A stretch of DNA of 52,585 nt from Gammaproteobacteria bacterium (GTDB lineage: Bacteria; Pseudomonadota; Gammaproteobacteria; GRL18), in NCBI GenBank assembly GCA_026196615.1, contig JAPHSW010000053.1, positions 1 through 52,585 on the forward strand. Direction: 5' to 3'. Positions 1-52,585 of the stretch are shown here, piece after piece. The position numbers and the translations under genes are program-made. The notes under the pieces were generated by a model. It saw only the letters and a list, made by a program, of their open reading frames with translations. It searched no databases and was not told where the DNA came from. Within the stretch, counting starts at the first letter, position 1. Each line of letters opens with the position of its first letter.

Positions 1-750
1 AACCGTTCAATTGCCTGGGGAATTGCACAAGCAATGAAACGCGAAGGGGCTGAACTTGCATTTACTTATCAGAATGAAAAGTTAAAAGGACGCGTGGAAA
101 AATTAGCCACTGAATGTGATTCAGACATTGTTTTACCCTGTGATGTTGCCGATGACGAACAAATAGAGAAAGTGTTCGAAGATCTTGATAATTTCTGGGA
201 TCATCTTGATATCATTGTTCATTCTGTAGCATTTGCACCAAGAGAAGAGCTTAGCGGTGAATATCTTGATAGTGTGACTAGAAAAGGATTTATTACAGCC
301 CATGAAATCAGTTCATACAGTTTTGCAGCTCTTGCAAAAGCAGGACGTAATATGATGGAGGGTCAAAATGGTGCTCTATTGACTCTATCTTATCTTGGTT
401 CAGACCGAATAATGCCAAATTATAATGTCATGGGACTTGCTAAAGCCAGCCTTGAAGCAAATGTTCGTTATATGTCTGAATCACTTGGACCAGATGGTAT
501 TCGTGTTAACTCAATCTCAGCCGGACCAATTAGAACTCTAGCAGCAGCAGGTATCAGTGATTTCCGAAAAATGTTAACACATGTTGAAGAAAATGCGCCA
601 CTGAGACGTAACGTGACAATTGATGATGTAGGTAATACAGCAGCATTTTTATGTTCAGATTTAGCTTCTGGTATCACTGGTGAAAATATTTATGTTGACT
701 CAGGATACAATCACATTGGTATGGGTGCACTCAATAAATCAGAAGAATAA
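1..750 (+). CDS. fabI: Enoyl-[acyl-carrier-protein] reductase FabI, 5'-truncated by window edge
   Basis: NADH-dependent enoyl-ACP reductase, the last step of each type II fatty-acid elongation cycle in the cytoplasm. The reading frame is open from base 1, where [20 protein letters not shown] is the end of the FabI nucleotide-binding region, so the true start and the first GxxxxxSIA turn partly lie outside the window. The short-chain dehydrogenase/reductase catalytic stretch is present as [20 protein letters not shown] with its Tyr and the YxxxxxxK Tyr/Lys pair. The C-terminal [19 protein letters not shown] is typical of FabI and distinguishes it from FabG. It converges with ppiD across a shared terminator, the same neighbour relation as in Pseudomonas. 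Confidence 0.96.
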
Positions 751-797
751 TCACCTCCTTGTCCATTAAGATAAAGTAAATAAGATTCATATGTAAT

Positions 798-836
798 AAA
801 AAAGCCAGTACCTCATAAAGAAGTACTGGCTTTTTT
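798..836. terminator. Bidirectional Rho-independent terminator between fabI and ppiD
   Basis: GCCAGTAC (804-811) pairs with GTACTGGC (823-830). The stem is preceded by an A-run and followed by a T-run, so it can terminate fabI on the plus strand and ppiD on the minus strand. Confidence 0.85.
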
Positions 837-916
837 AATAATATGCAAAAAAAACTCTTATTAATATTGGCTTCTATTAGTTCATTTCACCTCAAAATCA
901 ATAAGAATTCAAAGAA

Positions 917-2800
917 TTATTCTTCCTCTGCAATCAATAGTTTTTCATTAATCACAATTTCAGACTCAGAACGAATTTGTAAAACTGATAATGAAGTTTC
1001 AACGTTACCTTTATTTTGCAACAAAGCCTTTTTAATATTATCAAATAATGCTTGATCCCCACTGTCACCATCTTCAATGGACTTAATATTTACGATAGCA
1101 ATATCACCATTCATCATTTTTGTAGTAGCAAATTTTGTTTCACGAGGCATTGTGAATGCTTTACGAATAATATCAGCAGGTACTTTTATCATTTCTTGAC
1201 GATCAACCGTTCCTGTATTTTCAACAATAAAAGCATTGGTCAGTGCAAGTTCTTCGAATACAGCCCCCTCAGTCAATTGTTTAACAATTTCAGTTGCCTT
1301 TTCTTGTGCTTTTGAAGTTAATAAATCCCTAGTTAAGCGTTTTTGAATTTGTTCTTTTACTTCTTCTAAAGGTTTAACATTAGCGGGTATACGTTCAATA
1401 ACACGGATAACAGCAACATGATCTTCATCAAGTTCAATTAAATCACTATTATTACCTTCTTCTAAAACACTGTCACCAAAAGCAGCATTGAGTAATTTAG
1501 GATTAGCAAAAATACCTTCACCACCAGAGCTACTGATAAAATCACTTTCTTTTATTTTTAAATTAAGCTCTGAAGCAACAGGTTCTAAAGAATCAGGTTG
1601 TTCAAAAGCAGTAGTCTGCATCAGCTCAACTTGTTCAAAATAAGAATTTTCAACTTGCTCAATCTGAATAGACTCAATGATTTTATCTTTAACATCTTCA
1701 AGAGGTTTTGATTCGCCTCCTTCAATTGAATCCAGTTTTATAATGTGATAGCCAAATGATGATTCAACCAGTCCCGAAATATCACCTGGATTTAATGAAA
1801 AAGCACTGTCTTCAAAAGCAGGAACCATTTCCCCTCTACCAAAGAAACCAAGATCACCACCGCTATCAGCTGAGCCGGGATCTTTTGAAAACTCTTTTGC
1901 CATTTCAGAAAAATCAGCACCTTGATTGATTTTATCTAAGACAACCTGAGCGTCTTGTTTCACTTTATCTTTAGCACTACTGTCAGCATCTGTTGCAAAA
2001 GTAAATAGGATATGACTTGCTTTACGACGTTCTGGTTGGGTATATTGCGCTATATTACTTTGATAGTATTTATCAATTTGCTCATCTGTAATTTGTATAT
2101 CTTTAGCAAGCTCTTTACGAGAGATTTCAAGGTAGGCCAATTTAATTTGTTCAGGATTTTCAAATTGATTTTGAAAACTCTGATAATAGTTTGATATCTC
2201 TTCTTCATTCACAGTCACAGAATCTTTGAAATTTTCTGCTTTAATAACTGCATAAGCAATGTCTCTTTTCTGTTTTACTAACTGAATCACGCGTTCAACT
2301 TCAAGATCGGAAACAAACGTTGAATTATTAATACCCTCAGAAAATTGTTGCAGTAATAATTGGGTTGCTACTCGATTACGATAATTAGATTTACTATACG
2401 CACTGGGTAAAGAACGGTTATAAACTTCTTCAGAAAAGACCCCATCTAATTGAAAGTTTGTATCAGCACGAATATATGCATCCACTTGTTCTTTACTGAT
2501 CGTTTGTCCCGTATCTGATAGAAAATTAAGTAAAGCACGATTATTAATTAATTTTTCAAGTACAACTTTCTTAATCAGGGCATCATCTACCTGACCTTTA
2601 AATTCTTTTGATTGTTCCTGAACAGCGTTTTGAAATTCCTGCACAGATACTTTGTAATCACCCACGTTGGCAACAGAAGGATTGGAGTCAGGAGTGATAT
2701 AACTATTGATACCCCAGAGTGCAAAAGGAATTGAAATCAGAATTACGATTACCCAGGCAAACCATCCTGTTGCCCTTTCTCTGATACTGTGTAGAAGCAT
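917..2800 (-). CDS. ppiD: Periplasmic folding chaperone / peptidyl-prolyl isomerase PpiD
   Basis: Inner-membrane-anchored periplasmic chaperone of the SurA/PpiD type, which meets newly secreted proteins near the Sec translocon. The 627-residue length matches E. coli PpiD (about 620). Residues 12-34 (WFAWVIVILISIPFALWGI) are the single N-terminal membrane anchor. A SurA_N-like region covers roughly 40-200, and one parvulin domain covers about 259-358 with the usual RKASHILF start and SSFGYHIIKLD end. The C-terminal 250 residues are a chaperone-like region. It follows hupB and two tRNA genes on the same strand, as in Pseudomonas. The ATG at 2798-2800 is used. Confidence 0.95.
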   Translation of the reverse strand: MLLHSIRERATGWFAWVIVILISIPFALWGINSYITPDSNPSVANVGDYKVSVQEFQNAVQEQSKEFKGQVDDALIKKVVLEKLINNRALLNFLSDTGQTISKEQVDAYIRADTNFQLDGVFSEEVYNRSLPSAYSKSNYRNRVATQLLLQQFSEGINNSTFVSDLEVERVIQLVKQKRDIAYAVIKAENFKDSVTVNEEEISNYYQSFQNQFENPEQIKLAYLEISRKELAKDIQITDEQIDKYYQSNIAQYTQPERRKASHILFTFATDADSSAKDKVKQDAQVVLDKINQGADFSEMAKEFSKDPGSADSGGDLGFFGRGEMVPAFEDSAFSLNPGDISGLVESSFGYHIIKLDSIEGGESKPLEDVKDKIIESIQIEQVENSYFEQVELMQTTAFEQPDSLEPVASELNLKIKESDFISSSGGEGIFANPKLLNAAFGDSVLEEGNNSDLIELDEDHVAVIRVIERIPANVKPLEEVKEQIQKRLTRDLLTSKAQEKATEIVKQLTEGAVFEELALTNAFIVENTGTVDRQEMIKVPADIIRKAFTMPRETKFATTKMMNGDIAIVNIKSIEDGDSGDQALFDNIKKALLQNKGNVETSLSVLQIRSESEIVINEKLLIAEEE

Positions 2801-3084
2801 TAAATTATCTCATTCAATTAAGTTAAAACAATAATACTGCTTATAAGCAATTCAATAACATATGATTATATACATCTTAAACATGATTAACCAGATTGCC
2901 ATTACATATAGATAAATTGTAGATAGATTATGGTTATAGTAGTTTAAGAAAAATCAGTGAAAACCCCATAAAATTAAAGGCAGTTTATAGCATATTTTCA
3001 AACAAAATAAGTTAAATTCTTAGGAAACTTATTTCATTTAACTATTCACTTTATATCATCTTTTTTATAAACAGAAGTCCAAAA
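2801..3084. other. AT-rich intergenic leader of ppiD
   Basis: This is the stretch between the tRNA-Asp terminator and the ppiD start. It is very AT-rich and contains no open frame or RNA gene that I can support. It presumably carries the ppiD promoter (minus strand), but no -35/-10 pair stands out. Confidence 0.4.
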
Positions 3085-3109
3085 AAAAGCGCGTCATAAA
3101 CGCGCTTTT
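3085..3109 (-). terminator. Terminator of the tRNA-Val/tRNA-Asp unit
   Basis: AAAAGCGCG (3085-3093) and CGCGCTTTT (3101-3109) form a GC-rich stem with a seven-base loop. On the minus strand the stem runs into a T-tract six bases after the tRNA-Asp 3' end. Confidence 0.85.
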
Positions 3110-3114
3110 ATATA

Positions 3115-3191
3115 TGGCGGAACGGACGGGACTCGAACCCGCGACCCCCTGCGTGACAGGCAGGTATTCTAACCAGCTGAACTACCGCTCC
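3115..3191 (-). tRNA. tRNA-Asp (GTC)
   Basis: A 77-base cloverleaf including an encoded CCA (TGG at 3115-3117 on the plus strand). The seven-base acceptor stem GGAGCGG/CCGTTCC, the GGTTCGAGTC T-loop and the anticodon loop CTGTCAC are all readable. The anticodon GTC is at 3155-3157. It lies downstream of tRNA-Val between hupB and ppiD. Confidence 0.96.
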
Positions 3192-3285
3192 AAATTTTTC
3201 AAATAAAAACAGTTTTCTATTTGTTTATACATTTAGTATTAGTAAATTTCTAATTGACTAAATGAACAATCATACTGAATTTAAA

Positions 3286-3362
3286 TGGTGGGTGATATAA
3301 GATTCGAACTTATGACCCCCGCCTTGTAAGGGCGGTGCTCTAACCAGCTGAGCTAATCACCC
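3286..3362 (-). tRNA. tRNA-Val (TAC)
   Basis: A 77-base cloverleaf with encoded CCA. The acceptor GGGTGAT pairs with ATCACCC, the anticodon loop CTTACAA gives TAC (3326-3328), and the T-loop is GTTCGAATC. It is probably co-transcribed with tRNA-Asp, and possibly by read-through from hupB, since no terminator is evident in the 156 bases after hupB. Confidence 0.96.
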
Positions 3363-3518
3363 TAATATCTTGATTAAAGAGCTTTTTTTAAAGCTCTATT
3401 AATTAAGATGTTCTAGTGAAAGTATTGTAAAGAAATTGAGTTACTAAAAAACTTAATCTACTAAAGGATCTTAGTTTAAAACAACATTTTCTTGCTAAAT
3501 GACTTTCCAAGAAAGCGC

Positions 3519-3791
3519 TTAGTTTACAGCTTCTTTTAATGCTTTACCAGCTTTAAATGCAGGATTTTTTGATGCTTTAATTTGTATCGTTTCGCCTGTA
3601 CGAGGATTACGTCCAGTGCGTGCAGCTCTTTCTCTAACTTCAAAAGTTCCGAAACCAATCAAAGTGACAGGTTCGTTACTAGCAAGTGAATCAGTAATTG
3701 CTTTAATAGTTGCATCTAATGCACGTCCAGCTGACGCTTTAGGTAAGTCAGCATTTTCAGCAATAGCGTTTATTAGTTCAGATTTATTCAC
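3519..3791 (-). CDS. hupB: DNA-binding protein HU, beta type
   Basis: Small histone-like nucleoid protein of 90 residues, the usual HU length, acting as a dimer that bends [19 protein letters not shown] at the start, the GFGTF turn, and the DNA-binding beta-arm [15 protein letters not shown] with its tip proline are all present. HU and not IHF is indicated by the arm sequence, the length and the position between lon and ppiD. The start is GTG (3789-3791) with a strong Shine-Dalgarno AGGGGAG six bases upstream. Confidence 0.97.
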
Positions 3792-4225
3792 AAAAGCTCC
3801 CCTTTTTATTATCTATAAAAAAACATTTAAAATCATATTGAATGAAACGAATTTCAGTTCATTAGATCTTAACCAACCATTTTAAAATTGAGATGAAAAG
3901 TCAAAATGTAATTATAGAAAGATAAGATATAAAAAAAAATATTAAATAACACAAGTGTTGTGTAACAACGGATACAGGGGTATTGAATCAAAATTTATTG
4001 TTAAAATCTAGCAATATTTTTAATTTCTTTGATATTTATTTAAAATACTATAAAAGCATCACATATTAAGAACCTTTTACAATTAATAAAAGGTCAATAA
4101 AACAAAGTGTTACATATAAATTCCAATCTTTTTTTGTCATTACTTATAAAAAAAATTTATTCAAATAAATAAACAAAATATGACAAATCAATTTTAAAAA
4201 AAATATTAAATATGAAAAAAAGCCC
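3792..4225. other. Intergenic region between lon and hupB
   Basis: About 430 bases of very AT-rich DNA with many A- and T-tracts. It must hold the hupB promoter on the minus strand. I see no open frame, RNA gene or clear repeat in it. Confidence 0.4.
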
Positions 4226-4263
4226 AAAAAAAAGCATCAATAACAAGTTATTGATGCTTTTTT
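4226..4263 (-). terminator. Rho-independent terminator of lon
   Basis: GCATCAATAAC (4234-4244) is directly followed, after two bases, by GTTATTGATGC (4247-4257). The stem is flanked by A-runs and T-runs. On the minus strand it lies 40 bases past the lon stop codon. Confidence 0.88.
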
Positions 4264-4302
4264 GTATTACATAAATACTAAAATTAAGATAGAGAAGTAT
4301 TT

Positions 4303-6720
4303 CTAATGTGCTCTAATACCTGCAGATTTTTTTCTAGATTTAACTTTTCCTGAAGAAACAGTTACTTTGGTTGGCTCTGGTGAATGAACCAAAGCAAGTT
4401 GTAACACTTCATCAATCCACTGAACAGGATGAATATCAAGTTTTGAAACAATGTTTTTTGGTAATTCAACCAAATCCTTTTTGTTTTCATGTGGAATAAT
4501 TACAGTCTTAATACCACTTCTTAAAGCCGCTAAAAGTTTTTCTTTTAAGCCACCAATAGGTAGTACTTCACCACGCAAGGTTATTTCACCTGTCATTGCA
4601 ACATCAGCTTTTACTGGTATTTCTGTCAATGCAGAAACAAGTGCTGTGCACATCCCGATACCCGCACTAGGACCATCTTTTGGAATAGCACCTTCTGGAA
4701 CATGAATATGAATATCTTTGCTTTCATAAATTTCATATGGAATTCCCAGTGTATCTGAACGACTACGAACCACAGACATTGCAGCCTGAATAGATTCTTT
4801 CATCACGTCACCTAATTGACCTGTAACACTATTTTTTCCTTTACCAGGCATGACAGCAGTTTCAATCGTTAATATTTCACCACCAACCTCTGTCCATGCA
4901 AGGCCTGTTACTTGACCAATTTGATTTTCCTGTTCAACACTACCATATCGGAAACGACGAACACCAAGATACTTTTCTAAGTTCCGACTGGTAACAGATA
5001 CTTTTTTGGTTTTCTTATCCAATAGGATTTCTTTCACAACCTTACGGGCAATTTTTGCCACTTCACGCTCAATACTTCTCACACCTGCTTCACGAGTATA
5101 ATAACGAACAATATCTCGAATAGCGCCTTCACTAATACTTAATTCTGTTTCTTTTAAACCATTATTTTTTAATTGTTTAGGAATCAAATAACGTGAAACA
5201 ATATTTAACTTCTCTTCTTCTGTATACCCCGGAAGACGTATAACTTCCATTCGGTCAAGTAAAGGCCCTGGAATGTTCATGCTATTTGAAGTTGCAACAA
5301 ACATCACTTCTGATAAATCATAATCCACTTCCATATAGTGATCATTAAACGTATTATTTTGCTCTGGATCTAAAACTTCTAATAATGCTGAAGAGGGATC
5401 GCCACGCATATCCATTGCCATTTTATCAATTTCATCCAACAAGAAGAAAGGATTTTTTACTTCGACCTTAGATAAATTTTGCATAATTTTGCCTGGCATA
5501 GAACCAATATAAGTTCTTCGATGACCACGTATTTCAGCCTCATCACGCACCCCACCTAAAGACATACGTGTAAATTTACGATTAGTTGCCCTGGCAATAG
5601 ATTGTCCTAGTGATGTCTTACCAACGCCTGGAGGACCAACAAGACATAAGATAGGACCTTTAAGTTTTTTCATACGTTGCTGGACTGCAAGATATTCCAA
5701 AATACGCTCTTTGACTTTTTCAAGACCATAATGATCTTCTTCTAAAATTTCTTCCGCTTTAGTGAGATCATGACGCACTTTAGAACGCTTTTTCCAGGGA
5801 ACATTAGTTAACCATTCAAGATAATTTCTAACCACTGATGCTTCAGCCGACATAGGTGACATCATTTTTAATTTATTAAGCTCAGCCATTCCTTTCTTTT
5901 TAGCTTCTACAGAAAGGCCTGATTCTTTTATTTTTTTCTCAAGCTCTTCAAGCTCATTTGGAACATCATCAATGTCATTGAGTTCTTTCTGAATTGCTTT
6001 CATTTGTTCGTTCAGATAGTATTCTCGCTGACTTTTTTCCATTTGTTGTTTAACACGCCCACGAATCCGTTTTTCGACTTGAAGGATATCAATTTCAGAT
6101 TCCATTTGTGCTAATAAATGTTCAAGACGTTCACGCACACCCGATATTTCTAAAATGACCTGCTTTTCTTCAATTTTAAGAGGCATATGAGCAGCAATCG
6201 TATCTGCTAAGCGACTAGGATCTTCAATGCTGGACAATGAAGAAAGGATTTCAGGCGGCACCTTATCATTCATCTTAACGTATTGATCAAACTGGTTCAT
6301 AACAGTTCGAGTAAGAACATCAGCCTCACGTTCATCTATTTTTTCATGCTCACAAATTGAGATTTGTGCCGTGTAATAATCTTCAGAGGTAAATAAATTT
6401 TCAACTTCAGCACGTTCATCACCCTCAACTAAAACTTTGACAGTGCCATCAGGCAATTTGAGTAATCTAAGAATGGAAGCAATTGTTCCAACCGAATTGA
6501 TGTCTTCTGGACTTGGATCATCATCAGAAGCATTTTTTTGTGCAATAAGAAGGATTTTTTTATCTTCTTCCATCGCTGCTTCAAGTGCATTTATTGACTT
6601 TTCTCGACCTACATAAAGAGGTATCACCATATGAGGATACACAACAACATCACGTAGCGGTAAAACGGGGTAAATTTGTGTTGTATCAGTTACTTTTGAA
6701 ATATTGGTTTCATTCTCCAT
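4303..6720 (-). CDS. lon: ATP-dependent protease Lon
   Basis: Cytoplasmic AAA+ serine protease that degrades misfolded proteins and regulatory substrates. In order: N-terminal LAN substrate-binding domain (about 15-210), coiled-coil region, AAA+ module with Walker [10 protein letters not shown] (Lys368) and Walker [11 protein letters not shown], then the protease domain with the Ser/Lys dyad at Ser685 (DGPSAGIGM) and Lys728 (GGLKEK). Length 805 is normal for LonA. I chose the ATG at 6718-6720 over the adjacent TTG because an AGAGGG ribosome site sits seven bases before it. A sigma-32-like promoter lies about 155 bases upstream, and a terminator follows. Confidence 0.97.
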
Positions 6721-6872
6721 CAAGGAGCCCTCTTCTATTGCTTATTATTGATTTTTATATACCATTATCTTGTTAACTTATTTAAAGCAACACAGTAGGT
6801 CTATAAAGCTGTAGAAAGTACAGCACAAGGTCAGTTAATATTTATCTGACACTTTTATTCTATATGATTTAA

Positions 6873-6900
6873 ATATGGGTGTTTAGAGAAAAAAATCAAG
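6873..6900 (-). promoter_or_regulatory. Sigma-32 (RpoH)-type heat-shock promoter for lon
   Basis: Read on the minus strand, CTTGAT (6895-6900) and ACCCATAT (6873-6880) are separated by 14 bases. This closely fits the RpoH consensus CTTGAA-N13-15-CCCCATnT. It points at lon with a leader of about 145 bases. lon is a heat-shock gene in enteric bacteria, so the match is in the expected place. Confidence 0.72.
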
Positions 6901-6930
6901 TCGAAAAGACTTTTTTTAAACGTTAAACAT

Positions 6931-6960
6931 AAAAAAAGAGGCTTAAAAGCCTCTTTTTTT
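6931..6960 (-). terminator. Rho-independent terminator of clpX
   Basis: GAGGCTT (6938-6944) pairs with AAGCCTC (6947-6953). Seven A residues lie on one side and seven T residues on the other. It lies 35 bases past the clpX stop on the minus strand and separates clpX from the lon promoter. Confidence 0.88.
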
Positions 6961-6994
6961 ATTAAACAAATGAATAAACTTCACAAAGAATATT

Positions 6995-8269
6995 CTATTC
7001 TCCCGATGCCTTTTTATCTTCTTTTGCATAAATTAGCATTGGTTCAGACAAACCATTAATAACGGATTCATCAACCACAACAGTTTCAACATCATCAATA
7101 GATGGAAGCTCATACATAGTATCCAGCAATGACTGTTCCATAATTGAACGCAAACCACGCGCACCAGTCTTTCGTTCCATTGCCTTTTTAGCAATCGCTT
7201 TAAGTGCTTCTTCTCTTAAATCAAGTTCAGCACCTTCCATTTCAATCAGTTTGCTATACTGTTTTGCCAATGCATTTTTAGGCTCAGTAAGAATTCGGAT
7301 AAGTGCTTCTTCATCAAGTTCACGTAAAGTTGCTATGACAGGCAAACGTCCTACAAATTCAGGAATTAAGCCGTAACGTGTCAAATCTTCTGGTTCAATA
7401 TCATCAAGCAATTCACCAAACAGTTTTTCATCATCTTTACTAGTCACTTCAGCACCAAAACCTATACCACTTTTATCAGAACGGTTTTGGATCACTTTAT
7501 CCAGCCCAGAGAATGCGCCACCACAAATAAACAGAATATTAGCAGTATTTACCTGTAAAAATTCTTGTTGTGGATGCTTTCGACCACCTTGTGGCGGAAC
7601 AGAAGCCACAGTGCCTTCAATTAGCTTCAACAGTGCTTGCTGAACACCTTCTCCCGACACATCTCGTGTAATAGAAGGGTTATCAGATTTACGTGAAATT
7701 TTATCAATTTCATCGATATAGACAATACCAGTTTGGGCTTTCTCTACATCATAATCACACTTTTGAAGTAATTTTTGAATAATGTTTTCAACATCTTCAC
7801 CAACATAACCGGCTTCAGTTAATGTGGTTGCATCTGCAATAGTAAAAGGGACATCAAGCATACGAGCTAATGTTTCTGCAAGTAATGTCTTACCAGAACC
7901 CGTTGGACCAATCAAAAGAATATTACTTTTTGATAATTCAACATCGTCTTTCTTATAGCCATTTTCAAGACGTTTATAATGATTATAAACAGCAACAGAA
8001 AGGATTTTTTTAGCACCCGCCTGGCCAATCACATATTCATCTAAATTCTTATTAATTTCACGAGGTGTTGGTAATTTCTTACCTGGAACTGAACCACCCT
8101 GCTCCTGAATTTCTTCGCGAATGATATCATTACAGAGCTCAACACATTCGTCACAGATGAATACTGAAGGCCCTGCAATTAATTTTCTCACTTCATGTTG
8201 GCTTTTACCACAAAATGAGCAGTAGAGTAGCTTACCATTATCATCTTTATTTTGAGTATCATCACTCAT
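6995..8269 (-). CDS. clpX: ClpXP unfoldase subunit ClpX
   Basis: AAA+ hexameric unfoldase that recognises tagged substrates and feeds them into ClpP. The N-terminal zinc-binding domain has Cys17, Cys20, Cys39 and Cys42. Walker A GPTGSGKT is at 121-128 and Walker [10 protein letters not shown] at 182-190. The RKH substrate loop (GGRKHPQQ) and the IGF loop that docks on ClpP ([10 protein letters not shown]) are both present. At 424 residues it is full length. It lies 239 bases downstream of clpP on the same strand. Confidence 0.97.
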
Positions 8270-8508
8270 AAAACGAACCTCATATTAGAGCATTGTAAGC
8301 CCCATATTTTAAACATATTCTAAAGCGATATAATTTAATGTGTAAACATTAAAAAGCTTTAAACAATTAAGAACACTAAAAGAAATAGAGCCTCACTGAT
8401 TTTATTACTAGTATAGTTAACATATATAAGACTTATTCATAAATAAATCAACATTTATCATAGTTATGACTAAGAAAATAACGAAATAGTGAAAAATCAG
8501 TTCTTAGT

Positions 8509-9159
8509 TTATTTCTCTTCAGATGAATTCGTTTCTCGAGTAGTGATGACTTGATCAATCAATCCATATTCAACTGCTTGATCAGAACTAAGGAAATTAT
8601 CACGATCAGTGTCTTGAGCAATTATATCCAGCTCCTGCCCTGTATGCGATGCCATAATCTGATTAAGTTTCTCTTTTAGAGTTAAAATTTCTTGTGCGTG
8701 AATAGCAATATCAGAAGCCTGACCTTGAAATCCGCCAAGTGGTTGATGAATCATCATCCTTGAGTTAGGAAGACAATAGCGCTTACCTTTAGCTCCACCA
8801 GTAAGTAACAGAGCACCCATACTTGCAGCCTGTCCAATACACATAGTACTCACATCAGGTTTAATAAACTGCATAGTGTCATAGATTGACATACCTGCTG
8901 TCACAGAACCACCAGGAGAATTAATGTAAAGGTGAATGTCTTTATCTGGGTTTTCAGATTCCAGAAATAATAATTGCGCAACAATCAAGTTAGCCATTTG
9001 GTCTTCAACCTGACCAACTAAAAAAATCACCCGTTCTTTCAGTAATCTTGAATAAATATCAAAAGAACGTTCCCCTCTTGCTGTTTGCTCAATAACCATT
9101 GGTACTAGACCAAGTGCATCAGCTTCTACAGCTCCATTTGTGATATTGTTATTTATCAT
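8509..9159 (-). CDS. clpP: ATP-dependent Clp protease proteolytic subunit ClpP
   Basis: Tetradecameric serine protease chamber partnered with ClpX. The catalytic triad is visible as Ser113 ([11 protein letters not shown]), His138 (MMIHQPLGG) and Asp187 (DTDRDNF), each offset by two from E. coli numbering. The oxyanion-hole GGSVTAG motif is intact. Length 216 includes a short N-terminal extension expected to be cleaved. The start ATG has AAGGA about ten bases upstream. It sits between tig and clpX, as in most gammaproteobacteria. Confidence 0.97.
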
Positions 9160-9297
9160 TAAGTTACAGTCCTTATTTGATGTTTAGACTTCAGTTTATA
9201 GTGTGTGCTAAAGAGAAAATTGACATTCCCTTCTTTAGCACCAAGCTGGTTAGAATTTACTCAGCTTGCAACTCTTCAAACAAATTAAATATAAAAA

Positions 9298-10605
9298 TTA
9301 AGCTTCTTCTTGCTTAGGATTCATGAACTCAGTAAAGCTAAAGTCTTTTTCAGCAATAGTTGCTTGTTCACAAGCCCAGTCTACAATCTTTTCTTCAAGC
9401 ACAAATGACTCAATTTCAGCCAATTTTTCTTTGTCAGACATATAGTAGTCCATCACTTCCTGAGGATTCTCATATGTCGCTGCTAATTCATTGATTTTTT
9501 CTTTTACTGATTCAGGCGAAGCAGTGATTTCATTTACTTTAACCAATTCAGCCAATAACATGCCAAGTGAAACACGACGTTTTGCTTGATCTTCAAAAAG
9601 ACTGGTTTGAAGTTGAGCTTCACCCTGACCTTCCATTTGATACTGAGATTGCATTTGCTGAGCCATATTTTTGGCTTCTTCTTCAACTAATGACTGAGGA
9701 ACAGTTATATCATTAATTTCCAAAATAGAATCCATTACCTGATTTTTTAATTTAGCTGAAATTGCTTTATCAAGTTCCAGTTGCATGTTCTTTTTAACTT
9801 CGGCACGAAATGCATCGATACCGCCTTCTTTAATACCAAACTTTGCAAAAAATTCATCATTTAATTCTGGAAGCGTGGCTTCTTTAACTGCTGAAACTGA
9901 AACAGCAAATTGAACATCTTTGCCAGCAACATCTTTATAGTGATAATCTTCGGGAAACTTAAGATCTAAAGTCAAATTATCACCAGCTTTTGCACCTTTT
10001 ATGCCTTCCTCAAAGCCTTCAATCATTTGCCCCTGACCGAGAGTTACTGGAACTTGCTGACCTTCGTTACCTTTAAAAGCTTCACCATCAATAGTGCCCG
10101 TAAAATCAACCACAACCTGATCATCAGCTTGAGCACCACGTTCTACATCTGTAAACGTCTGATTTTGTTTACGAATATTATCAACTGTTGAATCAATATC
10201 ATCTTCACCAATGTTAACATTGGCTTTTTCAAAAGCTTGTCCATCTAAAGATGCTGGTGTTATTTCAGGATAAATTTCAAAGACTGCTTTATATTTGAAG
10301 GTATCGTTATCATCATTTTCAATCATATCAATTTTAGGCTGACCTGCAGGTTTTAATTTTTCCTGATTGATTGCCTCATAATAGGTTTGTTGAAGTTTCT
10401 CATTTAAAACTTCTGCTTCTACCTGACCACCATAACGCTTTTTGATAACCGCCATAGGAATTTTACCAGGACGAAAACCATTAATTTTTGCTGTCTTTGA
10501 TAACGATTGTAAACGAGTGTGAACCTCGCCATTCATTTCTGCTGTTGCAAACTCAACAACCATTTCTCTTTCAAGACCATCTTTTGTTTCTACTGAAACT
10601 TGCAT
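9298..10605 (-). CDS. tig: Trigger factor, ribosome-associated chaperone
   Basis: Binds the ribosomal exit tunnel and shields nascent chains. The ribosome-docking signature GFRPGKIPMAVIKKRYG is at about residues 43-59. An FKBP-type isomerase domain follows (about 150-245, from ADDQVVVDFTGTIDGEAFKG on), then a long helical C-terminal chaperone domain. Length 435 is typical. The ATG is preceded by GAGGA at good spacing. A long inverted repeat lies 36 bases upstream of the start, probably in the mRNA leader. Confidence 0.96.
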   Translation of the reverse strand: MQVSVETKDGLEREMVVEFATAEMNGEVHTRLQSLSKTAKINGFRPGKIPMAVIKKRYGGQVEAEVLNEKLQQTYYEAINQEKLKPAGQPKIDMIENDDNDTFKYKAVFEIYPEITPASLDGQAFEKANVNIGEDDIDSTVDNIRKQNQTFTDVERGAQADDQVVVDFTGTIDGEAFKGNEGQQVPVTLGQGQMIEGFEEGIKGAKAGDNLTLDLKFPEDYHYKDVAGKDVQFAVSVSAVKEATLPELNDEFFAKFGIKEGGIDAFRAEVKKNMQLELDKAISAKLKNQVMDSILEINDITVPQSLVEEEAKNMAQQMQSQYQMEGQGEAQLQTSLFEDQAKRRVSLGMLLAELVKVNEITASPESVKEKINELAATYENPQEVMDYYMSDKEKLAEIESFVLEEKIVDWACEQATIAEKDFSFTEFMNPKQEEA

Positions 10606-10640
10606 TTTCTATCCTCGTTACAATCGAATTAATTTTAATA

Positions 10641-10706
10641 AACTCATTACCGATATAAATTACTGGCTGTTCATAAACAATAGGTAATTCATATCGGTAA
10701 TGAGTT
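10641..10706 (-). repeat. Long near-perfect inverted repeat in the tig leader
   Basis: Two 23-base arms (10641-10663 and 10684-10706) are inverted copies with one mismatch, separated by a 20-base spacer. In the tig transcript they would form a stable hairpin ending 36 bases before the start codon. There is no T-run, so it does not look like a terminator. It may be an RNA regulatory element, a protein-binding palindrome or a small mobile-element relic. Confidence 0.75.
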
Positions 10707-10828
10707 ATAAATAATATAGCTAAGCTGATACATATAGCCTAACAAAACATTATACAATATCTTGACACTAATAATTAATACTTTTTAGTAAAGAAACAAA
10801 GAAAAATTACTAATTAAGAGCAGATTAG

Positions 10829-10972
10829 GATGACGTAACCATTAAAAAAGCAGCATTACTAGAGGAGCAGCTGGGTCACAGTCTGGAAGAATTCTTTAAA
10901 ACGTATGCGAAATGGATCAATCGATTGAATAATCAAATACAAATGGGTCTTATTGGACAGGGACTTAAATGA
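10829..10972 (+). pseudogene. C-terminal remnant of a tyrosine recombinase (phage/island integrase)
   Basis: A 47-codon open stretch, preceded in frame by stops, reads into EEQLGHSLEEFFKTYAKWI and ends at TGA (10970-10972). This is the end of a tyrosine integrase: the LGH histidine, nine residues, then the nucleophile tyrosine of TYAKW. Everything upstream of that, including the catalytic Arg-His-Arg part, is missing, so it cannot be functional. It points toward, and ends 70 bases from, the 3' end of tRNA-Leu, the usual position of an integrase beside its attachment site. I found no surviving direct repeat of the tRNA 3' end. Confidence 0.75.
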
Positions 10973-11042
10973 TAAAAGTGGGGCTAAAACGGGGTTAAAT
11001 TTAAGAGACAATTTGTAACTTATTGTTTCTAAGCCAATAAGA

Positions 11043-11127
11043 TGGTGCGGATGGAGAGACTCGAACTCTCACGCCTTGCGGCACTGGTACCTAAAACCAG
11101 CGTGTATACCAATTTCACCACATCCGC
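11043..11127 (-). tRNA. tRNA-Leu (TAG)
   Basis: An 85-base class II tRNA with encoded CCA. The acceptor GCGGATG pairs with CATCCGC. The anticodon stem-loop CTGGT-TTTAGGT-ACCAG gives TAG, and the long variable arm TGCCGCAAGGCG is present. It is the last gene of the four-tRNA cluster. The integrase remnant lies just beyond its 3' end. Confidence 0.95.
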
Positions 11128-11205
11128 GTATACTTATTTTAAACAAATTGTATTTGGAGCTTAATCATTCTAAAACTCTTTTAAAACAGATGGTTTAAAA
11201 GGTAA

Positions 11206-11282
11206 TGGGGTGAACGAAGGGGTTCGAACCCTCGACCGCAGGAGTCACAATCCTGAGCTCTACCAACTGAGCTACGCTCACC
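11206..11282 (-). tRNA. tRNA-His (GTG)
   Basis: Acceptor GTGAGCG pairs with CGTTCAC (one G-U). The extra 5' G (11282) faces discriminator C (11209), as expected for tRNA-His. The anticodon loop contains GTG, the T-loop GGTTCGAACC is intact and CCA is encoded. Confidence 0.95.
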
Positions 11283-11344
11283 ACAAAAGTTATTAGAACT
11301 TCGTACAACAACTCTGGATTTTTAAAAACCGGCTAGGCCAAAAA

Positions 11345-11421
11345 TGGTGCGCCCGGCAGGACTCGAACCTGCTACCCTCGGCTTAGAAGGCCGATGCTCT
11401 ATCCAGATGAGCTACGGGCGC
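11345..11421 (-). tRNA. tRNA-Arg (TCT)
   Basis: A 77-base cloverleaf with encoded CCA. The acceptor GCGCCCG pairs with CGGGCGC, the anticodon loop CTTCTAA gives TCT, and the T-loop is GGTTCGAGTCC. It sits between tRNA-Pro and tRNA-His in the same transcript direction. Confidence 0.95.
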
Positions 11422-11503
11422 AGAGACTATTGCTAAATCATTTAAAAACTGGTCATTAATAAAGACCAATTATAAACCAATCAAAATGACTCAGTAATAA
11501 AAT

Positions 11504-11580
11504 TGGTCGGGGTAGAGAGATTCGAACTCCCGACATCTTGCTCCCAAAGCAAGCGCGCTACCAGACTGCGCTATACCCCG
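11504..11580 (-). tRNA. tRNA-Pro (TGG)
   Basis: A 77-base cloverleaf with encoded CCA. The acceptor CGGGGTA pairs with TACCCCG, the anticodon loop TTTGGGA gives TGG, and the T-arm is GGGAGTTCGAATCTC. It is the first gene of the Pro-Arg-His-Leu operon. The related E. coli cluster is Arg-His-Leu-Pro. Confidence 0.95.
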
Positions 11581-11705
11581 AATGATATTTAATGATTGTA
11601 GCTCTGTGCTACTGTGACTATTAAAAGTTATCTTTAATAAACACTCAATTATTGCTAAGTGCTCAAAAACAAGCTTTAACAACGACTAAACATCAAGTGG
11701 TGCGT

Positions 11706-11734
11706 ATATTAATGAGTTTGCTGGAGCAATGCAA
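11706..11734 (-). promoter_or_regulatory. Probable promoter of the tRNA operon
   Basis: On the minus strand TTGCAT (11729-11734) and TAATAT (11706-11711) are 17 bases apart. A GC-containing stretch (CGCACCAC) follows, resembling the discriminator of stable-RNA promoters. It lies about 125 bases upstream of tRNA-Pro. The -35 match is modest. Confidence 0.5.
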
Positions 11735-11942
11735 GCGTTTTTTTCATATTTTTTTAATGAAAATTAAATAGTCACTTTTTTGCAATAAATTTCCAATAAC
11801 CTTGTTTTTTTAGGTAAAATACGTCTTCTGTAAAAATTGAGTTAGTCCAGTTTTCATAACTGACATAGAACTTAAATTTCAGCCCAACAAATGGCTTGTT
11901 CAAAGCCTTATTATTTTATTACATTTTGGAAGATTATATAGA
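11735..11942 (+). other. folD upstream region
   Basis: This is the divergent spacer between the tRNA promoter and folD. A possible -10 (TAAAAT, near 11814-11819) lies about 125 bases before folD, but no convincing -35 accompanies it. No open frame or RNA gene is seen. Confidence 0.3.
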
Positions 11943-12809
11943 ATGACTGCACAAATAATTGATGGCAAAATGACTGCCAATGAAATTAAAAAGCAATTAA
12001 AGTCTCGGGTTGAAGAACGTATCAAACAAGGATTAAGAATACCTGGCCTGGCAGTCATTAAGGTGGGCAATGATCCTGCTTCAGAGGTCTATGTAAAAAA
12101 CAAGCGTAACTCCTGTGAAAAAGTCGGTATAAATTCTATTGCACATGACTTGCCAGATGAAACCACACAAGAAGAACTTCTAGCACTCATCGATGAATTA
12201 AACGATGATGCAACTATTGATGGTATTTTAGTTCAACTACCTGTACCTGAGCACATCAATTCTGAAACAATCATTGAAAGAATACACCCGGATAAAGATG
12301 TTGATGGGTTTCATCCTTATAATGTTGGGAGACTGGCTTTACGTATTCCCGTCCTACGTCCTTGTACACCACGCGGCATAATGACCTTATTAGAACAAAC
12401 AATGGATAAGATGGGACGAAGCATTAAAGGTATGAGCGTTTGTATCGTGGGTGCCTCTAATATTGTTGGACGTCCAATGGGGTTAGAGTTGTTACTGGCG
12501 GGCTGTACTGTAACCACTTGTCATCGATTTACACAAAACCTTGATGAACATGTCCGAAATGCAGACATTTTAGTCGTTGCTGTCGGTAAGCCAGGCATTG
12601 TGAATAGTGAATGGATAAAACAAGGTTCAATTGTTATCGATGTCGGTATCAATCGTCAAAGCAATGGCAAACTTATTGGAGATATAGACTTTGATGTTGC
12701 CAAAGAAAAAGCAGGTTATATTACTCCTGTACCAGGAGGTGTTGGCCCAATGACAGTGGCAACATTATTACAAAATACGGTTGATGCAGCTGATAATTTG
12801 CATTCATAA
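11943..12809 (+). CDS. folD: Bifunctional methylene-THF dehydrogenase / methenyl-THF cyclohydrolase
   Basis: Interconverts 5,10-methylene-, methenyl- and 10-formyl-tetrahydrofolate in one-carbon metabolism, using NADP. Tyr50 and catalytic Lys54 (YVKNK) align exactly with E. coli numbering. The substrate loop VQLPVPEH, the Rossmann segment [11 protein letters not shown] and the C-terminal signature [10 protein letters not shown] are all present. Length 288 is normal. It is divergent from the tRNA operon and ends against a strong hairpin shared with the next, convergent gene. Confidence 0.97.
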
Positions 12810-12812
12810 AAC

Positions 12813-12855
12813 TGATTATTAGCCATTTTAAATTTTCTAAAATGGCTAATAATCA
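12813..12855. terminator. Long perfect hairpin between convergent genes
   Basis: An 18-base arm (12813-12830) and its exact inverted copy (12838-12855) flank a seven-base loop, four bases after the folD stop. It has no long T-run. It lies exactly between two convergent genes and is most likely a two-way transcription stop or 3'-end stabiliser. Confidence 0.65.
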
Positions 12856-12865
12856 CAGTAAACTA

Positions 12866-13843
12866 TTAACTCACTAATCGTATACCAATAACCCATACAA
12901 AACTGATTCCCCCAAAGAAAAAACCAATGATACTTCCTCTGGAATACCATCGGTATTTATTCGCAATAGATTCTTGAGATTCTACAGAAATTATAAAAGG
13001 TCGACGACTATCAATCGGTTTTGATAAGGTATGAATTTCTTGTTGAACCAAACGTTCACCAAAACTTTTCTCCACCTCAATCTCAGCTTTTGCCATGACT
13101 TTTTGCCATTCATCAACATCAATTTCACCATCACCATTTTCATCAAATTGAGCCAGTAAAAAATCAGGTTTATTTTTCCAACTTGATAAAAGATCTCTGA
13201 CTTCACCTTTTTTATCAAGTTTCTCCCGACGTCCTCCAATCGTTTTAAAACGACCGAGTAAATAAAGTTCTTCACCTACATCAATACGTTTTTCAGTATA
13301 ACGATAGTCATTATTTCCAGATAACCTTGAAAGCGATAGAACAGCTTTAGCAGAGGCAGTATCGGTCACATTGTAATCTTGTGAACCATACCAGGTTTTA
13401 GAAAAGGATGGTGTAATGACTGCACCTTCAGGATCAATCACACAAATACCAGTATCATCAGCAAGTAAAAAAAGGTTATCACTTACACCTGAATTAACAG
13501 TCTCCCAATCTGACTTAGTGAGAGCATCCATTTTATTGGTACCAAAATCATGTTCTCTCACTTTATGTTCAATTTTATAGCTATACCATAGGCACTGTTT
13601 TTTACTCAGAGGTGAAATTATAGGCGTTCCCTTCATCAAGCGCCCTTCTCCCTCAAGTTCTACAAACCCCTGATGAGCTGAGCGTATTTTTGATGTTGGA
13701 GTATCATCAATGATTCGTGAACGGTGAAAAAAACGAAAAATACCATATAAACTAGCAGCACAAATAGCAGCCAAAATGATTAATAGGATTATAATTCCTA
13801 CTGTATCAGCAGCAATTATCTCCTGTTTCAGTGATTCTAGCAT
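12866..13843 (-). CDS. GIDE-like membrane protein with an inserted EF-hand
   Basis: A 325-residue membrane protein of the bacterial family resembling the GIDE domain of the eukaryotic MUL1/MAPL ligases. There is no RING domain and no reason to assume ligase activity. A hydrophobic anchor lies at about 14-36. The GIDE-like core follows from GFVELEGEGRLMKGTPIISPLSKKQCLWYSYKIEHK (about 59-94), and a second hydrophobic segment is at about 303-322. A canonical calcium-binding EF-hand loop, DENGDGEIDVDE (234-245), is inserted before the final segment. It lies directly downstream of lemA, a common pairing whose function is unknown to me. Confidence 0.7.
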   Translation of the reverse strand: MLESLKQEIIAADTVGIIILLIILAAICAASLYGIFRFFHRSRIIDDTPTSKIRSAHQGFVELEGEGRLMKGTPIISPLSKKQCLWYSYKIEHKVREHDFGTNKMDALTKSDWETVNSGVSDNLFLLADDTGICVIDPEGAVITPSFSKTWYGSQDYNVTDTASAKAVLSLSRLSGNNDYRYTEKRIDVGEELYLLGRFKTIGGRREKLDKKGEVRDLLSSWKNKPDFLLAQFDENGDGEIDVDEWQKVMAKAEIEVEKSFGERLVQQEIHTLSKPIDSRRPFIISVESQESIANKYRWYSRGSIIGFFFGGISFVWVIGIRLVS

Positions 13844-13896
13844 TGAAAGTCGACTGTACTTATCTTTTTAATTGGAAGCAATTTCTGAAACACTTG

Positions 13897-14469
13897 TTAA
13901 CTAAAAAGAGACTTCATATCAACATCTTTCTTTTCTTCTTCTTCAAATTCCAGGAGAGTTTGTTCTTTGAAATTGAAGAGTCGCGCTATGATCAGGTCAG
14001 GAAATTGTTCGATACGAACATTATTAATATTAACGCTATCATTATAATATTCACGACGGTCGGCGATCGCATCTTCTAAACCAGTAATACGGTTTTGTAA
14101 GTGTTGAAAATTTTCATTTGCTTTGAGTTCAGGATAAGCTTCTGATACAGCAAACAAACTACCCAATCCAAGTCTCAACTGTCCTTCTGCCATTCCAAGA
14201 GCTCCGATATCACCTGACTCTCTAGCATTAGAAACACCTGAACGAGCCGCAATAATTTTTTCAAGAGCCGAGCCTTCATATTGCATATATTGTTTACAAA
14301 CTTCAACCAACTTTGGTAGTTCATCATGTCTCTGTTTCAATAGAATATCAATATTAGCCCATGCTTGAGAAACATTATGTTTAATTCTAACCAGGTTGTT
14401 ATAAATAGTAATAAAATAAAAAGCAGCTATAACAATGATGCCAATAAAAATAAAAGTGCCTATATCCAC
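13897..14469 (-). CDS. LemA family protein
   Basis: A 190-residue membrane-anchored helical protein of the LemA family, whose biochemical role is not established. One N-terminal membrane helix (about 5-23) leads into the family signature NNLVRIKHNVSQAWANIDILLKQRHDELPKL, then a long helical bundle. The C-terminal 25 residues are acidic and lysine-rich, probably disordered. The start is GTG (14467-14469) with an AAGAGG ribosome site. It is probably co-transcribed with the GIDE-like gene 53 bases downstream. Confidence 0.9.
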   Translation of the reverse strand: MDIGTFIFIGIIVIAAFYFITIYNNLVRIKHNVSQAWANIDILLKQRHDELPKLVEVCKQYMQYEGSALEKIIAARSGVSNARESGDIGALGMAEGQLRLGLGSLFAVSEAYPELKANENFQHLQNRITGLEDAIADRREYYNDSVNINNVRIEQFPDLIIARLFNFKEQTLLEFEEEEKKDVDMKSLFS

Positions 14470-14766
14470 AAAAGTCGCCTCTTAATTGAAGGTTGTTTTA
14501 AATAGTACCAGTAAGAATAAACATAGCAAATTTACTTTAAAAAAGCCAAATCTGGTATTTAAAAAAGAGAATAATAAATGCTTTAAAATGAAAGTGAATT
14601 TAATGAAAGCTTCCGTTGAAGGAATATTAATATTTCAAAAAGCTTTAAGTTTACAGGGATAAATTGCTAATAATTTGAGTTAAATAGTAATACGCTAATT
14701 GAGCTAGATATATTAGAGATAGCTCACATGTTAAGTCGGAGCGATTACACTATTACATATAGATGT
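14470..14766. other. Spacer between ribA and lemA
   Basis: Just under 300 AT-rich bases downstream of ribA and upstream of lemA. No terminator with a T-run, open frame or RNA gene is evident. Confidence 0.3.
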
Positions 14767-15351
14767 TTAAAACATATGCCCTAATTTACCTGCTTTTGTC
14801 GACAAATAATGAGAGTTGTGAGGATTTTCTCCATGTTTCCATGGTAAACGTTCTACTACTTCCAAACCATGCTCTTCCAAGGCATTAACTTTACGAGGAT
14901 TATTAGTCATTAATCTTAATTTTTTGACATTTAAATATTCCAGCATATCATGTGCAATATCATATTCACGAAGATCTGCATCAAAGCCCAATTGCTCATT
15001 GGCTTCAACCGTGTCAGCACCACCATCTTGTAAATGATAGGCCTTAATTTTATTAATTAAACCAATACCTCGGCCTTCTTGACGTAAATAAAGTAAAACC
15101 CCTCGGCCTATTCCTGAAATATGTTGTAAAGCAGCTTCTAATTGAGGACCACAATCACATCGCATGCTGAACAATGCGTCACCCGTTAAACACTCAGAAT
15201 GCATTCGCATATCAACAGGGTCACCATTACCAACATCACCTAGAACAAGGGCGATATGTTCCTTACCGGTCTGATCATCTTCAAAACCATAAATAGTAAA
15301 TTCTGCCCATTGGGTAGGTAAATTGGCTGATTCAACAAACTTTAACGCCAC
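14767..15351 (-). CDS. ribA: GTP cyclohydrolase II
   Basis: First committed step of riboflavin synthesis: opens the GTP imidazole ring, releasing formate and pyrophosphate. The zinc ligands Cys54, Cys65 and Cys67 ([15 protein letters not shown]) match E. coli positions, and the catalytic [10 protein letters not shown] is present. Length 194 indicates the stand-alone enzyme and not a RibB-RibA fusion. The start is GTG (15349-15351) with GAGGAG about five bases upstream. No FMN riboswitch is apparent in the 120 bases before it. Confidence 0.96.
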
Positions 15352-15474
15352 TTTGACTCCTCGTCAGTTGGAATTTCTCACGTAATTCACCATTTTAGCA
15401 TTATCTAATTAATTTGGAAAACATCTGTGCGACTTAAATCTAAAATACATAAAAACAATTATAAAAGATTTAAA

Positions 15475-15657
15475 TCAATTCGATTTATTCATTGAATCTG
15501 ACAATATTTGTTTTTTACTTCTTTCAACTTTTTTTAGTCGTCGTTTATGTTGTATATTTCCGACTTCACACCAGTTTGTGTACTGGGAAATTTCTTCGGG
15601 GGGCCAATAAAAAAAGTCTTCTGATAATGGGCAACACTCTTTGTTTGAAGTTATCAT
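15475..15657 (-). CDS. Small hypothetical protein, Cys-containing N-terminus, basic C-terminus
   Basis: A 60-residue frame that I do not recognise. I chose the ATG at 15655-15657 because AGGAG lies about ten bases before it; a longer version would start at an upstream GTG that overlaps this site. The N-terminal half has Cys-Cys and a single Cys (KECCPLSEDFFYWPPEE and NWCEV). The C-terminal half is strongly basic (KRRLKKVERSKK). It has no membrane segment. It sits between ribA and the PdsR-like regulator, on the opposite strand to the latter. The good ribosome site is the main reason to believe it. Confidence 0.45.
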   Translation of the reverse strand: MITSNKECCPLSEDFFYWPPEEISQYTNWCEVGNIQHKRRLKKVERSKKQILSDSMNKSN

Positions 15658-15924
15658 AGCGGTTGTTCTCCTCACTTTGTCTTTTTATTTAGAATTACTC
15701 ATTAACTAAATAGCACTTTGATCAAAACAATTTTTACAAATCTCATACTCTTAGATATAAAAGCTGATCTGTTTTTCTCTTTTGGCTATAAGCTATTAGT
15801 TTATTAAATCAACAAAATGTGTTATTCGTACTTGTCTATTATGGTCAAATGGTGAAGAATTATGACTTTAATATGGCAAATCAATATGTCAGTTATTTTT
15901 AACCCCAATATTTAGGTAAAAAGT

Positions 15925-16617
15925 TTGGCCAGAGAAATAGTTATAGTAGAAGATGAACCCGCAATAAGAGATAATTATACAGAAATGTTATTGCGACAGG
16001 GTTACAATGTCCATTCATATGCCTCCAAATCAGAAGCAGAAAAAGCCTTTAATGAAAGCATTCCAGATCTGGTTCTGCTTGATATTGGTCTGGAAGATGA
16101 AATTGAAGGTGGATTTGACCTATGTCGCCAACTTCGTCAAAAATCAGATACACTACCCATCATCTTTTTAACCGCACGTGATAATGACTTTGATACTATT
16201 TCAGGTTTACGTCTGGGCGCAGATGATTACTTGACTAAAGATATTAGCCTGCCCCATCTCAGTGCCCGTATATCTGCCCTATTTCGGCGTGTTAAAGCAA
16301 TTCATAGTGTTCCCCAACAAGAAAAACTCTTAATCATCAGTGATCTTAAGGTCAATTTAGAGCGTTTAGAAATTAGTTGGCAGGATCAGGTGGTTGACTT
16401 AAGTTTGACAGAGTTCTGGATGGTACATTCTCTGGTAAAACATCCTGGACATGTAAAGTCTCGTGAACAACTTATGGATGATGCTAGTACGGTTGTTGAT
16501 GACAGCACAATTACTTCCCACATAAAAAGAATACGACAGAAATTTAATCGGATAGAAAAATCATTCAACTGTATAGAAACTGTCTATGGTGCCGGCTATC
16601 GATGGCATTGTCACTAA
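15925..16617 (+). CDS. pdsR: OmpR-family response regulator, PdsR type (dedicated sortase system)
   Basis: A 230-residue regulator. An N-terminal receiver domain (about 3-115) has the acidic pocket EDE (9-11), phosphoacceptor Asp53 and conserved Lys105. A winged-helix DNA-binding domain (about 135-228) ends in TVYGAGYRW. Stretches such as IGLEDEIEGGFDLCRQLR and TEFWMVHSLVKHPGHVKSRE fit the 'proteobacterial dedicated sortase system response regulator' family as I remember it. The start is TTG (15925-15927) with a weak TAGGT site. It lies 25 bases before its kinase, so the two form an operon. No sortase or LPXTG-type target gene is in the window. Confidence 0.85.
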   Translation: MAREIVIVEDEPAIRDNYTEMLLRQGYNVHSYASKSEAEKAFNESIPDLVLLDIGLEDEIEGGFDLCRQLRQKSDTLPIIFLTARDNDFDTISGLRLGADDYLTKDISLPHLSARISALFRRVKAIHSVPQQEKLLIISDLKVNLERLEISWQDQVVDLSLTEFWMVHSLVKHPGHVKSREQLMDDASTVVDDSTITSHIKRIRQKFNRIEKSFNCIETVYGAGYRWHCH

Positions 16618-16642
16618 CCAGAGAAACTGAAGAATAGCTTAA

Positions 16643-18796
16643 ATGAAACTCAACCACGAGTTACGTGAAACTTATAAAAAACCGGGTTACCGTTTCATTG
16701 GTCTGCGTGGTAAGTTGCTACTTGCAACTCTGACTCTTTTTATTTTGCCTCTTGCTGGTCTAAGTTATTTAAAAGAATTAGAGCTTTTTCTAAAGCACAA
16801 TCATTCTGAATCCGTCCTGGTTATTGCTAAAACCATTTCTTCTGTTTTTCGTGATAATGCATCATTAATCACACAGAATCATTTGACTCAATCATCACAA
16901 GCCCCTATTTATTGCCATTCATTAAGTCATAAAAAGTATATTGATGGTTATAGTGATGACTGGTTCAGCCTACAAAACAGACAAAAGTACTTTTATCCAG
17001 ATATAAATCATTCCAATCCTTTAAATAAAAATATGTCTTTACTCTGTGCAAATGATGAACAGTATTATTATTTTCTGGTCACAGTGAAGAAAGTCAAGCC
17101 AAATGAAAATGAATCATTTGGCCAGATAGACTTTATAAAAAACAAAAGGAACCATTCAATTAGCTTTCAATATCTAGATTATGCACATCAGATACAAAAC
17201 TATAATTTTAAACTTACATCTCCCGGTTGGGTGACTGGCCAATTGAGTAGTCCATTTTTAAAAGGTAGTAAAAAAAGAATACAAGCACAATGGCAGGAAA
17301 ACAAACAGGGATTTATTTTAGAGTTTAAAATACCCGTTGGTCGTATTAATCACTATATGGCTTTTAAATTACAACAAGTTGATGATATTACTGAAAATGA
17401 GACTGATAAAATGGATACAATCATTACAACAGCCACATTGAATGAACTCTTAAGTCCAGCTGAACAATTAAACCCAATCCTAATGACTGATCCACTCAGT
17501 ATAATAAAACTGGATCAACTGGTCCCCACTAATACACGTTTATGGCTATTAAACAAAGAGCAATATATTAGTGCTAAATCAAATAAGTCATTTCACTCCA
17601 GTAAAACAAAAACAAATGATTTTTCATTATTAGCATTATACCGACGTTTTTATCTCTTAATTACGGATTATCCAGAACAACAATCCTTTTATGGAAGTAA
17701 TCAAGCTCAAATCAACAGTCAGGCAATTCAACAGACACTTAAAGGTCAATCAACAACTGACTGGCTTGATAGCCCTCATAATGACAAGATGGTCTTATCT
17801 GTCGCCACTCCCATATTTGATAATGATAACTCTATTATTGGCACATTAGTTCTTGAACAAGCTAATGAAACATTACTGGCTCTTCAAGACAAGACCTTTG
17901 AACGTATTCTTTTTTTAACACTTGTACTCTTTTTTTCAATCGTCCTGATCTTACTATTTTTATCCTCACGACTCTTAAAACGCATTATAAAATTACGTGA
18001 TGATACCAATTTAGCATTATCGAATGATGGTATTATTTCAAATCAGCTGTATAGAAATGATAATGATGAAATTGGTGATTTAGCACGAAGTTTCTCAACT
18101 TTATTATCCAGAGTTGATCACAATCAACAATATTTACGTTCACTGTCTGGAAAATTATCACATGAACTTAGAACACCATTAACTATCATTAAATCATCAC
18201 TTGAAAATATGGAAACATCTTGTTTTTCTGATGATAATAAAAAATATGCTCAAAGAGCTAATGATGGCTGTATAAGACTATCTAATTTGTTAAATCGTAT
18301 GAGTGAAGCCAGTCGACTTGAGCAGTCCATTAACTCAATAGAGAAAGAAGACATCGAGATAGTTGGTTTTATGCAAAACTATATTGAAACACTTCGAGTT
18401 GCTAATAATAATACAGAAATTATTTTTCAAACATCATTAACTCAACTTCACTCCAAAGTATCCCCTGAACTTATTGCTCAGCTATTAGATAAGCTTTTCA
18501 GTAACGCCTTTAGCTTTCATAAAGATTTGACACCTATTCGTTTGAGCTTGACGATAGAGAATAAAGAAATACTTATTGAGATAAATAATTTCGGTGATTT
18601 AATAGAAAGTGACAAGTTGAATTCTATTTTTTCTTCTCTCACAAGTTATAGAACAAAAAAAGGACAGGATGTTCATCTAGGACTGGGCTTATATATTTGC
18701 AATTTAATATGTCAGTTTCATAATGGTCAAATCAAAGCAATCAATCATAAAAACAATCACTCCGTTAGCTTTATTGTTAACATACCGATCAAATAA
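16643..18796 (+). CDS. pdsS: Sensor histidine kinase, PdsS type (dedicated sortase system)
   Basis: A 717-residue inner-membrane kinase partnered with the upstream regulator. TM1 is at about 26-45 and TM2 at about 421-443, enclosing a large periplasmic sensor. That sensor contains a carbohydrate-binding/DOMON-like motif (YIDGYSDDWFSL, about 92-103). A HAMP-like linker follows, then the HisKA box with His507 (LSHELRTPLTII) and a CA domain with N-box KLFSNAF and G2 box LGLGLYICNLI. The usual DxGxG box is replaced by NNFGDL, which I believe is normal for this family, but it means ATP binding should not be taken for granted. It converges with the HD-GYP gene 26 bases away. Confidence 0.83.
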   Translation: MKLNHELRETYKKPGYRFIGLRGKLLLATLTLFILPLAGLSYLKELELFLKHNHSESVLVIAKTISSVFRDNASLITQNHLTQSSQAPIYCHSLSHKKYIDGYSDDWFSLQNRQKYFYPDINHSNPLNKNMSLLCANDEQYYYFLVTVKKVKPNENESFGQIDFIKNKRNHSISFQYLDYAHQIQNYNFKLTSPGWVTGQLSSPFLKGSKKRIQAQWQENKQGFILEFKIPVGRINHYMAFKLQQVDDITENETDKMDTIITTATLNELLSPAEQLNPILMTDPLSIIKLDQLVPTNTRLWLLNKEQYISAKSNKSFHSSKTKTNDFSLLALYRRFYLLITDYPEQQSFYGSNQAQINSQAIQQTLKGQSTTDWLDSPHNDKMVLSVATPIFDNDNSIIGTLVLEQANETLLALQDKTFERILFLTLVLFFSIVLILLFLSSRLLKRIIKLRDDTNLALSNDGIISNQLYRNDNDEIGDLARSFSTLLSRVDHNQQYLRSLSGKLSHELRTPLTIIKSSLENMETSCFSDDNKKYAQRANDGCIRLSNLLNRMSEASRLEQSINSIEKEDIEIVGFMQNYIETLRVANNNTEIIFQTSLTQLHSKVSPELIAQLLDKLFSNAFSFHKDLTPIRLSLTIENKEILIEINNFGDLIESDKLNSIFSSLTSYRTKKGQDVHLGLGLYICNLICQFHNGQIKAINHKNNHSVSFIVNIPIK

Positions 18797-18822
18797 TGGA
18801 TAGAAATATAATGAAACACTTC

Positions 18823-20379
18823 TTAATCCTTATAATGCTCAAGAATAGCAATAAACTCATCCGTATTATTCAAAAAAATATCAACCAGTTCTGGATCAAA
18901 ATGAGCACCGCGTTGTTTTTTATAAAGAGCAATTATATCTTCCATTAGCCATGCTTCTTTATAACAGCGCTTGCATGCCAATGCATCAAACACATCTGCC
19001 ACAGCTGTAATACGGCCATAGATATGAATATCATTACCTTTTTTATTTTCAGGGTAGCCACTACCATCCCACTTTTCATGATGCTCATATGAGATAATTG
19101 CACCTGCTTGAAGAATTTCACAATCAGATGTTCGTAACATATCATAACCAATTTTAGGGTGAGTCATCATTGTTTGCCATTCATGTGATTCCAACTTTCC
19201 AGGCTTATTTAAAATAGCATCTGAAATACCAATCTTACCTAAATCATGAAGAGGTGATGCCAATTTAAGAATTTGAATTTCATCTTTATCCATACCAATT
19301 TCTTTGGCTAAAAAAGCTGAAAACTCAGCAACACGTTTGATGTGATTACCCGTTTCTTTAGATCGTGTTTCAATTGATGTACCTAGTAAATTAACAATTT
19401 CACGTTGACCTTTTTCTATCTTTTGAGATAACAACAGGTTATCAAGACTAATCTCAGCTTGTTTAATATATAAATTAATTAAATTTTTATCAGTTTCCGA
19501 TAAATCAAGATTGCCACTAAAATAGAGAAGACGTTCATCTGATTCATTATCATGACAACATGAAAAATAAATAATACAAAATTCAGGTTGATAAATATTT
19601 GATTTGGTATCAAAACATTGCTGAAGTAATTGACAAGACGCTTCAGACAGAACATCTACTACATTTTTATTAAGATATTTTGAGAATTTTCCGGTAGATG
19701 AAATAACATTAATGTTATTTTCTTGTTTCTTAAGTTGCATTCTAGAAACATCACAAAGAAGTGCATATTCATTATTATGAAATAGCTTTGTGATGTGCAT
19801 AAGAGTTTCTGATAAAAATTCATCAATTGATTGTCTGGAGAACAATTCAGAAGTTGAATCTATTATTTTTTGCAGACCTACTTTGTTCCTCTCAATAGTA
19901 TTAATATCCTGAAATGACCGCAGAGAAGAATAGATTAAAGTAAACAATTTTTGAGAGGTCAGTTCAGTTTTTTCTTTATAATCATTAATATCATAATCAA
20001 CAATCACCTTTCTTTCAGGTGCCTGCCCTGGCTGCCCTGTCCTTAGAATGATACGAATAAATTTATTATTGAGTTCTTCTCGAACAAATTTGACCACATC
20101 AAGACCAGCGGTATCAGTTTCCATGACAACATCTTGAAGGATAATAGCAACATCTGGATTTTCAATAATTAGTTTTTTTGTTTCTTCACCAGTAAAAGCA
20201 CTAATAAATTCAAGTTTTTTTCCACTAAAACTAAAATGAGTTAACGCCAATTTTGTGATTTCATGAACTTGCTCTTCATCATCTGAAATTAAAATCTTCC
20301 ACGTATTATTTTGTTTTTTTTCTGCGCTCTTTGTAGTAAGCACTCCAGAGGAAGGCTTTGCAAAAATCATTTTGGACAT
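18823..20379 (-). CDS. Response regulator with REC, DUF3369 and HD-GYP domains (c-di-GMP phosphodiesterase)
   Basis: A 518-residue regulator. A receiver domain (about 27-150) has DDEE (33-36) and phosphoacceptor Asp83. A DUF3369/GAF-like middle region (about 165-315) precedes the HD-GYP domain (about 325-515). The catalytic HD pair is at 378-379, and the HHExxDGxGYP motif is intact at 433-443, so hydrolysis of cyclic di-GMP is expected. It is the last gene of a three-gene operon, three bases after the kinase stop. Its ribosome site GGGGGAG lies inside the kinase 3' end, implying coupled translation and a direct kinase-regulator pair. Confidence 0.92.
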   Translation of the reverse strand: MSKMIFAKPSSGVLTTKSAEKKQNNTWKILISDDEEQVHEITKLALTHFSFSGKKLEFISAFTGEETKKLIIENPDVAIILQDVVMETDTAGLDVVKFVREELNNKFIRIILRTGQPGQAPERKVIVDYDINDYKEKTELTSQKLFTLIYSSLRSFQDINTIERNKVGLQKIIDSTSELFSRQSIDEFLSETLMHITKLFHNNEYALLCDVSRMQLKKQENNINVISSTGKFSKYLNKNVVDVLSEASCQLLQQCFDTKSNIYQPEFCIIYFSCCHDNESDERLLYFSGNLDLSETDKNLINLYIKQAEISLDNLLLSQKIEKGQREIVNLLGTSIETRSKETGNHIKRVAEFSAFLAKEIGMDKDEIQILKLASPLHDLGKIGISDAILNKPGKLESHEWQTMMTHPKIGYDMLRTSDCEILQAGAIISYEHHEKWDGSGYPENKKGNDIHIYGRITAVADVFDALACKRCYKEAWLMEDIIALYKKQRGAHFDPELVDIFLNNTDEFIAILEHYKD

Positions 20380-20382
20380 ATC

Positions 20383-21999
20383 TCAGTTCTCCCCCTCACA
20401 CAAAACTACAGGAATAGTCATTTTAAACATAACTCCTTCCCCAAATTCACTACAACAGGAGATAGTTCCGTGTAACTGTTGAGTAATGATATTGTAAATA
20501 ATATGAGCCCCTAAACCAGTTCCTCCCTTATTACGTTTTGTTGTAACAAATGGCTCAAAGACACTATTAAGAATTTCTGGAGACATTCCCTGGCCATTAT
20601 CATGGTATTCAATACTCATATTACTTTCATCACACACCACGTTAATACTTATATGACCCGCATCAATTGACTCAAAACCATGAACAATACTATTAATAAT
20701 TAAATTTGAAAATACCTGATAAAAAGCACCTGGATAGCTATTAATGAATAGATTATCATCTGAATTTACTTCAATCACATGATGATGCTGTTTTAATTTT
20801 GGGTTAAGTGACTTAATAATTTCAAAAAAATAATCTTTAATATTAAAACAGCGTTTATCTTCAACACTTTGATCAACGGCCACTTTCTTAAAATTTTGAA
20901 CAATTTCTGTGGCTCTTTGAATGTTTTTCAGAATCATATCTGAACTGTCTTGAACAATTGTTAAAAAATCTTCAAAATCATCTTGAGTCATCACGTCCTT
21001 TTTATACGCTTTTTGTAATTGTTCATAACGCTCTTTAAGGAAGCTAGAAGCAGTCAGACAAATACCAATTGGGGTATTTACTTCATGAGCAATACCAGCA
21101 ACCAGACCACCGAGGGAAGCCATTTTTTCAGATTCAATCAACTGTGCCTGCATACTTTCTACCTGGTTCAATGTTTCAGTGATTTCATCATTTAAAATCT
21201 GTAATTTATTGGTGCGTTGTTTAACTTTTAATTCTAATGTTTCTTGATTTAGCTGTAATTGTTCTTTTTGATCAATCAATGTATTCTCATATTTCTCAGT
21301 TTGCTCTAACATTGCATTAAAGGTATCTGTTAAATCACCTATTTCATCATCACTGCTTTTTTCTGCACGTATAGTAAAATCTTTTTTGATTGCAACTTTA
21401 CCCGCTGTATTTTTTAACTGAAGAATGGGTTTAGAAATGAAATTTTGAATTCTATTAGCAATAAAATAACTCAAAATAATAACGACAATAAGAATAATTA
21501 TATATTGCTCCATACCTTCATAAAATTCTTCAAATACAAAAGAATCATTCGCAACAATATAAATAAAACCAATCTTGGAATTATCTAAAATAATTTCTGC
21601 TCCCCAGTGCAATTGATGCTCTTTATAAACACCTTTAAAGAGATTATTTTCTACTTTGTCCAGGCATTTTAATTGTTCAATATCTTTATCAGCAGGTCTC
21701 TTATAATCTGCAACAATAACAAAATCATTAGTGTATAAGCATGCTAACTCAATGTGTTTCATATGTTTAAGCGCATTGAGATTTTTTTCTGCCTGCAAAG
21801 TATCCATAAAGGCTAATGCAGCTGTACTTCTTTCAGCAATGACATCACCTAAAACGGTTATATTCTCAATAGCACGTGTTTTAATATTTTTAATATTAAA
21901 ATAAGAAATTGTGGAGATAGCGATAAGTAAAGTAATAATAATTGATGAAATGATCATCAATATAAGCTTCTCGCGAATTGAAAAACGTATATTTATCAT
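20383..21999 (-). CDS. Hybrid-type-free sensor histidine kinase (TM-periplasmic-TM-HAMP-HisKA-HATPase)
   Basis: A 538-residue membrane kinase. TM1 is at about 11-33. A periplasmic domain of about 125 residues follows (34-160), with RSTAALAFMDTLQAEKNLNAL resembling the CHASE8 domain found in YfiN-type proteins. TM2 is at about 165-183, then HAMP (about 185-240), a coiled coil (240-290), HisKA with His305 (GIAHEVNTP), and HATPase with NLIINS, DNGQGM and GGTGLG boxes intact. Its start overlaps the YfiR stop (TAATG) and its stop is three bases from the HD-GYP start. It most likely phosphorylates that regulator. Confidence 0.92.
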   Translation of the reverse strand: MINIRFSIREKLILMIISSIIITLLIAISTISYFNIKNIKTRAIENITVLGDVIAERSTAALAFMDTLQAEKNLNALKHMKHIELACLYTNDFVIVADYKRPADKDIEQLKCLDKVENNLFKGVYKEHQLHWGAEIILDNSKIGFIYIVANDSFVFEEFYEGMEQYIIILIVVIILSYFIANRIQNFISKPILQLKNTAGKVAIKKDFTIRAEKSSDDEIGDLTDTFNAMLEQTEKYENTLIDQKEQLQLNQETLELKVKQRTNKLQILNDEITETLNQVESMQAQLIESEKMASLGGLVAGIAHEVNTPIGICLTASSFLKERYEQLQKAYKKDVMTQDDFEDFLTIVQDSSDMILKNIQRATEIVQNFKKVAVDQSVEDKRCFNIKDYFFEIIKSLNPKLKQHHHVIEVNSDDNLFINSYPGAFYQVFSNLIINSIVHGFESIDAGHISINVVCDESNMSIEYHDNGQGMSPEILNSVFEPFVTTKRNKGGTGLGAHIIYNIITQQLHGTISCCSEFGEGVMFKMTIPVVLCEGEN

Positions 22000-22586
22000 T
22001 ATTGACTACTCACTATTGTTGCTACTTCAAGTAAATTTGAATTGATTTTAAAACCAGCGGCTTTAGCAACACTCAAGTTAATTTCTACCTTAACTTTTCC
22101 TTTTTTTGTGACCATACCAATCATTCCTCCCATAGAGCAAAAGGCATTCATGTCACTAATGGAAAGAATGTTATATTTTTTTATTTTGGGTAATAGTTGA
22201 GAAATTAAATTTTTTTCTGCTTTATCAATATAAAGTAAATGACATTTGGAAATATCATATGGTTCTGAAATTTTTCGGAATGTTAAAAGGTGCCCTTTAA
22301 CTTCTTTACCTACTACAGGGCTAAAGGCTTTAATGAATTGATTATTTTTATTAATAACACAGACAACAATGGGTTTTGAGGATTCGATTCTCTGATTTAA
22401 AGGCCAGTCAATAAAACGAATGAAATTGAAAACATAGGAAGCTTTGATTTTATCTTCATTGGTAATATCCCTGGCATAAGTTGTATTAAAAAATGAAGAA
22501 AAAAAGATAAAATATAAAAAAATAAGCTGGAAGCAAATTCCTTCTTTGCGTTTTAGCCATGAAATAGAAAATGGGAATACTCGCAT
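21999..22586 (-). CDS. YfiR family periplasmic protein
   Basis: A 195-residue exported protein of the YfiR (DUF4154) family. Recognisable segments are IKASYVFNFIRFIDWP, PIVVCVINKN, a central CHLLYIDKAEK and the closing VKVEINLSVAKAAGFKINSNLLEVA. A signal peptide ends near NTTYA. In Pseudomonas, YfiR is the periplasmic repressor of the CHASE8-containing diguanylate cyclase YfiN. Here the downstream partner is a histidine kinase with a CHASE8-like periplasmic domain. I prefer the ATG at 22584-22586; a GTG start 30 bases upstream is also open. It is the first gene of the kinase/HD-GYP operon, with a one-base overlap. Confidence 0.88.
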   Translation of the reverse strand: MRVFPFSISWLKRKEGICFQLIFLYFIFFSSFFNTTYARDITNEDKIKASYVFNFIRFIDWPLNQRIESSKPIVVCVINKNNQFIKAFSPVVGKEVKGHLLTFRKISEPYDISKCHLLYIDKAEKNLISQLLPKIKKYNILSISDMNAFCSMGGMIGMVTKKGKVKVEINLSVAKAAGFKINSNLLEVATIVSSQ

Positions 22587-23036
22587 CGATTTCTTATATA
22601 GTTTGACTGATTTCACGAAAATGTACTTTAAGACACATTTAAACCACTCAGTTTATTTTTTCTCAAAGTTGATTTTTACATCAATAAAATTACCGACGCT
22701 TCATAACGTCCTAATTTTAAGGTATTACAAATATAACCAACAAGAATATTAATATACTAATACTAGTTTAATAACAATTATTGTCAAGCAACAAACAAGA
22801 AAAGCATTTTTATTATTAACATTTCAAAAACAACAAGTCATTGTTTTATTAGTTTTTTTTAAAAAAAACTTAAATAAATACATTAAAATTTGTAATATTT
22901 ACCATAAATAGACTAATTATAACTTTTTATAAATATCTTTGATTCCAGATTTAAATTGATAGAACGTGCAATTAATTCTAAAATCAGTTATAAGAATAAC
23001 GAATGACACAACTTCCTCATAACCTATACCGTTAGC
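22587..23036. other. Divergent intergenic region, yfiR operon / HDOD gene
   Basis: About 450 bases, among the most AT-rich in the window, with homopolymer A and T tracts around 22850-22870. It must carry promoters for both divergent units. I could not single out a -35/-10 pair and see no RNA gene. Confidence 0.35.
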
Positions 23037-23050
23037 AAACCATATGGTTT
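23037..23050. repeat. 14-base perfect palindrome across the HDOD start codon
   Basis: AAACCATATGGTTT is an exact palindrome centred on the start ATG (23044-23046). No Shine-Dalgarno site is visible before it. It could be a protein-binding site or a small hairpin blocking initiation. Chance is also possible in such AT-rich DNA. Confidence 0.4.
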
Positions 23051-24246
23051 TAAGATTTCTAAAATTTTTTTTACCTTTTCAACATCTTAATGATCATCAA
23101 TTAATTGAATTGGCTAATCTTATTCAAATAAAAAAAATTCCTGCCAATAAAATAATTATTGAACTTAATAGCAATACCTCTTATCAGTACTTTTTAATTG
23201 ATGGTACTGTTGAAGTCAGTGATGCCACATCAACACAATGGCTAATACATTCACGCAGTGAAAACTCCAAAAATCCATTGTCACGTTATCGACCAAGTCG
23301 ATATAACGTAAAATCAGTTTCAGAAATTAAAGTTGTCATAGTTGACCTTGAAACAGTTTTACAATTTGCCAATAAAGCCACTCAGGAAGATTCTTCAGAG
23401 AAAATCAAAGAACATTACCTTTATAAACAATTACTAAAAGACTTAAGCAATAACCGTCTACAATTGCCTAGTGTCCCAGATGTTGCAATAAAAATTCGTC
23501 AATCACTTTCAGATGAAAAAAGTAACTTCCGACACATTGCTAATATTATTGCTTCTGATCCTGCTATTACAACTAAAATAATTAAAACAGCAAATAGTGC
23601 TTTATACCGTTCAATTCATAAAATAGATGATTGTCAGATGGCAGTTACTCGACTTGGTACTAAAGTGACCTCACAACTGGTGACATCATTTAGTATGAAA
23701 GAATTGTTTACAACTAAAAATAAAGCCTTAAAAAAGAAAATGATGGCCATATGGAAACATAGCCGAGAAGTCGCCGCATTAAGCTTTGTTCTAGCCAAAT
23801 TAACCCCTGGCTTTAATCCAGAACATGCATTGTTGGCTGGTCTATTGCATGACATAGGTGCAATCCCTATTATTACCTATGCAGATAAACACCCTGAGTT
23901 GCTTGAAAATGAAACTAATTTTGATGTTTTAATTGAACAATTAAAAGGTGAAGTTGGAGCAGCAATTCTTACTAAATGGAACTTTTCCTCTGATCTTGTC
24001 ACCACTGCCAGAGAATCAGAAAACTGGCTTCGCCAGCCGGGTGAAAAGCCAGATTATTGTGACATTATCATTGTTGCTCAATTGCATGCACTTGTTGGAC
24101 AAGCAGGTTCAGCTGAAAGACCTATGCTTGATGAAGTTCCAGCTTTTACCAAACTTGCATTGGGACAACTTACTCCTGAACTTAGCATCAAAGTACTTGA
24201 GCAGGCAAAAGAGCAAGTCGAAGAAACAATCAATCTATTAGCTTAA
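23044..24246 (+). CDS. HDOD-domain signalling protein with N-terminal cNMP-binding-like domain
   Basis: A 400-residue protein. The N-terminal third (about 5-115) has the shape of a cyclic-nucleotide-binding beta-barrel (LPFQHLNDHQLIELANLIQI, then FLIDGTVEVSD), but the phosphate-binding cassette is not obvious. An HDOD domain follows (about 138-330), with LPSVPDVAIKIRQ, IIASDPAITTKIIKTANSALY and a degenerate HD site, LLHDIGAIP. HDOD proteins are signalling adaptors, often tied to c-di-GMP or stress output, and usually lack phosphodiesterase activity. It is divergent from the YfiR/HD-GYP operon and convergent with sppA. Confidence 0.9.
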   Translation: MVLRFLKFFLPFQHLNDHQLIELANLIQIKKIPANKIIIELNSNTSYQYFLIDGTVEVSDATSTQWLIHSRSENSKNPLSRYRPSRYNVKSVSEIKVVIVDLETVLQFANKATQEDSSEKIKEHYLYKQLLKDLSNNRLQLPSVPDVAIKIRQSLSDEKSNFRHIANIIASDPAITTKIIKTANSALYRSIHKIDDCQMAVTRLGTKVTSQLVTSFSMKELFTTKNKALKKKMMAIWKHSREVAALSFVLAKLTPGFNPEHALLAGLLHDIGAIPIITYADKHPELLENETNFDVLIEQLKGEVGAAILTKWNFSSDLVTTARESENWLRQPGEKPDYCDIIIVAQLHALVGQAGSAERPMLDEVPAFTKLALGQLTPELSIKVLEQAKEQVEETINLLA

Positions 24247-24306
24247 AAAATATTTGCCACGTAAAAAATCAGATAAAGTTGATACAGACTTCCATTTATC
24301 AAAAAT

Positions 24307-25299
24307 TTAACGTAATTGAGGTCCAAGACCAAAGCCACTGATTTCAGCCATTGTTGAAGCCATTGCAGCGCCCATTTTTTTAGCAAATCGATCGATGAAA
24401 GCTTCCGAAATGGTAAAGTCTTTTATCTCCTCAGCACCAATTACTTCACGAGCAACATGGCTACTACTACCAAGCTTATCAACTAGTCCTAGCTCTAATG
24501 ATTGTTCACCTGTCCAAACATAGCCACTAAATAATAAAGGATCATCTTTAAGCTTATCACCACGACCTTTTTTTACCACATCAACAAATTGTTTATGGAT
24601 ATTTGCTAACATTGATTTAGCATGGACAATGTCACTATCCTGAGGCTTAGTGAACGGATCAAGAAACCCTTTATGTTCTCCAGCAGTATACATACGACGG
24701 GTAACCCCCAGTTTATCAATAGCATTCTCAAAGCCAAAGCTGTTCATTAATACACCAATTGAACCAACCATACTGCCTTTATCAGCATAAATTTCATCTG
24801 CAGCAGCAGCAATATAATATCCACCTGAAGCACACACATCAACAATGACAGCATAGACTTTTGTCTCTGGATACAATGCCTTTAAGCGATATATTTCATC
24901 ATTAATATAGGCAGACTGAACCGGACTACCACCAGGTGTATTCATACGAAGAATGACACCTTTTGTTTTTTCATCCTCAAAGGCATCTCGTAGTGCAGTA
25001 ATAATATAATCGGCACTGGCTTTAGATTCTGATGAAATGACTCCTTCTACATTGATCACAGCAGTATGCTCATCCGATCCTTTATCTAATGACATAGGAT
25101 CAAACGGAAAATAAATTAAAACCAGTAAAGCAACAACATAGGATAAAAATGCAAGTTTAAAGAAAATTCCCCAGCGACGTGTTGTTCGTCTTTCTTTAAG
25201 TGTAGCCATGGCCAACTCTTCAACGAGTTTTTTTTCCCAACCATTTTTTGATGTCATAGACTCATAATCATCATTAAGTTTAATTTCATCTTTATCCAT
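24307..25299 (-). CDS. sppA: S49 family signal peptide peptidase, SppA type
   Basis: An inner-membrane serine protease that degrades cleaved signal peptides. At 330 residues it is the short, single-domain form. One membrane helix lies at about 43-63 (FFKLAFLSYVVALLVLIYF). The protease core contains VILRMNTPGGSPVQS, the nucleophile serine in CASGGYYIA with ADKGSMVGSIGV after it, and the general-base lysine in the YTAGEHKGFLDPF region. I start it at ATG 25297-25299 because AGGAA lies upstream of it. It is the last gene of rluC-HAD-sppA, an order shared with Pseudomonas. Confidence 0.92.
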   Translation of the reverse strand: MDKDEIKLNDDYESMTSKNGWEKKLVEELAMATLKERRTTRRWGIFFKLAFLSYVVALLVLIYFPFDPMSLDKGSDEHTAVINVEGVISSESKASADYIITALRDAFEDEKTKGVILRMNTPGGSPVQSAYINDEIYRLKALYPETKVYAVIVDVCASGGYYIAAAADEIYADKGSMVGSIGVLMNSFGFENAIDKLGVTRRMYTAGEHKGFLDPFTKPQDSDIVHAKSMLANIHKQFVDVVKKGRGDKLKDDPLLFSGYVWTGEQSLELGLVDKLGSSSHVAREVIGAEEIKDFTISEAFIDRFAKKMGAAMASTMAEISGFGLGPQLR

Positions 25300-25513
25300 T
25301 GCTATTTCCTGAATTTTAAATCGATTGCGTACCATAAAATGGTGTATTTATATTTTCAATTATTAAACATCTACAATTTTTAACATTTTGTAAAACTAAA
25401 GACCTACCTGATTGATAAAAGTTTCATTTAATTCGGTTAAGAACACTCGGTATAGATTATTTATAAAAAAAGATATTACCAGAAGTGTTAATTTTGATGC
25501 AATTTACAAGAAA

Positions 25514-26179
25514 TTATTGCTTTATCTCACATTTTAACAACCAATCAGACATTTCCATAATACTATCAACACACAATAGAGGTTTATGTTTTAAGATATC
25601 ATTTTTGTCATGCACTCCATAACTCACAGCCAGGGAATCCATACCTATTGAATTGGCCATTAGCATATCATATTCAGTATCTCCAACCATAATTGCGTCT
25701 TCAGTTGTCACACCAAACTCATCTAATAATTCCTCAAGCATCTGTGGATGAGGTTTAGAACGTGTTTCATCAGCACATCGACTGCCATGAAATAACTTTT
25801 TTAGTCCCGTTTCTTCAAGGACAGGATCCAAGCCTCTTCTGGCTTTACCTGTTGCAATAGCAAGCATAAAACCTTTATTTGATAACTGTTCAAGCATTTG
25901 TTTTACATCATTAAATAGTCCCGATGGCGTGTCATTTGCAGTCAAGAAATGGTATCGATAACGATCAGCAAAAGAAGTTACTTGTTCAGTAGTAAGTTGA
26001 GAATATAGATGCGATATTGCCTCATTCAAACCAAGTCCAATGACATTTTTTAATGTTTGATCAGATAGTCTGTTCAATTTCATATCATCAGCGGCATTTT
26101 TTAGACAGTCAACAATTCTTGCCTGAGAATCCATCAAAGTACCATCCCAATCAAAAATAATGAGTTTATATGCAAACAT
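25514..26179 (-). CDS. HAD-superfamily phosphatase (phosphoglycolate-phosphatase-like)
   Basis: A 221-residue HAD hydrolase, subfamily IA. Nucleophile Asp10 and Asp12 lie in FDWDGTLMDS, motif II is AIATGK, and motif IV is MVGDTEYDMLMA. A helical cap lies between residues 15 and 85. The substrate cannot be told from sequence; relatives act on phosphoglycolate and similar small phosphates. It lies between rluC (90 bases upstream) and sppA, as in Pseudomonas. Confidence 0.92.
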   Translation of the reverse strand: MFAYKLIIFDWDGTLMDSQARIVDCLKNAADDMKLNRLSDQTLKNVIGLGLNEAISHLYSQLTTEQVTSFADRYRYHFLTANDTPSGLFNDVKQMLEQLSNKGFMLAIATGKARRGLDPVLEETGLKKLFHGSRCADETRSKPHPQMLEELLDEFGVTTEDAIMVGDTEYDMLMANSIGMDSLAVSYGVHDKNDILKHKPLLCVDSIMEMSDWLLKCEIKQ

Positions 26180-26268
26180 TATTAATTTACCTAAATAGAG
26201 TTATATCACGATAGAAAGCAGTGAAATTTGATTTAGCGTATCTTAAAGTGATTTAAAATTTTTTCTAT

Positions 26269-27219
26269 CTAATTTTTCAAAATAGATAGAAAAAATGATA
26301 AATCGTCACTCAAAGGTGCTTTGATGGTAATTTGTTTACCTAAGTCTGGGTGCTTGAACGTAATTTGAGAAGAATGTAAAAATAATCGTTTCAGTCCTCG
26401 ATTTTTCAAGCGTTGATTACAAGCATAATTGCCATATTTACTATCACCAGCAATATTATGCCCAAGAAATTTTGAGTGGACTCGTATTTGATGAGTACGG
26501 CCAGTTACAATTTTAACCTCAACCAACGCGGTATCACTAAAACGCTCCATAACTGAAAAATAGCTAGTGGATTCTTTACCCTTTTGATCTACCCGAACAA
26601 AGCGTTCACCTGACTTAAGTTCCTCGCGTAGTAATGGTGCAGTTACTTTTTCTTTTTTAAAGCTGGGATTACCGCACAATAGCGCTAAATACCGCTTATC
26701 TGTTTGTCTATTACGTAATAAATCCTGCACACCAATGAGTGCACTGCGTTTTTTTGCTATAAGTAAACAACCTGAAGTATCTTTATCAAGACGATGAATC
26801 AACTCAAGAAATTTTTGTTCTGGTTTTAAGGCTCGAATAGCTTCAATAATCCCGTAACTGACACCGCTACCACCATGAACAGCAACACCACTGGGTTTAT
26901 TAATGGCCAATAAACTCGAATCTTCAAAAATAATAGATTGTTCAATGAGTGTGAGCAAAGAACGTCCTGGTGCGGGTAATTTCTTTTTTTCATCAAGCTT
27001 AACAGGTGGGATTCTTACAGAATCACCAAATTGAAGTTTATAAGTTTGTTTAATACGACCTTTATTAACTCGTACTTCACCTTTTCGGATAATCTTATAA
27101 ATATGCCCTTTTGGTATACCTTTTAGTTGATTTAACAAAAAGTTATCAATTCGTTGTCCTGCATTTTGTGCGTCAATTTCAACAAATTTGACTGAATGGC
27201 TAATTTTTTTAAGACTCAT
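26269..27219 (-). CDS. rluC: 23S rRNA pseudouridine synthase RluC
   Basis: Makes pseudouridines 955, 2504 and 2580 (E. coli numbering) in 23S rRNA. An S4 RNA-binding domain is at about 21-75 (QRIDNFLLNQLKGIPKGHIYKIIRKGEVRVN). The catalytic domain carries the RluA-family motif HRLDKDTSG with nucleophile Asp145, and RTHQIRVH further on. Length 316 is normal. It is divergent from rne across a 1-kb gap. This divergent rne/rluC layout is conserved, which favours RluC over RluA or RluD. Confidence 0.95.
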   Translation of the reverse strand: MSLKKISHSVKFVEIDAQNAGQRIDNFLLNQLKGIPKGHIYKIIRKGEVRVNKGRIKQTYKLQFGDSVRIPPVKLDEKKKLPAPGRSLLTLIEQSIIFEDSSLLAINKPSGVAVHGGSGVSYGIIEAIRALKPEQKFLELIHRLDKDTSGCLLIAKKRSALIGVQDLLRNRQTDKRYLALLCGNPSFKKEKVTAPLLREELKSGERFVRVDQKGKESTSYFSVMERFSDTALVEVKIVTGRTHQIRVHSKFLGHNIAGDSKYGNYACNQRLKNRGLKRLFLHSSQITFKHPDLGKQITIKAPLSDDLSFFLSILKN

Positions 27220-27505
27220 GCAATATTTCTGTCACTTTTCTGTGATTATACGTTGATGGAATTGCTTTCAACTGTTATATTGAAGCGGTTAATTCTTTGG
27301 TTCATTGACAACTTATATTATTGAGTTTAAAAGTAATTTATTAACTATTTAAAATACGCAAAATGAACTTAAAAAAATGAGGGTTAACCAGTTTATAAAA
27401 TGTTTCTAAAGTTATAACTCTGTATTAAAGAGTATTTCTCATTAGTTACTGTAACAAAAAAGTAATTTTACTCAACTTTGACTAAATTTACGATCAATAA
27501 ACTGT

Positions 27506-27527
27506 ATTTAAACAAACTTGTTTAAAT
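27506..27527. repeat. Perfect 10+2+10 palindrome
   Basis: ATTTAAACAA (27506-27515) is followed after two bases by its exact inverse TTGTTTAAAT (27518-27527). It could be a dimeric-regulator site in the rluC/rne divergent region. No further copy was noticed nearby. Confidence 0.45.
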
Positions 27528-28108
27528 AAAAAAGCACCATGAATTTATTTTATGATATTGGTCAGGCGATTATTGTCAGTTAAAGACATCTAATATGAAG
27601 ATGTAAGGCGAAGGAAAACACTGCTTATTTAATTACAAACTTAATATATGATTTATCATCATAGTTAATGTTGATTAGCTCAGTGTTTAAACCAGACAAC
27701 CCCAATTTTAACAATAATTTCCCAAAACTAAAGCCAAGTAAAATCATTCGCAATGATCCATGGGAACATAAATTATAGCTCCTGTATAAAGTTTGCAGGA
27801 AAAGTAACAAAAGATTTTAATATCTGATTTTAATTGAGCATTGCTCTAAAAATTGGGTACAAACGATTTTAATATTTGTGTTTTATACATGAATCCATAC
27901 AGATAAATAAAAAAATATTTACAAATAAAGTATGTTTTCAATTTTATAAGACTTATGCTTCTAATATCGATGCTTTAAAGGCTGATGGCATAACTCATAA
28001 TACGTACATAAACAAACACTTGAAGTACCTAAATTGTTAATTTTTAATTGCCATATAGAAATAAATAAGCATTTGATTCATCACGTATGCTCACTTTTTT
28101 TTATGTAA

Positions 28109-28132
28109 TAAATAAAGTTTTTTCTTTATTTA
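28109..28132 (+). promoter_or_regulatory. Stem-loop in the rne leader
   Basis: TAAATAAAG (28109-28117) and CTTTATTTA (28124-28132) form a nine-pair stem with a six-U loop, 90 bases upstream of the rne start. In E. coli the rne leader contains hairpins through which RNase E cuts its own message. Position and form are similar, sequence is not. Confidence 0.4.
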
Positions 28133-28222
28133 GAGCAAGTTACCTTTTCCTTTGATACATAGGCAATGTTGCTTATTAAGCTTTATATAGTTTGAGCCCA
28201 AGAGAATTTTGAGTATAACTAT

Positions 28223-31200
28223 ATGAAAAGAATGTTATTTAATGCAACTCAGCCTGAAGAGTTGCGAGTTGCGCTGGTCGACGGCCAACACTTGTTTAAT
28301 CTGGATATTGAAACTACTCAGAGAACACAAAAAAAAGCAAATATTTATAAAGCAAGAATCACCCGAGTTGAACCCAGTCTTGAAGCAGCCTTTGTTGACT
28401 ATGGTTCAGATAGACATGGTTTCCTCCCCCTTAAAGACATTTCTCGCCAATATTTTAGAAAATCAGTAGAACGTGGAAAGCGACCCAATATTTCTGAATT
28501 GCTTCAAGAAGGCATGGAAGTTGTTGTGCAGGTCGATAAAGAAGAACGTGGCAATAAAGGAGCAGCACTCACTACATTTATCAGCCTTCCAGGCCGTTAT
28601 TTAGTTTTGATGCCTAATAATCCAAGAGCTGGTGGTATTTCAAGACGAATTGAAGGTGAAGAGCGTTCTGAATTAAAAGAAATACTCAATCAACTAAATG
28701 TTCCTGAATCAATGGGACTCATTGTTAGAACTGCTGGTATTGGCAAAAGTATAGAAGAGCTACAATTAGATCTTGATTACTTACTACACCTTTGGACAGC
28801 TATTGACAACGCATCAGCTGAAAGAAAAGCACCTTTTCTAATTTATCAGGAAAGTAATATTGTTATTCGTGCTATTCGTGACAACCTTCGCTCTGACATT
28901 ACTGAAATCATTATTGATGATGAAAAAACATACAAAGAAGCCTATGATTTCATGCAAAGGGTTATGCCCCAGCACCTTCATAAAGTAAAACTTTATAATG
29001 ACAAAATTCCACTTTTTTCTCGATATCAAATTGAGTCTCAGATTGAAACAGCATTCCAACGTGAAGTGAACTTGCCTTCTGGCGGTGCTATTGTTATCGA
29101 TCACACAGAAGCACTGATCTCAATTGACATTAACTCTGCCAGAGCAACTCGTGGCAGTGATATTGAAGAAACAGCATTACACACCAACCTTGAAGCAGCT
29201 GACGAAGTTGCCAGACAGTTGCGTTTGCGTGACTTAGGTGGTTTAGTCGTAATTGATTTCATTGATATGTCTCCAACAAAAAATCAACGAGCTGTTGAAA
29301 ACCGCATGAAAGATGCTCTCAAACTTGATCGTGCCCGCGTTCAAGTTGGTCGTATATCTCGTTTTGGCCTATTGGAAATGTCTCGTCAACGTTTGAAACC
29401 ATCTCTTGGTGAATCCAGTCAAATAACTTGTCCTCGTTGTACTGGTCACGGTACTATTCGTGGAATTGACTCACTTGGCCTATCTGTATTACGAATCATT
29501 GAAGAAGAATCAATGAAAGAAAATACAGGACGCATACTTGCCCAACTACCTGTTAATGTCGCCACTTTTTTACTTAATGACAAACGCGATATTATCAACG
29601 AAATTGAAAACCGTCAGAAAATAACTGTCACTCTTATTCCTAATGAAAGTTTAGTTACTCCTCATTATCGTATTGAGCGAATACGTACTGATGAAAACAT
29701 GACAGAAGAATATCAAGTTAATAGTTATAAATTTAATCGTATACTTGATGATGATGAAGCAAATGGCTTAATTGCTGAGCCTGCAAAATATGAAGAACCA
29801 GCGGTTAAAGCTCCAACGTCAATTCAACCTCAAAAAGTCAACCAGCCTCTCACGCTGGTTAGACGTATTTGGACCTCTTTGTTTAATCGAGCTGATTCTG
29901 ACGAAACACCTGAAGCTATACAGACTAAAGCATCCCCTAAAAAAGCTGAGTCATCTTCAAAAAATTCTCGTAAAGATCGTAAACCGGATTCTCGCAAAAA
30001 AAATGAAAAGCGTAGTGATGGAAGGAAAAAACCTGCCAAACAAAATAAGCGCGATGACAATCGAACTAACCCAAAAGGCGGCAATAAACCAAAAAACCAA
30101 TCCAATAATAAACCCTCAGTAGCTACTGAAGCAGAAACTCCGGCAATTTTTACTTCTTCAGAAGAAAGTTCTGTAGAAAAGCCAGCTGCAAACAATAAAG
30201 CTTCCACAAAGAAAACTATCGCCAATAATAAAGGCCGTCGAAAAGCTGACTCAAGCAATAAAAAACAACAATCGGTAAAACAGTCATCTAAAGATGACAC
30301 TTCAAAGCCTAATGAAGAAAATATTGATAAGTCTAAAGTTGTAACAGAAGTTGCAACCAATAAAGATACAACAGCTGGAAGCCAACCAAAGCCAAGTTCA
30401 GAATCCAAAGAAACAGTTTCATCTGAAGTAAAAGAAACAACTTCAACTGAAACAGCATCTTCAACGGATGACCAAAATTCTTCCAGTAAAAAGAAGTCAC
30501 TTCGTGGCCCAGGTTCACGACGTACTGGTCGCAGAACGACAACACGTAAGAAAGCAGTAAAAAAAGAGACAACTGATTCAGTGGAAAGTATACAAACTGA
30601 AAGCAATAATCAAGACTCACCTTCTGATACAGCAGCGACTACAGTTAGTGAAGCACCTAAAACAGTGACTACACCAACTGAAACGAAAGAAACAACAGAC
30701 ACTAATGAAGTTTCAGCACCACCTAAAAAGGCAGCCACTAAGAAAAAAGCTCGCAGAAAAACAGCAACAAAAAAGAAAGCAGCTTCATCTAAAACAAAAG
30801 CCAATACAGATGCGACTTCAGAAGCGGCTAAGCCTTCAACGAGTAAGGAGTCATCAACAAGTAAAGAGCCTTCAACTAGTAGCAAAGAGTCCTCAACGAG
30901 TAAAGAGTCATCAACTAATGAAGAGCCTTCAACTAATACTTCTGGTAAAGCCTCATCAACACCAATGGAATCTTCAGCAGATAAAGTTTCTCCTGCTAAT
31001 ACACCTACAAGCAGTAAAAAAGCTTCTGTCAGCAAGAAACCAATGGGCACTAATTCATCTTCTGAAGACACAAAACCTTCAGGCACACAAAACAATGTAC
31101 TCAAAGAGCAAAATGCTCCAGCAGATTCAGTTGAAAAACCAGTAAAGAAACAAAAAACGTCAGGCCGACGTGGCAGGGTTTCACGCACTAAAATCAATAC

Positions 31201-31261
31201 AGGGACTTCATCTTCTTCTTCATCATTAGTTGATAAACGAGATGGTCGTAGCTCCAAATAG
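28223..31261 (+). CDS. rne: Ribonuclease E
   Basis: Endoribonuclease for mRNA decay and for rRNA/tRNA processing, and scaffold of the degradosome. Length is 1012. The N-terminal half is strongly conserved: [21 protein letters not shown], an S1 domain (about 36-120), catalytic Asp302 ([12 protein letters not shown]) and Asp345 (VIDFIDM), and the zinc link Cys403/Cys406 (CPRCTGHGT). A short amphipathic stretch, [12 protein letters not shown] (545-556), fits the membrane-targeting helix. The rest (about 565-1012) is low-complexity Lys/Ser/Thr/Glu-rich, with basic patches and hexapeptide repeats, and shows no motif for enolase, PNPase or helicase binding that I can identify. Confidence 0.96.
30833..30943 (+). 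repeat. Tandem 18-base repeats inside rne
   Basis: About six consecutive 18-base units encode [18 protein letters not shown]-type hexapeptides, one with an extra serine codon. They lie in the disordered C-terminal tail of RNase E (about residues 871-907). Copy number could change by slippage without breaking the frame. Confidence 0.75.
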
Positions 31262-31282
31262 GCCCGGCAAGATTTGTTATAC

Positions 31283-31319
31283 AAAAAAAAGGGAAGCCAC
31301 TATGAGCTTCCCTTTTTTT
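31283..31319. terminator. Bidirectional terminator between rne and the phosphatase gene
   Basis: GGGAAGC (31291-31297) pairs with GCTTCCC (31306-31312), with eight A residues before it and seven T residues after it. It serves rne on the plus strand and the convergent minus-strand operon. Confidence 0.9.
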
Positions 31320-31338
31320 ATCTCTAATTATCTTAAGT

Positions 31339-31821
31339 TTATGTCAAATGATGATCTTTAATCACCTTTAAGAGTCCATTACTCGCGATATCAACCATAT
31401 CAAATACATTTGAAAATCCTTTTATGCCACCATAGTAGGGATCAGGAACTTCATTCAAGGGGTGCTCAGGTGCGAAATCAAGAAAGAGTTTTACTTTTGA
31501 TGTGAATTCCTCAGGACAACTTTGTATTAACAAGCCATAATTTTCATTATCCATTGGCAAAATATAATCATAGTATTCAAAATCAGAGGCTTTAACCTGA
31601 CGCGCACGAATATAACTTAGATCAATACCACGACCATTTGCGGTTTCTTGCGCTCGTTTATCAGGTTTTGAACCAACATGATAGGCATGTGTACCTGCTG
31701 AATCAATTTCAAAATGTTTTTCCAGGTGCTCTGCATTCACTAAATGTTCAAAAACACCATGGGCAGTTGGTGAACGGCATATATTACCCATGCAGACAAA
31801 GAGAATTTTTATTTTTTTCAT
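31339..31821 (-). CDS. Low-molecular-weight protein tyrosine phosphatase
   Basis: A 160-residue cytosolic phosphatase. The CX5R active site is at the N-terminus (VCMGNICRSPTA, nucleophile Cys10 and Arg16), and the general-acid loop is VPDPYYGG. Its place next to the lpxK/ycaR genes is conserved in Pseudomonas, where kdsB and murB flank it. Those two are missing here. The physiological substrate is unknown. Confidence 0.94.
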   Translation of the reverse strand: MKKIKILFVCMGNICRSPTAHGVFEHLVNAEHLEKHFEIDSAGTHAYHVGSKPDKRAQETANGRGIDLSYIRARQVKASDFEYYDYILPMDNENYGLLIQSCPEEFTSKVKLFLDFAPEHPLNEVPDPYYGGIKGFSNVFDMVDIASNGLLKVIKDHHLT

Positions 31822-31881
31822 TTTTAGTTTATTATTTTACTAGATAAAATTAGACTGTTAACCATTAGTATTTTAATATTA

Positions 31882-32052
31882 CTATTCTGCATCTAAAGAA
31901 CGTGCTTCTGACTCAAGCATGACAGGTATATCATCACGAATGGGAAATGCTAACTTATCTTTTTTACAAATAAGTTCATTACTTTCTTTACTATAATCTA
32001 ATTCACCTTTACAAACTGGACAAGCCAGGATATCAAGTAATTTTTTATCCAC
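31882..32052 (-). CDS. ycaR: YcaR / Trm112-like small zinc-ribbon protein
   Basis: A 56-residue protein starting at GTG (32050-32052), with GAGG seven bases upstream. It begins [20 protein letters not shown], has a third Cys in ELICKKD, and continues [20 protein letters not shown]. This is a near-textbook match to the YcaR family (UPF0434), small proteins related to Trm112 methyltransferase activators. CPVC at 11-14 is the probable metal site. It lies 37 bases downstream of lpxK, its usual neighbour. Confidence 0.92.
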
Positions 32053-32089
32053 TCTAATGCCTCTACTTTACAAATATTTAATAATTGGT

Positions 32090-33151
32090 TTAATATTCTT
32101 TTAACTGTTTAAGTATTTTCTTAGTCAGCTCACTATTCACACTGGCTTTTATCGGTAAGAACCAAACATTAGTCAAGGGTTCTTCAAACAATAAACCTGG
32201 CTTAAAAAAAGCCTGACATTTAACCGCATCTTTTTCTGTCATTATTATGGGGTAAGGTTGATCAAAAACCAAATCTTCTGGCTGATACTGATAATGATCT
32301 GTAAAAGGATGCTCTATCACATTTATCCCGTGCTTCTGTAACAACTTAAAAAATGATTCTGGCGCACCAATACCAGCAACTGCATGCACAATTTTACCCT
32401 TAAAATCAGTGAGTGTCATTGATTGCTTCTCATCATCCATCGAGGGTACAGATAAAGGTTCTAAATTTGAGACTTCGTAATCCATTAAAAATTCATTTTT
32501 ATCAAGTTCTTTGTCTGAGTTTTCTAACGGTTCACGTGATATATTATAAACAATATAATCAACAGAACTGAGGCGGCTTAGTCTCTCTCTGAGAGGACCT
32601 GCTGGTAAACAAAGTTTATTCCCATAAAGCCGTTTTGCATCGGTTATATTGATTTCAATAAATCGAGACATTGCATAATGTTGTAACCCATCATCACTGA
32701 TAATAATATCACAGTCAGTATCTTGAGCTATTTTTTCAACCGCTCTGGAGCGAATGGGATCAATAATGACTGGGCACATAGTTGTTTTATGAATAAGAAA
32801 AGGCTCATCACCAAACAAGAGAATATCCTGCTTGAGATCTACTTGTCTGGGCCAGGCAGCTCCTTTCTCATTTCCTTCCTCAGCTCCATAGCCACGACTC
32901 ACAACACCAGGTTTAAAGCCAGCCTCTTTCAACTGTTCCACCAGCCAAATAACAAAAGGAGTTTTACCATTTCCACCAATATAGATATTACCGACAACAA
33001 TGACAGGTAGTTTTGAAGAATTAGATTTAAACAATCTGATACGATAGAGAAAATGTCTGATAGAAACCAGCAGGCAAAAAAGAAAACTAATTGGAGCCAG
33101 TGCCAGACTGACAAAATTCAGGCTTTGCCAGTAGTAAGTGATGGGCTTCAT
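32090..33151 (-). CDS. lpxK: Tetraacyldisaccharide 4'-kinase LpxK
   Basis: Phosphorylates the 4' position of the lipid A disaccharide precursor at the inner membrane. A hydrophobic N-terminal helix (about 12-30) is followed by the P-loop VVGNIYIGGNGKTP (about 52-65), a family hallmark, and by SRGYGAE, DDGLQHY and VHAVAGIGAPESFF. At 353 residues it is slightly longer than E. coli LpxK. I use the ATG at 33149-33151; a TTG four codons upstream abuts the only AGG and is less likely. It follows exbD by about 40 bases. Confidence 0.94.
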   Translation of the reverse strand: MKPITYYWQSLNFVSLALAPISFLFCLLVSIRHFLYRIRLFKSNSSKLPVIVVGNIYIGGNGKTPFVIWLVEQLKEAGFKPGVVSRGYGAEEGNEKGAAWPRQVDLKQDILLFGDEPFLIHKTTMCPVIIDPIRSRAVEKIAQDTDCDIIISDDGLQHYAMSRFIEINITDAKRLYGNKLCLPAGPLRERLSRLSSVDYIVYNISREPLENSDKELDKNEFLMDYEVSNLEPLSVPSMDDEKQSMTLTDFKGKIVHAVAGIGAPESFFKLLQKHGINVIEHPFTDHYQYQPEDLVFDQPYPIIMTEKDAVKCQAFFKPGLLFEEPLTNVWFLPIKASVNSELTKKILKQLKEY

Positions 33152-33190
33152 TAAGAAAAGCAACCTGGAAAATAAAAATCAAAAATCATT

Positions 33191-33604
33191 TTATTCAGGC
33201 TTAACAGCCGAAAATGAAATATTCACGAATCCCATTTGACGAGAAGCATCCATTGCAGTCATCACTGCCTGATGGGGTGTATTTTTATCTGCAGAGATAA
33301 TCACTCTAGGTTCATTTTCATTACCTGCAGCTTCGCGTAGAGCTCGGAGTAAAGTTTCAATTTTTACATTAATGATTTCATTACCATTAATAGTAAATTT
33401 ACCCGTTGGGCCAATAAAAATTTCAATTTCAACTTTTTCAGATTCTGTGAGCTCACCACTGGCTTCTGGTAATTCAATATTAAGTTCAGACTGACGATCA
33501 AAAGTGGTTGAAACCATAAAAAAGATAAGCAATAAGAACACCACATCAATGAGAGGTGTCACATTAACATCAAGTTCTTCGGGCTTGTGGGGACGAAAGT
33601 TCAT
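33191..33604 (-). CDS. exbD: ExbD/TolR family biopolymer transport protein
   Basis: A 137-residue partner of the upstream ExbB-like protein in a proton-driven energy-transfer complex of the TonB or Tol type. A single membrane helix starts at about residue 15 and carries the key Asp20 (VTPLIDVVFLLLIFFMV). The periplasmic domain contains VIISADKNTPHQAVMTAMDASRQMG. I use the ATG at 33602-33604, four bases after the exbB stop, with AGAGA upstream; the longer frame would overlap exbB. In this cluster the pair is associated with lipid A genes, without tonB nearby. Confidence 0.93.
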   Translation of the reverse strand: MNFRPHKPEELDVNVTPLIDVVFLLLIFFMVSTTFDRQSELNIELPEASGELTESEKVEIEIFIGPTGKFTINGNEIINVKIETLLRALREAAGNENEPRVIISADKNTPHQAVMTAMDASRQMGFVNISFSAVKPE

Positions 33605-33608
33605 ATTA

Positions 33609-34226
33609 TTATCTCTTTTCTTTGCGGTCACCATGAACCACTTCGACCAGATAAATAGCCTGAGCTTCCATTTTCAACAAAAGCTCATCCACACGTCCAC
33701 GGAAAAAACGGTAGAACATCACACTTGGTATGGCAACCGATAAGCCTGCAGCCGTTGTGAGTAAGGCTTCAGAAATACCATCAGCCAGAATCTTAGGGTC
33801 ACCAACTCCAAGACTGGTGATGACTGCAAAGACTTTTATCATGCCAATAACCGTTCCTAAAAGACCTAATAGAGGGGTAATAGAGGCAATTGTTCCTAAA
33901 GTATTGAGAAAGCGTTCTAATTCAAGGACAACTTGACGCCCTTCTTCCTCTATACTTTCTTTCATTATTTCACGTTGAGTATTCATATTTCGTAAACCAG
34001 CAGCAAGAATACGACCCAATGGTGAATTATTATAAAGCTTGGTTATTGCTTCATTGGTTATTCGATTTTTTTGGTGAAGTTTAATAATCTGATCAACAAG
34101 ATTAGGTGGAGCAATTTTATTTTCACGCAAAGTCCAAAAACGTTCGACTACAATGGTAAAAGCCAAAATGGAACATAAAATAATTGGGGCCATAATCCAG
34201 CCACCGGCTAATATTAATTCAAACAC
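33609..34226 (-). CDS. exbB: MotA/TolQ/ExbB family proton channel protein
   Basis: A 205-residue inner-membrane protein with three predicted helices (about 5-25, 105-130, 150-175). The conserved family segment TLGTIASITPLLGLLGTVIGMIKVF is followed by ADGISEALLTTAAGLSVAIPSVMFY. It works with ExbD as a proton-driven motor. The start is GTG (34224-34226) behind AAGGGAA. It is first in the order exbB-exbD-lpxK-ycaR-phosphatase, directly downstream of comEC. Confidence 0.94.
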   Translation of the reverse strand: MFELILAGGWIMAPIILCSILAFTIVVERFWTLRENKIAPPNLVDQIIKLHQKNRITNEAITKLYNNSPLGRILAAGLRNMNTQREIMKESIEEEGRQVVLELERFLNTLGTIASITPLLGLLGTVIGMIKVFAVITSLGVGDPKILADGISEALLTTAAGLSVAIPSVMFYRFFRGRVDELLLKMEAQAIYLVEVVHGDRKEKR

Positions 34227-34354
34227 AATTTTCCCTTAATAAACCGAAATGAAATGATATGATATTTATAATTATTATCTAAGCAATTTAAGTTCTTACA
34301 ATAATTTTGAACATAGCTTATTAATATAAATTAACAAAAATCAATCGAATACAG

Positions 34355-36853
34355 CTAGAGTTCCATAATTTCACGATTCCAAAGCTGTTGATACTCAACA
34401 CGATATTCTTTTACTGAAAATGAATTATTGGTCATATTGCTCTTAATATCAATAGCTCCGTTGCTTGTATTGTATAATTTAACCTGCATTTTTTTATAAC
34501 GTTCAATCACCTGAGAGGCAGGATGATGAAAACGGTTTTTATAACCAAATGAAAACAAGGCAACCTTGGGTTGTAATTGCTTTAAAAACTTAAAAGAGGA
34601 AGAGGTTTTACTGCCATGATGAGGCACTTGTAAAATATCAGCCTTTAATTCTGGATAGGCACTAAGCAGTTGTTTCTCTGTCTTTTTTTCTATATCACCT
34701 GTCAATAGTATTACTTTATTCGAAGCGGTAGTAACACGTAAAACACAGGAACGATTGTTTCTCTTTTTTACCAATAAAGGCCTATTCGGTGATAAAACTT
34801 CAAAATTAACACCATCCCACTGCCAATTTTGTCCAGAAGCACATTGATTAATTGAAAAAAAAGTTCTCTTTGATTTCATTCCAGTATTCATTAAATTTGA
34901 GGAGGATTTCACACTAAGTTGTTCAGGCTCACCTGCCAACACATTTTTTATTGGAATTTGATGTATGATTTGCGAATAAGATCCAGCATGATCTTTATCT
35001 GAATGGCTCACAATAAGTTTATCAATTTTTTTTATTCCTTTTACTCTAAAATAAGGAATAATAACCTGATCAGCCATATTAAACTGATCACTATAGTAAT
35101 CACCTGTATCATATAACAATGTATGATGTCGTGTACGTAACACCATGGCGAGTCCCTGCCCCACATCTAACATGGTTAATTGTATCTGCCCCTCAGGTAT
35201 TTTTTCTGCCTCAACAAAAAAAACAGGTAATATTAAAAGCACACCAAGCCATCGGCCATGCCAGCCTTTTGGCATCAACAACCAAAGACTCCCCATTAAA
35301 ACCATCACTAAAACAATAATTGGTGTCTCAGGTATATATATCAAACTTTCAGTCCATTGACTTAAATAGTCCAAACTCCAGAATAAAAAATTTATTGGCC
35401 ACTCAAGTAATTTAAATAGTAAAAATGCTAGAGGCTCGTAAATAAACAATAAGCCCGTTGCCAATAAAATCATTGGTACAACAATAAAACTCATTAGTGG
35501 GACTGCTAAAATATTAGCCAGAGGAGCAACCAAAGAAAACTGATGAAAAAGTATTAATAATGGTGCTAATAAACCAATGAAAATTGTTATTTGAAGCCAA
35601 CCAAGCTGCTTCAGCTTATCACTTGTACCTTGCATTTTTGCAAGTCGAGACGAGACGGTTAACAGAATAACAGCCACTGCTCCAAAAGAAAGCCAAAAAC
35701 CAGGAGATAAAGCACTTAATGGGTCAAAAATAACAACAAGCAAAAAAGCAAAGAGTAATATATAGCTTGGTAGAAACTCACGCTTTAAAATAATAGCTAA
35801 AAAAACCACAGATAACATTATCAGGGCTCTTTGTGTTGGAATAGCAAAACCTGCCAAAGCAGCGTATATAACAGCTGTACATAAAGCAGTGAATGACGCT
35901 ACAAAAAATGCAGGAACTTTTAAATTTAACCAGGTGAAAGAACGCCACAAATTATAAACAATAAACCAGATAAGGGATGACATCAAACCTATATGCAGCC
36001 CTGAAATTGCAATTAAATGATTAGTTCCCGTACGTAAAAAAGCACGCCATTGTTCAACTTCAATATCATGCCTTATGCCAATTGCCAGTGCTTTCACCAA
36101 ACCTTTATAGGCATAGTCTGTTAAAACATTATCTATTCGAGAGGATACTTGCTGCCTTAAACTGATCACATGTGTTTTAATGAATGACAATGATGATGGC
36201 TTTAACAATTTTCCTTCTCGAATATAGCCTGTCGCTAAAATTCGATTTTGATATAACCATTTTTCATAATCAAAATTTCCATTTAATAAGCCATTTGGTC
36301 TTTTTAAGCGTACTTTTAATTGCCATTCCTGACCACTTTTTAACTGTTCATAAGTGTGGTACCAACTCAAACGAATTTTACCATTAAAAGACTGCTCCCA
36401 TTGGTCATCCTTTTGATTATTTCCCGTATTTGAAAGGAGTTTTCGAGAAGTAACATAAAATTCAAAGGATTGTTTATCATCAGATTTATTCGGTATTGAA
36501 TCAATATAACCTTTTATATCAATCGTTTTTCCCTCTATTTGCTTCAAATCAAGTACAGGATAGAGATAACTGACATAAAATAAGGTATAACTAAAGCCCA
36601 AGAAAAAAGCTGAAATAACAATAGTCGTTTTTTTAAAAAATATCTGATAAATATGTATTGATGAACTAACAAAAAACAACCGAGCTTTGTATAATGAGAA
36701 AACAACGACTAAAAAAAGACAAACTACAAATAAAACTGTTTGAATCGGTGGAAAATTTGACTTTAATTGACCATAATTTAGGAATGAAAAACTGAGTGGC
36801 CAGTAGAGTAAACTGAAATTTCCAATAAGAAACGCGACTATCCCTGTGCGCAT
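34355..36853 (-). CDS. comEC: ComEC/Rec2 family DNA uptake channel
   Basis: Inner-membrane channel for single-stranded DNA uptake in natural transformation. At 832 residues it has the full three-part layout. An N-terminal OB-like periplasmic domain (about 80-215) sits between helices, then the polytopic competence domain (about 235-510, with ISGLHIGLMSSLIW). The C-terminal metallo-beta-lactamase-like domain (about 565-800) has LDVGQGLAMVLRT, YDTGD and SHSDKDHAGS. All the usual motif blocks are present, so it looks intact. It precedes exbB as in Pseudomonas and is divergent from the DUF2062 gene. Confidence 0.94.
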   Translation of the reverse strand: MRTGIVAFLIGNFSLLYWPLSFSFLNYGQLKSNFPPIQTVLFVVCLFLVVVFSLYKARLFFVSSSIHIYQIFFKKTTIVISAFFLGFSYTLFYVSYLYPVLDLKQIEGKTIDIKGYIDSIPNKSDDKQSFEFYVTSRKLLSNTGNNQKDDQWEQSFNGKIRLSWYHTYEQLKSGQEWQLKVRLKRPNGLLNGNFDYEKWLYQNRILATGYIREGKLLKPSSLSFIKTHVISLRQQVSSRIDNVLTDYAYKGLVKALAIGIRHDIEVEQWRAFLRTGTNHLIAISGLHIGLMSSLIWFIVYNLWRSFTWLNLKVPAFFVASFTALCTAVIYAALAGFAIPTQRALIMLSVVFLAIILKREFLPSYILLFAFLLVVIFDPLSALSPGFWLSFGAVAVILLTVSSRLAKMQGTSDKLKQLGWLQITIFIGLLAPLLILFHQFSLVAPLANILAVPLMSFIVVPMILLATGLLFIYEPLAFLLFKLLEWPINFLFWSLDYLSQWTESLIYIPETPIIVLVMVLMGSLWLLMPKGWHGRWLGVLLILPVFFVEAEKIPEGQIQLTMLDVGQGLAMVLRTRHHTLLYDTGDYYSDQFNMADQVIIPYFRVKGIKKIDKLIVSHSDKDHAGSYSQIIHQIPIKNVLAGEPEQLSVKSSSNLMNTGMKSKRTFFSINQCASGQNWQWDGVNFEVLSPNRPLLVKKRNNRSCVLRVTTASNKVILLTGDIEKKTEKQLLSAYPELKADILQVPHHGSKTSSSFKFLKQLQPKVALFSFGYKNRFHHPASQVIERYKKMQVKLYNTSNGAIDIKSNMTNNSFSVKEYRVEYQQLWNREIMEL

Positions 36854-36990
36854 GCAATGGTTCCTTGTGAAAGCTCTTAAATAAAAGTCCTAAAGAGTAT
36901 CCTTAAAGAAAGATCTTCTATGACAAGCTTTCTTTGACTTTTTCTTAAACTCGTTATTTAGAGATGAATAAGAAGAAATAAGATTTTATT

Positions 36991-37512
36991 ATGCCAAAAA
37001 AAATTATAAAAAAATATATGCCCGATCATCACACGATCAAAGAGCACAAGTATTTACAGTTTTTTGGCACACTATTACATGATGGAAACCTCTGGCATTT
37101 TAATCGACGTTCTGTTTCAGGTGCATTTGCTGTAGGTCTTTTCTGTGCATTCATTCCACTTCCCATGCAGATGATTTTTGCAGCAGCCATAGCAATTACT
37201 GTTCGGGTTAACCTGCCTATTTCAGTTTCTCTTGTGTGGTTAACCAATCCAATCACGATGCCACCCATTTTTTATGCCTCTTATAAAGTTGGGGCATTTG
37301 TATTAGGTCAAAAAGCATTGACCAGTGACTACAAACCCACAGCAGAATGGTTTAGTGAACAACTTGATTATATTTGGGAACCTTTTTTACTTGGCAGCCT
37401 GATTTGTGGGATTGTCAGTGCATTATTGGCTTATATCACCATACGATTACTTTGGCGTTTACATATTATCCGTCACATAAAAGAACGTCGTCTTCGGTTA
37501 AAGTCAAAATAG
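36991..37512 (+). CDS. DUF2062 domain membrane protein
   Basis: A 173-residue inner-membrane protein of the DUF2062 family. The conserved core is RRSVSGAFAVGLFCAFIPLPMQMIFAAAIAI and LVWLTNPITMPPIFYASYKVG. Three hydrophobic segments are visible, with a basic C-terminus (KERRLRLKSK). Function is unknown. The divergent position next to comEC is conserved in Pseudomonas. It converges with the OsmC-like gene with only five bases between the stop codons. Confidence 0.9.
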   Translation: MPKKIIKKYMPDHHTIKEHKYLQFFGTLLHDGNLWHFNRRSVSGAFAVGLFCAFIPLPMQMIFAAAIAITVRVNLPISVSLVWLTNPITMPPIFYASYKVGAFVLGQKALTSDYKPTAEWFSEQLDYIWEPFLLGSLICGIVSALLAYITIRLLWRLHIIRHIKERRLRLKSK

Positions 37513-37517
37513 TTTAA

Positions 37518-37973
37518 TTAGCCCCATACAGGCTCAATTATGACCTCTGATTTTACCGATTTTGCCAGAAAACATTTCTTATGTGATTGATGATGAATTT
37601 TTTCGACAGTTTCTTGATCAACATTTACACCATCCGAAAAGATAACTTCAGGTCTTATAATAACTTTAGTGATCACCAAATCACCTTGTGAATCTGGCTC
37701 AAGATAAGCAGTGGCATTATCAATATAATTTTCAACAATAAGACGTTTTTTTGAACAAATAGCAATAAAAAAAAGCATATGACAGCTGGACAAAGCTGCC
37801 GCAAAAGCGCGCTCAGGATCAGCACATTCAGGATTACCTAAAAATTGAGGGGCAGAAGATGCATTAATAATTAAGCCCTCACCAAAATCCCACTGATGAT
37901 CTCGATTATAATCCTGATAAGCAAACGACTCTGTTTGTTTTCGCCATGTAAGTTTTATATTATGTTCTGACAT
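37518..37973 (-). CDS. OsmC/Ohr family peroxide-reducing protein
   Basis: A 151-residue OsmC-fold protein. The two redox cysteines expected for organic-hydroperoxide reduction are Cys64 (ALSSCHMLFF) and Cys134 (HKKCFLAKSV). Cys50 and Cys73 are additional. The typical N-terminal strand (INASSAPQFLGNPECADPERAFAAAL) is clear. It belongs to the broad OsmC-like branch, not to the canonical Ohr or OsmC. It is probably a stand-alone gene. Confidence 0.9.
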   Translation of the reverse strand: MSEHNIKLTWRKQTESFAYQDYNRDHQWDFGEGLIINASSAPQFLGNPECADPERAFAAALSSCHMLFFIAICSKKRLIVENYIDNATAYLEPDSQGDLVITKVIIRPEVIFSDGVNVDQETVEKIHHQSHKKCFLAKSVKSEVIIEPVWG

Positions 37974-38059
37974 CTTATGACCTATAGAATTGACTACATT
38001 ACAATTATTTTAAATCTTTAGATTTAACCATGAATTAATAAATGAGTAAACGGGTATAA

Positions 38060-38806
38060 TTAGATTGCAACTTTGATAAATAATAGAACAGACAAAACGA
38101 ACAGAAAGACTCTTAGAACATTTTTATAGGAATTAACCTCAATATTTTTCTTAATTCTGACACCAAGATACAAAGCAAGTGAAACAACAATCAACATGAT
38201 TGCTGAAGTCGTCAGTTCATTAGTATTAAATTTACCATGAAGAGAAAATAAAAATAACTGAATAATTTTCCCAAGTAAAAAGCATATGTTTGAAGCTTGA
38301 ATTATCTCACTTTTAGAATATTTTGACTCAAGTGTATAAATGATAAGTACTGGAGCCATAACATTCGTAAGTCCTCCCAAACATCCAGCTAAAACACCAA
38401 AAAATAATTTTGAGAACAGTGGATACGCTTTAATCCAAAAAATATTAAACTTTATCTTTTCAAGTAGTAAATAAACAAGAATTGCCGTCGCTAGTAAGAG
38501 CTCAAAAATCTCAGAATCTGTAATTATCAGAATGAAGGTACCAATGGCACTTCCCCCCATAGCAAACAGCGCTAAAGAAAGGTAACGACGAATGGCATAC
38601 AGTAATCTCCCTTCACTTATTATACTGACAATGTTCACCAACAGTGTTGGAATGAGTGTTAAAATTATCGCGGTTTGAATATCAGTGAGAATAGCAAGTA
38701 ATGGTGTAGCAACCATAGGAAAACCAAAGCCAATACTTCCATGAATAAAGGATGCCAAAAAAAATATAAATGCAAAAACAATTAATACATCAATATTAAA
38801 ATCCAT
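38060..38806 (-). CDS. TauE/SafE (TSUP) family membrane transporter
   Basis: A 248-residue protein with about seven or eight hydrophobic helices. The family signature is near the N-terminus (FFLASFIHGSIGFGFPMVATPLLAIL) with a weaker internal repeat (GVLAGCLGGLTNVMAPVLIIYTLES). Relatives export sulfite, sulfonates or other organic anions; the substrate here cannot be told. It has about 85 bases on one side and 155 on the other, so it may be transcribed alone. Confidence 0.9.
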   Translation of the reverse strand: MDFNIDVLIVFAFIFFLASFIHGSIGFGFPMVATPLLAILTDIQTAIILTLIPTLLVNIVSIISEGRLLYAIRRYLSLALFAMGGSAIGTFILIITDSEIFELLLATAILVYLLLEKIKFNIFWIKAYPLFSKLFFGVLAGCLGGLTNVMAPVLIIYTLESKYSKSEIIQASNICFLLGKIIQLFLFSLHGKFNTNELTTSAIMLIVVSLALYLGVRIKKNIEVNSYKNVLRVFLFVLSVLLFIKVAI

Positions 38807-38962
38807 ATTAAGATGTCAACAAATTCAAGTTAAGTTCTACTTTAAAACCTCAGTTACTTAAACATCACGAAAGCATCAACATACTCGAAACTTATATAAC
38901 TTGTAGTGACTAGTACTTATTTAAAGTGGTAATCATAAGGTTCAAAATTTTTAACTCATTCG

Positions 38963-39229
38963 TTATGAATCTTCTTTAACAAGAAGGTTTTCATGTTTTT
39001 TTGCTTTTTTAATCATTTTTGTTATAACTTTATATTCTTTACATAAGTCATAAACTGCCTTACTTTTCTTATTTAATTTTGCTTCTGATTTCATTTCTTT
39101 TTTAAGTTCAGCTTTTTTTTCTTCTAACTGTAAAATAATTTTTTCCAGTTTATCGGATTTTTTTCTTTGTTTCTTCTTTGATTGATCAAAAAAATCATCC
39201 AATCGACTCAATAATTTTTTAATACTCAT
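38963..39229 (-). CDS. Small highly charged coiled-coil protein
   Basis: An 88-residue protein, about one-third lysine, with long heptad-like stretches (KKKQRKKSDKLEKIILQLEE onward). It has no cysteine-rich or membrane segment, and I do not recognise a family. Its start overlaps the last 11 bases of the Na/Pi cotransporter gene, and its ribosome site would lie in that gene (GGAGACG). Translation is therefore probably coupled, which suggests an accessory role to the transporter. Confidence 0.7.
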   Translation of the reverse strand: MSIKKLLSRLDDFFDQSKKKQRKKSDKLEKIILQLEEKKAELKKEMKSEAKLNKKSKAVYDLCKEYKVITKMIKKAKKHENLLVKEDS

Positions 39230-40985
39230 ATTCGTCTCCTAGCTCTATGATTTCCTGGTCTTTAACCCAGAGCACAGAAGCTGTTTTAAGTAATTTTTTA
39301 CTGATGCTATAAGTAAAACCAACATCATTGATTAATGAAGAAGCCATTTTAGAATCAATTTTATTATCCCTAATCAGCATATCAATATTTTTACTTATGC
39401 CAACTTCATTATCACTGCCTTTTTCTTTTAACACACCAATCTTTGTCATAATCTCAGTCGAATCAACAAAATCCTTATTTCTCATGACTTGTATTTCACG
39501 AAAAATAGTCACTAATTCTTTTCTAAGTTTATTGTATTCATGAATCATGAACCAATTATTACTTTTTGTGAAATGATTTAAATTTCTTTGCAACTCTCTC
39601 ACATCTTTAACCATCTCAATAATATTTCTCGCTGTCAGTTTCAATTCATAGACACGATTATTTCCATCTTCATCCATATAGCTTTGAGATCTTGATGAAT
39701 AATGTAATATTTCACTATAAAGATTTTTTATGTCTTTTTGATAAACTTCATCAACATCAATTTTAAAAAGTGAATTCGATTGCTCAACCACATCATGAAC
39801 TTCTTTGTCTGAAAAAATTTCTTTTCTATGAAGGTTCATGGCATGTACAATTGCCTCTAATGACTTATCATAAAGATGTATGGTTTCCTTTCTAATGGCT
39901 TCCAAAGCAGAAGCGGGGATTTCCATTACTTCATCAGTAAGATATTTAGGTTTACCTCGACCCAATTCTTTAACACAAAATAGAGTTTCTAAAAAACGAA
40001 CCATATATTTAATAAAAGGTGAAACAGCTAATACACCAATAACATTAAAGATGGTATGAAAAAGCGCTAACTTCATAGCAAAATCTGTCTCAGCAATTGA
40101 AAGTAGTGGTGCAATAATATCGACCAAATCTTTTAATTGATAGATAAAAACAATGGCAATGACACCTGTAATGATATTAAAAATAAAATGAGCAACAGCC
40201 AGGCGTTTACCATTACGATTAGAGGCCAATGCGCCTAATACCGCGGTCACAGTTGTTCCAATATTAGCTCCAATAGCTAATGAAAGCGCATTTATATAAT
40301 CAATTTGTCCCGTAGCCAATGCAGTAATAATGATTGCCATGGTTGCACTACTGGATTGTATAACCACTGTGGCAACCGCACCGAAAACAATGTAAACAAA
40401 TATACCCAGATAGCCTTCCATAGCATATTCAGCTAAGTTAAGGCCTTCTTTAAGAGTTTCAAACCCCTCTTTCATGTATGAAATACCCAGGAAAATAAAT
40501 CCCAGACCAATTAAAACACTTCCAAAACCTTTGTAACTATTATGTTTTGAAAATTGCATAATGACGCCAAAAATGAGCATGGGCAGTGCGTACTGAGCTA
40601 TCTTGATTTTTAACCCAAGTGATGAGACAAGCCATGCAGTGGTCGTGGTACCAATATTGGAACCAAAAACTACACCAACAGCGGAAGTTAATCCCATAAG
40701 TTCTGCAGAAAGAAAAGAGATGATGATAACTGATACCAAAGATGAGCTTTGTACAACAGCTGTTGCTAAAAAACCTGTACCAATGGCTTTTGGTGTAGTA
40801 CTCGTAAATTTTTGGAGAACATTCTCTAAGGCCCCGCCACTAAAAAGCTTGAAACCACTCTCCATATAATGCATACCAATTAAAAAAATAGCGATACCAG
40901 CTATAATGGTTTTGGCATTTTCATTTGAAACAATAAACCAGGCAAAGGCAAGGAAAAGTAGAGGTGAAATAATTTGTTTTAGCAT
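39219..40985 (-). CDS. Na/Pi cotransporter family protein with PhoU-like C-terminus
   Basis: A 588-residue protein. The N-terminal half (about 1-330) is a Na+/phosphate-cotransporter domain with inverted repeats, each carrying a QSSS motif (VVQSSSLVSVIIISFLSA and VIQSSSATMAIIITALAT) followed by GxNIGTT. The C-terminal 230 residues are helical and PhoU-like. It probably imports or exports phosphate in a sodium-coupled way, with the PhoU-like part regulating it. It overlaps the downstream coiled-coil gene by 11 bases. Confidence 0.92.
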   Translation of the reverse strand: MLKQIISPLLFLAFAWFIVSNENAKTIIAGIAIFLIGMHYMESGFKLFSGGALENVLQKFTSTTPKAIGTGFLATAVVQSSSLVSVIIISFLSAELMGLTSAVGVVFGSNIGTTTTAWLVSSLGLKIKIAQYALPMLIFGVIMQFSKHNSYKGFGSVLIGLGFIFLGISYMKEGFETLKEGLNLAEYAMEGYLGIFVYIVFGAVATVVIQSSSATMAIIITALATGQIDYINALSLAIGANIGTTVTAVLGALASNRNGKRLAVAHFIFNIITGVIAIVFIYQLKDLVDIIAPLLSIAETDFAMKLALFHTIFNVIGVLAVSPFIKYMVRFLETLFCVKELGRGKPKYLTDEVMEIPASALEAIRKETIHLYDKSLEAIVHAMNLHRKEIFSDKEVHDVVEQSNSLFKIDVDEVYQKDIKNLYSEILHYSSRSQSYMDEDGNNRVYELKLTARNIIEMVKDVRELQRNLNHFTKSNNWFMIHEYNKLRKELVTIFREIQVMRNKDFVDSTEIMTKIGVLKEKGSDNEVGISKNIDMLIRDNKIDSKMASSLINDVGFTYSISKKLLKTASVLWVKDQEIIELGDEYEY

Positions 40986-41057
40986 AAATATTAACGCTTT
41001 TTTTTTAATTATGATAAAAAGTGGTGATATATTTAGATTAGCAGTAAACAGATCATT

Positions 41058-42416
41058 TTACATCCCAAAATCCATTTTCATTTCCGGATAGCTCAAAATA
41101 TTTTTTTTATTATTAAGAAAAAGAAATAAGCCTTTCAAGACAATATAAAATAACCAAATAAAATTTAGTAACATAAGCAAACCAGCTAACCAGATCAGTT
41201 GTATCCAGAATATTGAGATTAATAACAAGATTGAAGAACTGACATGAAGATAAAACTGTATTTTTGATTCTTGAGTGGAAATAACTTGCTTCATGTTAGG
41301 TACTAAATTAGGTTTTGCAGACATTGACTCAGGGTGTTTAAAGGATAATTGCTGTAAATTAAGATAAATTAAAAATGGGACAATTTTTTGTAACATTCCT
41401 ATAATTGCAGATATAGCCATGCCATAAATTAACAATATCCCCATAGTAAACTCTATTTGAATGTAATAATTCTCTAGATATGTATTTGACCAAAGATGAA
41501 AGCTCCACCATATCAATATAACAAATAGTAAAGAAGCAAGAGATATACGAAAAAAATTAATGGTAACATCCATTAATTTACGCTTCCGTTGATTAATCAG
41601 TAACAGGGTATATATAGAGAAAAAGATTAATTCAATTGATAGGAATAAGTTAAAAATTTCTCTGTACCAAAAACATTCATCCCCCTTCAATAATTGCATT
41701 AATGACAAACCACAGAGTGTAATAATTATCATTAAAGAAAGTATTTTCAAAGTTCTAACTGAAAACTCAGGTGTCACAAAAAACATTGGAATCACTTGTG
41801 AACTAACCGCCATGATAAGTAAGACAACCCAACCAATAAGAGCCCATAGAGCATGAGTATCAGTATATTGACGATATACCACTCCTAAGTCAGGAAATGC
41901 ATAAGCCAAAAGCATAAATAACCCCAAACCTAATGCTATCACCAGCACAAAAATAAGAATTCTAATAATATACGCAATAAGATGGCCGTTAAACTTTGCC
42001 TTTAGAAGTAATATTAATGACAGAGCAAATGAAGACAGGGAGACACACAAAAAAATTAATGCCGACCAATAAAAAAGTTCATATTGAAAAATGAAGCCTA
42101 AAGTCAGAGATAGAGAACCAAGAACTAGTAAAGAATGGATAATAAAAACAAGCTTTCTTCCCCCAGGAATATACTGCCCAATCATAACAGGAATAAATTG
42201 ATACAGAGCACCAATCATAACCATCATCATAAAACCAAGGGTTAATAAATGAGTTAAAACTAATGAACTGGATAACCAGCGAGAAGTCCATATATCAGGA
42301 CCATAAAACAAAACAAATAATGCGGCGAATATTCCAAAAATAGGGGCTGTAATAAAAAATCTAAGAGGGACAAAGATGGGAGGAATAGTATTTAAAGATA
42401 ACCCCTTTGTATTCAT
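41058..42416 (-). CDS. Polytopic membrane protein, heme-copper-oxidase-like
   Basis: A 452-residue protein with about twelve hydrophobic helices. The opening IPPIFVPLRFFITAPIFGIFAALFVL and LTHLLTLGFMMMVMIGALYQFIPVMIGQ resemble a family often annotated as oxidase-subunit-I-like or NnrS-like. His residues sit in helices (VLTHLLTLGF, DTHALWALIGWVV). The full histidine set of a working heme-copper oxidase is not evident. It is the last gene of hemerythrin-DUF2249-this gene, which suggests handling of oxygen or nitrogen oxides. Exact function is unknown. Confidence 0.65.
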   Translation of the reverse strand: MNTKGLSLNTIPPIFVPLRFFITAPIFGIFAALFVLFYGPDIWTSRWLSSSLVLTHLLTLGFMMMVMIGALYQFIPVMIGQYIPGGRKLVFIIHSLLVLGSLSLTLGFIFQYELFYWSALIFLCVSLSSFALSLILLLKAKFNGHLIAYIIRILIFVLVIALGLGLFMLLAYAFPDLGVVYRQYTDTHALWALIGWVVLLIMAVSSQVIPMFFVTPEFSVRTLKILSLMIIITLCGLSLMQLLKGDECFWYREIFNLFLSIELIFFSIYTLLLINQRKRKLMDVTINFFRISLASLLFVILIWWSFHLWSNTYLENYYIQIEFTMGILLIYGMAISAIIGMLQKIVPFLIYLNLQQLSFKHPESMSAKPNLVPNMKQVISTQESKIQFYLHVSSSILLLISIFWIQLIWLAGLLMLLNFIWLFYIVLKGLFLFLNNKKNILSYPEMKMDFGM

Positions 42417-42440
42417 AATATAGTATTCACAAAAAGAAGT

Positions 42441-42758
42441 TTAACAAAATTTTTTTAAACAATAATTATTAACCTTTGAATCTAGCTTATTCCAGATAAT
42501 GATTTCCCATAATGCGCTTGTTTTATGCGCATCATCTAATAATGATTCATTTTGAAAATCAAGTTGATCTTGTTTGACATTGAATGAAAAGCCATTCTCC
42601 TGTAAAAGCTCCAGGAGTGGCAGTGGTTTTTTTCGATGAAGCATTCGAATATACTCTCCGGAATTCATGCCAACCAGAAGTTGCATCACTTCTTGAAATG
42701 GTTGTGGAGCTTCGTATTCACTAACATCTATAAACAATTCTTTTGCATCTTCAGGCAT
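42441..42758 (-). CDS. DUF2249 domain protein
   Basis: A 105-residue cytosolic protein. The DUF2249 pattern is clear: LFIDVSEYEAPQPFQEVMQLL, GEYIRMLHRKKPLPLLELLQENGF and a closing WEIIIW. A nonstandard tail of about 15 residues ends in Cys. DUF2249 proteins commonly accompany hemerythrins and nitrogen-oxide genes. It lies 24 bases before the polytopic membrane gene and 61 bases after the hemerythrin gene. Confidence 0.88.
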   Translation of the reverse strand: MPEDAKELFIDVSEYEAPQPFQEVMQLLVGMNSGEYIRMLHRKKPLPLLELLQENGFSFNVKQDQLDFQNESLLDDAHKTSALWEIIIWNKLDSKVNNYCLKKFC

Positions 42759-42819
42759 AAGCTTAAAATGACTTTATAAAGCAACAGTTTTATATAAAAC
42801 AATAAGTAATAAAATTGTT

Positions 42820-43257
42820 TTAATTGTGTCTCATTTGTTCAACAATATCAACAGCGTTGGGTAGAGATTGATCAGTCATAGGATAGAGGATTTGCTCTTC
42901 TTTCATATTATGCTGCTGCATTGTAACCATTAAAGTTTCTGTTAGAGCCAAAAATTGATCTTTGTCTTTACTTACGGATGCTTTATTAATTTCATTAACC
43001 AAAGCACGCATCTGTTCATGCTCCATACGCATCATTTGCGTCGGTCCACCCGTCATACCTGTTTGTGACTCAAATGCAGGAAAAAGAACATTTTCTTCAC
43101 GTGAAAAATGCTTTTCTAATTCGCTTGCAAATTGATTCCACTGTTCAATGCCCTTCTCCCAATCACTATTCGCGATTGATTCTTCCGCCATTGCAAATTG
43201 TTCGTCACATTCTTTGTGGTGACTTGCCATAAATGCACTAATTGTTGATGTTAACAA
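42820..43257 (-). CDS. Hemerythrin-domain protein
   Basis: A 145-residue four-helix di-iron protein. Candidate iron ligands appear in order as SHHKECDE (about 12-19), EKHFSREENVLFPAFE, RMEHEQM and QQHNMKEEQILYP. It is expected to bind O2 or NO, or to repair iron-sulfur centres. The start is TTG (43255-43257) with a good GAGAGG ribosome site six bases upstream. It is the first gene of a three-gene operon behind an FNR-type promoter. Confidence 0.93.
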   Translation of the reverse strand: MLTSTISAFMASHHKECDEQFAMAEESIANSDWEKGIEQWNQFASELEKHFSREENVLFPAFESQTGMTGGPTQMMRMEHEQMRALVNEINKASVSKDKDQFLALTETLMVTMQQHNMKEEQILYPMTDQSLPNAVDIVEQMRHN

Positions 43258-43357
43258 AGGAAACCTCTCGATATTAGTACCTTTTCCTACAAATGCATCA
43301 AGGTACTGGAGTTTAGAAATTTAAAAAGAAATAACGGTTGTAAGCCAAGTTTAAAGA

Positions 43358-43398
43358 ATTTTACAAAAATACGTTAAAGTTGCCTTAATCCATATCAA
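43358..43398 (-). promoter_or_regulatory. FNR/DNR-type site and class II promoter for the hemerythrin operon
   Basis: On the minus strand TTGATATGGATTAA (43385-43398) matches the FNR box TTGATnnnnATCAA with one mismatch. A -10-like TAAAAT lies at 43358-43363. The distance between their centres is 31 bases, as expected when FNR overlaps the -35 position (-41.5). The box overlaps the last codons of selU. The predicted leader is about 90 bases and contains an eight-base inverted repeat (43276-43283 / 43300-43307). Confidence 0.65.
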
Positions 43399-44509
43399 GG
43401 ATTTTTTTCTGATTGGAAATAATTTGGTGGGAGTTACCACGAAAAACAACCTTATTCGGCTTCTTTTCTAGCTGATAATCATACATTGGGTCATAATAAA
43501 GTGTCAATAATGATTTAATCCAAATACGGTGCAGATCGACCTTCCCTGAATGCTTATGTTCTTCAAGCGCTTCCTGCATTTGCTGATTAACTTCTTGATA
43601 GCGTTCACCACCTAAACGTTTTTGAATTCTCTTTAAGCTATCAAGAAGATAATCTGAAAATAACTGAAAAGCTTCATTGTCATGAGATTCACTCTCTGGG
43701 GACAAATAAAGCTTATAATAGTTTTCCAGATCAATGACATAATCCTTAAGTGTAATGTTTATCCGATATTGCAATTCCTCATCAAGAATAACAAGATTAG
43801 ATTGAGACATTTTAAGCTGTAAAGATTGAGGTAATGATAAACGACCAATCATACGACCTTCATCTTCAAGCCAGAACTGTTTCATACCTCTGGATCGGCA
43901 TTTAAGCAAAGCAATAGATAGACTATTTTCAAAATCAATCTGTGAAGGCTGTCCATCAGGAAATCGTCCAAAACTCGAACCTCTATGATGGGCAAAGCCT
44001 TCTAAATCAAGCGCGCCATTTAACTCTTTTAATAGCCATGTTTTTCCAGTACCCGTTCGCCCACCTAATAAAACGAATTTTACCTCAGAAATCGATTGTT
44101 CCAATTCATCCAGAAGAAAGCGTCTCATGGCTTTATAACCACCATTAACCAATGGCAGATTCACACCACTTTCTTTCAACCATTGTTGTACTGTCCTGGA
44201 ACGTAAACCACCTCGAAAACAATACAAGTAGCCATCTGGGTGTTCTTTTGCAAAAGCTTGCCACTGAGCAATACGTTGTTCTTTTAATTCACCACTGACT
44301 AACTCATTACCCAATTTAATTGCGGCATCCTGCCCATTCTTTTTATAACAGATACCGACCTGATGACGTTCTTCATCATCCATCAGAGGATAATTGATAG
44401 CATTAGGAAATGAACCCTGGGAAAATTCAACAGGAGCACGGACATCCATTAGAGGAATATCATTCAATAAAATTGAACGAATTAAATCTCTATCGATTGG
44501 GTTTGACAT
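43385..44509 (-). CDS. selU: tRNA 2-selenouridine synthase
   Basis: Replaces sulfur by selenium in 2-thiouridine at the wobble position of certain tRNAs, using selenophosphate (also called MnmH or YbbB). An N-terminal rhodanese domain has catalytic Cys97 (YCFRGGLRS), at the same number as in E. coli. A P-loop domain follows, with GGRTGTGKT at 149-157. Length 374 is standard. It lies 144 bases downstream of the fused selD on the same strand, so substrate supply and use are encoded together. Confidence 0.95.
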   Translation of the reverse strand: MSNPIDRDLIRSILLNDIPLMDVRAPVEFSQGSFPNAINYPLMDDEERHQVGICYKKNGQDAAIKLGNELVSGELKEQRIAQWQAFAKEHPDGYLYCFRGGLRSRTVQQWLKESGVNLPLVNGGYKAMRRFLLDELEQSISEVKFVLLGGRTGTGKTWLLKELNGALDLEGFAHHRGSSFGRFPDGQPSQIDFENSLSIALLKCRSRGMKQFWLEDEGRMIGRLSLPQSLQLKMSQSNLVILDEELQYRINITLKDYVIDLENYYKLYLSPESESHDNEAFQLFSDYLLDSLKRIQKRLGGERYQEVNQQMQEALEEHKHSGKVDLHRIWIKSLLTLYYDPMYDYQLEKKPNKVVFRGNSHQIISNQKKILDMD

Positions 44510-44653
44510 AATAGTTTAACCTTAAAGCCTTCAATTAAGGACTGGGGAAGATTTAAAAAAAAGTAAAACACAGCACAACCTGGCTCTTAAATACCATAAA
44601 ATATGGCCATATATATTCATGTATCTTTTTTACAGAAAACCATTTCATCTGCT

Positions 44654-46975
44654 TCAGGAGAGTTTGACAAAATGATCAGACGAATCATTTTCAATCACGT
44701 CGCCTATAATCACAGCTTGAGAAAAACCAGCAGAATGCAGCTTTGCAAGGCAATCTTCTGCATCTTTCCTGGACACTCCAGCCAACAAGCCACCAGAAGT
44801 TTGTGGATCAAATAACAATGGGTAATTTTGATGACCAGATATTGTTTCAATATTAGAAATGGCACGTTTAAGGTGAATATTTTCATCCTGGAGTGAACTA
44901 AAAATTCCCGCTTTGATCATTTCATGAGCACCAGAGAGTACTGGTAATGCAGATAAATTAAGCTGAGCATTAACACCAGAGGCTTTTAACATTTCAACCA
45001 GATGCCCCAAAAGACCAAATCCAGTAATATCAGTACAAGCTTTTACACCACAATTCTGAAATACTTCGGATGCCGCCCTATTGGAAAGCAACATATGCTC
45101 AATAGCCTCATCAATCCAACGTCCTTTTGCTTTTAAGCGCATATTTGCCGCCAGTAATGTACCTGTACCTAAAGGCTTGGTTAGGATTAAAACATCACTG
45201 GGCAACAAACCTGACTTTGTCAAAAGTCTATCCTTTGAAACAAACCCATTGACATTCAGACCAAAAGCCATTTCTGCACCTTCACCAGTATGACCACCCA
45301 CTAAACTCATATTATTATCATTCAAAACTTCCAATGCACCTGACATCACCTGAAACAGTTCTTCTTCAAGTATATTTTCCACTGAATAAGGTAAAGTGAC
45401 TAATGCCAATGCCGAATGAGGTGTAGCTCCCATTGCAAACAAATCACTCAAAGCATGATTTGCTGAAATTTTACCTAACAAATACGGATCGTTAATAAAC
45501 GATTTAAAATAATCCACGGATTGAACCAATAACTGCCCTTCAGGTATTTCTATAACTGAAGCATCATCCGCCTGTTCCAGACCAAGAATAACCCCATGCT
45601 CAGTTTCTTGACTGGCACCCCCCTGATCAACAGCATGATTAACAGCCTGAAGTCGTTCAATAACACGCTTTAGAATAGTACTCCCAACTTTTGCACCACA
45701 ACCACCACAACGCATAGGAATTTCTTGTAATCGTTTTAATGCAGACTCATCAACCATACTGTGAGGAATGTCAATATCACTATCATTTTCCATCTCAGGT
45801 AGTTGATTAAACAAATTCATAAAACTAACATCAATCCAATTTTTATATTTCCAAACCCATTGCCCCTGAAAAGCTAAAAATCCACGAGATGCAACAGCAG
45901 TTTTATCCGCACAATTGAGTAAACTTAAAAAATGTTTTTGTGGTTTATAAGCCTTGAGGCGTTCATTTCGAACTAAACGCCTAATATTTTCAAATAATGG
46001 GGGACCTTGTCTAACAGCATAAACACCAGATTTTGGTCTGGGATGATTCACCATTGATGCAATATCACCAGAGGCAAAGATATTAGGGTGAGATATAGAT
46101 TGTAAATAATCATTGACCTTGATGAAACCTCGGTTATCAACAGATAAGCCTGATTCACCTGGCCACTCTGCTGAACTGGCTGTTGTACTCCAGACAATTG
46201 CATCTGCCTGCACTAATGTGCCATTACTACAGAGAATATTTTTTGTATTGGCAGTTGGTTCTAATGAAATATCTTTAATAAATGAATCAAGATGAAGTTT
46301 AATTCTTCGTTGTTTAAAAAGTTTTAGTATTTTCTTTTTAACTGAATTATTATGTGATGGTAATAAAGTTTTTGCTGCACTGATAAGAACATATTCAACT
46401 TTTTTATCCGGTAAGCCCTTACGAGCAAGTTCCAGTTGAACTCTGTGTTGAATGGATAAAATCAATTCAACACCGCTTGCACCTCCACCAACAACAGCAA
46501 TTGTCGTAAAATTTTCTTCTGTTAATACACGATGAAGGGTTGATTCCAGATGAGTAATAAATTGCTTAACCGGTTTTACTGGAATTGCAAATTCTTTGAC
46601 TCCAGGAATATTAAAATCATCCGGTGTTGAACCGATATTAATAGACAGTAAGTCATATTTAATAGGAGGGCGGTTGTTTGAAAAAATGAGTTGATTCTGT
46701 GTATCAATATGAGTAACTTTGGAATGATATAATCGACAGCGAGAAAACTCAGATAAGGGCCTTAAATCAAGGTGAACATCATCATAAGAATATTGTCCTG
46801 CAATAAATCCAGGTAACATGCCAGAATATGGCGTATGAATATCACTAGCCAATAAAGTCAGTCTTAGACCTGGCATAGGTTTCATGGCAAACATTTTTAA
46901 TAAGCCAACATGACTATGCCCACCGCCTATCAGAACCAGTTCTTTAACAGCAATATCAGGAAGGTTATTCACCAA
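44654..46975 (-). CDS. selD: Fusion of NADH-dehydrogenase-like flavoprotein and selenide, water dikinase (SelD)
   Basis: A 773-residue two-part protein. Residues 1 to about 390 form a pyridine-nucleotide-disulfide oxidoreductase/NDH-2-like domain (LIGGGHSHVGL for FAD, VVGGGASGVELI for NAD(P)H, and NIFASGDIA). Residues from about 417 on are SelD, which makes selenophosphate from selenide and ATP. Its catalytic Cys426 and Lys429 are in RCGGCGAKV, with Cys and not selenocysteine, and further motifs include VQSVDYFKSFINDPYLLGKISANHALSD and DITGFGLLGH. The start is TTG (46973-46975) or the next codon, GTG. This fusion occurs in several proteobacteria. Confidence 0.94.
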   Translation of the reverse strand: MVNNLPDIAVKELVLIGGGHSHVGLLKMFAMKPMPGLRLTLLASDIHTPYSGMLPGFIAGQYSYDDVHLDLRPLSEFSRCRLYHSKVTHIDTQNQLIFSNNRPPIKYDLLSINIGSTPDDFNIPGVKEFAIPVKPVKQFITHLESTLHRVLTEENFTTIAVVGGGASGVELILSIQHRVQLELARKGLPDKKVEYVLISAAKTLLPSHNNSVKKKILKLFKQRRIKLHLDSFIKDISLEPTANTKNILCSNGTLVQADAIVWSTTASSAEWPGESGLSVDNRGFIKVNDYLQSISHPNIFASGDIASMVNHPRPKSGVYAVRQGPPLFENIRRLVRNERLKAYKPQKHFLSLLNCADKTAVASRGFLAFQGQWVWKYKNWIDVSFMNLFNQLPEMENDSDIDIPHSMVDESALKRLQEIPMRCGGCGAKVGSTILKRVIERLQAVNHAVDQGGASQETEHGVILGLEQADDASVIEIPEGQLLVQSVDYFKSFINDPYLLGKISANHALSDLFAMGATPHSALALVTLPYSVENILEEELFQVMSGALEVLNDNNMSLVGGHTGEGAEMAFGLNVNGFVSKDRLLTKSGLLPSDVLILTKPLGTGTLLAANMRLKAKGRWIDEAIEHMLLSNRAASEVFQNCGVKACTDITGFGLLGHLVEMLKASGVNAQLNLSALPVLSGAHEMIKAGIFSSLQDENIHLKRAISNIETISGHQNYPLLFDPQTSGGLLAGVSRKDAEDCLAKLHSAGFSQAVIIGDVIENDSSDHFVKLS

Positions 46976-47189
46976 AGGGGCCTTAATTAAATGAAATTTA
47001 TGAATTCAAACTAGCTGATAACAGCAGCAAGTTATTGGAAGACATATAAAAAACGAGGCTTATTTTAACAAAAAAGTGTTTTTTTTACCAGAAGACTTAA
47101 GACAAGAAGAGTTGTTGATTGAAAAGACATTGATTCAATTTTTAATCAAAATTCTTTGAAGTAAAATGAGCTAAAATTTTTCTTTAGAC
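46976..47189. other. Upstream region of selD
   Basis: Roughly 210 AT-rich bases with the selD promoter presumably on the minus strand. No -35/-10 pair or gene can be supported. Confidence 0.3.
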
Positions 47190-47222
47190 AAAAAAAAACC
47201 CATTTAAAAAATGGGTTTTTTC
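47190..47222. terminator. Bidirectional Rho-independent terminator
   Basis: AACCCAT (47197-47203) pairs with ATGGGTT (47211-47217), with A- and T-runs on the two sides. It probably ends the minus-strand unit that contains the COG0523 gene, over 400 bases upstream of it on that strand. Confidence 0.8.
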
Positions 47223-47645
47223 TTTTTAAACTCAAATAAAATAAATAATGTAATTTAAATGAACACTATTACGAAGCATCTATTTCCACAACATCCAGTT
47301 ACAGAACTGTGCTTTGATTGTGTTTATAAAGGATTGCATTTAAATACACCTTCATAAAGACTTATTTATTAAATTCAGGTTTAACTCCCCCGATCCCCTC
47401 GGTTATTTCATGTATATATAGGAACATATAATTGATCATAAAAAAAGAAGGGTTAACCCTAGTATTTATAAGAATAATACAAAAAAAGGTTATTTTTCAT
47501 AATATTAGAAATAATTAATTAACTTTTTTATAGTAAAATTCTAAATTTAAGGAAAAATTTATGATTCAATTTATTAATTAAAAGCAATTAACTACAATTT
47601 TTTAATAAAAGCTCAATTTTAATCAGATTAAGAGATAGATACATT
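47223..47645. other. Gene-free region downstream of the COG0523 gene
   Basis: About 420 bases without a supportable open frame. It contains a 12-base perfect palindrome AGGGTTAACCCT (47449-47460) and a local GC-rich island (CTCCCCCGATCCCCTCGG, about 47384-47401) that stands out from the AT-rich surroundings. It could be the 3' untranslated region of the GTPase transcript, a small RNA or decayed DNA. Confidence 0.4.
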
Positions 47646-48695
47646 TTATTGAATACAATTCAACAGGTGTACCTCAACATCATTCCAGTCATGATATTCT
47701 GATTCAATAATTTCTATTCTGCTATCCTGACTATTTTCATAACCTTCCTTTGAGAACTGATCATCCGAACGATTCATAAGAACCCACCCTTTATGCGTAC
47801 GAAAGATCCCTTTAACACGGGAAAAAACCTCATCTTTAACAAAGTCTTCAAGCTTGTTTTCATTAAAAATAATAGAGCGATCAAAAATCCAACCACAACC
47901 AAAATAACCCTGGCCATTATTTTCAAATTTCTGCCATTGAAAATTATCTTCATGCTCTAATTGAGACTTTGCGGTATTTGTAGAATGACTGGTTGAATTT
48001 TCACTCCCCCCATGGGAGTGATGCTCACGTATTTTTTTGGGATGTGCATTTGGATGAACAGCACAACGTTGTTCATTACGTTTTATATCGAGCAAATCTG
48101 TAGAAAACTGACCAAACTCAATAGCATCAAGATGAGCCTTAACTGGCCTAAAAGACTGAGAAAATTCATAAAAGGTATCAAGTTCAGTTTGTGATGCCTT
48201 ATCTGATTTACTGGCCAAAAGTACATCTGCCATATTAAGTTGATCAATAAACGTTTCATTATTACGGTATTTATCTTCATTAATTTTATGTGCTTCAACA
48301 AGACAAATCGTTGCTCTAATATCCAGCACTGTCTTATAAAACTCACCTGTGAGCGTATCCATAACTTTTTTGGGATGTCCTACCCCTGTGGGCTCAATAA
48401 GGATACGATCCGGATTGGCTTTTTTAATCAGTAAATTAAGTGCAATTTGCAAAGGTAAGCCCGCCGCACAACAAATACAACCACCTGGCACTTCTTTTAT
48501 AAACACACCGTCATCTAGACCTTCTTGTTCAAGCATCGCACCATCAATACCTACATCGCCAAATTCATTGACTAATACAGCCCAATTTGAATGTTGAGGT
48601 CTTGAACGTAGCAACTTTAAAATTGCAGTGGTTTTGCCACTTCCTAAAAATCCCGTAATCAAATTTGTTGGAATAGCCTGTATTTTATCTGTCAT
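47646..48695 (-). CDS. COG0523 / CobW-like metallochaperone GTPase
   Basis: A 349-residue G3E-family GTPase. Walker A GFLGSGKT is at 15-22. The metal-binding GGCICC motif is at 71-76 and is diagnostic of COG0523 proteins. A histidine-rich linker (HPNAHPKKIREHHSHGG, about residue 220) precedes the C-terminal CobW_C domain. Family members deliver zinc, cobalt or other metals; which one applies cannot be read from sequence. It lies 89 bases downstream of the M16 lipoprotein gene on the same strand. Confidence 0.92.
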   Translation of the reverse strand: MTDKIQAIPTNLITGFLGSGKTTAILKLLRSRPQHSNWAVLVNEFGDVGIDGAMLEQEGLDDGVFIKEVPGGCICCAAGLPLQIALNLLIKKANPDRILIEPTGVGHPKKVMDTLTGEFYKTVLDIRATICLVEAHKINEDKYRNNETFIDQLNMADVLLASKSDKASQTELDTFYEFSQSFRPVKAHLDAIEFGQFSTDLLDIKRNEQRCAVHPNAHPKKIREHHSHGGSENSTSHSTNTAKSQLEHEDNFQWQKFENNGQGYFGCGWIFDRSIIFNENKLEDFVKDEVFSRVKGIFRTHKGWVLMNRSDDQFSKEGYENSQDSRIEIIESEYHDWNDVEVHLLNCIQ

Positions 48696-48784
48696 TATTA
48701 ATGAACCTATACGTATGAATTTTTACAGAGAGATACACGCTTTTAGAATGCTCTCAAAAAAAGTTTGAGTAGGATATGCAAGAA

Positions 48785-50338
48785 TTAATGCAAAGGCAAA
48801 TAATGTTTCTGATAAATATAATTATTGAGTCTTTTTTTGAAATTTTTTTCAAGCTTAGTGGAATCACCTACTGCAATAAAATTATGTTTACCACAAAGGT
48901 ATTTATTGGCAACATTGAATAGTTGCTCACTTGTTGTGCTGTTAATTTGATTTCTCATCTCATAAAGATAATCATCATTCAAATTGTTTTCTAATTGCTG
49001 TAACTTATTATTAACTAATTGTTGATTAGTTTGTAATTTAAAAACAATTTCCCCACTAAGTTGCTGTTTAATCAACTCCAATTCCTCTTTTTCAATAGCG
49101 TAATGGCACAAATAATTAAGGTGATTGTTTATGCCATGAACAGCAGGAATTAGCTTATCATGTGCCACAGAGGTTTGTATTAAAAATGGACTACTATAAC
49201 GACCTGATAATTGACGGGCAGAAATATAATAAGACAAGCCTTGTTGTTCTCGAAGATCAGCAAAAAGTCGTGAGCTTGGCCCCCCTCCCATCAATGCAGC
49301 AATCATTTTAAGAGGCAACCAATCTGACGATGTTCTGGGTACGGAAATCACCCCATATAACAAGTCAACTTGCTTAGAACCTTTACGTTCAATAAAGTCG
49401 AAGTAAGATTTACTGTCTTCTATGATAGGAACAGAATTTTGTTTGCCTCGATCTACCTCCTTATTATCATAAGACAAACTCCAGTCGGAAAAAAATTTTT
49501 TTATCTGGTTTTCTATGTTCTTCATATCAACATCACCTGATAATATAATCGTGCTCTTAGAAGGCCTGTAATTTCGCCTATAAAAGTCCATCAAGTCCTC
49601 TTTTTGTATTCTTTTAATTTGCTCACTTTCTGGTTGAAAATGATGATAGAGATGATCCTGTGGATAATTTTTTTGATAAAATAATAATTTTGAAAGGTAA
49701 GAACCTGAAGACTGGGTCAGTTTATTTTCTAATAATTGTTGTTCAATAACTTTTCTGACTGCATCATGCTCAGGCTTTATATAGGCCAATTGTTGCGATA
49801 ATAAATCCAGAGTTCGTTCCAGATCCTGGGGTAATATCTCAGCAGAAATCAGCGAAAATTGAGCAGTTTGCCAATAGTTCATAGGCCGTCCCAACAGAGA
49901 TATTTTTTTTTGAAATTCAGAGCGATTATATTTTCTTGTCCCCTGTCTCAGAAGTTTTAAAACCAGTGGAGAAAGTTGTTCATCCCGTGTGCTTAATTGA
50001 TATTTACCTGCACTAACCACTACTGCAATATTAATATTAGGAATATCATATTTAGGCCTAACATATATTTTCAGCCCATTGCTTAGAATGATTTTATGAT
50101 AGTGACTATTTGGGACAACAGCTTGTTTTGATTCACGCTCAAGTTGTTGAATAGAGGCAGGTAAAAATTTTACTGCTGTTGCAGATTTCAAAAAAACTGG
50201 TACAGATTCAGGCATTAAACTAGCCTTCTCAGCTTTTTTTGAATGGCCTTTTGAATGACCACTACAACTCACGATAAAAACATAACACAATAAAATGAGA
50301 AGATAGTATTTTCTATTTATCAATAGACTCAAAGTCAT
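48785..50338 (-). CDS. M16 peptidase-family lipoprotein lacking the zinc motif
   Basis: A 517-residue member of the pitrilysin/M16 family. A signal peptide with lipobox (FIVSC, Cys about 25) predicts a membrane-anchored periplasmic or outer-membrane lipoprotein. The M16 fold is seen in HKIILSNGLKIYVRPKYDIPNINIAVVVSAG and GGGPSSRLFADLREQQGLSYYISA. Where active members have HxxEH there is LVLKLLRQGT, so it is the non-catalytic partner. It lies 86 bases downstream of the active M16 gene, forming the usual pair. Confidence 0.9.
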   Translation of the reverse strand: MTLSLLINRKYYLLILLCYVFIVSCSGHSKGHSKKAEKASLMPESVPVFLKSATAVKFLPASIQQLERESKQAVVPNSHYHKIILSNGLKIYVRPKYDIPNINIAVVVSAGKYQLSTRDEQLSPLVLKLLRQGTRKYNRSEFQKKISLLGRPMNYWQTAQFSLISAEILPQDLERTLDLLSQQLAYIKPEHDAVRKVIEQQLLENKLTQSSGSYLSKLLFYQKNYPQDHLYHHFQPESEQIKRIQKEDLMDFYRRNYRPSKSTIILSGDVDMKNIENQIKKFFSDWSLSYDNKEVDRGKQNSVPIIEDSKSYFDFIERKGSKQVDLLYGVISVPRTSSDWLPLKMIAALMGGGPSSRLFADLREQQGLSYYISARQLSGRYSSPFLIQTSVAHDKLIPAVHGINNHLNYLCHYAIEKEELELIKQQLSGEIVFKLQTNQQLVNNKLQQLENNLNDDYLYEMRNQINSTTSEQLFNVANKYLCGKHNFIAVGDSTKLEKNFKKRLNNYIYQKHYLPLH

Positions 50339-50424
50339 TAGTCTTTAATCAACCTTAAACAACAGAATCAAATATGAGCCTAACGGGTGCATTCTTAAAG
50401 TACAGTTCATTAAATCACCTCAGA

Positions 50425-52005
50425 TTAAAAGTAGTGTTGTTCTATAGTTTTGCTAAAACTTTGAGGCAATAATTCCATCAACCATTTAACAAAACGCATT
50501 CCTGGACCGGGAACAATTTCTAAAGCTAACCAATCATCCGTGAAATAGTGTCTGGCCACCTGTTTAATTTTTAAGTTATCTACTGCTTGATAAGCTTTAA
50601 GATCTGAAATAGCCTGTCTGGGATTATCAAAAAATAAGACACCATCACCAATCAATTCAGCTAATTGTCTATTATTTGACATTTTCTGCAAAATTATCTG
50701 TTGCCTATTTTTTTTAGCACTACAGAGTTCTTCTTCTGAAACACCTGAGATGTGTATTTGTTCAATTTCATTTCGAACCAAAGACTGAATTTGTGAAAAA
50801 TCAGCATAACTGTGAGGTACCATTCCCATAGCCGTGATTCCGGCTTGCTCAAATGTTAGGGGAAAACCAATTGTTTCAAAAATCAACTCCTGTTCTTCTT
50901 TTAATTGGCGTTTTAAACGTGATGTATCATGATTTAACAAAATGTCAGCTAATAATTCCACTGCATAATAGTCAGAGTTATGCTTTCCTGGCGTATGCCA
51001 ACCCAGAGCATATAAAGGAAATGGAGCCAGTGGATCATAGTGTTTTTCAGATTTTCCAGATAATAAGGTTTTATTTATACTCGTATTTTCTTTTGTATCT
51101 GGATCAGGATAAACCTTATAATCAACATCATGTTTAGGTTTTATCTTTTTGTTTATATTAGAAAAATAAGATTCTATTTTTTTAAATGATTGGTTCGAAT
51201 CAATATCACCAACTAGCACTAGAACCGCATTTTCCGGTTGATAATATTTTTTGAAAAAACTTTGCACTTGTACAACTGTCGCACTTTTTATTTCCTTTTC
51301 AGTTCCTATTATTAAATGATCATAATCAGTACCCTGCCATGCAGAAACCATAAATTCGCTAGCAATTTTAAAGTAAGGAACATTATCAATACGTACTAAT
51401 TTTTCTTCAAGAACTGCTTGTCGTTGATTATTGAGCTTAGCTCCATTTATCATCAAATGTTGCATACGTTCCGCTTCCAACCATAAGACACGCTCAAGAT
51501 ATTTTGCAGGCGCTTCAGTCCAATAATCTGTTTTGTCGTAATCAGTCGAAGCATTCACTTGCCCACCAATTTGACGTATTGCATTAAAATGTCCACCATC
51601 AGGTACATTTTTTGAACCTTTAAACATCATATGTTCAAATAAATGTGCATACCCCCCCTCTCCAAACTGTTCATCGGCCGCTCCAACATCAAAAACCAGT
51701 CTTAAAGCAAAGATTGGTAGCTCATGGTTCTCAACAATATACACTTTAAGACCATTACTTAATTGTCGATGATAAATATTGGACAGATTTATTTGGTCAA
51801 ATTGCTCATCATTAAGCAAATAACACGGTAAGGTAATATTAGGTATTTCAAGGTCCGTCTCAATCGCATTAGAAAGAGCAGAGAAAAAAAAGTTTTTTGA
51901 TAACAGAAGTAAGCATATTATAAGTTTCATATTCATAACAAATTTCAATTTTGATAATTTCTGGGCCATTTTATTTCTGTAGTCATCTTCCAAGATGAAT
52001 TTCAT
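50425..52005 (-). CDS. M16 family zinc metallopeptidase, catalytic member
   Basis: A 526-residue exported peptidase. The inverted zinc motif HxxEH is intact: His121, Glu124 and His125 in AHLFEHMMFKGS, with the third ligand Glu about 75 residues later (QAVLEEK, 200/201). A signal-like segment is at about 25-47 (MNMKLIICLLLLSKNFFFSALSNA). The real start is therefore uncertain: the first ATG gives a long hydrophilic lead, and Met24 would give a standard signal peptide, but none has a clear ribosome site. It probably forms a heterodimer with the downstream M16 lipoprotein. Confidence 0.92.
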   Translation of the reverse strand: MKFILEDDYRNKMAQKLSKLKFVMNMKLIICLLLLSKNFFFSALSNAIETDLEIPNITLPCYLLNDEQFDQINLSNIYHRQLSNGLKVYIVENHELPIFALRLVFDVGAADEQFGEGGYAHLFEHMMFKGSKNVPDGGHFNAIRQIGGQVNASTDYDKTDYWTEAPAKYLERVLWLEAERMQHLMINGAKLNNQRQAVLEEKLVRIDNVPYFKIASEFMVSAWQGTDYDHLIIGTEKEIKSATVVQVQSFFKKYYQPENAVLVLVGDIDSNQSFKKIESYFSNINKKIKPKHDVDYKVYPDPDTKENTSINKTLLSGKSEKHYDPLAPFPLYALGWHTPGKHNSDYYAVELLADILLNHDTSRLKRQLKEEQELIFETIGFPLTFEQAGITAMGMVPHSYADFSQIQSLVRNEIEQIHISGVSEEELCSAKKNRQQIILQKMSNNRQLAELIGDGVLFFDNPRQAISDLKAYQAVDNLKIKQVARHYFTDDWLALEIVPGPGMRFVKWLMELLPQSFSKTIEQHYF

Positions 52006-52097
52006 ATGAAAAAAAATATAAATACAATATTTACTATGATAAATTAATGATATAACTTAAAATAAATTTCAAATAGTTAGGCCAAAAACTTGATTTA

Positions 52098-52127
52098 TTG
52101 TGATAATTGCATATTTTTAGTTATAAT
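52098..52127 (+). promoter_or_regulatory. Probable sigma-70 promoter of fimV
   Basis: TTGTGA (52098-52103) and a perfect TATAAT (52122-52127) are separated by 18 bases. The expected start site is about 70 bases before the fimV ATG. Confidence 0.6.
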
Positions 52128-52205
52128 AGCTCAACGGTTTTTCAGTTTATAACAGCTTTCATCTTATTATCTAAACGCCACAATATAAGGTCACATTTTT
52201 CAGTT

Positions 52206-52585
52206 ATGTTGAAGAAATCAGTATTTCTCATTATTTTTTTTATTCTACCAATAACTGGTTACACATTAGGTCTTGGTGATATCACCGTTTTTTCTAAACT
52301 AAATGAACCTTTAAAAATTCAAATTGAGCTGATTCAGTCTAAAACAACTCCTCTTGATGATATCCTTGTTAAAAATGCTAGCATCAAAACTTACAGACGC
52401 GCTAATTTGCCCTTCCCGGAAACTTTCAATAAAGTTCGCTTTAAACCAAAGAAAACCAATAATGGCTCAATCATCGTTGAATTAACTACAAGACGGCCTG
52501 TTAGAGATCCTTTTATTACTTTTATTGCTGATCTTAAATGGCGTAAAGGCCATGTAAGCAGAGAATACACATTTCTACTTGATCC
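52206..52585 (+). CDS. fimV: FimV family pilus/polar-assembly protein, 3'-truncated by window edge
   Basis: The N-terminal 126 residues of a FimV-type inner-membrane protein, which organises type IV pili and polar machinery through its peptidoglycan-binding part. A signal peptide (MLKKSVFLIIFFILPITGYTLG) is followed by the FimV N-terminal domain: LGLGDITVFSKLNEPLKIQI, IELTTRRPVRDPFITFIADLKW and REYTFLLD at the window end. The LysM, TPR and cytoplasmic parts lie beyond the edge. It is divergent from the M16 pair and has a good promoter. Confidence 0.9.
   Translation, partial: MLKKSVFLIIFFILPITGYTLGLGDITVFSKLNEPLKIQIELIQSKTTPLDDILVKNASIKTYRRANLPFPETFNKVRFKPKKTNNGSIIVELTTRRPVRDPFITFIADLKWRKGHVSREYTFLLD

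Follow-up and report, generated by a model that had tools for sequence, protein, structure and literature searches.

The established role of YfiR is to hold back c-di-GMP synthesis, and the locus described here raises the question of whether a protein of this family can also be wired, by phosphorelay, to c-di-GMP removal. The window, meaning the whole 52,585-nucleotide stretch of gammaproteobacterial DNA that was analysed (contig JAPHSW010000053.1), carries the following features.

21999-22586, minus strand: YfiR-like periplasmic protein (DUF4154), read from an ATG at 22586 and carrying a signal peptide at its N-terminus
20383-21999, minus strand: CHASE8 histidine kinase, 538 amino acids, in the order TM, CHASE8, TM, HAMP, DHp (H305), HATPase
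21808-21822, minus strand: AALAF, kinase residues 60-64, equivalent by alignment to AAVVF of YfiN; putative YfiR-docking motif
18823-20379, minus strand: response regulator REC (phospho-acceptor Asp83)-DUF3369-HD-GYP, 518 amino acids (PF11849, PF13487, alignment with 4mcw)
22617-23043, no strand: intergenic region between YfiR and a divergent HDOD gene; in relatives with an empty site, the trio is bordered here on one side

The genes for YfiR, the CHASE8-HAMP-histidine kinase and the REC-DUF3369-HD-GYP regulator form one compact unit on the minus strand. The first-pass annotation had described three overlapping or nearly touching genes, and the open reading frames were found exactly so arranged, with a 1-base overlap between YfiR and the kinase and 3 bases separating the kinase stop from the HD-GYP start. 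All three frames are intact in the window, and a GTG codon at 22616 offers an alternative start for YfiR (21999-22616, minus strand). Pfam and NCBIfam annotation identified the neighbours of the trio as the HDOD gene and a sortase-system kinase. YfiB was absent from the annotated flanking genes, and its absence was counted against a YfiR-gated two-component system.

The YfiR protein matched DUF4154 (PF13689) with 127.7 bits against a Pfam cut-off of 24.9, could be aligned with the YfiR structure 4yn7 and scored 119 bits with NCBIfam NF053591 (TOL_0243 YfiR-like), below the curated cut-off of 125. Its Cys86, Cys125 and Cys160 align with Cys71, Cys110 and Cys145 of the Pseudomonas aeruginosa protein, while position 152 is Gly, leaving the Cys145-Cys152 disulphide pair incomplete. 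The second Cys pair was missing from most of the YfiR homologues surveyed, so this disulphide does not define the wider family. Replacement of YfiR Phe162 by Val in the window protein was counted against the explanation preferred below.

The periplasmic domain of the kinase, annotated at first pass as ‘CHASE8-like’, proved to be a true CHASE8 (53.7 bits), lying between two hydrophobic stretches (approximately residues 6-36 and 159-188); HAMP (41.6 bits) and HATPase_c (73.2 bits) also exceeded their Pfam cut-offs. HisKA scored 22.1 bits, under its cut-off of 26.9, and the H-box (HEVNTP, His305), N and G boxes are all present. The protein terminates after the HATPase domain without a hybrid REC or Hpt, and no GGDEF domain is encoded in the trio, leaving DHp-HATPase as the kinase output. 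By alignment, AALAF(M)D in the CHASE8 domain corresponds to AAVVF of YfiN, which is the motif on which YfiR docks (PMC3375315). The motif Phe is kept by 115 of the 123 CHASE8 sequences aligned, and sister kinases without a YfiR gene have DALIS or DALVS at this position. The kinase retains a putative docking motif that its nearest YfiR-less relatives do not have. Single-sequence structure predictions of the CHASE8 domain and of the HD-GYP protein were unusable (mean pLDDT 42 and 32, respectively).

The attachment of YfiR to a kinase, which the first-pass annotation set against the known YfiBNR system, is not new. YfiR-YfiN cores with kinase outputs were described by Malone et al. 2012 (PMC3375315), and NCBIfam holds the models NF053591 and NF053592, the latter named ‘HK_near_YfiR_like’. 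YfiR paired with a histidine kinase of CHASE8/PAS-HAMP type is thus already known, and the DUF3369-HD-GYP partner is the unusual part; HD-GYP is unmentioned in the main text of that paper (PMC3375315). The window locus shares with the YfiR-YfiN[PAS/HAMP] kinase cores a YfiR gene followed directly by a gene for a periplasmic domain, HAMP and histidine kinase, here with CHASE8 and HAMP over cut-off and AALAF present, and likewise no YfiB. It differs in having a kinase core of another lineage than the common hybrid kinases and in falling just below both NCBIfam cut-offs, the kinase giving 156.4 bits over the full NF053592 model against a threshold of 194 that was passed in only one genome of the family. 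In YfiBNR, AwsXRO and HmsCDE, a YfiR family protein is likewise combined with a CHASE8/PAS and HAMP partner bearing an AAxxF docking motif, but there the partner is fused to GGDEF, whereas here a kinase and a separate HD-GYP regulator are found.

The annotated layout of a kinase and a phosphodiesterase in place of a cyclase is present, but it is one of many outputs, and YfiR-CHASE8 kinases more often adjoin GGDEF or GGDEF-EAL regulators. Operons of YfiR, a hybrid CHASE8-kinase-REC and REC-GGDEF(-EAL) occur in the window genome itself (C237) and in many relatives. Such operons with REC-GGDEF(-EAL) regulators have the same sensor pair and the same two-component logic acting on c-di-GMP, but end in synthesis or bifunctional enzymes and use a distantly related, hybrid kinase.

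The regulator matched DUF3369 (PF11849, 131.9 bits) and HD_5 (PF13487, 98.2 bits) over cut-off. No Pfam Response_reg match with E≤1e-3 was obtained for the window protein; its receiver was identified by NCBIfam PhoB-type models and by weak Response_reg matches in homologues, and carries the residues SDDEE, Asp83, LRTGQ and YKEK. The claim of an intact HD-GYP active site was borne out, since the metal and GYP residues are identical to those of Persephonella PmGH in the 4mcw alignment. A search of the PDB with the DUF3369 profile returned no credible relative. It could be that the protein does not hydrolyse c-di-GMP and acts by contacting other proteins or on a different cyclic dinucleotide, and the cGAMP-specific HD-GYP 5z7c is indeed among the PDB matches. 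This is considered improbable, as the best match is PmGH, a c-di-GMP enzyme (220 bits against 134 for 5z7c), and Vibrio cholerae VCA0210, which has the same REC, DUF3369 and HD-GYP domains, is an active phosphodiesterase that hydrolyses c-di-GMP (PMC4212101).

The ancestry of the kinase bears on whether this regulator is its partner. The kinase core was only 20-25% identical to the usual YfiR-associated hybrid CHASE8 kinases, compared with 38-51% to kinases that carry different sensors. Several of these adjoin REC-DUF3369(-HD-GYP) genes, and a clade of 26 kinases that includes the window lineage had support of 100/99. Kinase and REC-DUF3369 subfamilies lie side by side at many unlinked loci, and across 13 adjacent pairs the kinase and receiver distances were correlated (Mantel r 0.55, p 0.0005), also when the close orthologue was left out (r 0.45, p 0.004). 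These comparisons show a kinase of mosaic ancestry and co-divergence of the kinase and receiver subfamilies. Because the core comes from the lineage that neighbours DUF3369 regulators and not from the usual hybrids, and because the distances correlate, the YfiR/CHASE8 sensor was apparently fitted onto a pre-existing kinase/phosphodiesterase pair. Other REC-DUF3369-HD-GYP loci with a kinase (G000:C237 36.9-40.7 kb; VCA0210) share the regulator architecture and, at several, the kinase lineage, but have other sensors (Tll0287-like, a phosphonate-binding protein partner and others) and no YfiR. A distant genome, G048, has independently brought together YfiR, a CHASE8 kinase of the window lineage and a REC-DUF3369 regulator, and such grafting has probably happened twice. 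A contig scan with the kinase recovered only remote kinases from other phyla, and a class-wide protein search, in which only three candidates per genome were scored, gave a weak negative. The neighbouring sortase-system kinase was rejected as the HD-GYP partner, because its kinase domain branches elsewhere in the tree and its own regulator adjoins it.

Conservation of the adjacent trio in relatives was only partly upheld. A DUF3369 regulator stands beside YfiR at 3 of the 118 loci examined, namely in the window, in one relative (G022) and in G048, where the HD-GYP domain is lacking. The full trio was found in only two species, one of them with a frameshifted YfiR, which weighs against the reading preferred below, and G048 adds an independent partial version. 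Plasmid searches found DUF3369-HD-GYP relatives that were up to ~45% identical across most of the query, and the annotated neighbourhood inspected (S. baltica) shows no YfiR gene in its annotation. The repeated loss at the site, together with a frameshift in the G022 YfiR, might suggest chance neighbours or a decaying remnant without present function. However, this is most improbable given three intact, overlapping or nearly overlapping frames, syntenic orthologues in another genus and purifying selection on the three genes (dN/dS 0.05-0.19). Relics of the trio in three relatives, with an empty-site border in the YfiR-HDOD intergenic region, mark it as old but dispensable.

One relative, G006, keeps YfiR and the kinase (72-79% identical), while little more than a stub is left of its HD-GYP gene. 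Either the kinase of G006 has a different target, or the HD-GYP gene was lost recently; this too was counted against the preferred reading. One interpretation of these data is that YfiR and the kinase mainly address some other regulator, of which both G006 and the window genome have further DUF3369 and REC-GGDEF examples, and that the adjoining HD-GYP gene plays only a weak or secondary part. This seems rather unlikely in view of the subfamilies that adjoin at unlinked loci and co-diverge, and of the dN/dS of 0.19 for the HD-GYP gene between the window and G022, a value indicative of purifying selection.

The reading that is preferred, with somewhat more confidence than doubt, is that the three genes encode a two-component system that takes its input from YfiR and switches an HD-GYP phosphodiesterase, its sensor grafted onto a kinase/DUF3369 lineage. 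Of the original interpretation, the YfiR input, the CHASE8 kinase with its docking motif and the cognate output, from neighbouring and co-diverging subfamilies, were retained; the pairing of YfiR with a kinase was already known. Exported YfiR would bind the CHASE8 domain through the AALAF patch, as YfiR does on AAVVF of YfiN, and a periplasmic or envelope change would alter this binding and shift the kinase/phosphatase balance. Phosphate would then pass from His305 to Asp83 of the regulator and the c-di-GMP phosphodiesterase would be switched. Our guess is that c-di-GMP would fall when YfiR binding is lost, the sign being taken by analogy with YfiN and RpfG. RpfC is a hybrid kinase that senses DSF, with neither YfiR nor CHASE8, and RpfG has no DUF3369. 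Common to that system and the proposed one is a histidine kinase acting on a REC-HD-GYP phosphodiesterase, phosphorylation by RpfC being thought to activate RpfG (PMC4212101), and YfiR is the repressor of YfiN (PMC3375315). These analogies are what speaks against an opposite sign, in which YfiR would keep the kinase on or in a non-phosphatase state, or phosphorylation would inhibit HD-GYP, and loss of YfiR would raise c-di-GMP as in YfiBNR. In favour of the opposite sign, no feature of the sequence sets the direction, a sensor joined to HAMP can act in either one, and YfiN itself has never been a kinase; the opposite sign is held to be the less likely of the two, although a serious contender.

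If YfiR does gate a phosphodiesterase by phosphorelay, the same type of periplasmic signal could raise or lower c-di-GMP, with the direction set by the module plugged in behind YfiR. It is tentatively suggested that paralogous YfiR sensors work both ways within one genome, towards synthesis through REC-GGDEF at C237 and towards removal through HD-GYP in the window, the graft having been made at least twice when the window lineage and G048 are considered together. The locus appears to be a clear natural case of a sensor module transferred to an existing kinase-regulator pair, for which the YfiR-less sister kinases provide built-in controls of the docking motif.

The three genes of the trio lie on the minus strand and were delimited as follows.

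21999-22586 from ATG, or to 22616 from GTG, minus strand: YfiR open reading frame (Pfam DUF4154/YfiR well over cut-off)
20383-21999, minus strand: sensor histidine kinase, 538 aa (Pfam CHASE8, HAMP and HATPase_c well over cut-off)
18823-20379, minus strand: REC-DUF3369-HD-GYP regulator, 518 aa (Pfam DUF3369 and HD_5 well over cut-off)

The overlapping or near-touching layout described in the first-pass annotation was recovered, with a one-base overlap between the YfiR and kinase genes and 3 bases separating the kinase and HD-GYP genes. The CHASE8 domain ascribed to the periplasmic part of the kinase was confirmed by Pfam and is flanked by two hydrophobic stretches, and the H-box (His305), N and G boxes are present. 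The receiver of the regulator carries Asp83, and its HD-GYP active site is intact as claimed, the E-H, HD, H, HH and D positions and the GYP motif being identical to those of the Persephonella c-di-GMP enzyme PmGH (PDB 4mcw). The nearest NCBIfam models were 'sensor histidine kinase, YfiR-like protein-associated' for the kinase and 'TOL_0243 family YfiR-like' for YfiR, each scoring somewhat under the curated cut-off. Convergent with the trio, at 15925-18796 on the plus strand, are genes for a response regulator and a kinase assigned to the 'proteobacterial dedicated sortase system', with TIGR03787 exceeding its cut-off and TIGR03785 reaching 462 bits against a cut-off of 612.

The relationship between YfiR and the kinase was examined at the AAVVF motif of YfiN, the genetically defined YfiR docking site (PMC3375315). 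The window kinase has AALAF at this position, as do its relatives in G006 and G022, while the kinase of the distant genome G048 has AALLF. Of 123 aligned CHASE8 rows, 115 share the phenylalanine, and the closest YfiR-less kinases read DALIS (L101) and DALVS (L102). Window YfiR keeps the equivalents of Cys71 and Cys110, lacks that of Cys152, and has Val for Phe162. The joining of YfiR to a kinase is not new, since the survey of YfiR/YfiN homologues by Malone et al. 2012 describes distant systems that mostly lack YfiB and in which GGDEF-EAL, Hpt or sensor histidine kinases take the place of the GGDEF output, and proposes YfiR plus the YfiN PAS/HAMP region as a modular core (PMC3375315). HD-GYP is absent from the main text of that paper (PMC3375315), and the titles and abstract openings of literature naming both 'YfiR' and 'HD-GYP' held no such link.

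Next, 118 YfiR loci (49 from the window genome's own family and 69 from a class sample of 369 genomes) were surveyed with purpose-built profiles and mechanical ORFs. Most CHASE8 partners were either hybrid kinases, in many cases with a REC-GGDEF or REC-GGDEF-EAL gene behind them, or direct GGDEF or GGDEF-EAL proteins. Broken contigs will have concealed some partners, and at 22 of the 69 class loci no CHASE8 partner was called. A DUF3369 regulator followed the YfiR pair at 3/118 loci. The search for adjacent YfiR, kinase and DUF3369/HD-GYP genes thus returned the full trio in the window and G022 (L043), and only a REC-DUF3369 gene without HD-GYP in G048 (L218). Across the class sample, DUF3369 occurred in 20 and NF053591-type YfiR in 53 of 369 genomes, and the two adjoined in no genome but that of the window and G048. 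A phylum sample of 388 genomes had DUF3369 in 91 and DUF4154 in 94; there, comparison of positions by eye placed the two within 10 kb in the window only, among the matches listed.

The ancestry of the kinase was explored with a tree of 131 kinase domains. The window kinase fell in a 26-member clade (support 100/99), and the ordinary YfiR-CHASE8 hybrid kinases formed a large group apart; the content of the clade is partly due to selection by similarity to the window kinase, but the exclusion of the hybrids is not. Its core is 38-51% identical to YfiR-less kinases and ~20-25% identical to other CHASE8 kinases of YfiR loci, with the exception of the G048 kinase (42.5%). Several clade members adjoin REC-DUF3369(-HD-GYP) genes with other inputs, among them a Tll0287-like sensor domain in G010 and further inputs in G006, G016 and contig C237 of the window genome. 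A phosphonate-binding-type periplasmic protein, not YfiR, precedes sister kinases of this lineage at L101-L103 (L102 165-2625) and also at L122; this is a further case of a sensor exchanged on one kinase core. Kinase and receiver distances across 13 adjacent kinase/REC-DUF3369 pairs were correlated (Mantel r 0.55, p 0.0005); with the close orthologue removed, r was 0.45 and p 0.004. This speaks for the window kinase and regulator being a cognate pair, on grounds that do not involve YfiR. The test takes no account of organism relatedness, so common ancestry may explain some of the correlation.

In G048 (C14, 5029-11635, plus strand) the run reads TonB-dependent receptor, YfiR, CHASE8 kinase, REC-DUF3369, REC-kinase and a lone REC, a second YfiR/DUF3369 assembly without an evident final output. 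The window and G048 kinases do not pair as nearest relatives in their periplasmic parts, and their cores lie in different supported subclades, so the YfiR/CHASE8 sensor was probably fitted twice to this kinase lineage.

The trio is flanked by the sortase-system kinase on one side and an HDOD gene on the other. In seven relatives (G001, G003, G004, G007, G012, G013 and G014) these neighbours are directly adjacent, 91-197 bp apart. Conservation of the trio in relatives held in part: it is syntenic in G022, with a yfiR frameshift that may be real or an assembly error, and relics persist elsewhere. G020, of another genus, retains HD-GYP residues 436-479 (74% identical, E 1e-23). In G005 a relic of residues 498-518 has the same place and orientation. 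G006 keeps YfiR and the kinase, with the HD-GYP gene down to about its first ten codons, the DNA match ending 28 bases into that gene. Because of these empty sites, relics and the syntenic copy, the ancestor of two genera probably already had the trio, which was then lost repeatedly. Where kept, the genes are, by sequence comparison, under purifying selection (dN/dS 0.05-0.13 for the kinase, 0.12 for YfiR and 0.19 for HD-GYP, synonymous sites being close to saturated). Upstream of the HDOD gene, a 30-40 bp ACGTGCAATTATTGCAAAAATCAGTTATAAG-like stretch (22959-22994) is conserved in trio-less relatives and is probably the HDOD promoter or an operator.

The best reading of the trio is a pathway in which YfiR would act on the CHASE8 kinase and the kinase on the REC-DUF3369-HD-GYP regulator, the active kinase lowering c-di-GMP. 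The anatomy and ancestry of the trio are shown by the sequences; binding by YfiR, phosphotransfer, hydrolysis and the sign of the response are predicted by analogy with YfiN, with RpfG (the REC-HD-GYP partner of RpfC) and with VCA0210, a REC-DUF3369-HD-GYP phosphodiesterase of V. cholerae. The window genome holds four YfiR and four CHASE8 genes, every one paired, and the pair on C237 (L039) comprises YfiR and a CHASE8-kinase-REC protein with REC-GGDEF. If both systems are active, one bacterium would tie YfiR-type sensing to c-di-GMP synthesis and removal.

Literature searches found no report of a TonB-dependent receptor-YfiR link. At 50 of the 118 loci (L174-L251, L039-L097) the gene immediately upstream of YfiR, in the same orientation, is TonB-dependent-receptor-like, which suggests an outer-membrane input replacing YfiB; the window trio has no such upstream gene. 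YfiR copies are numerous in G343 and G055 (7 and 9 matches), and at L214 (G055:C215) two YfiR genes on one strand lie ~3 kb apart with a 729-aa protein in between. At L233, L242 and L247 (family f105) YfiR adjoins kinases with DAHL sensors (Pfam on L233), not CHASE8, and the kinase gene is upstream of YfiR.
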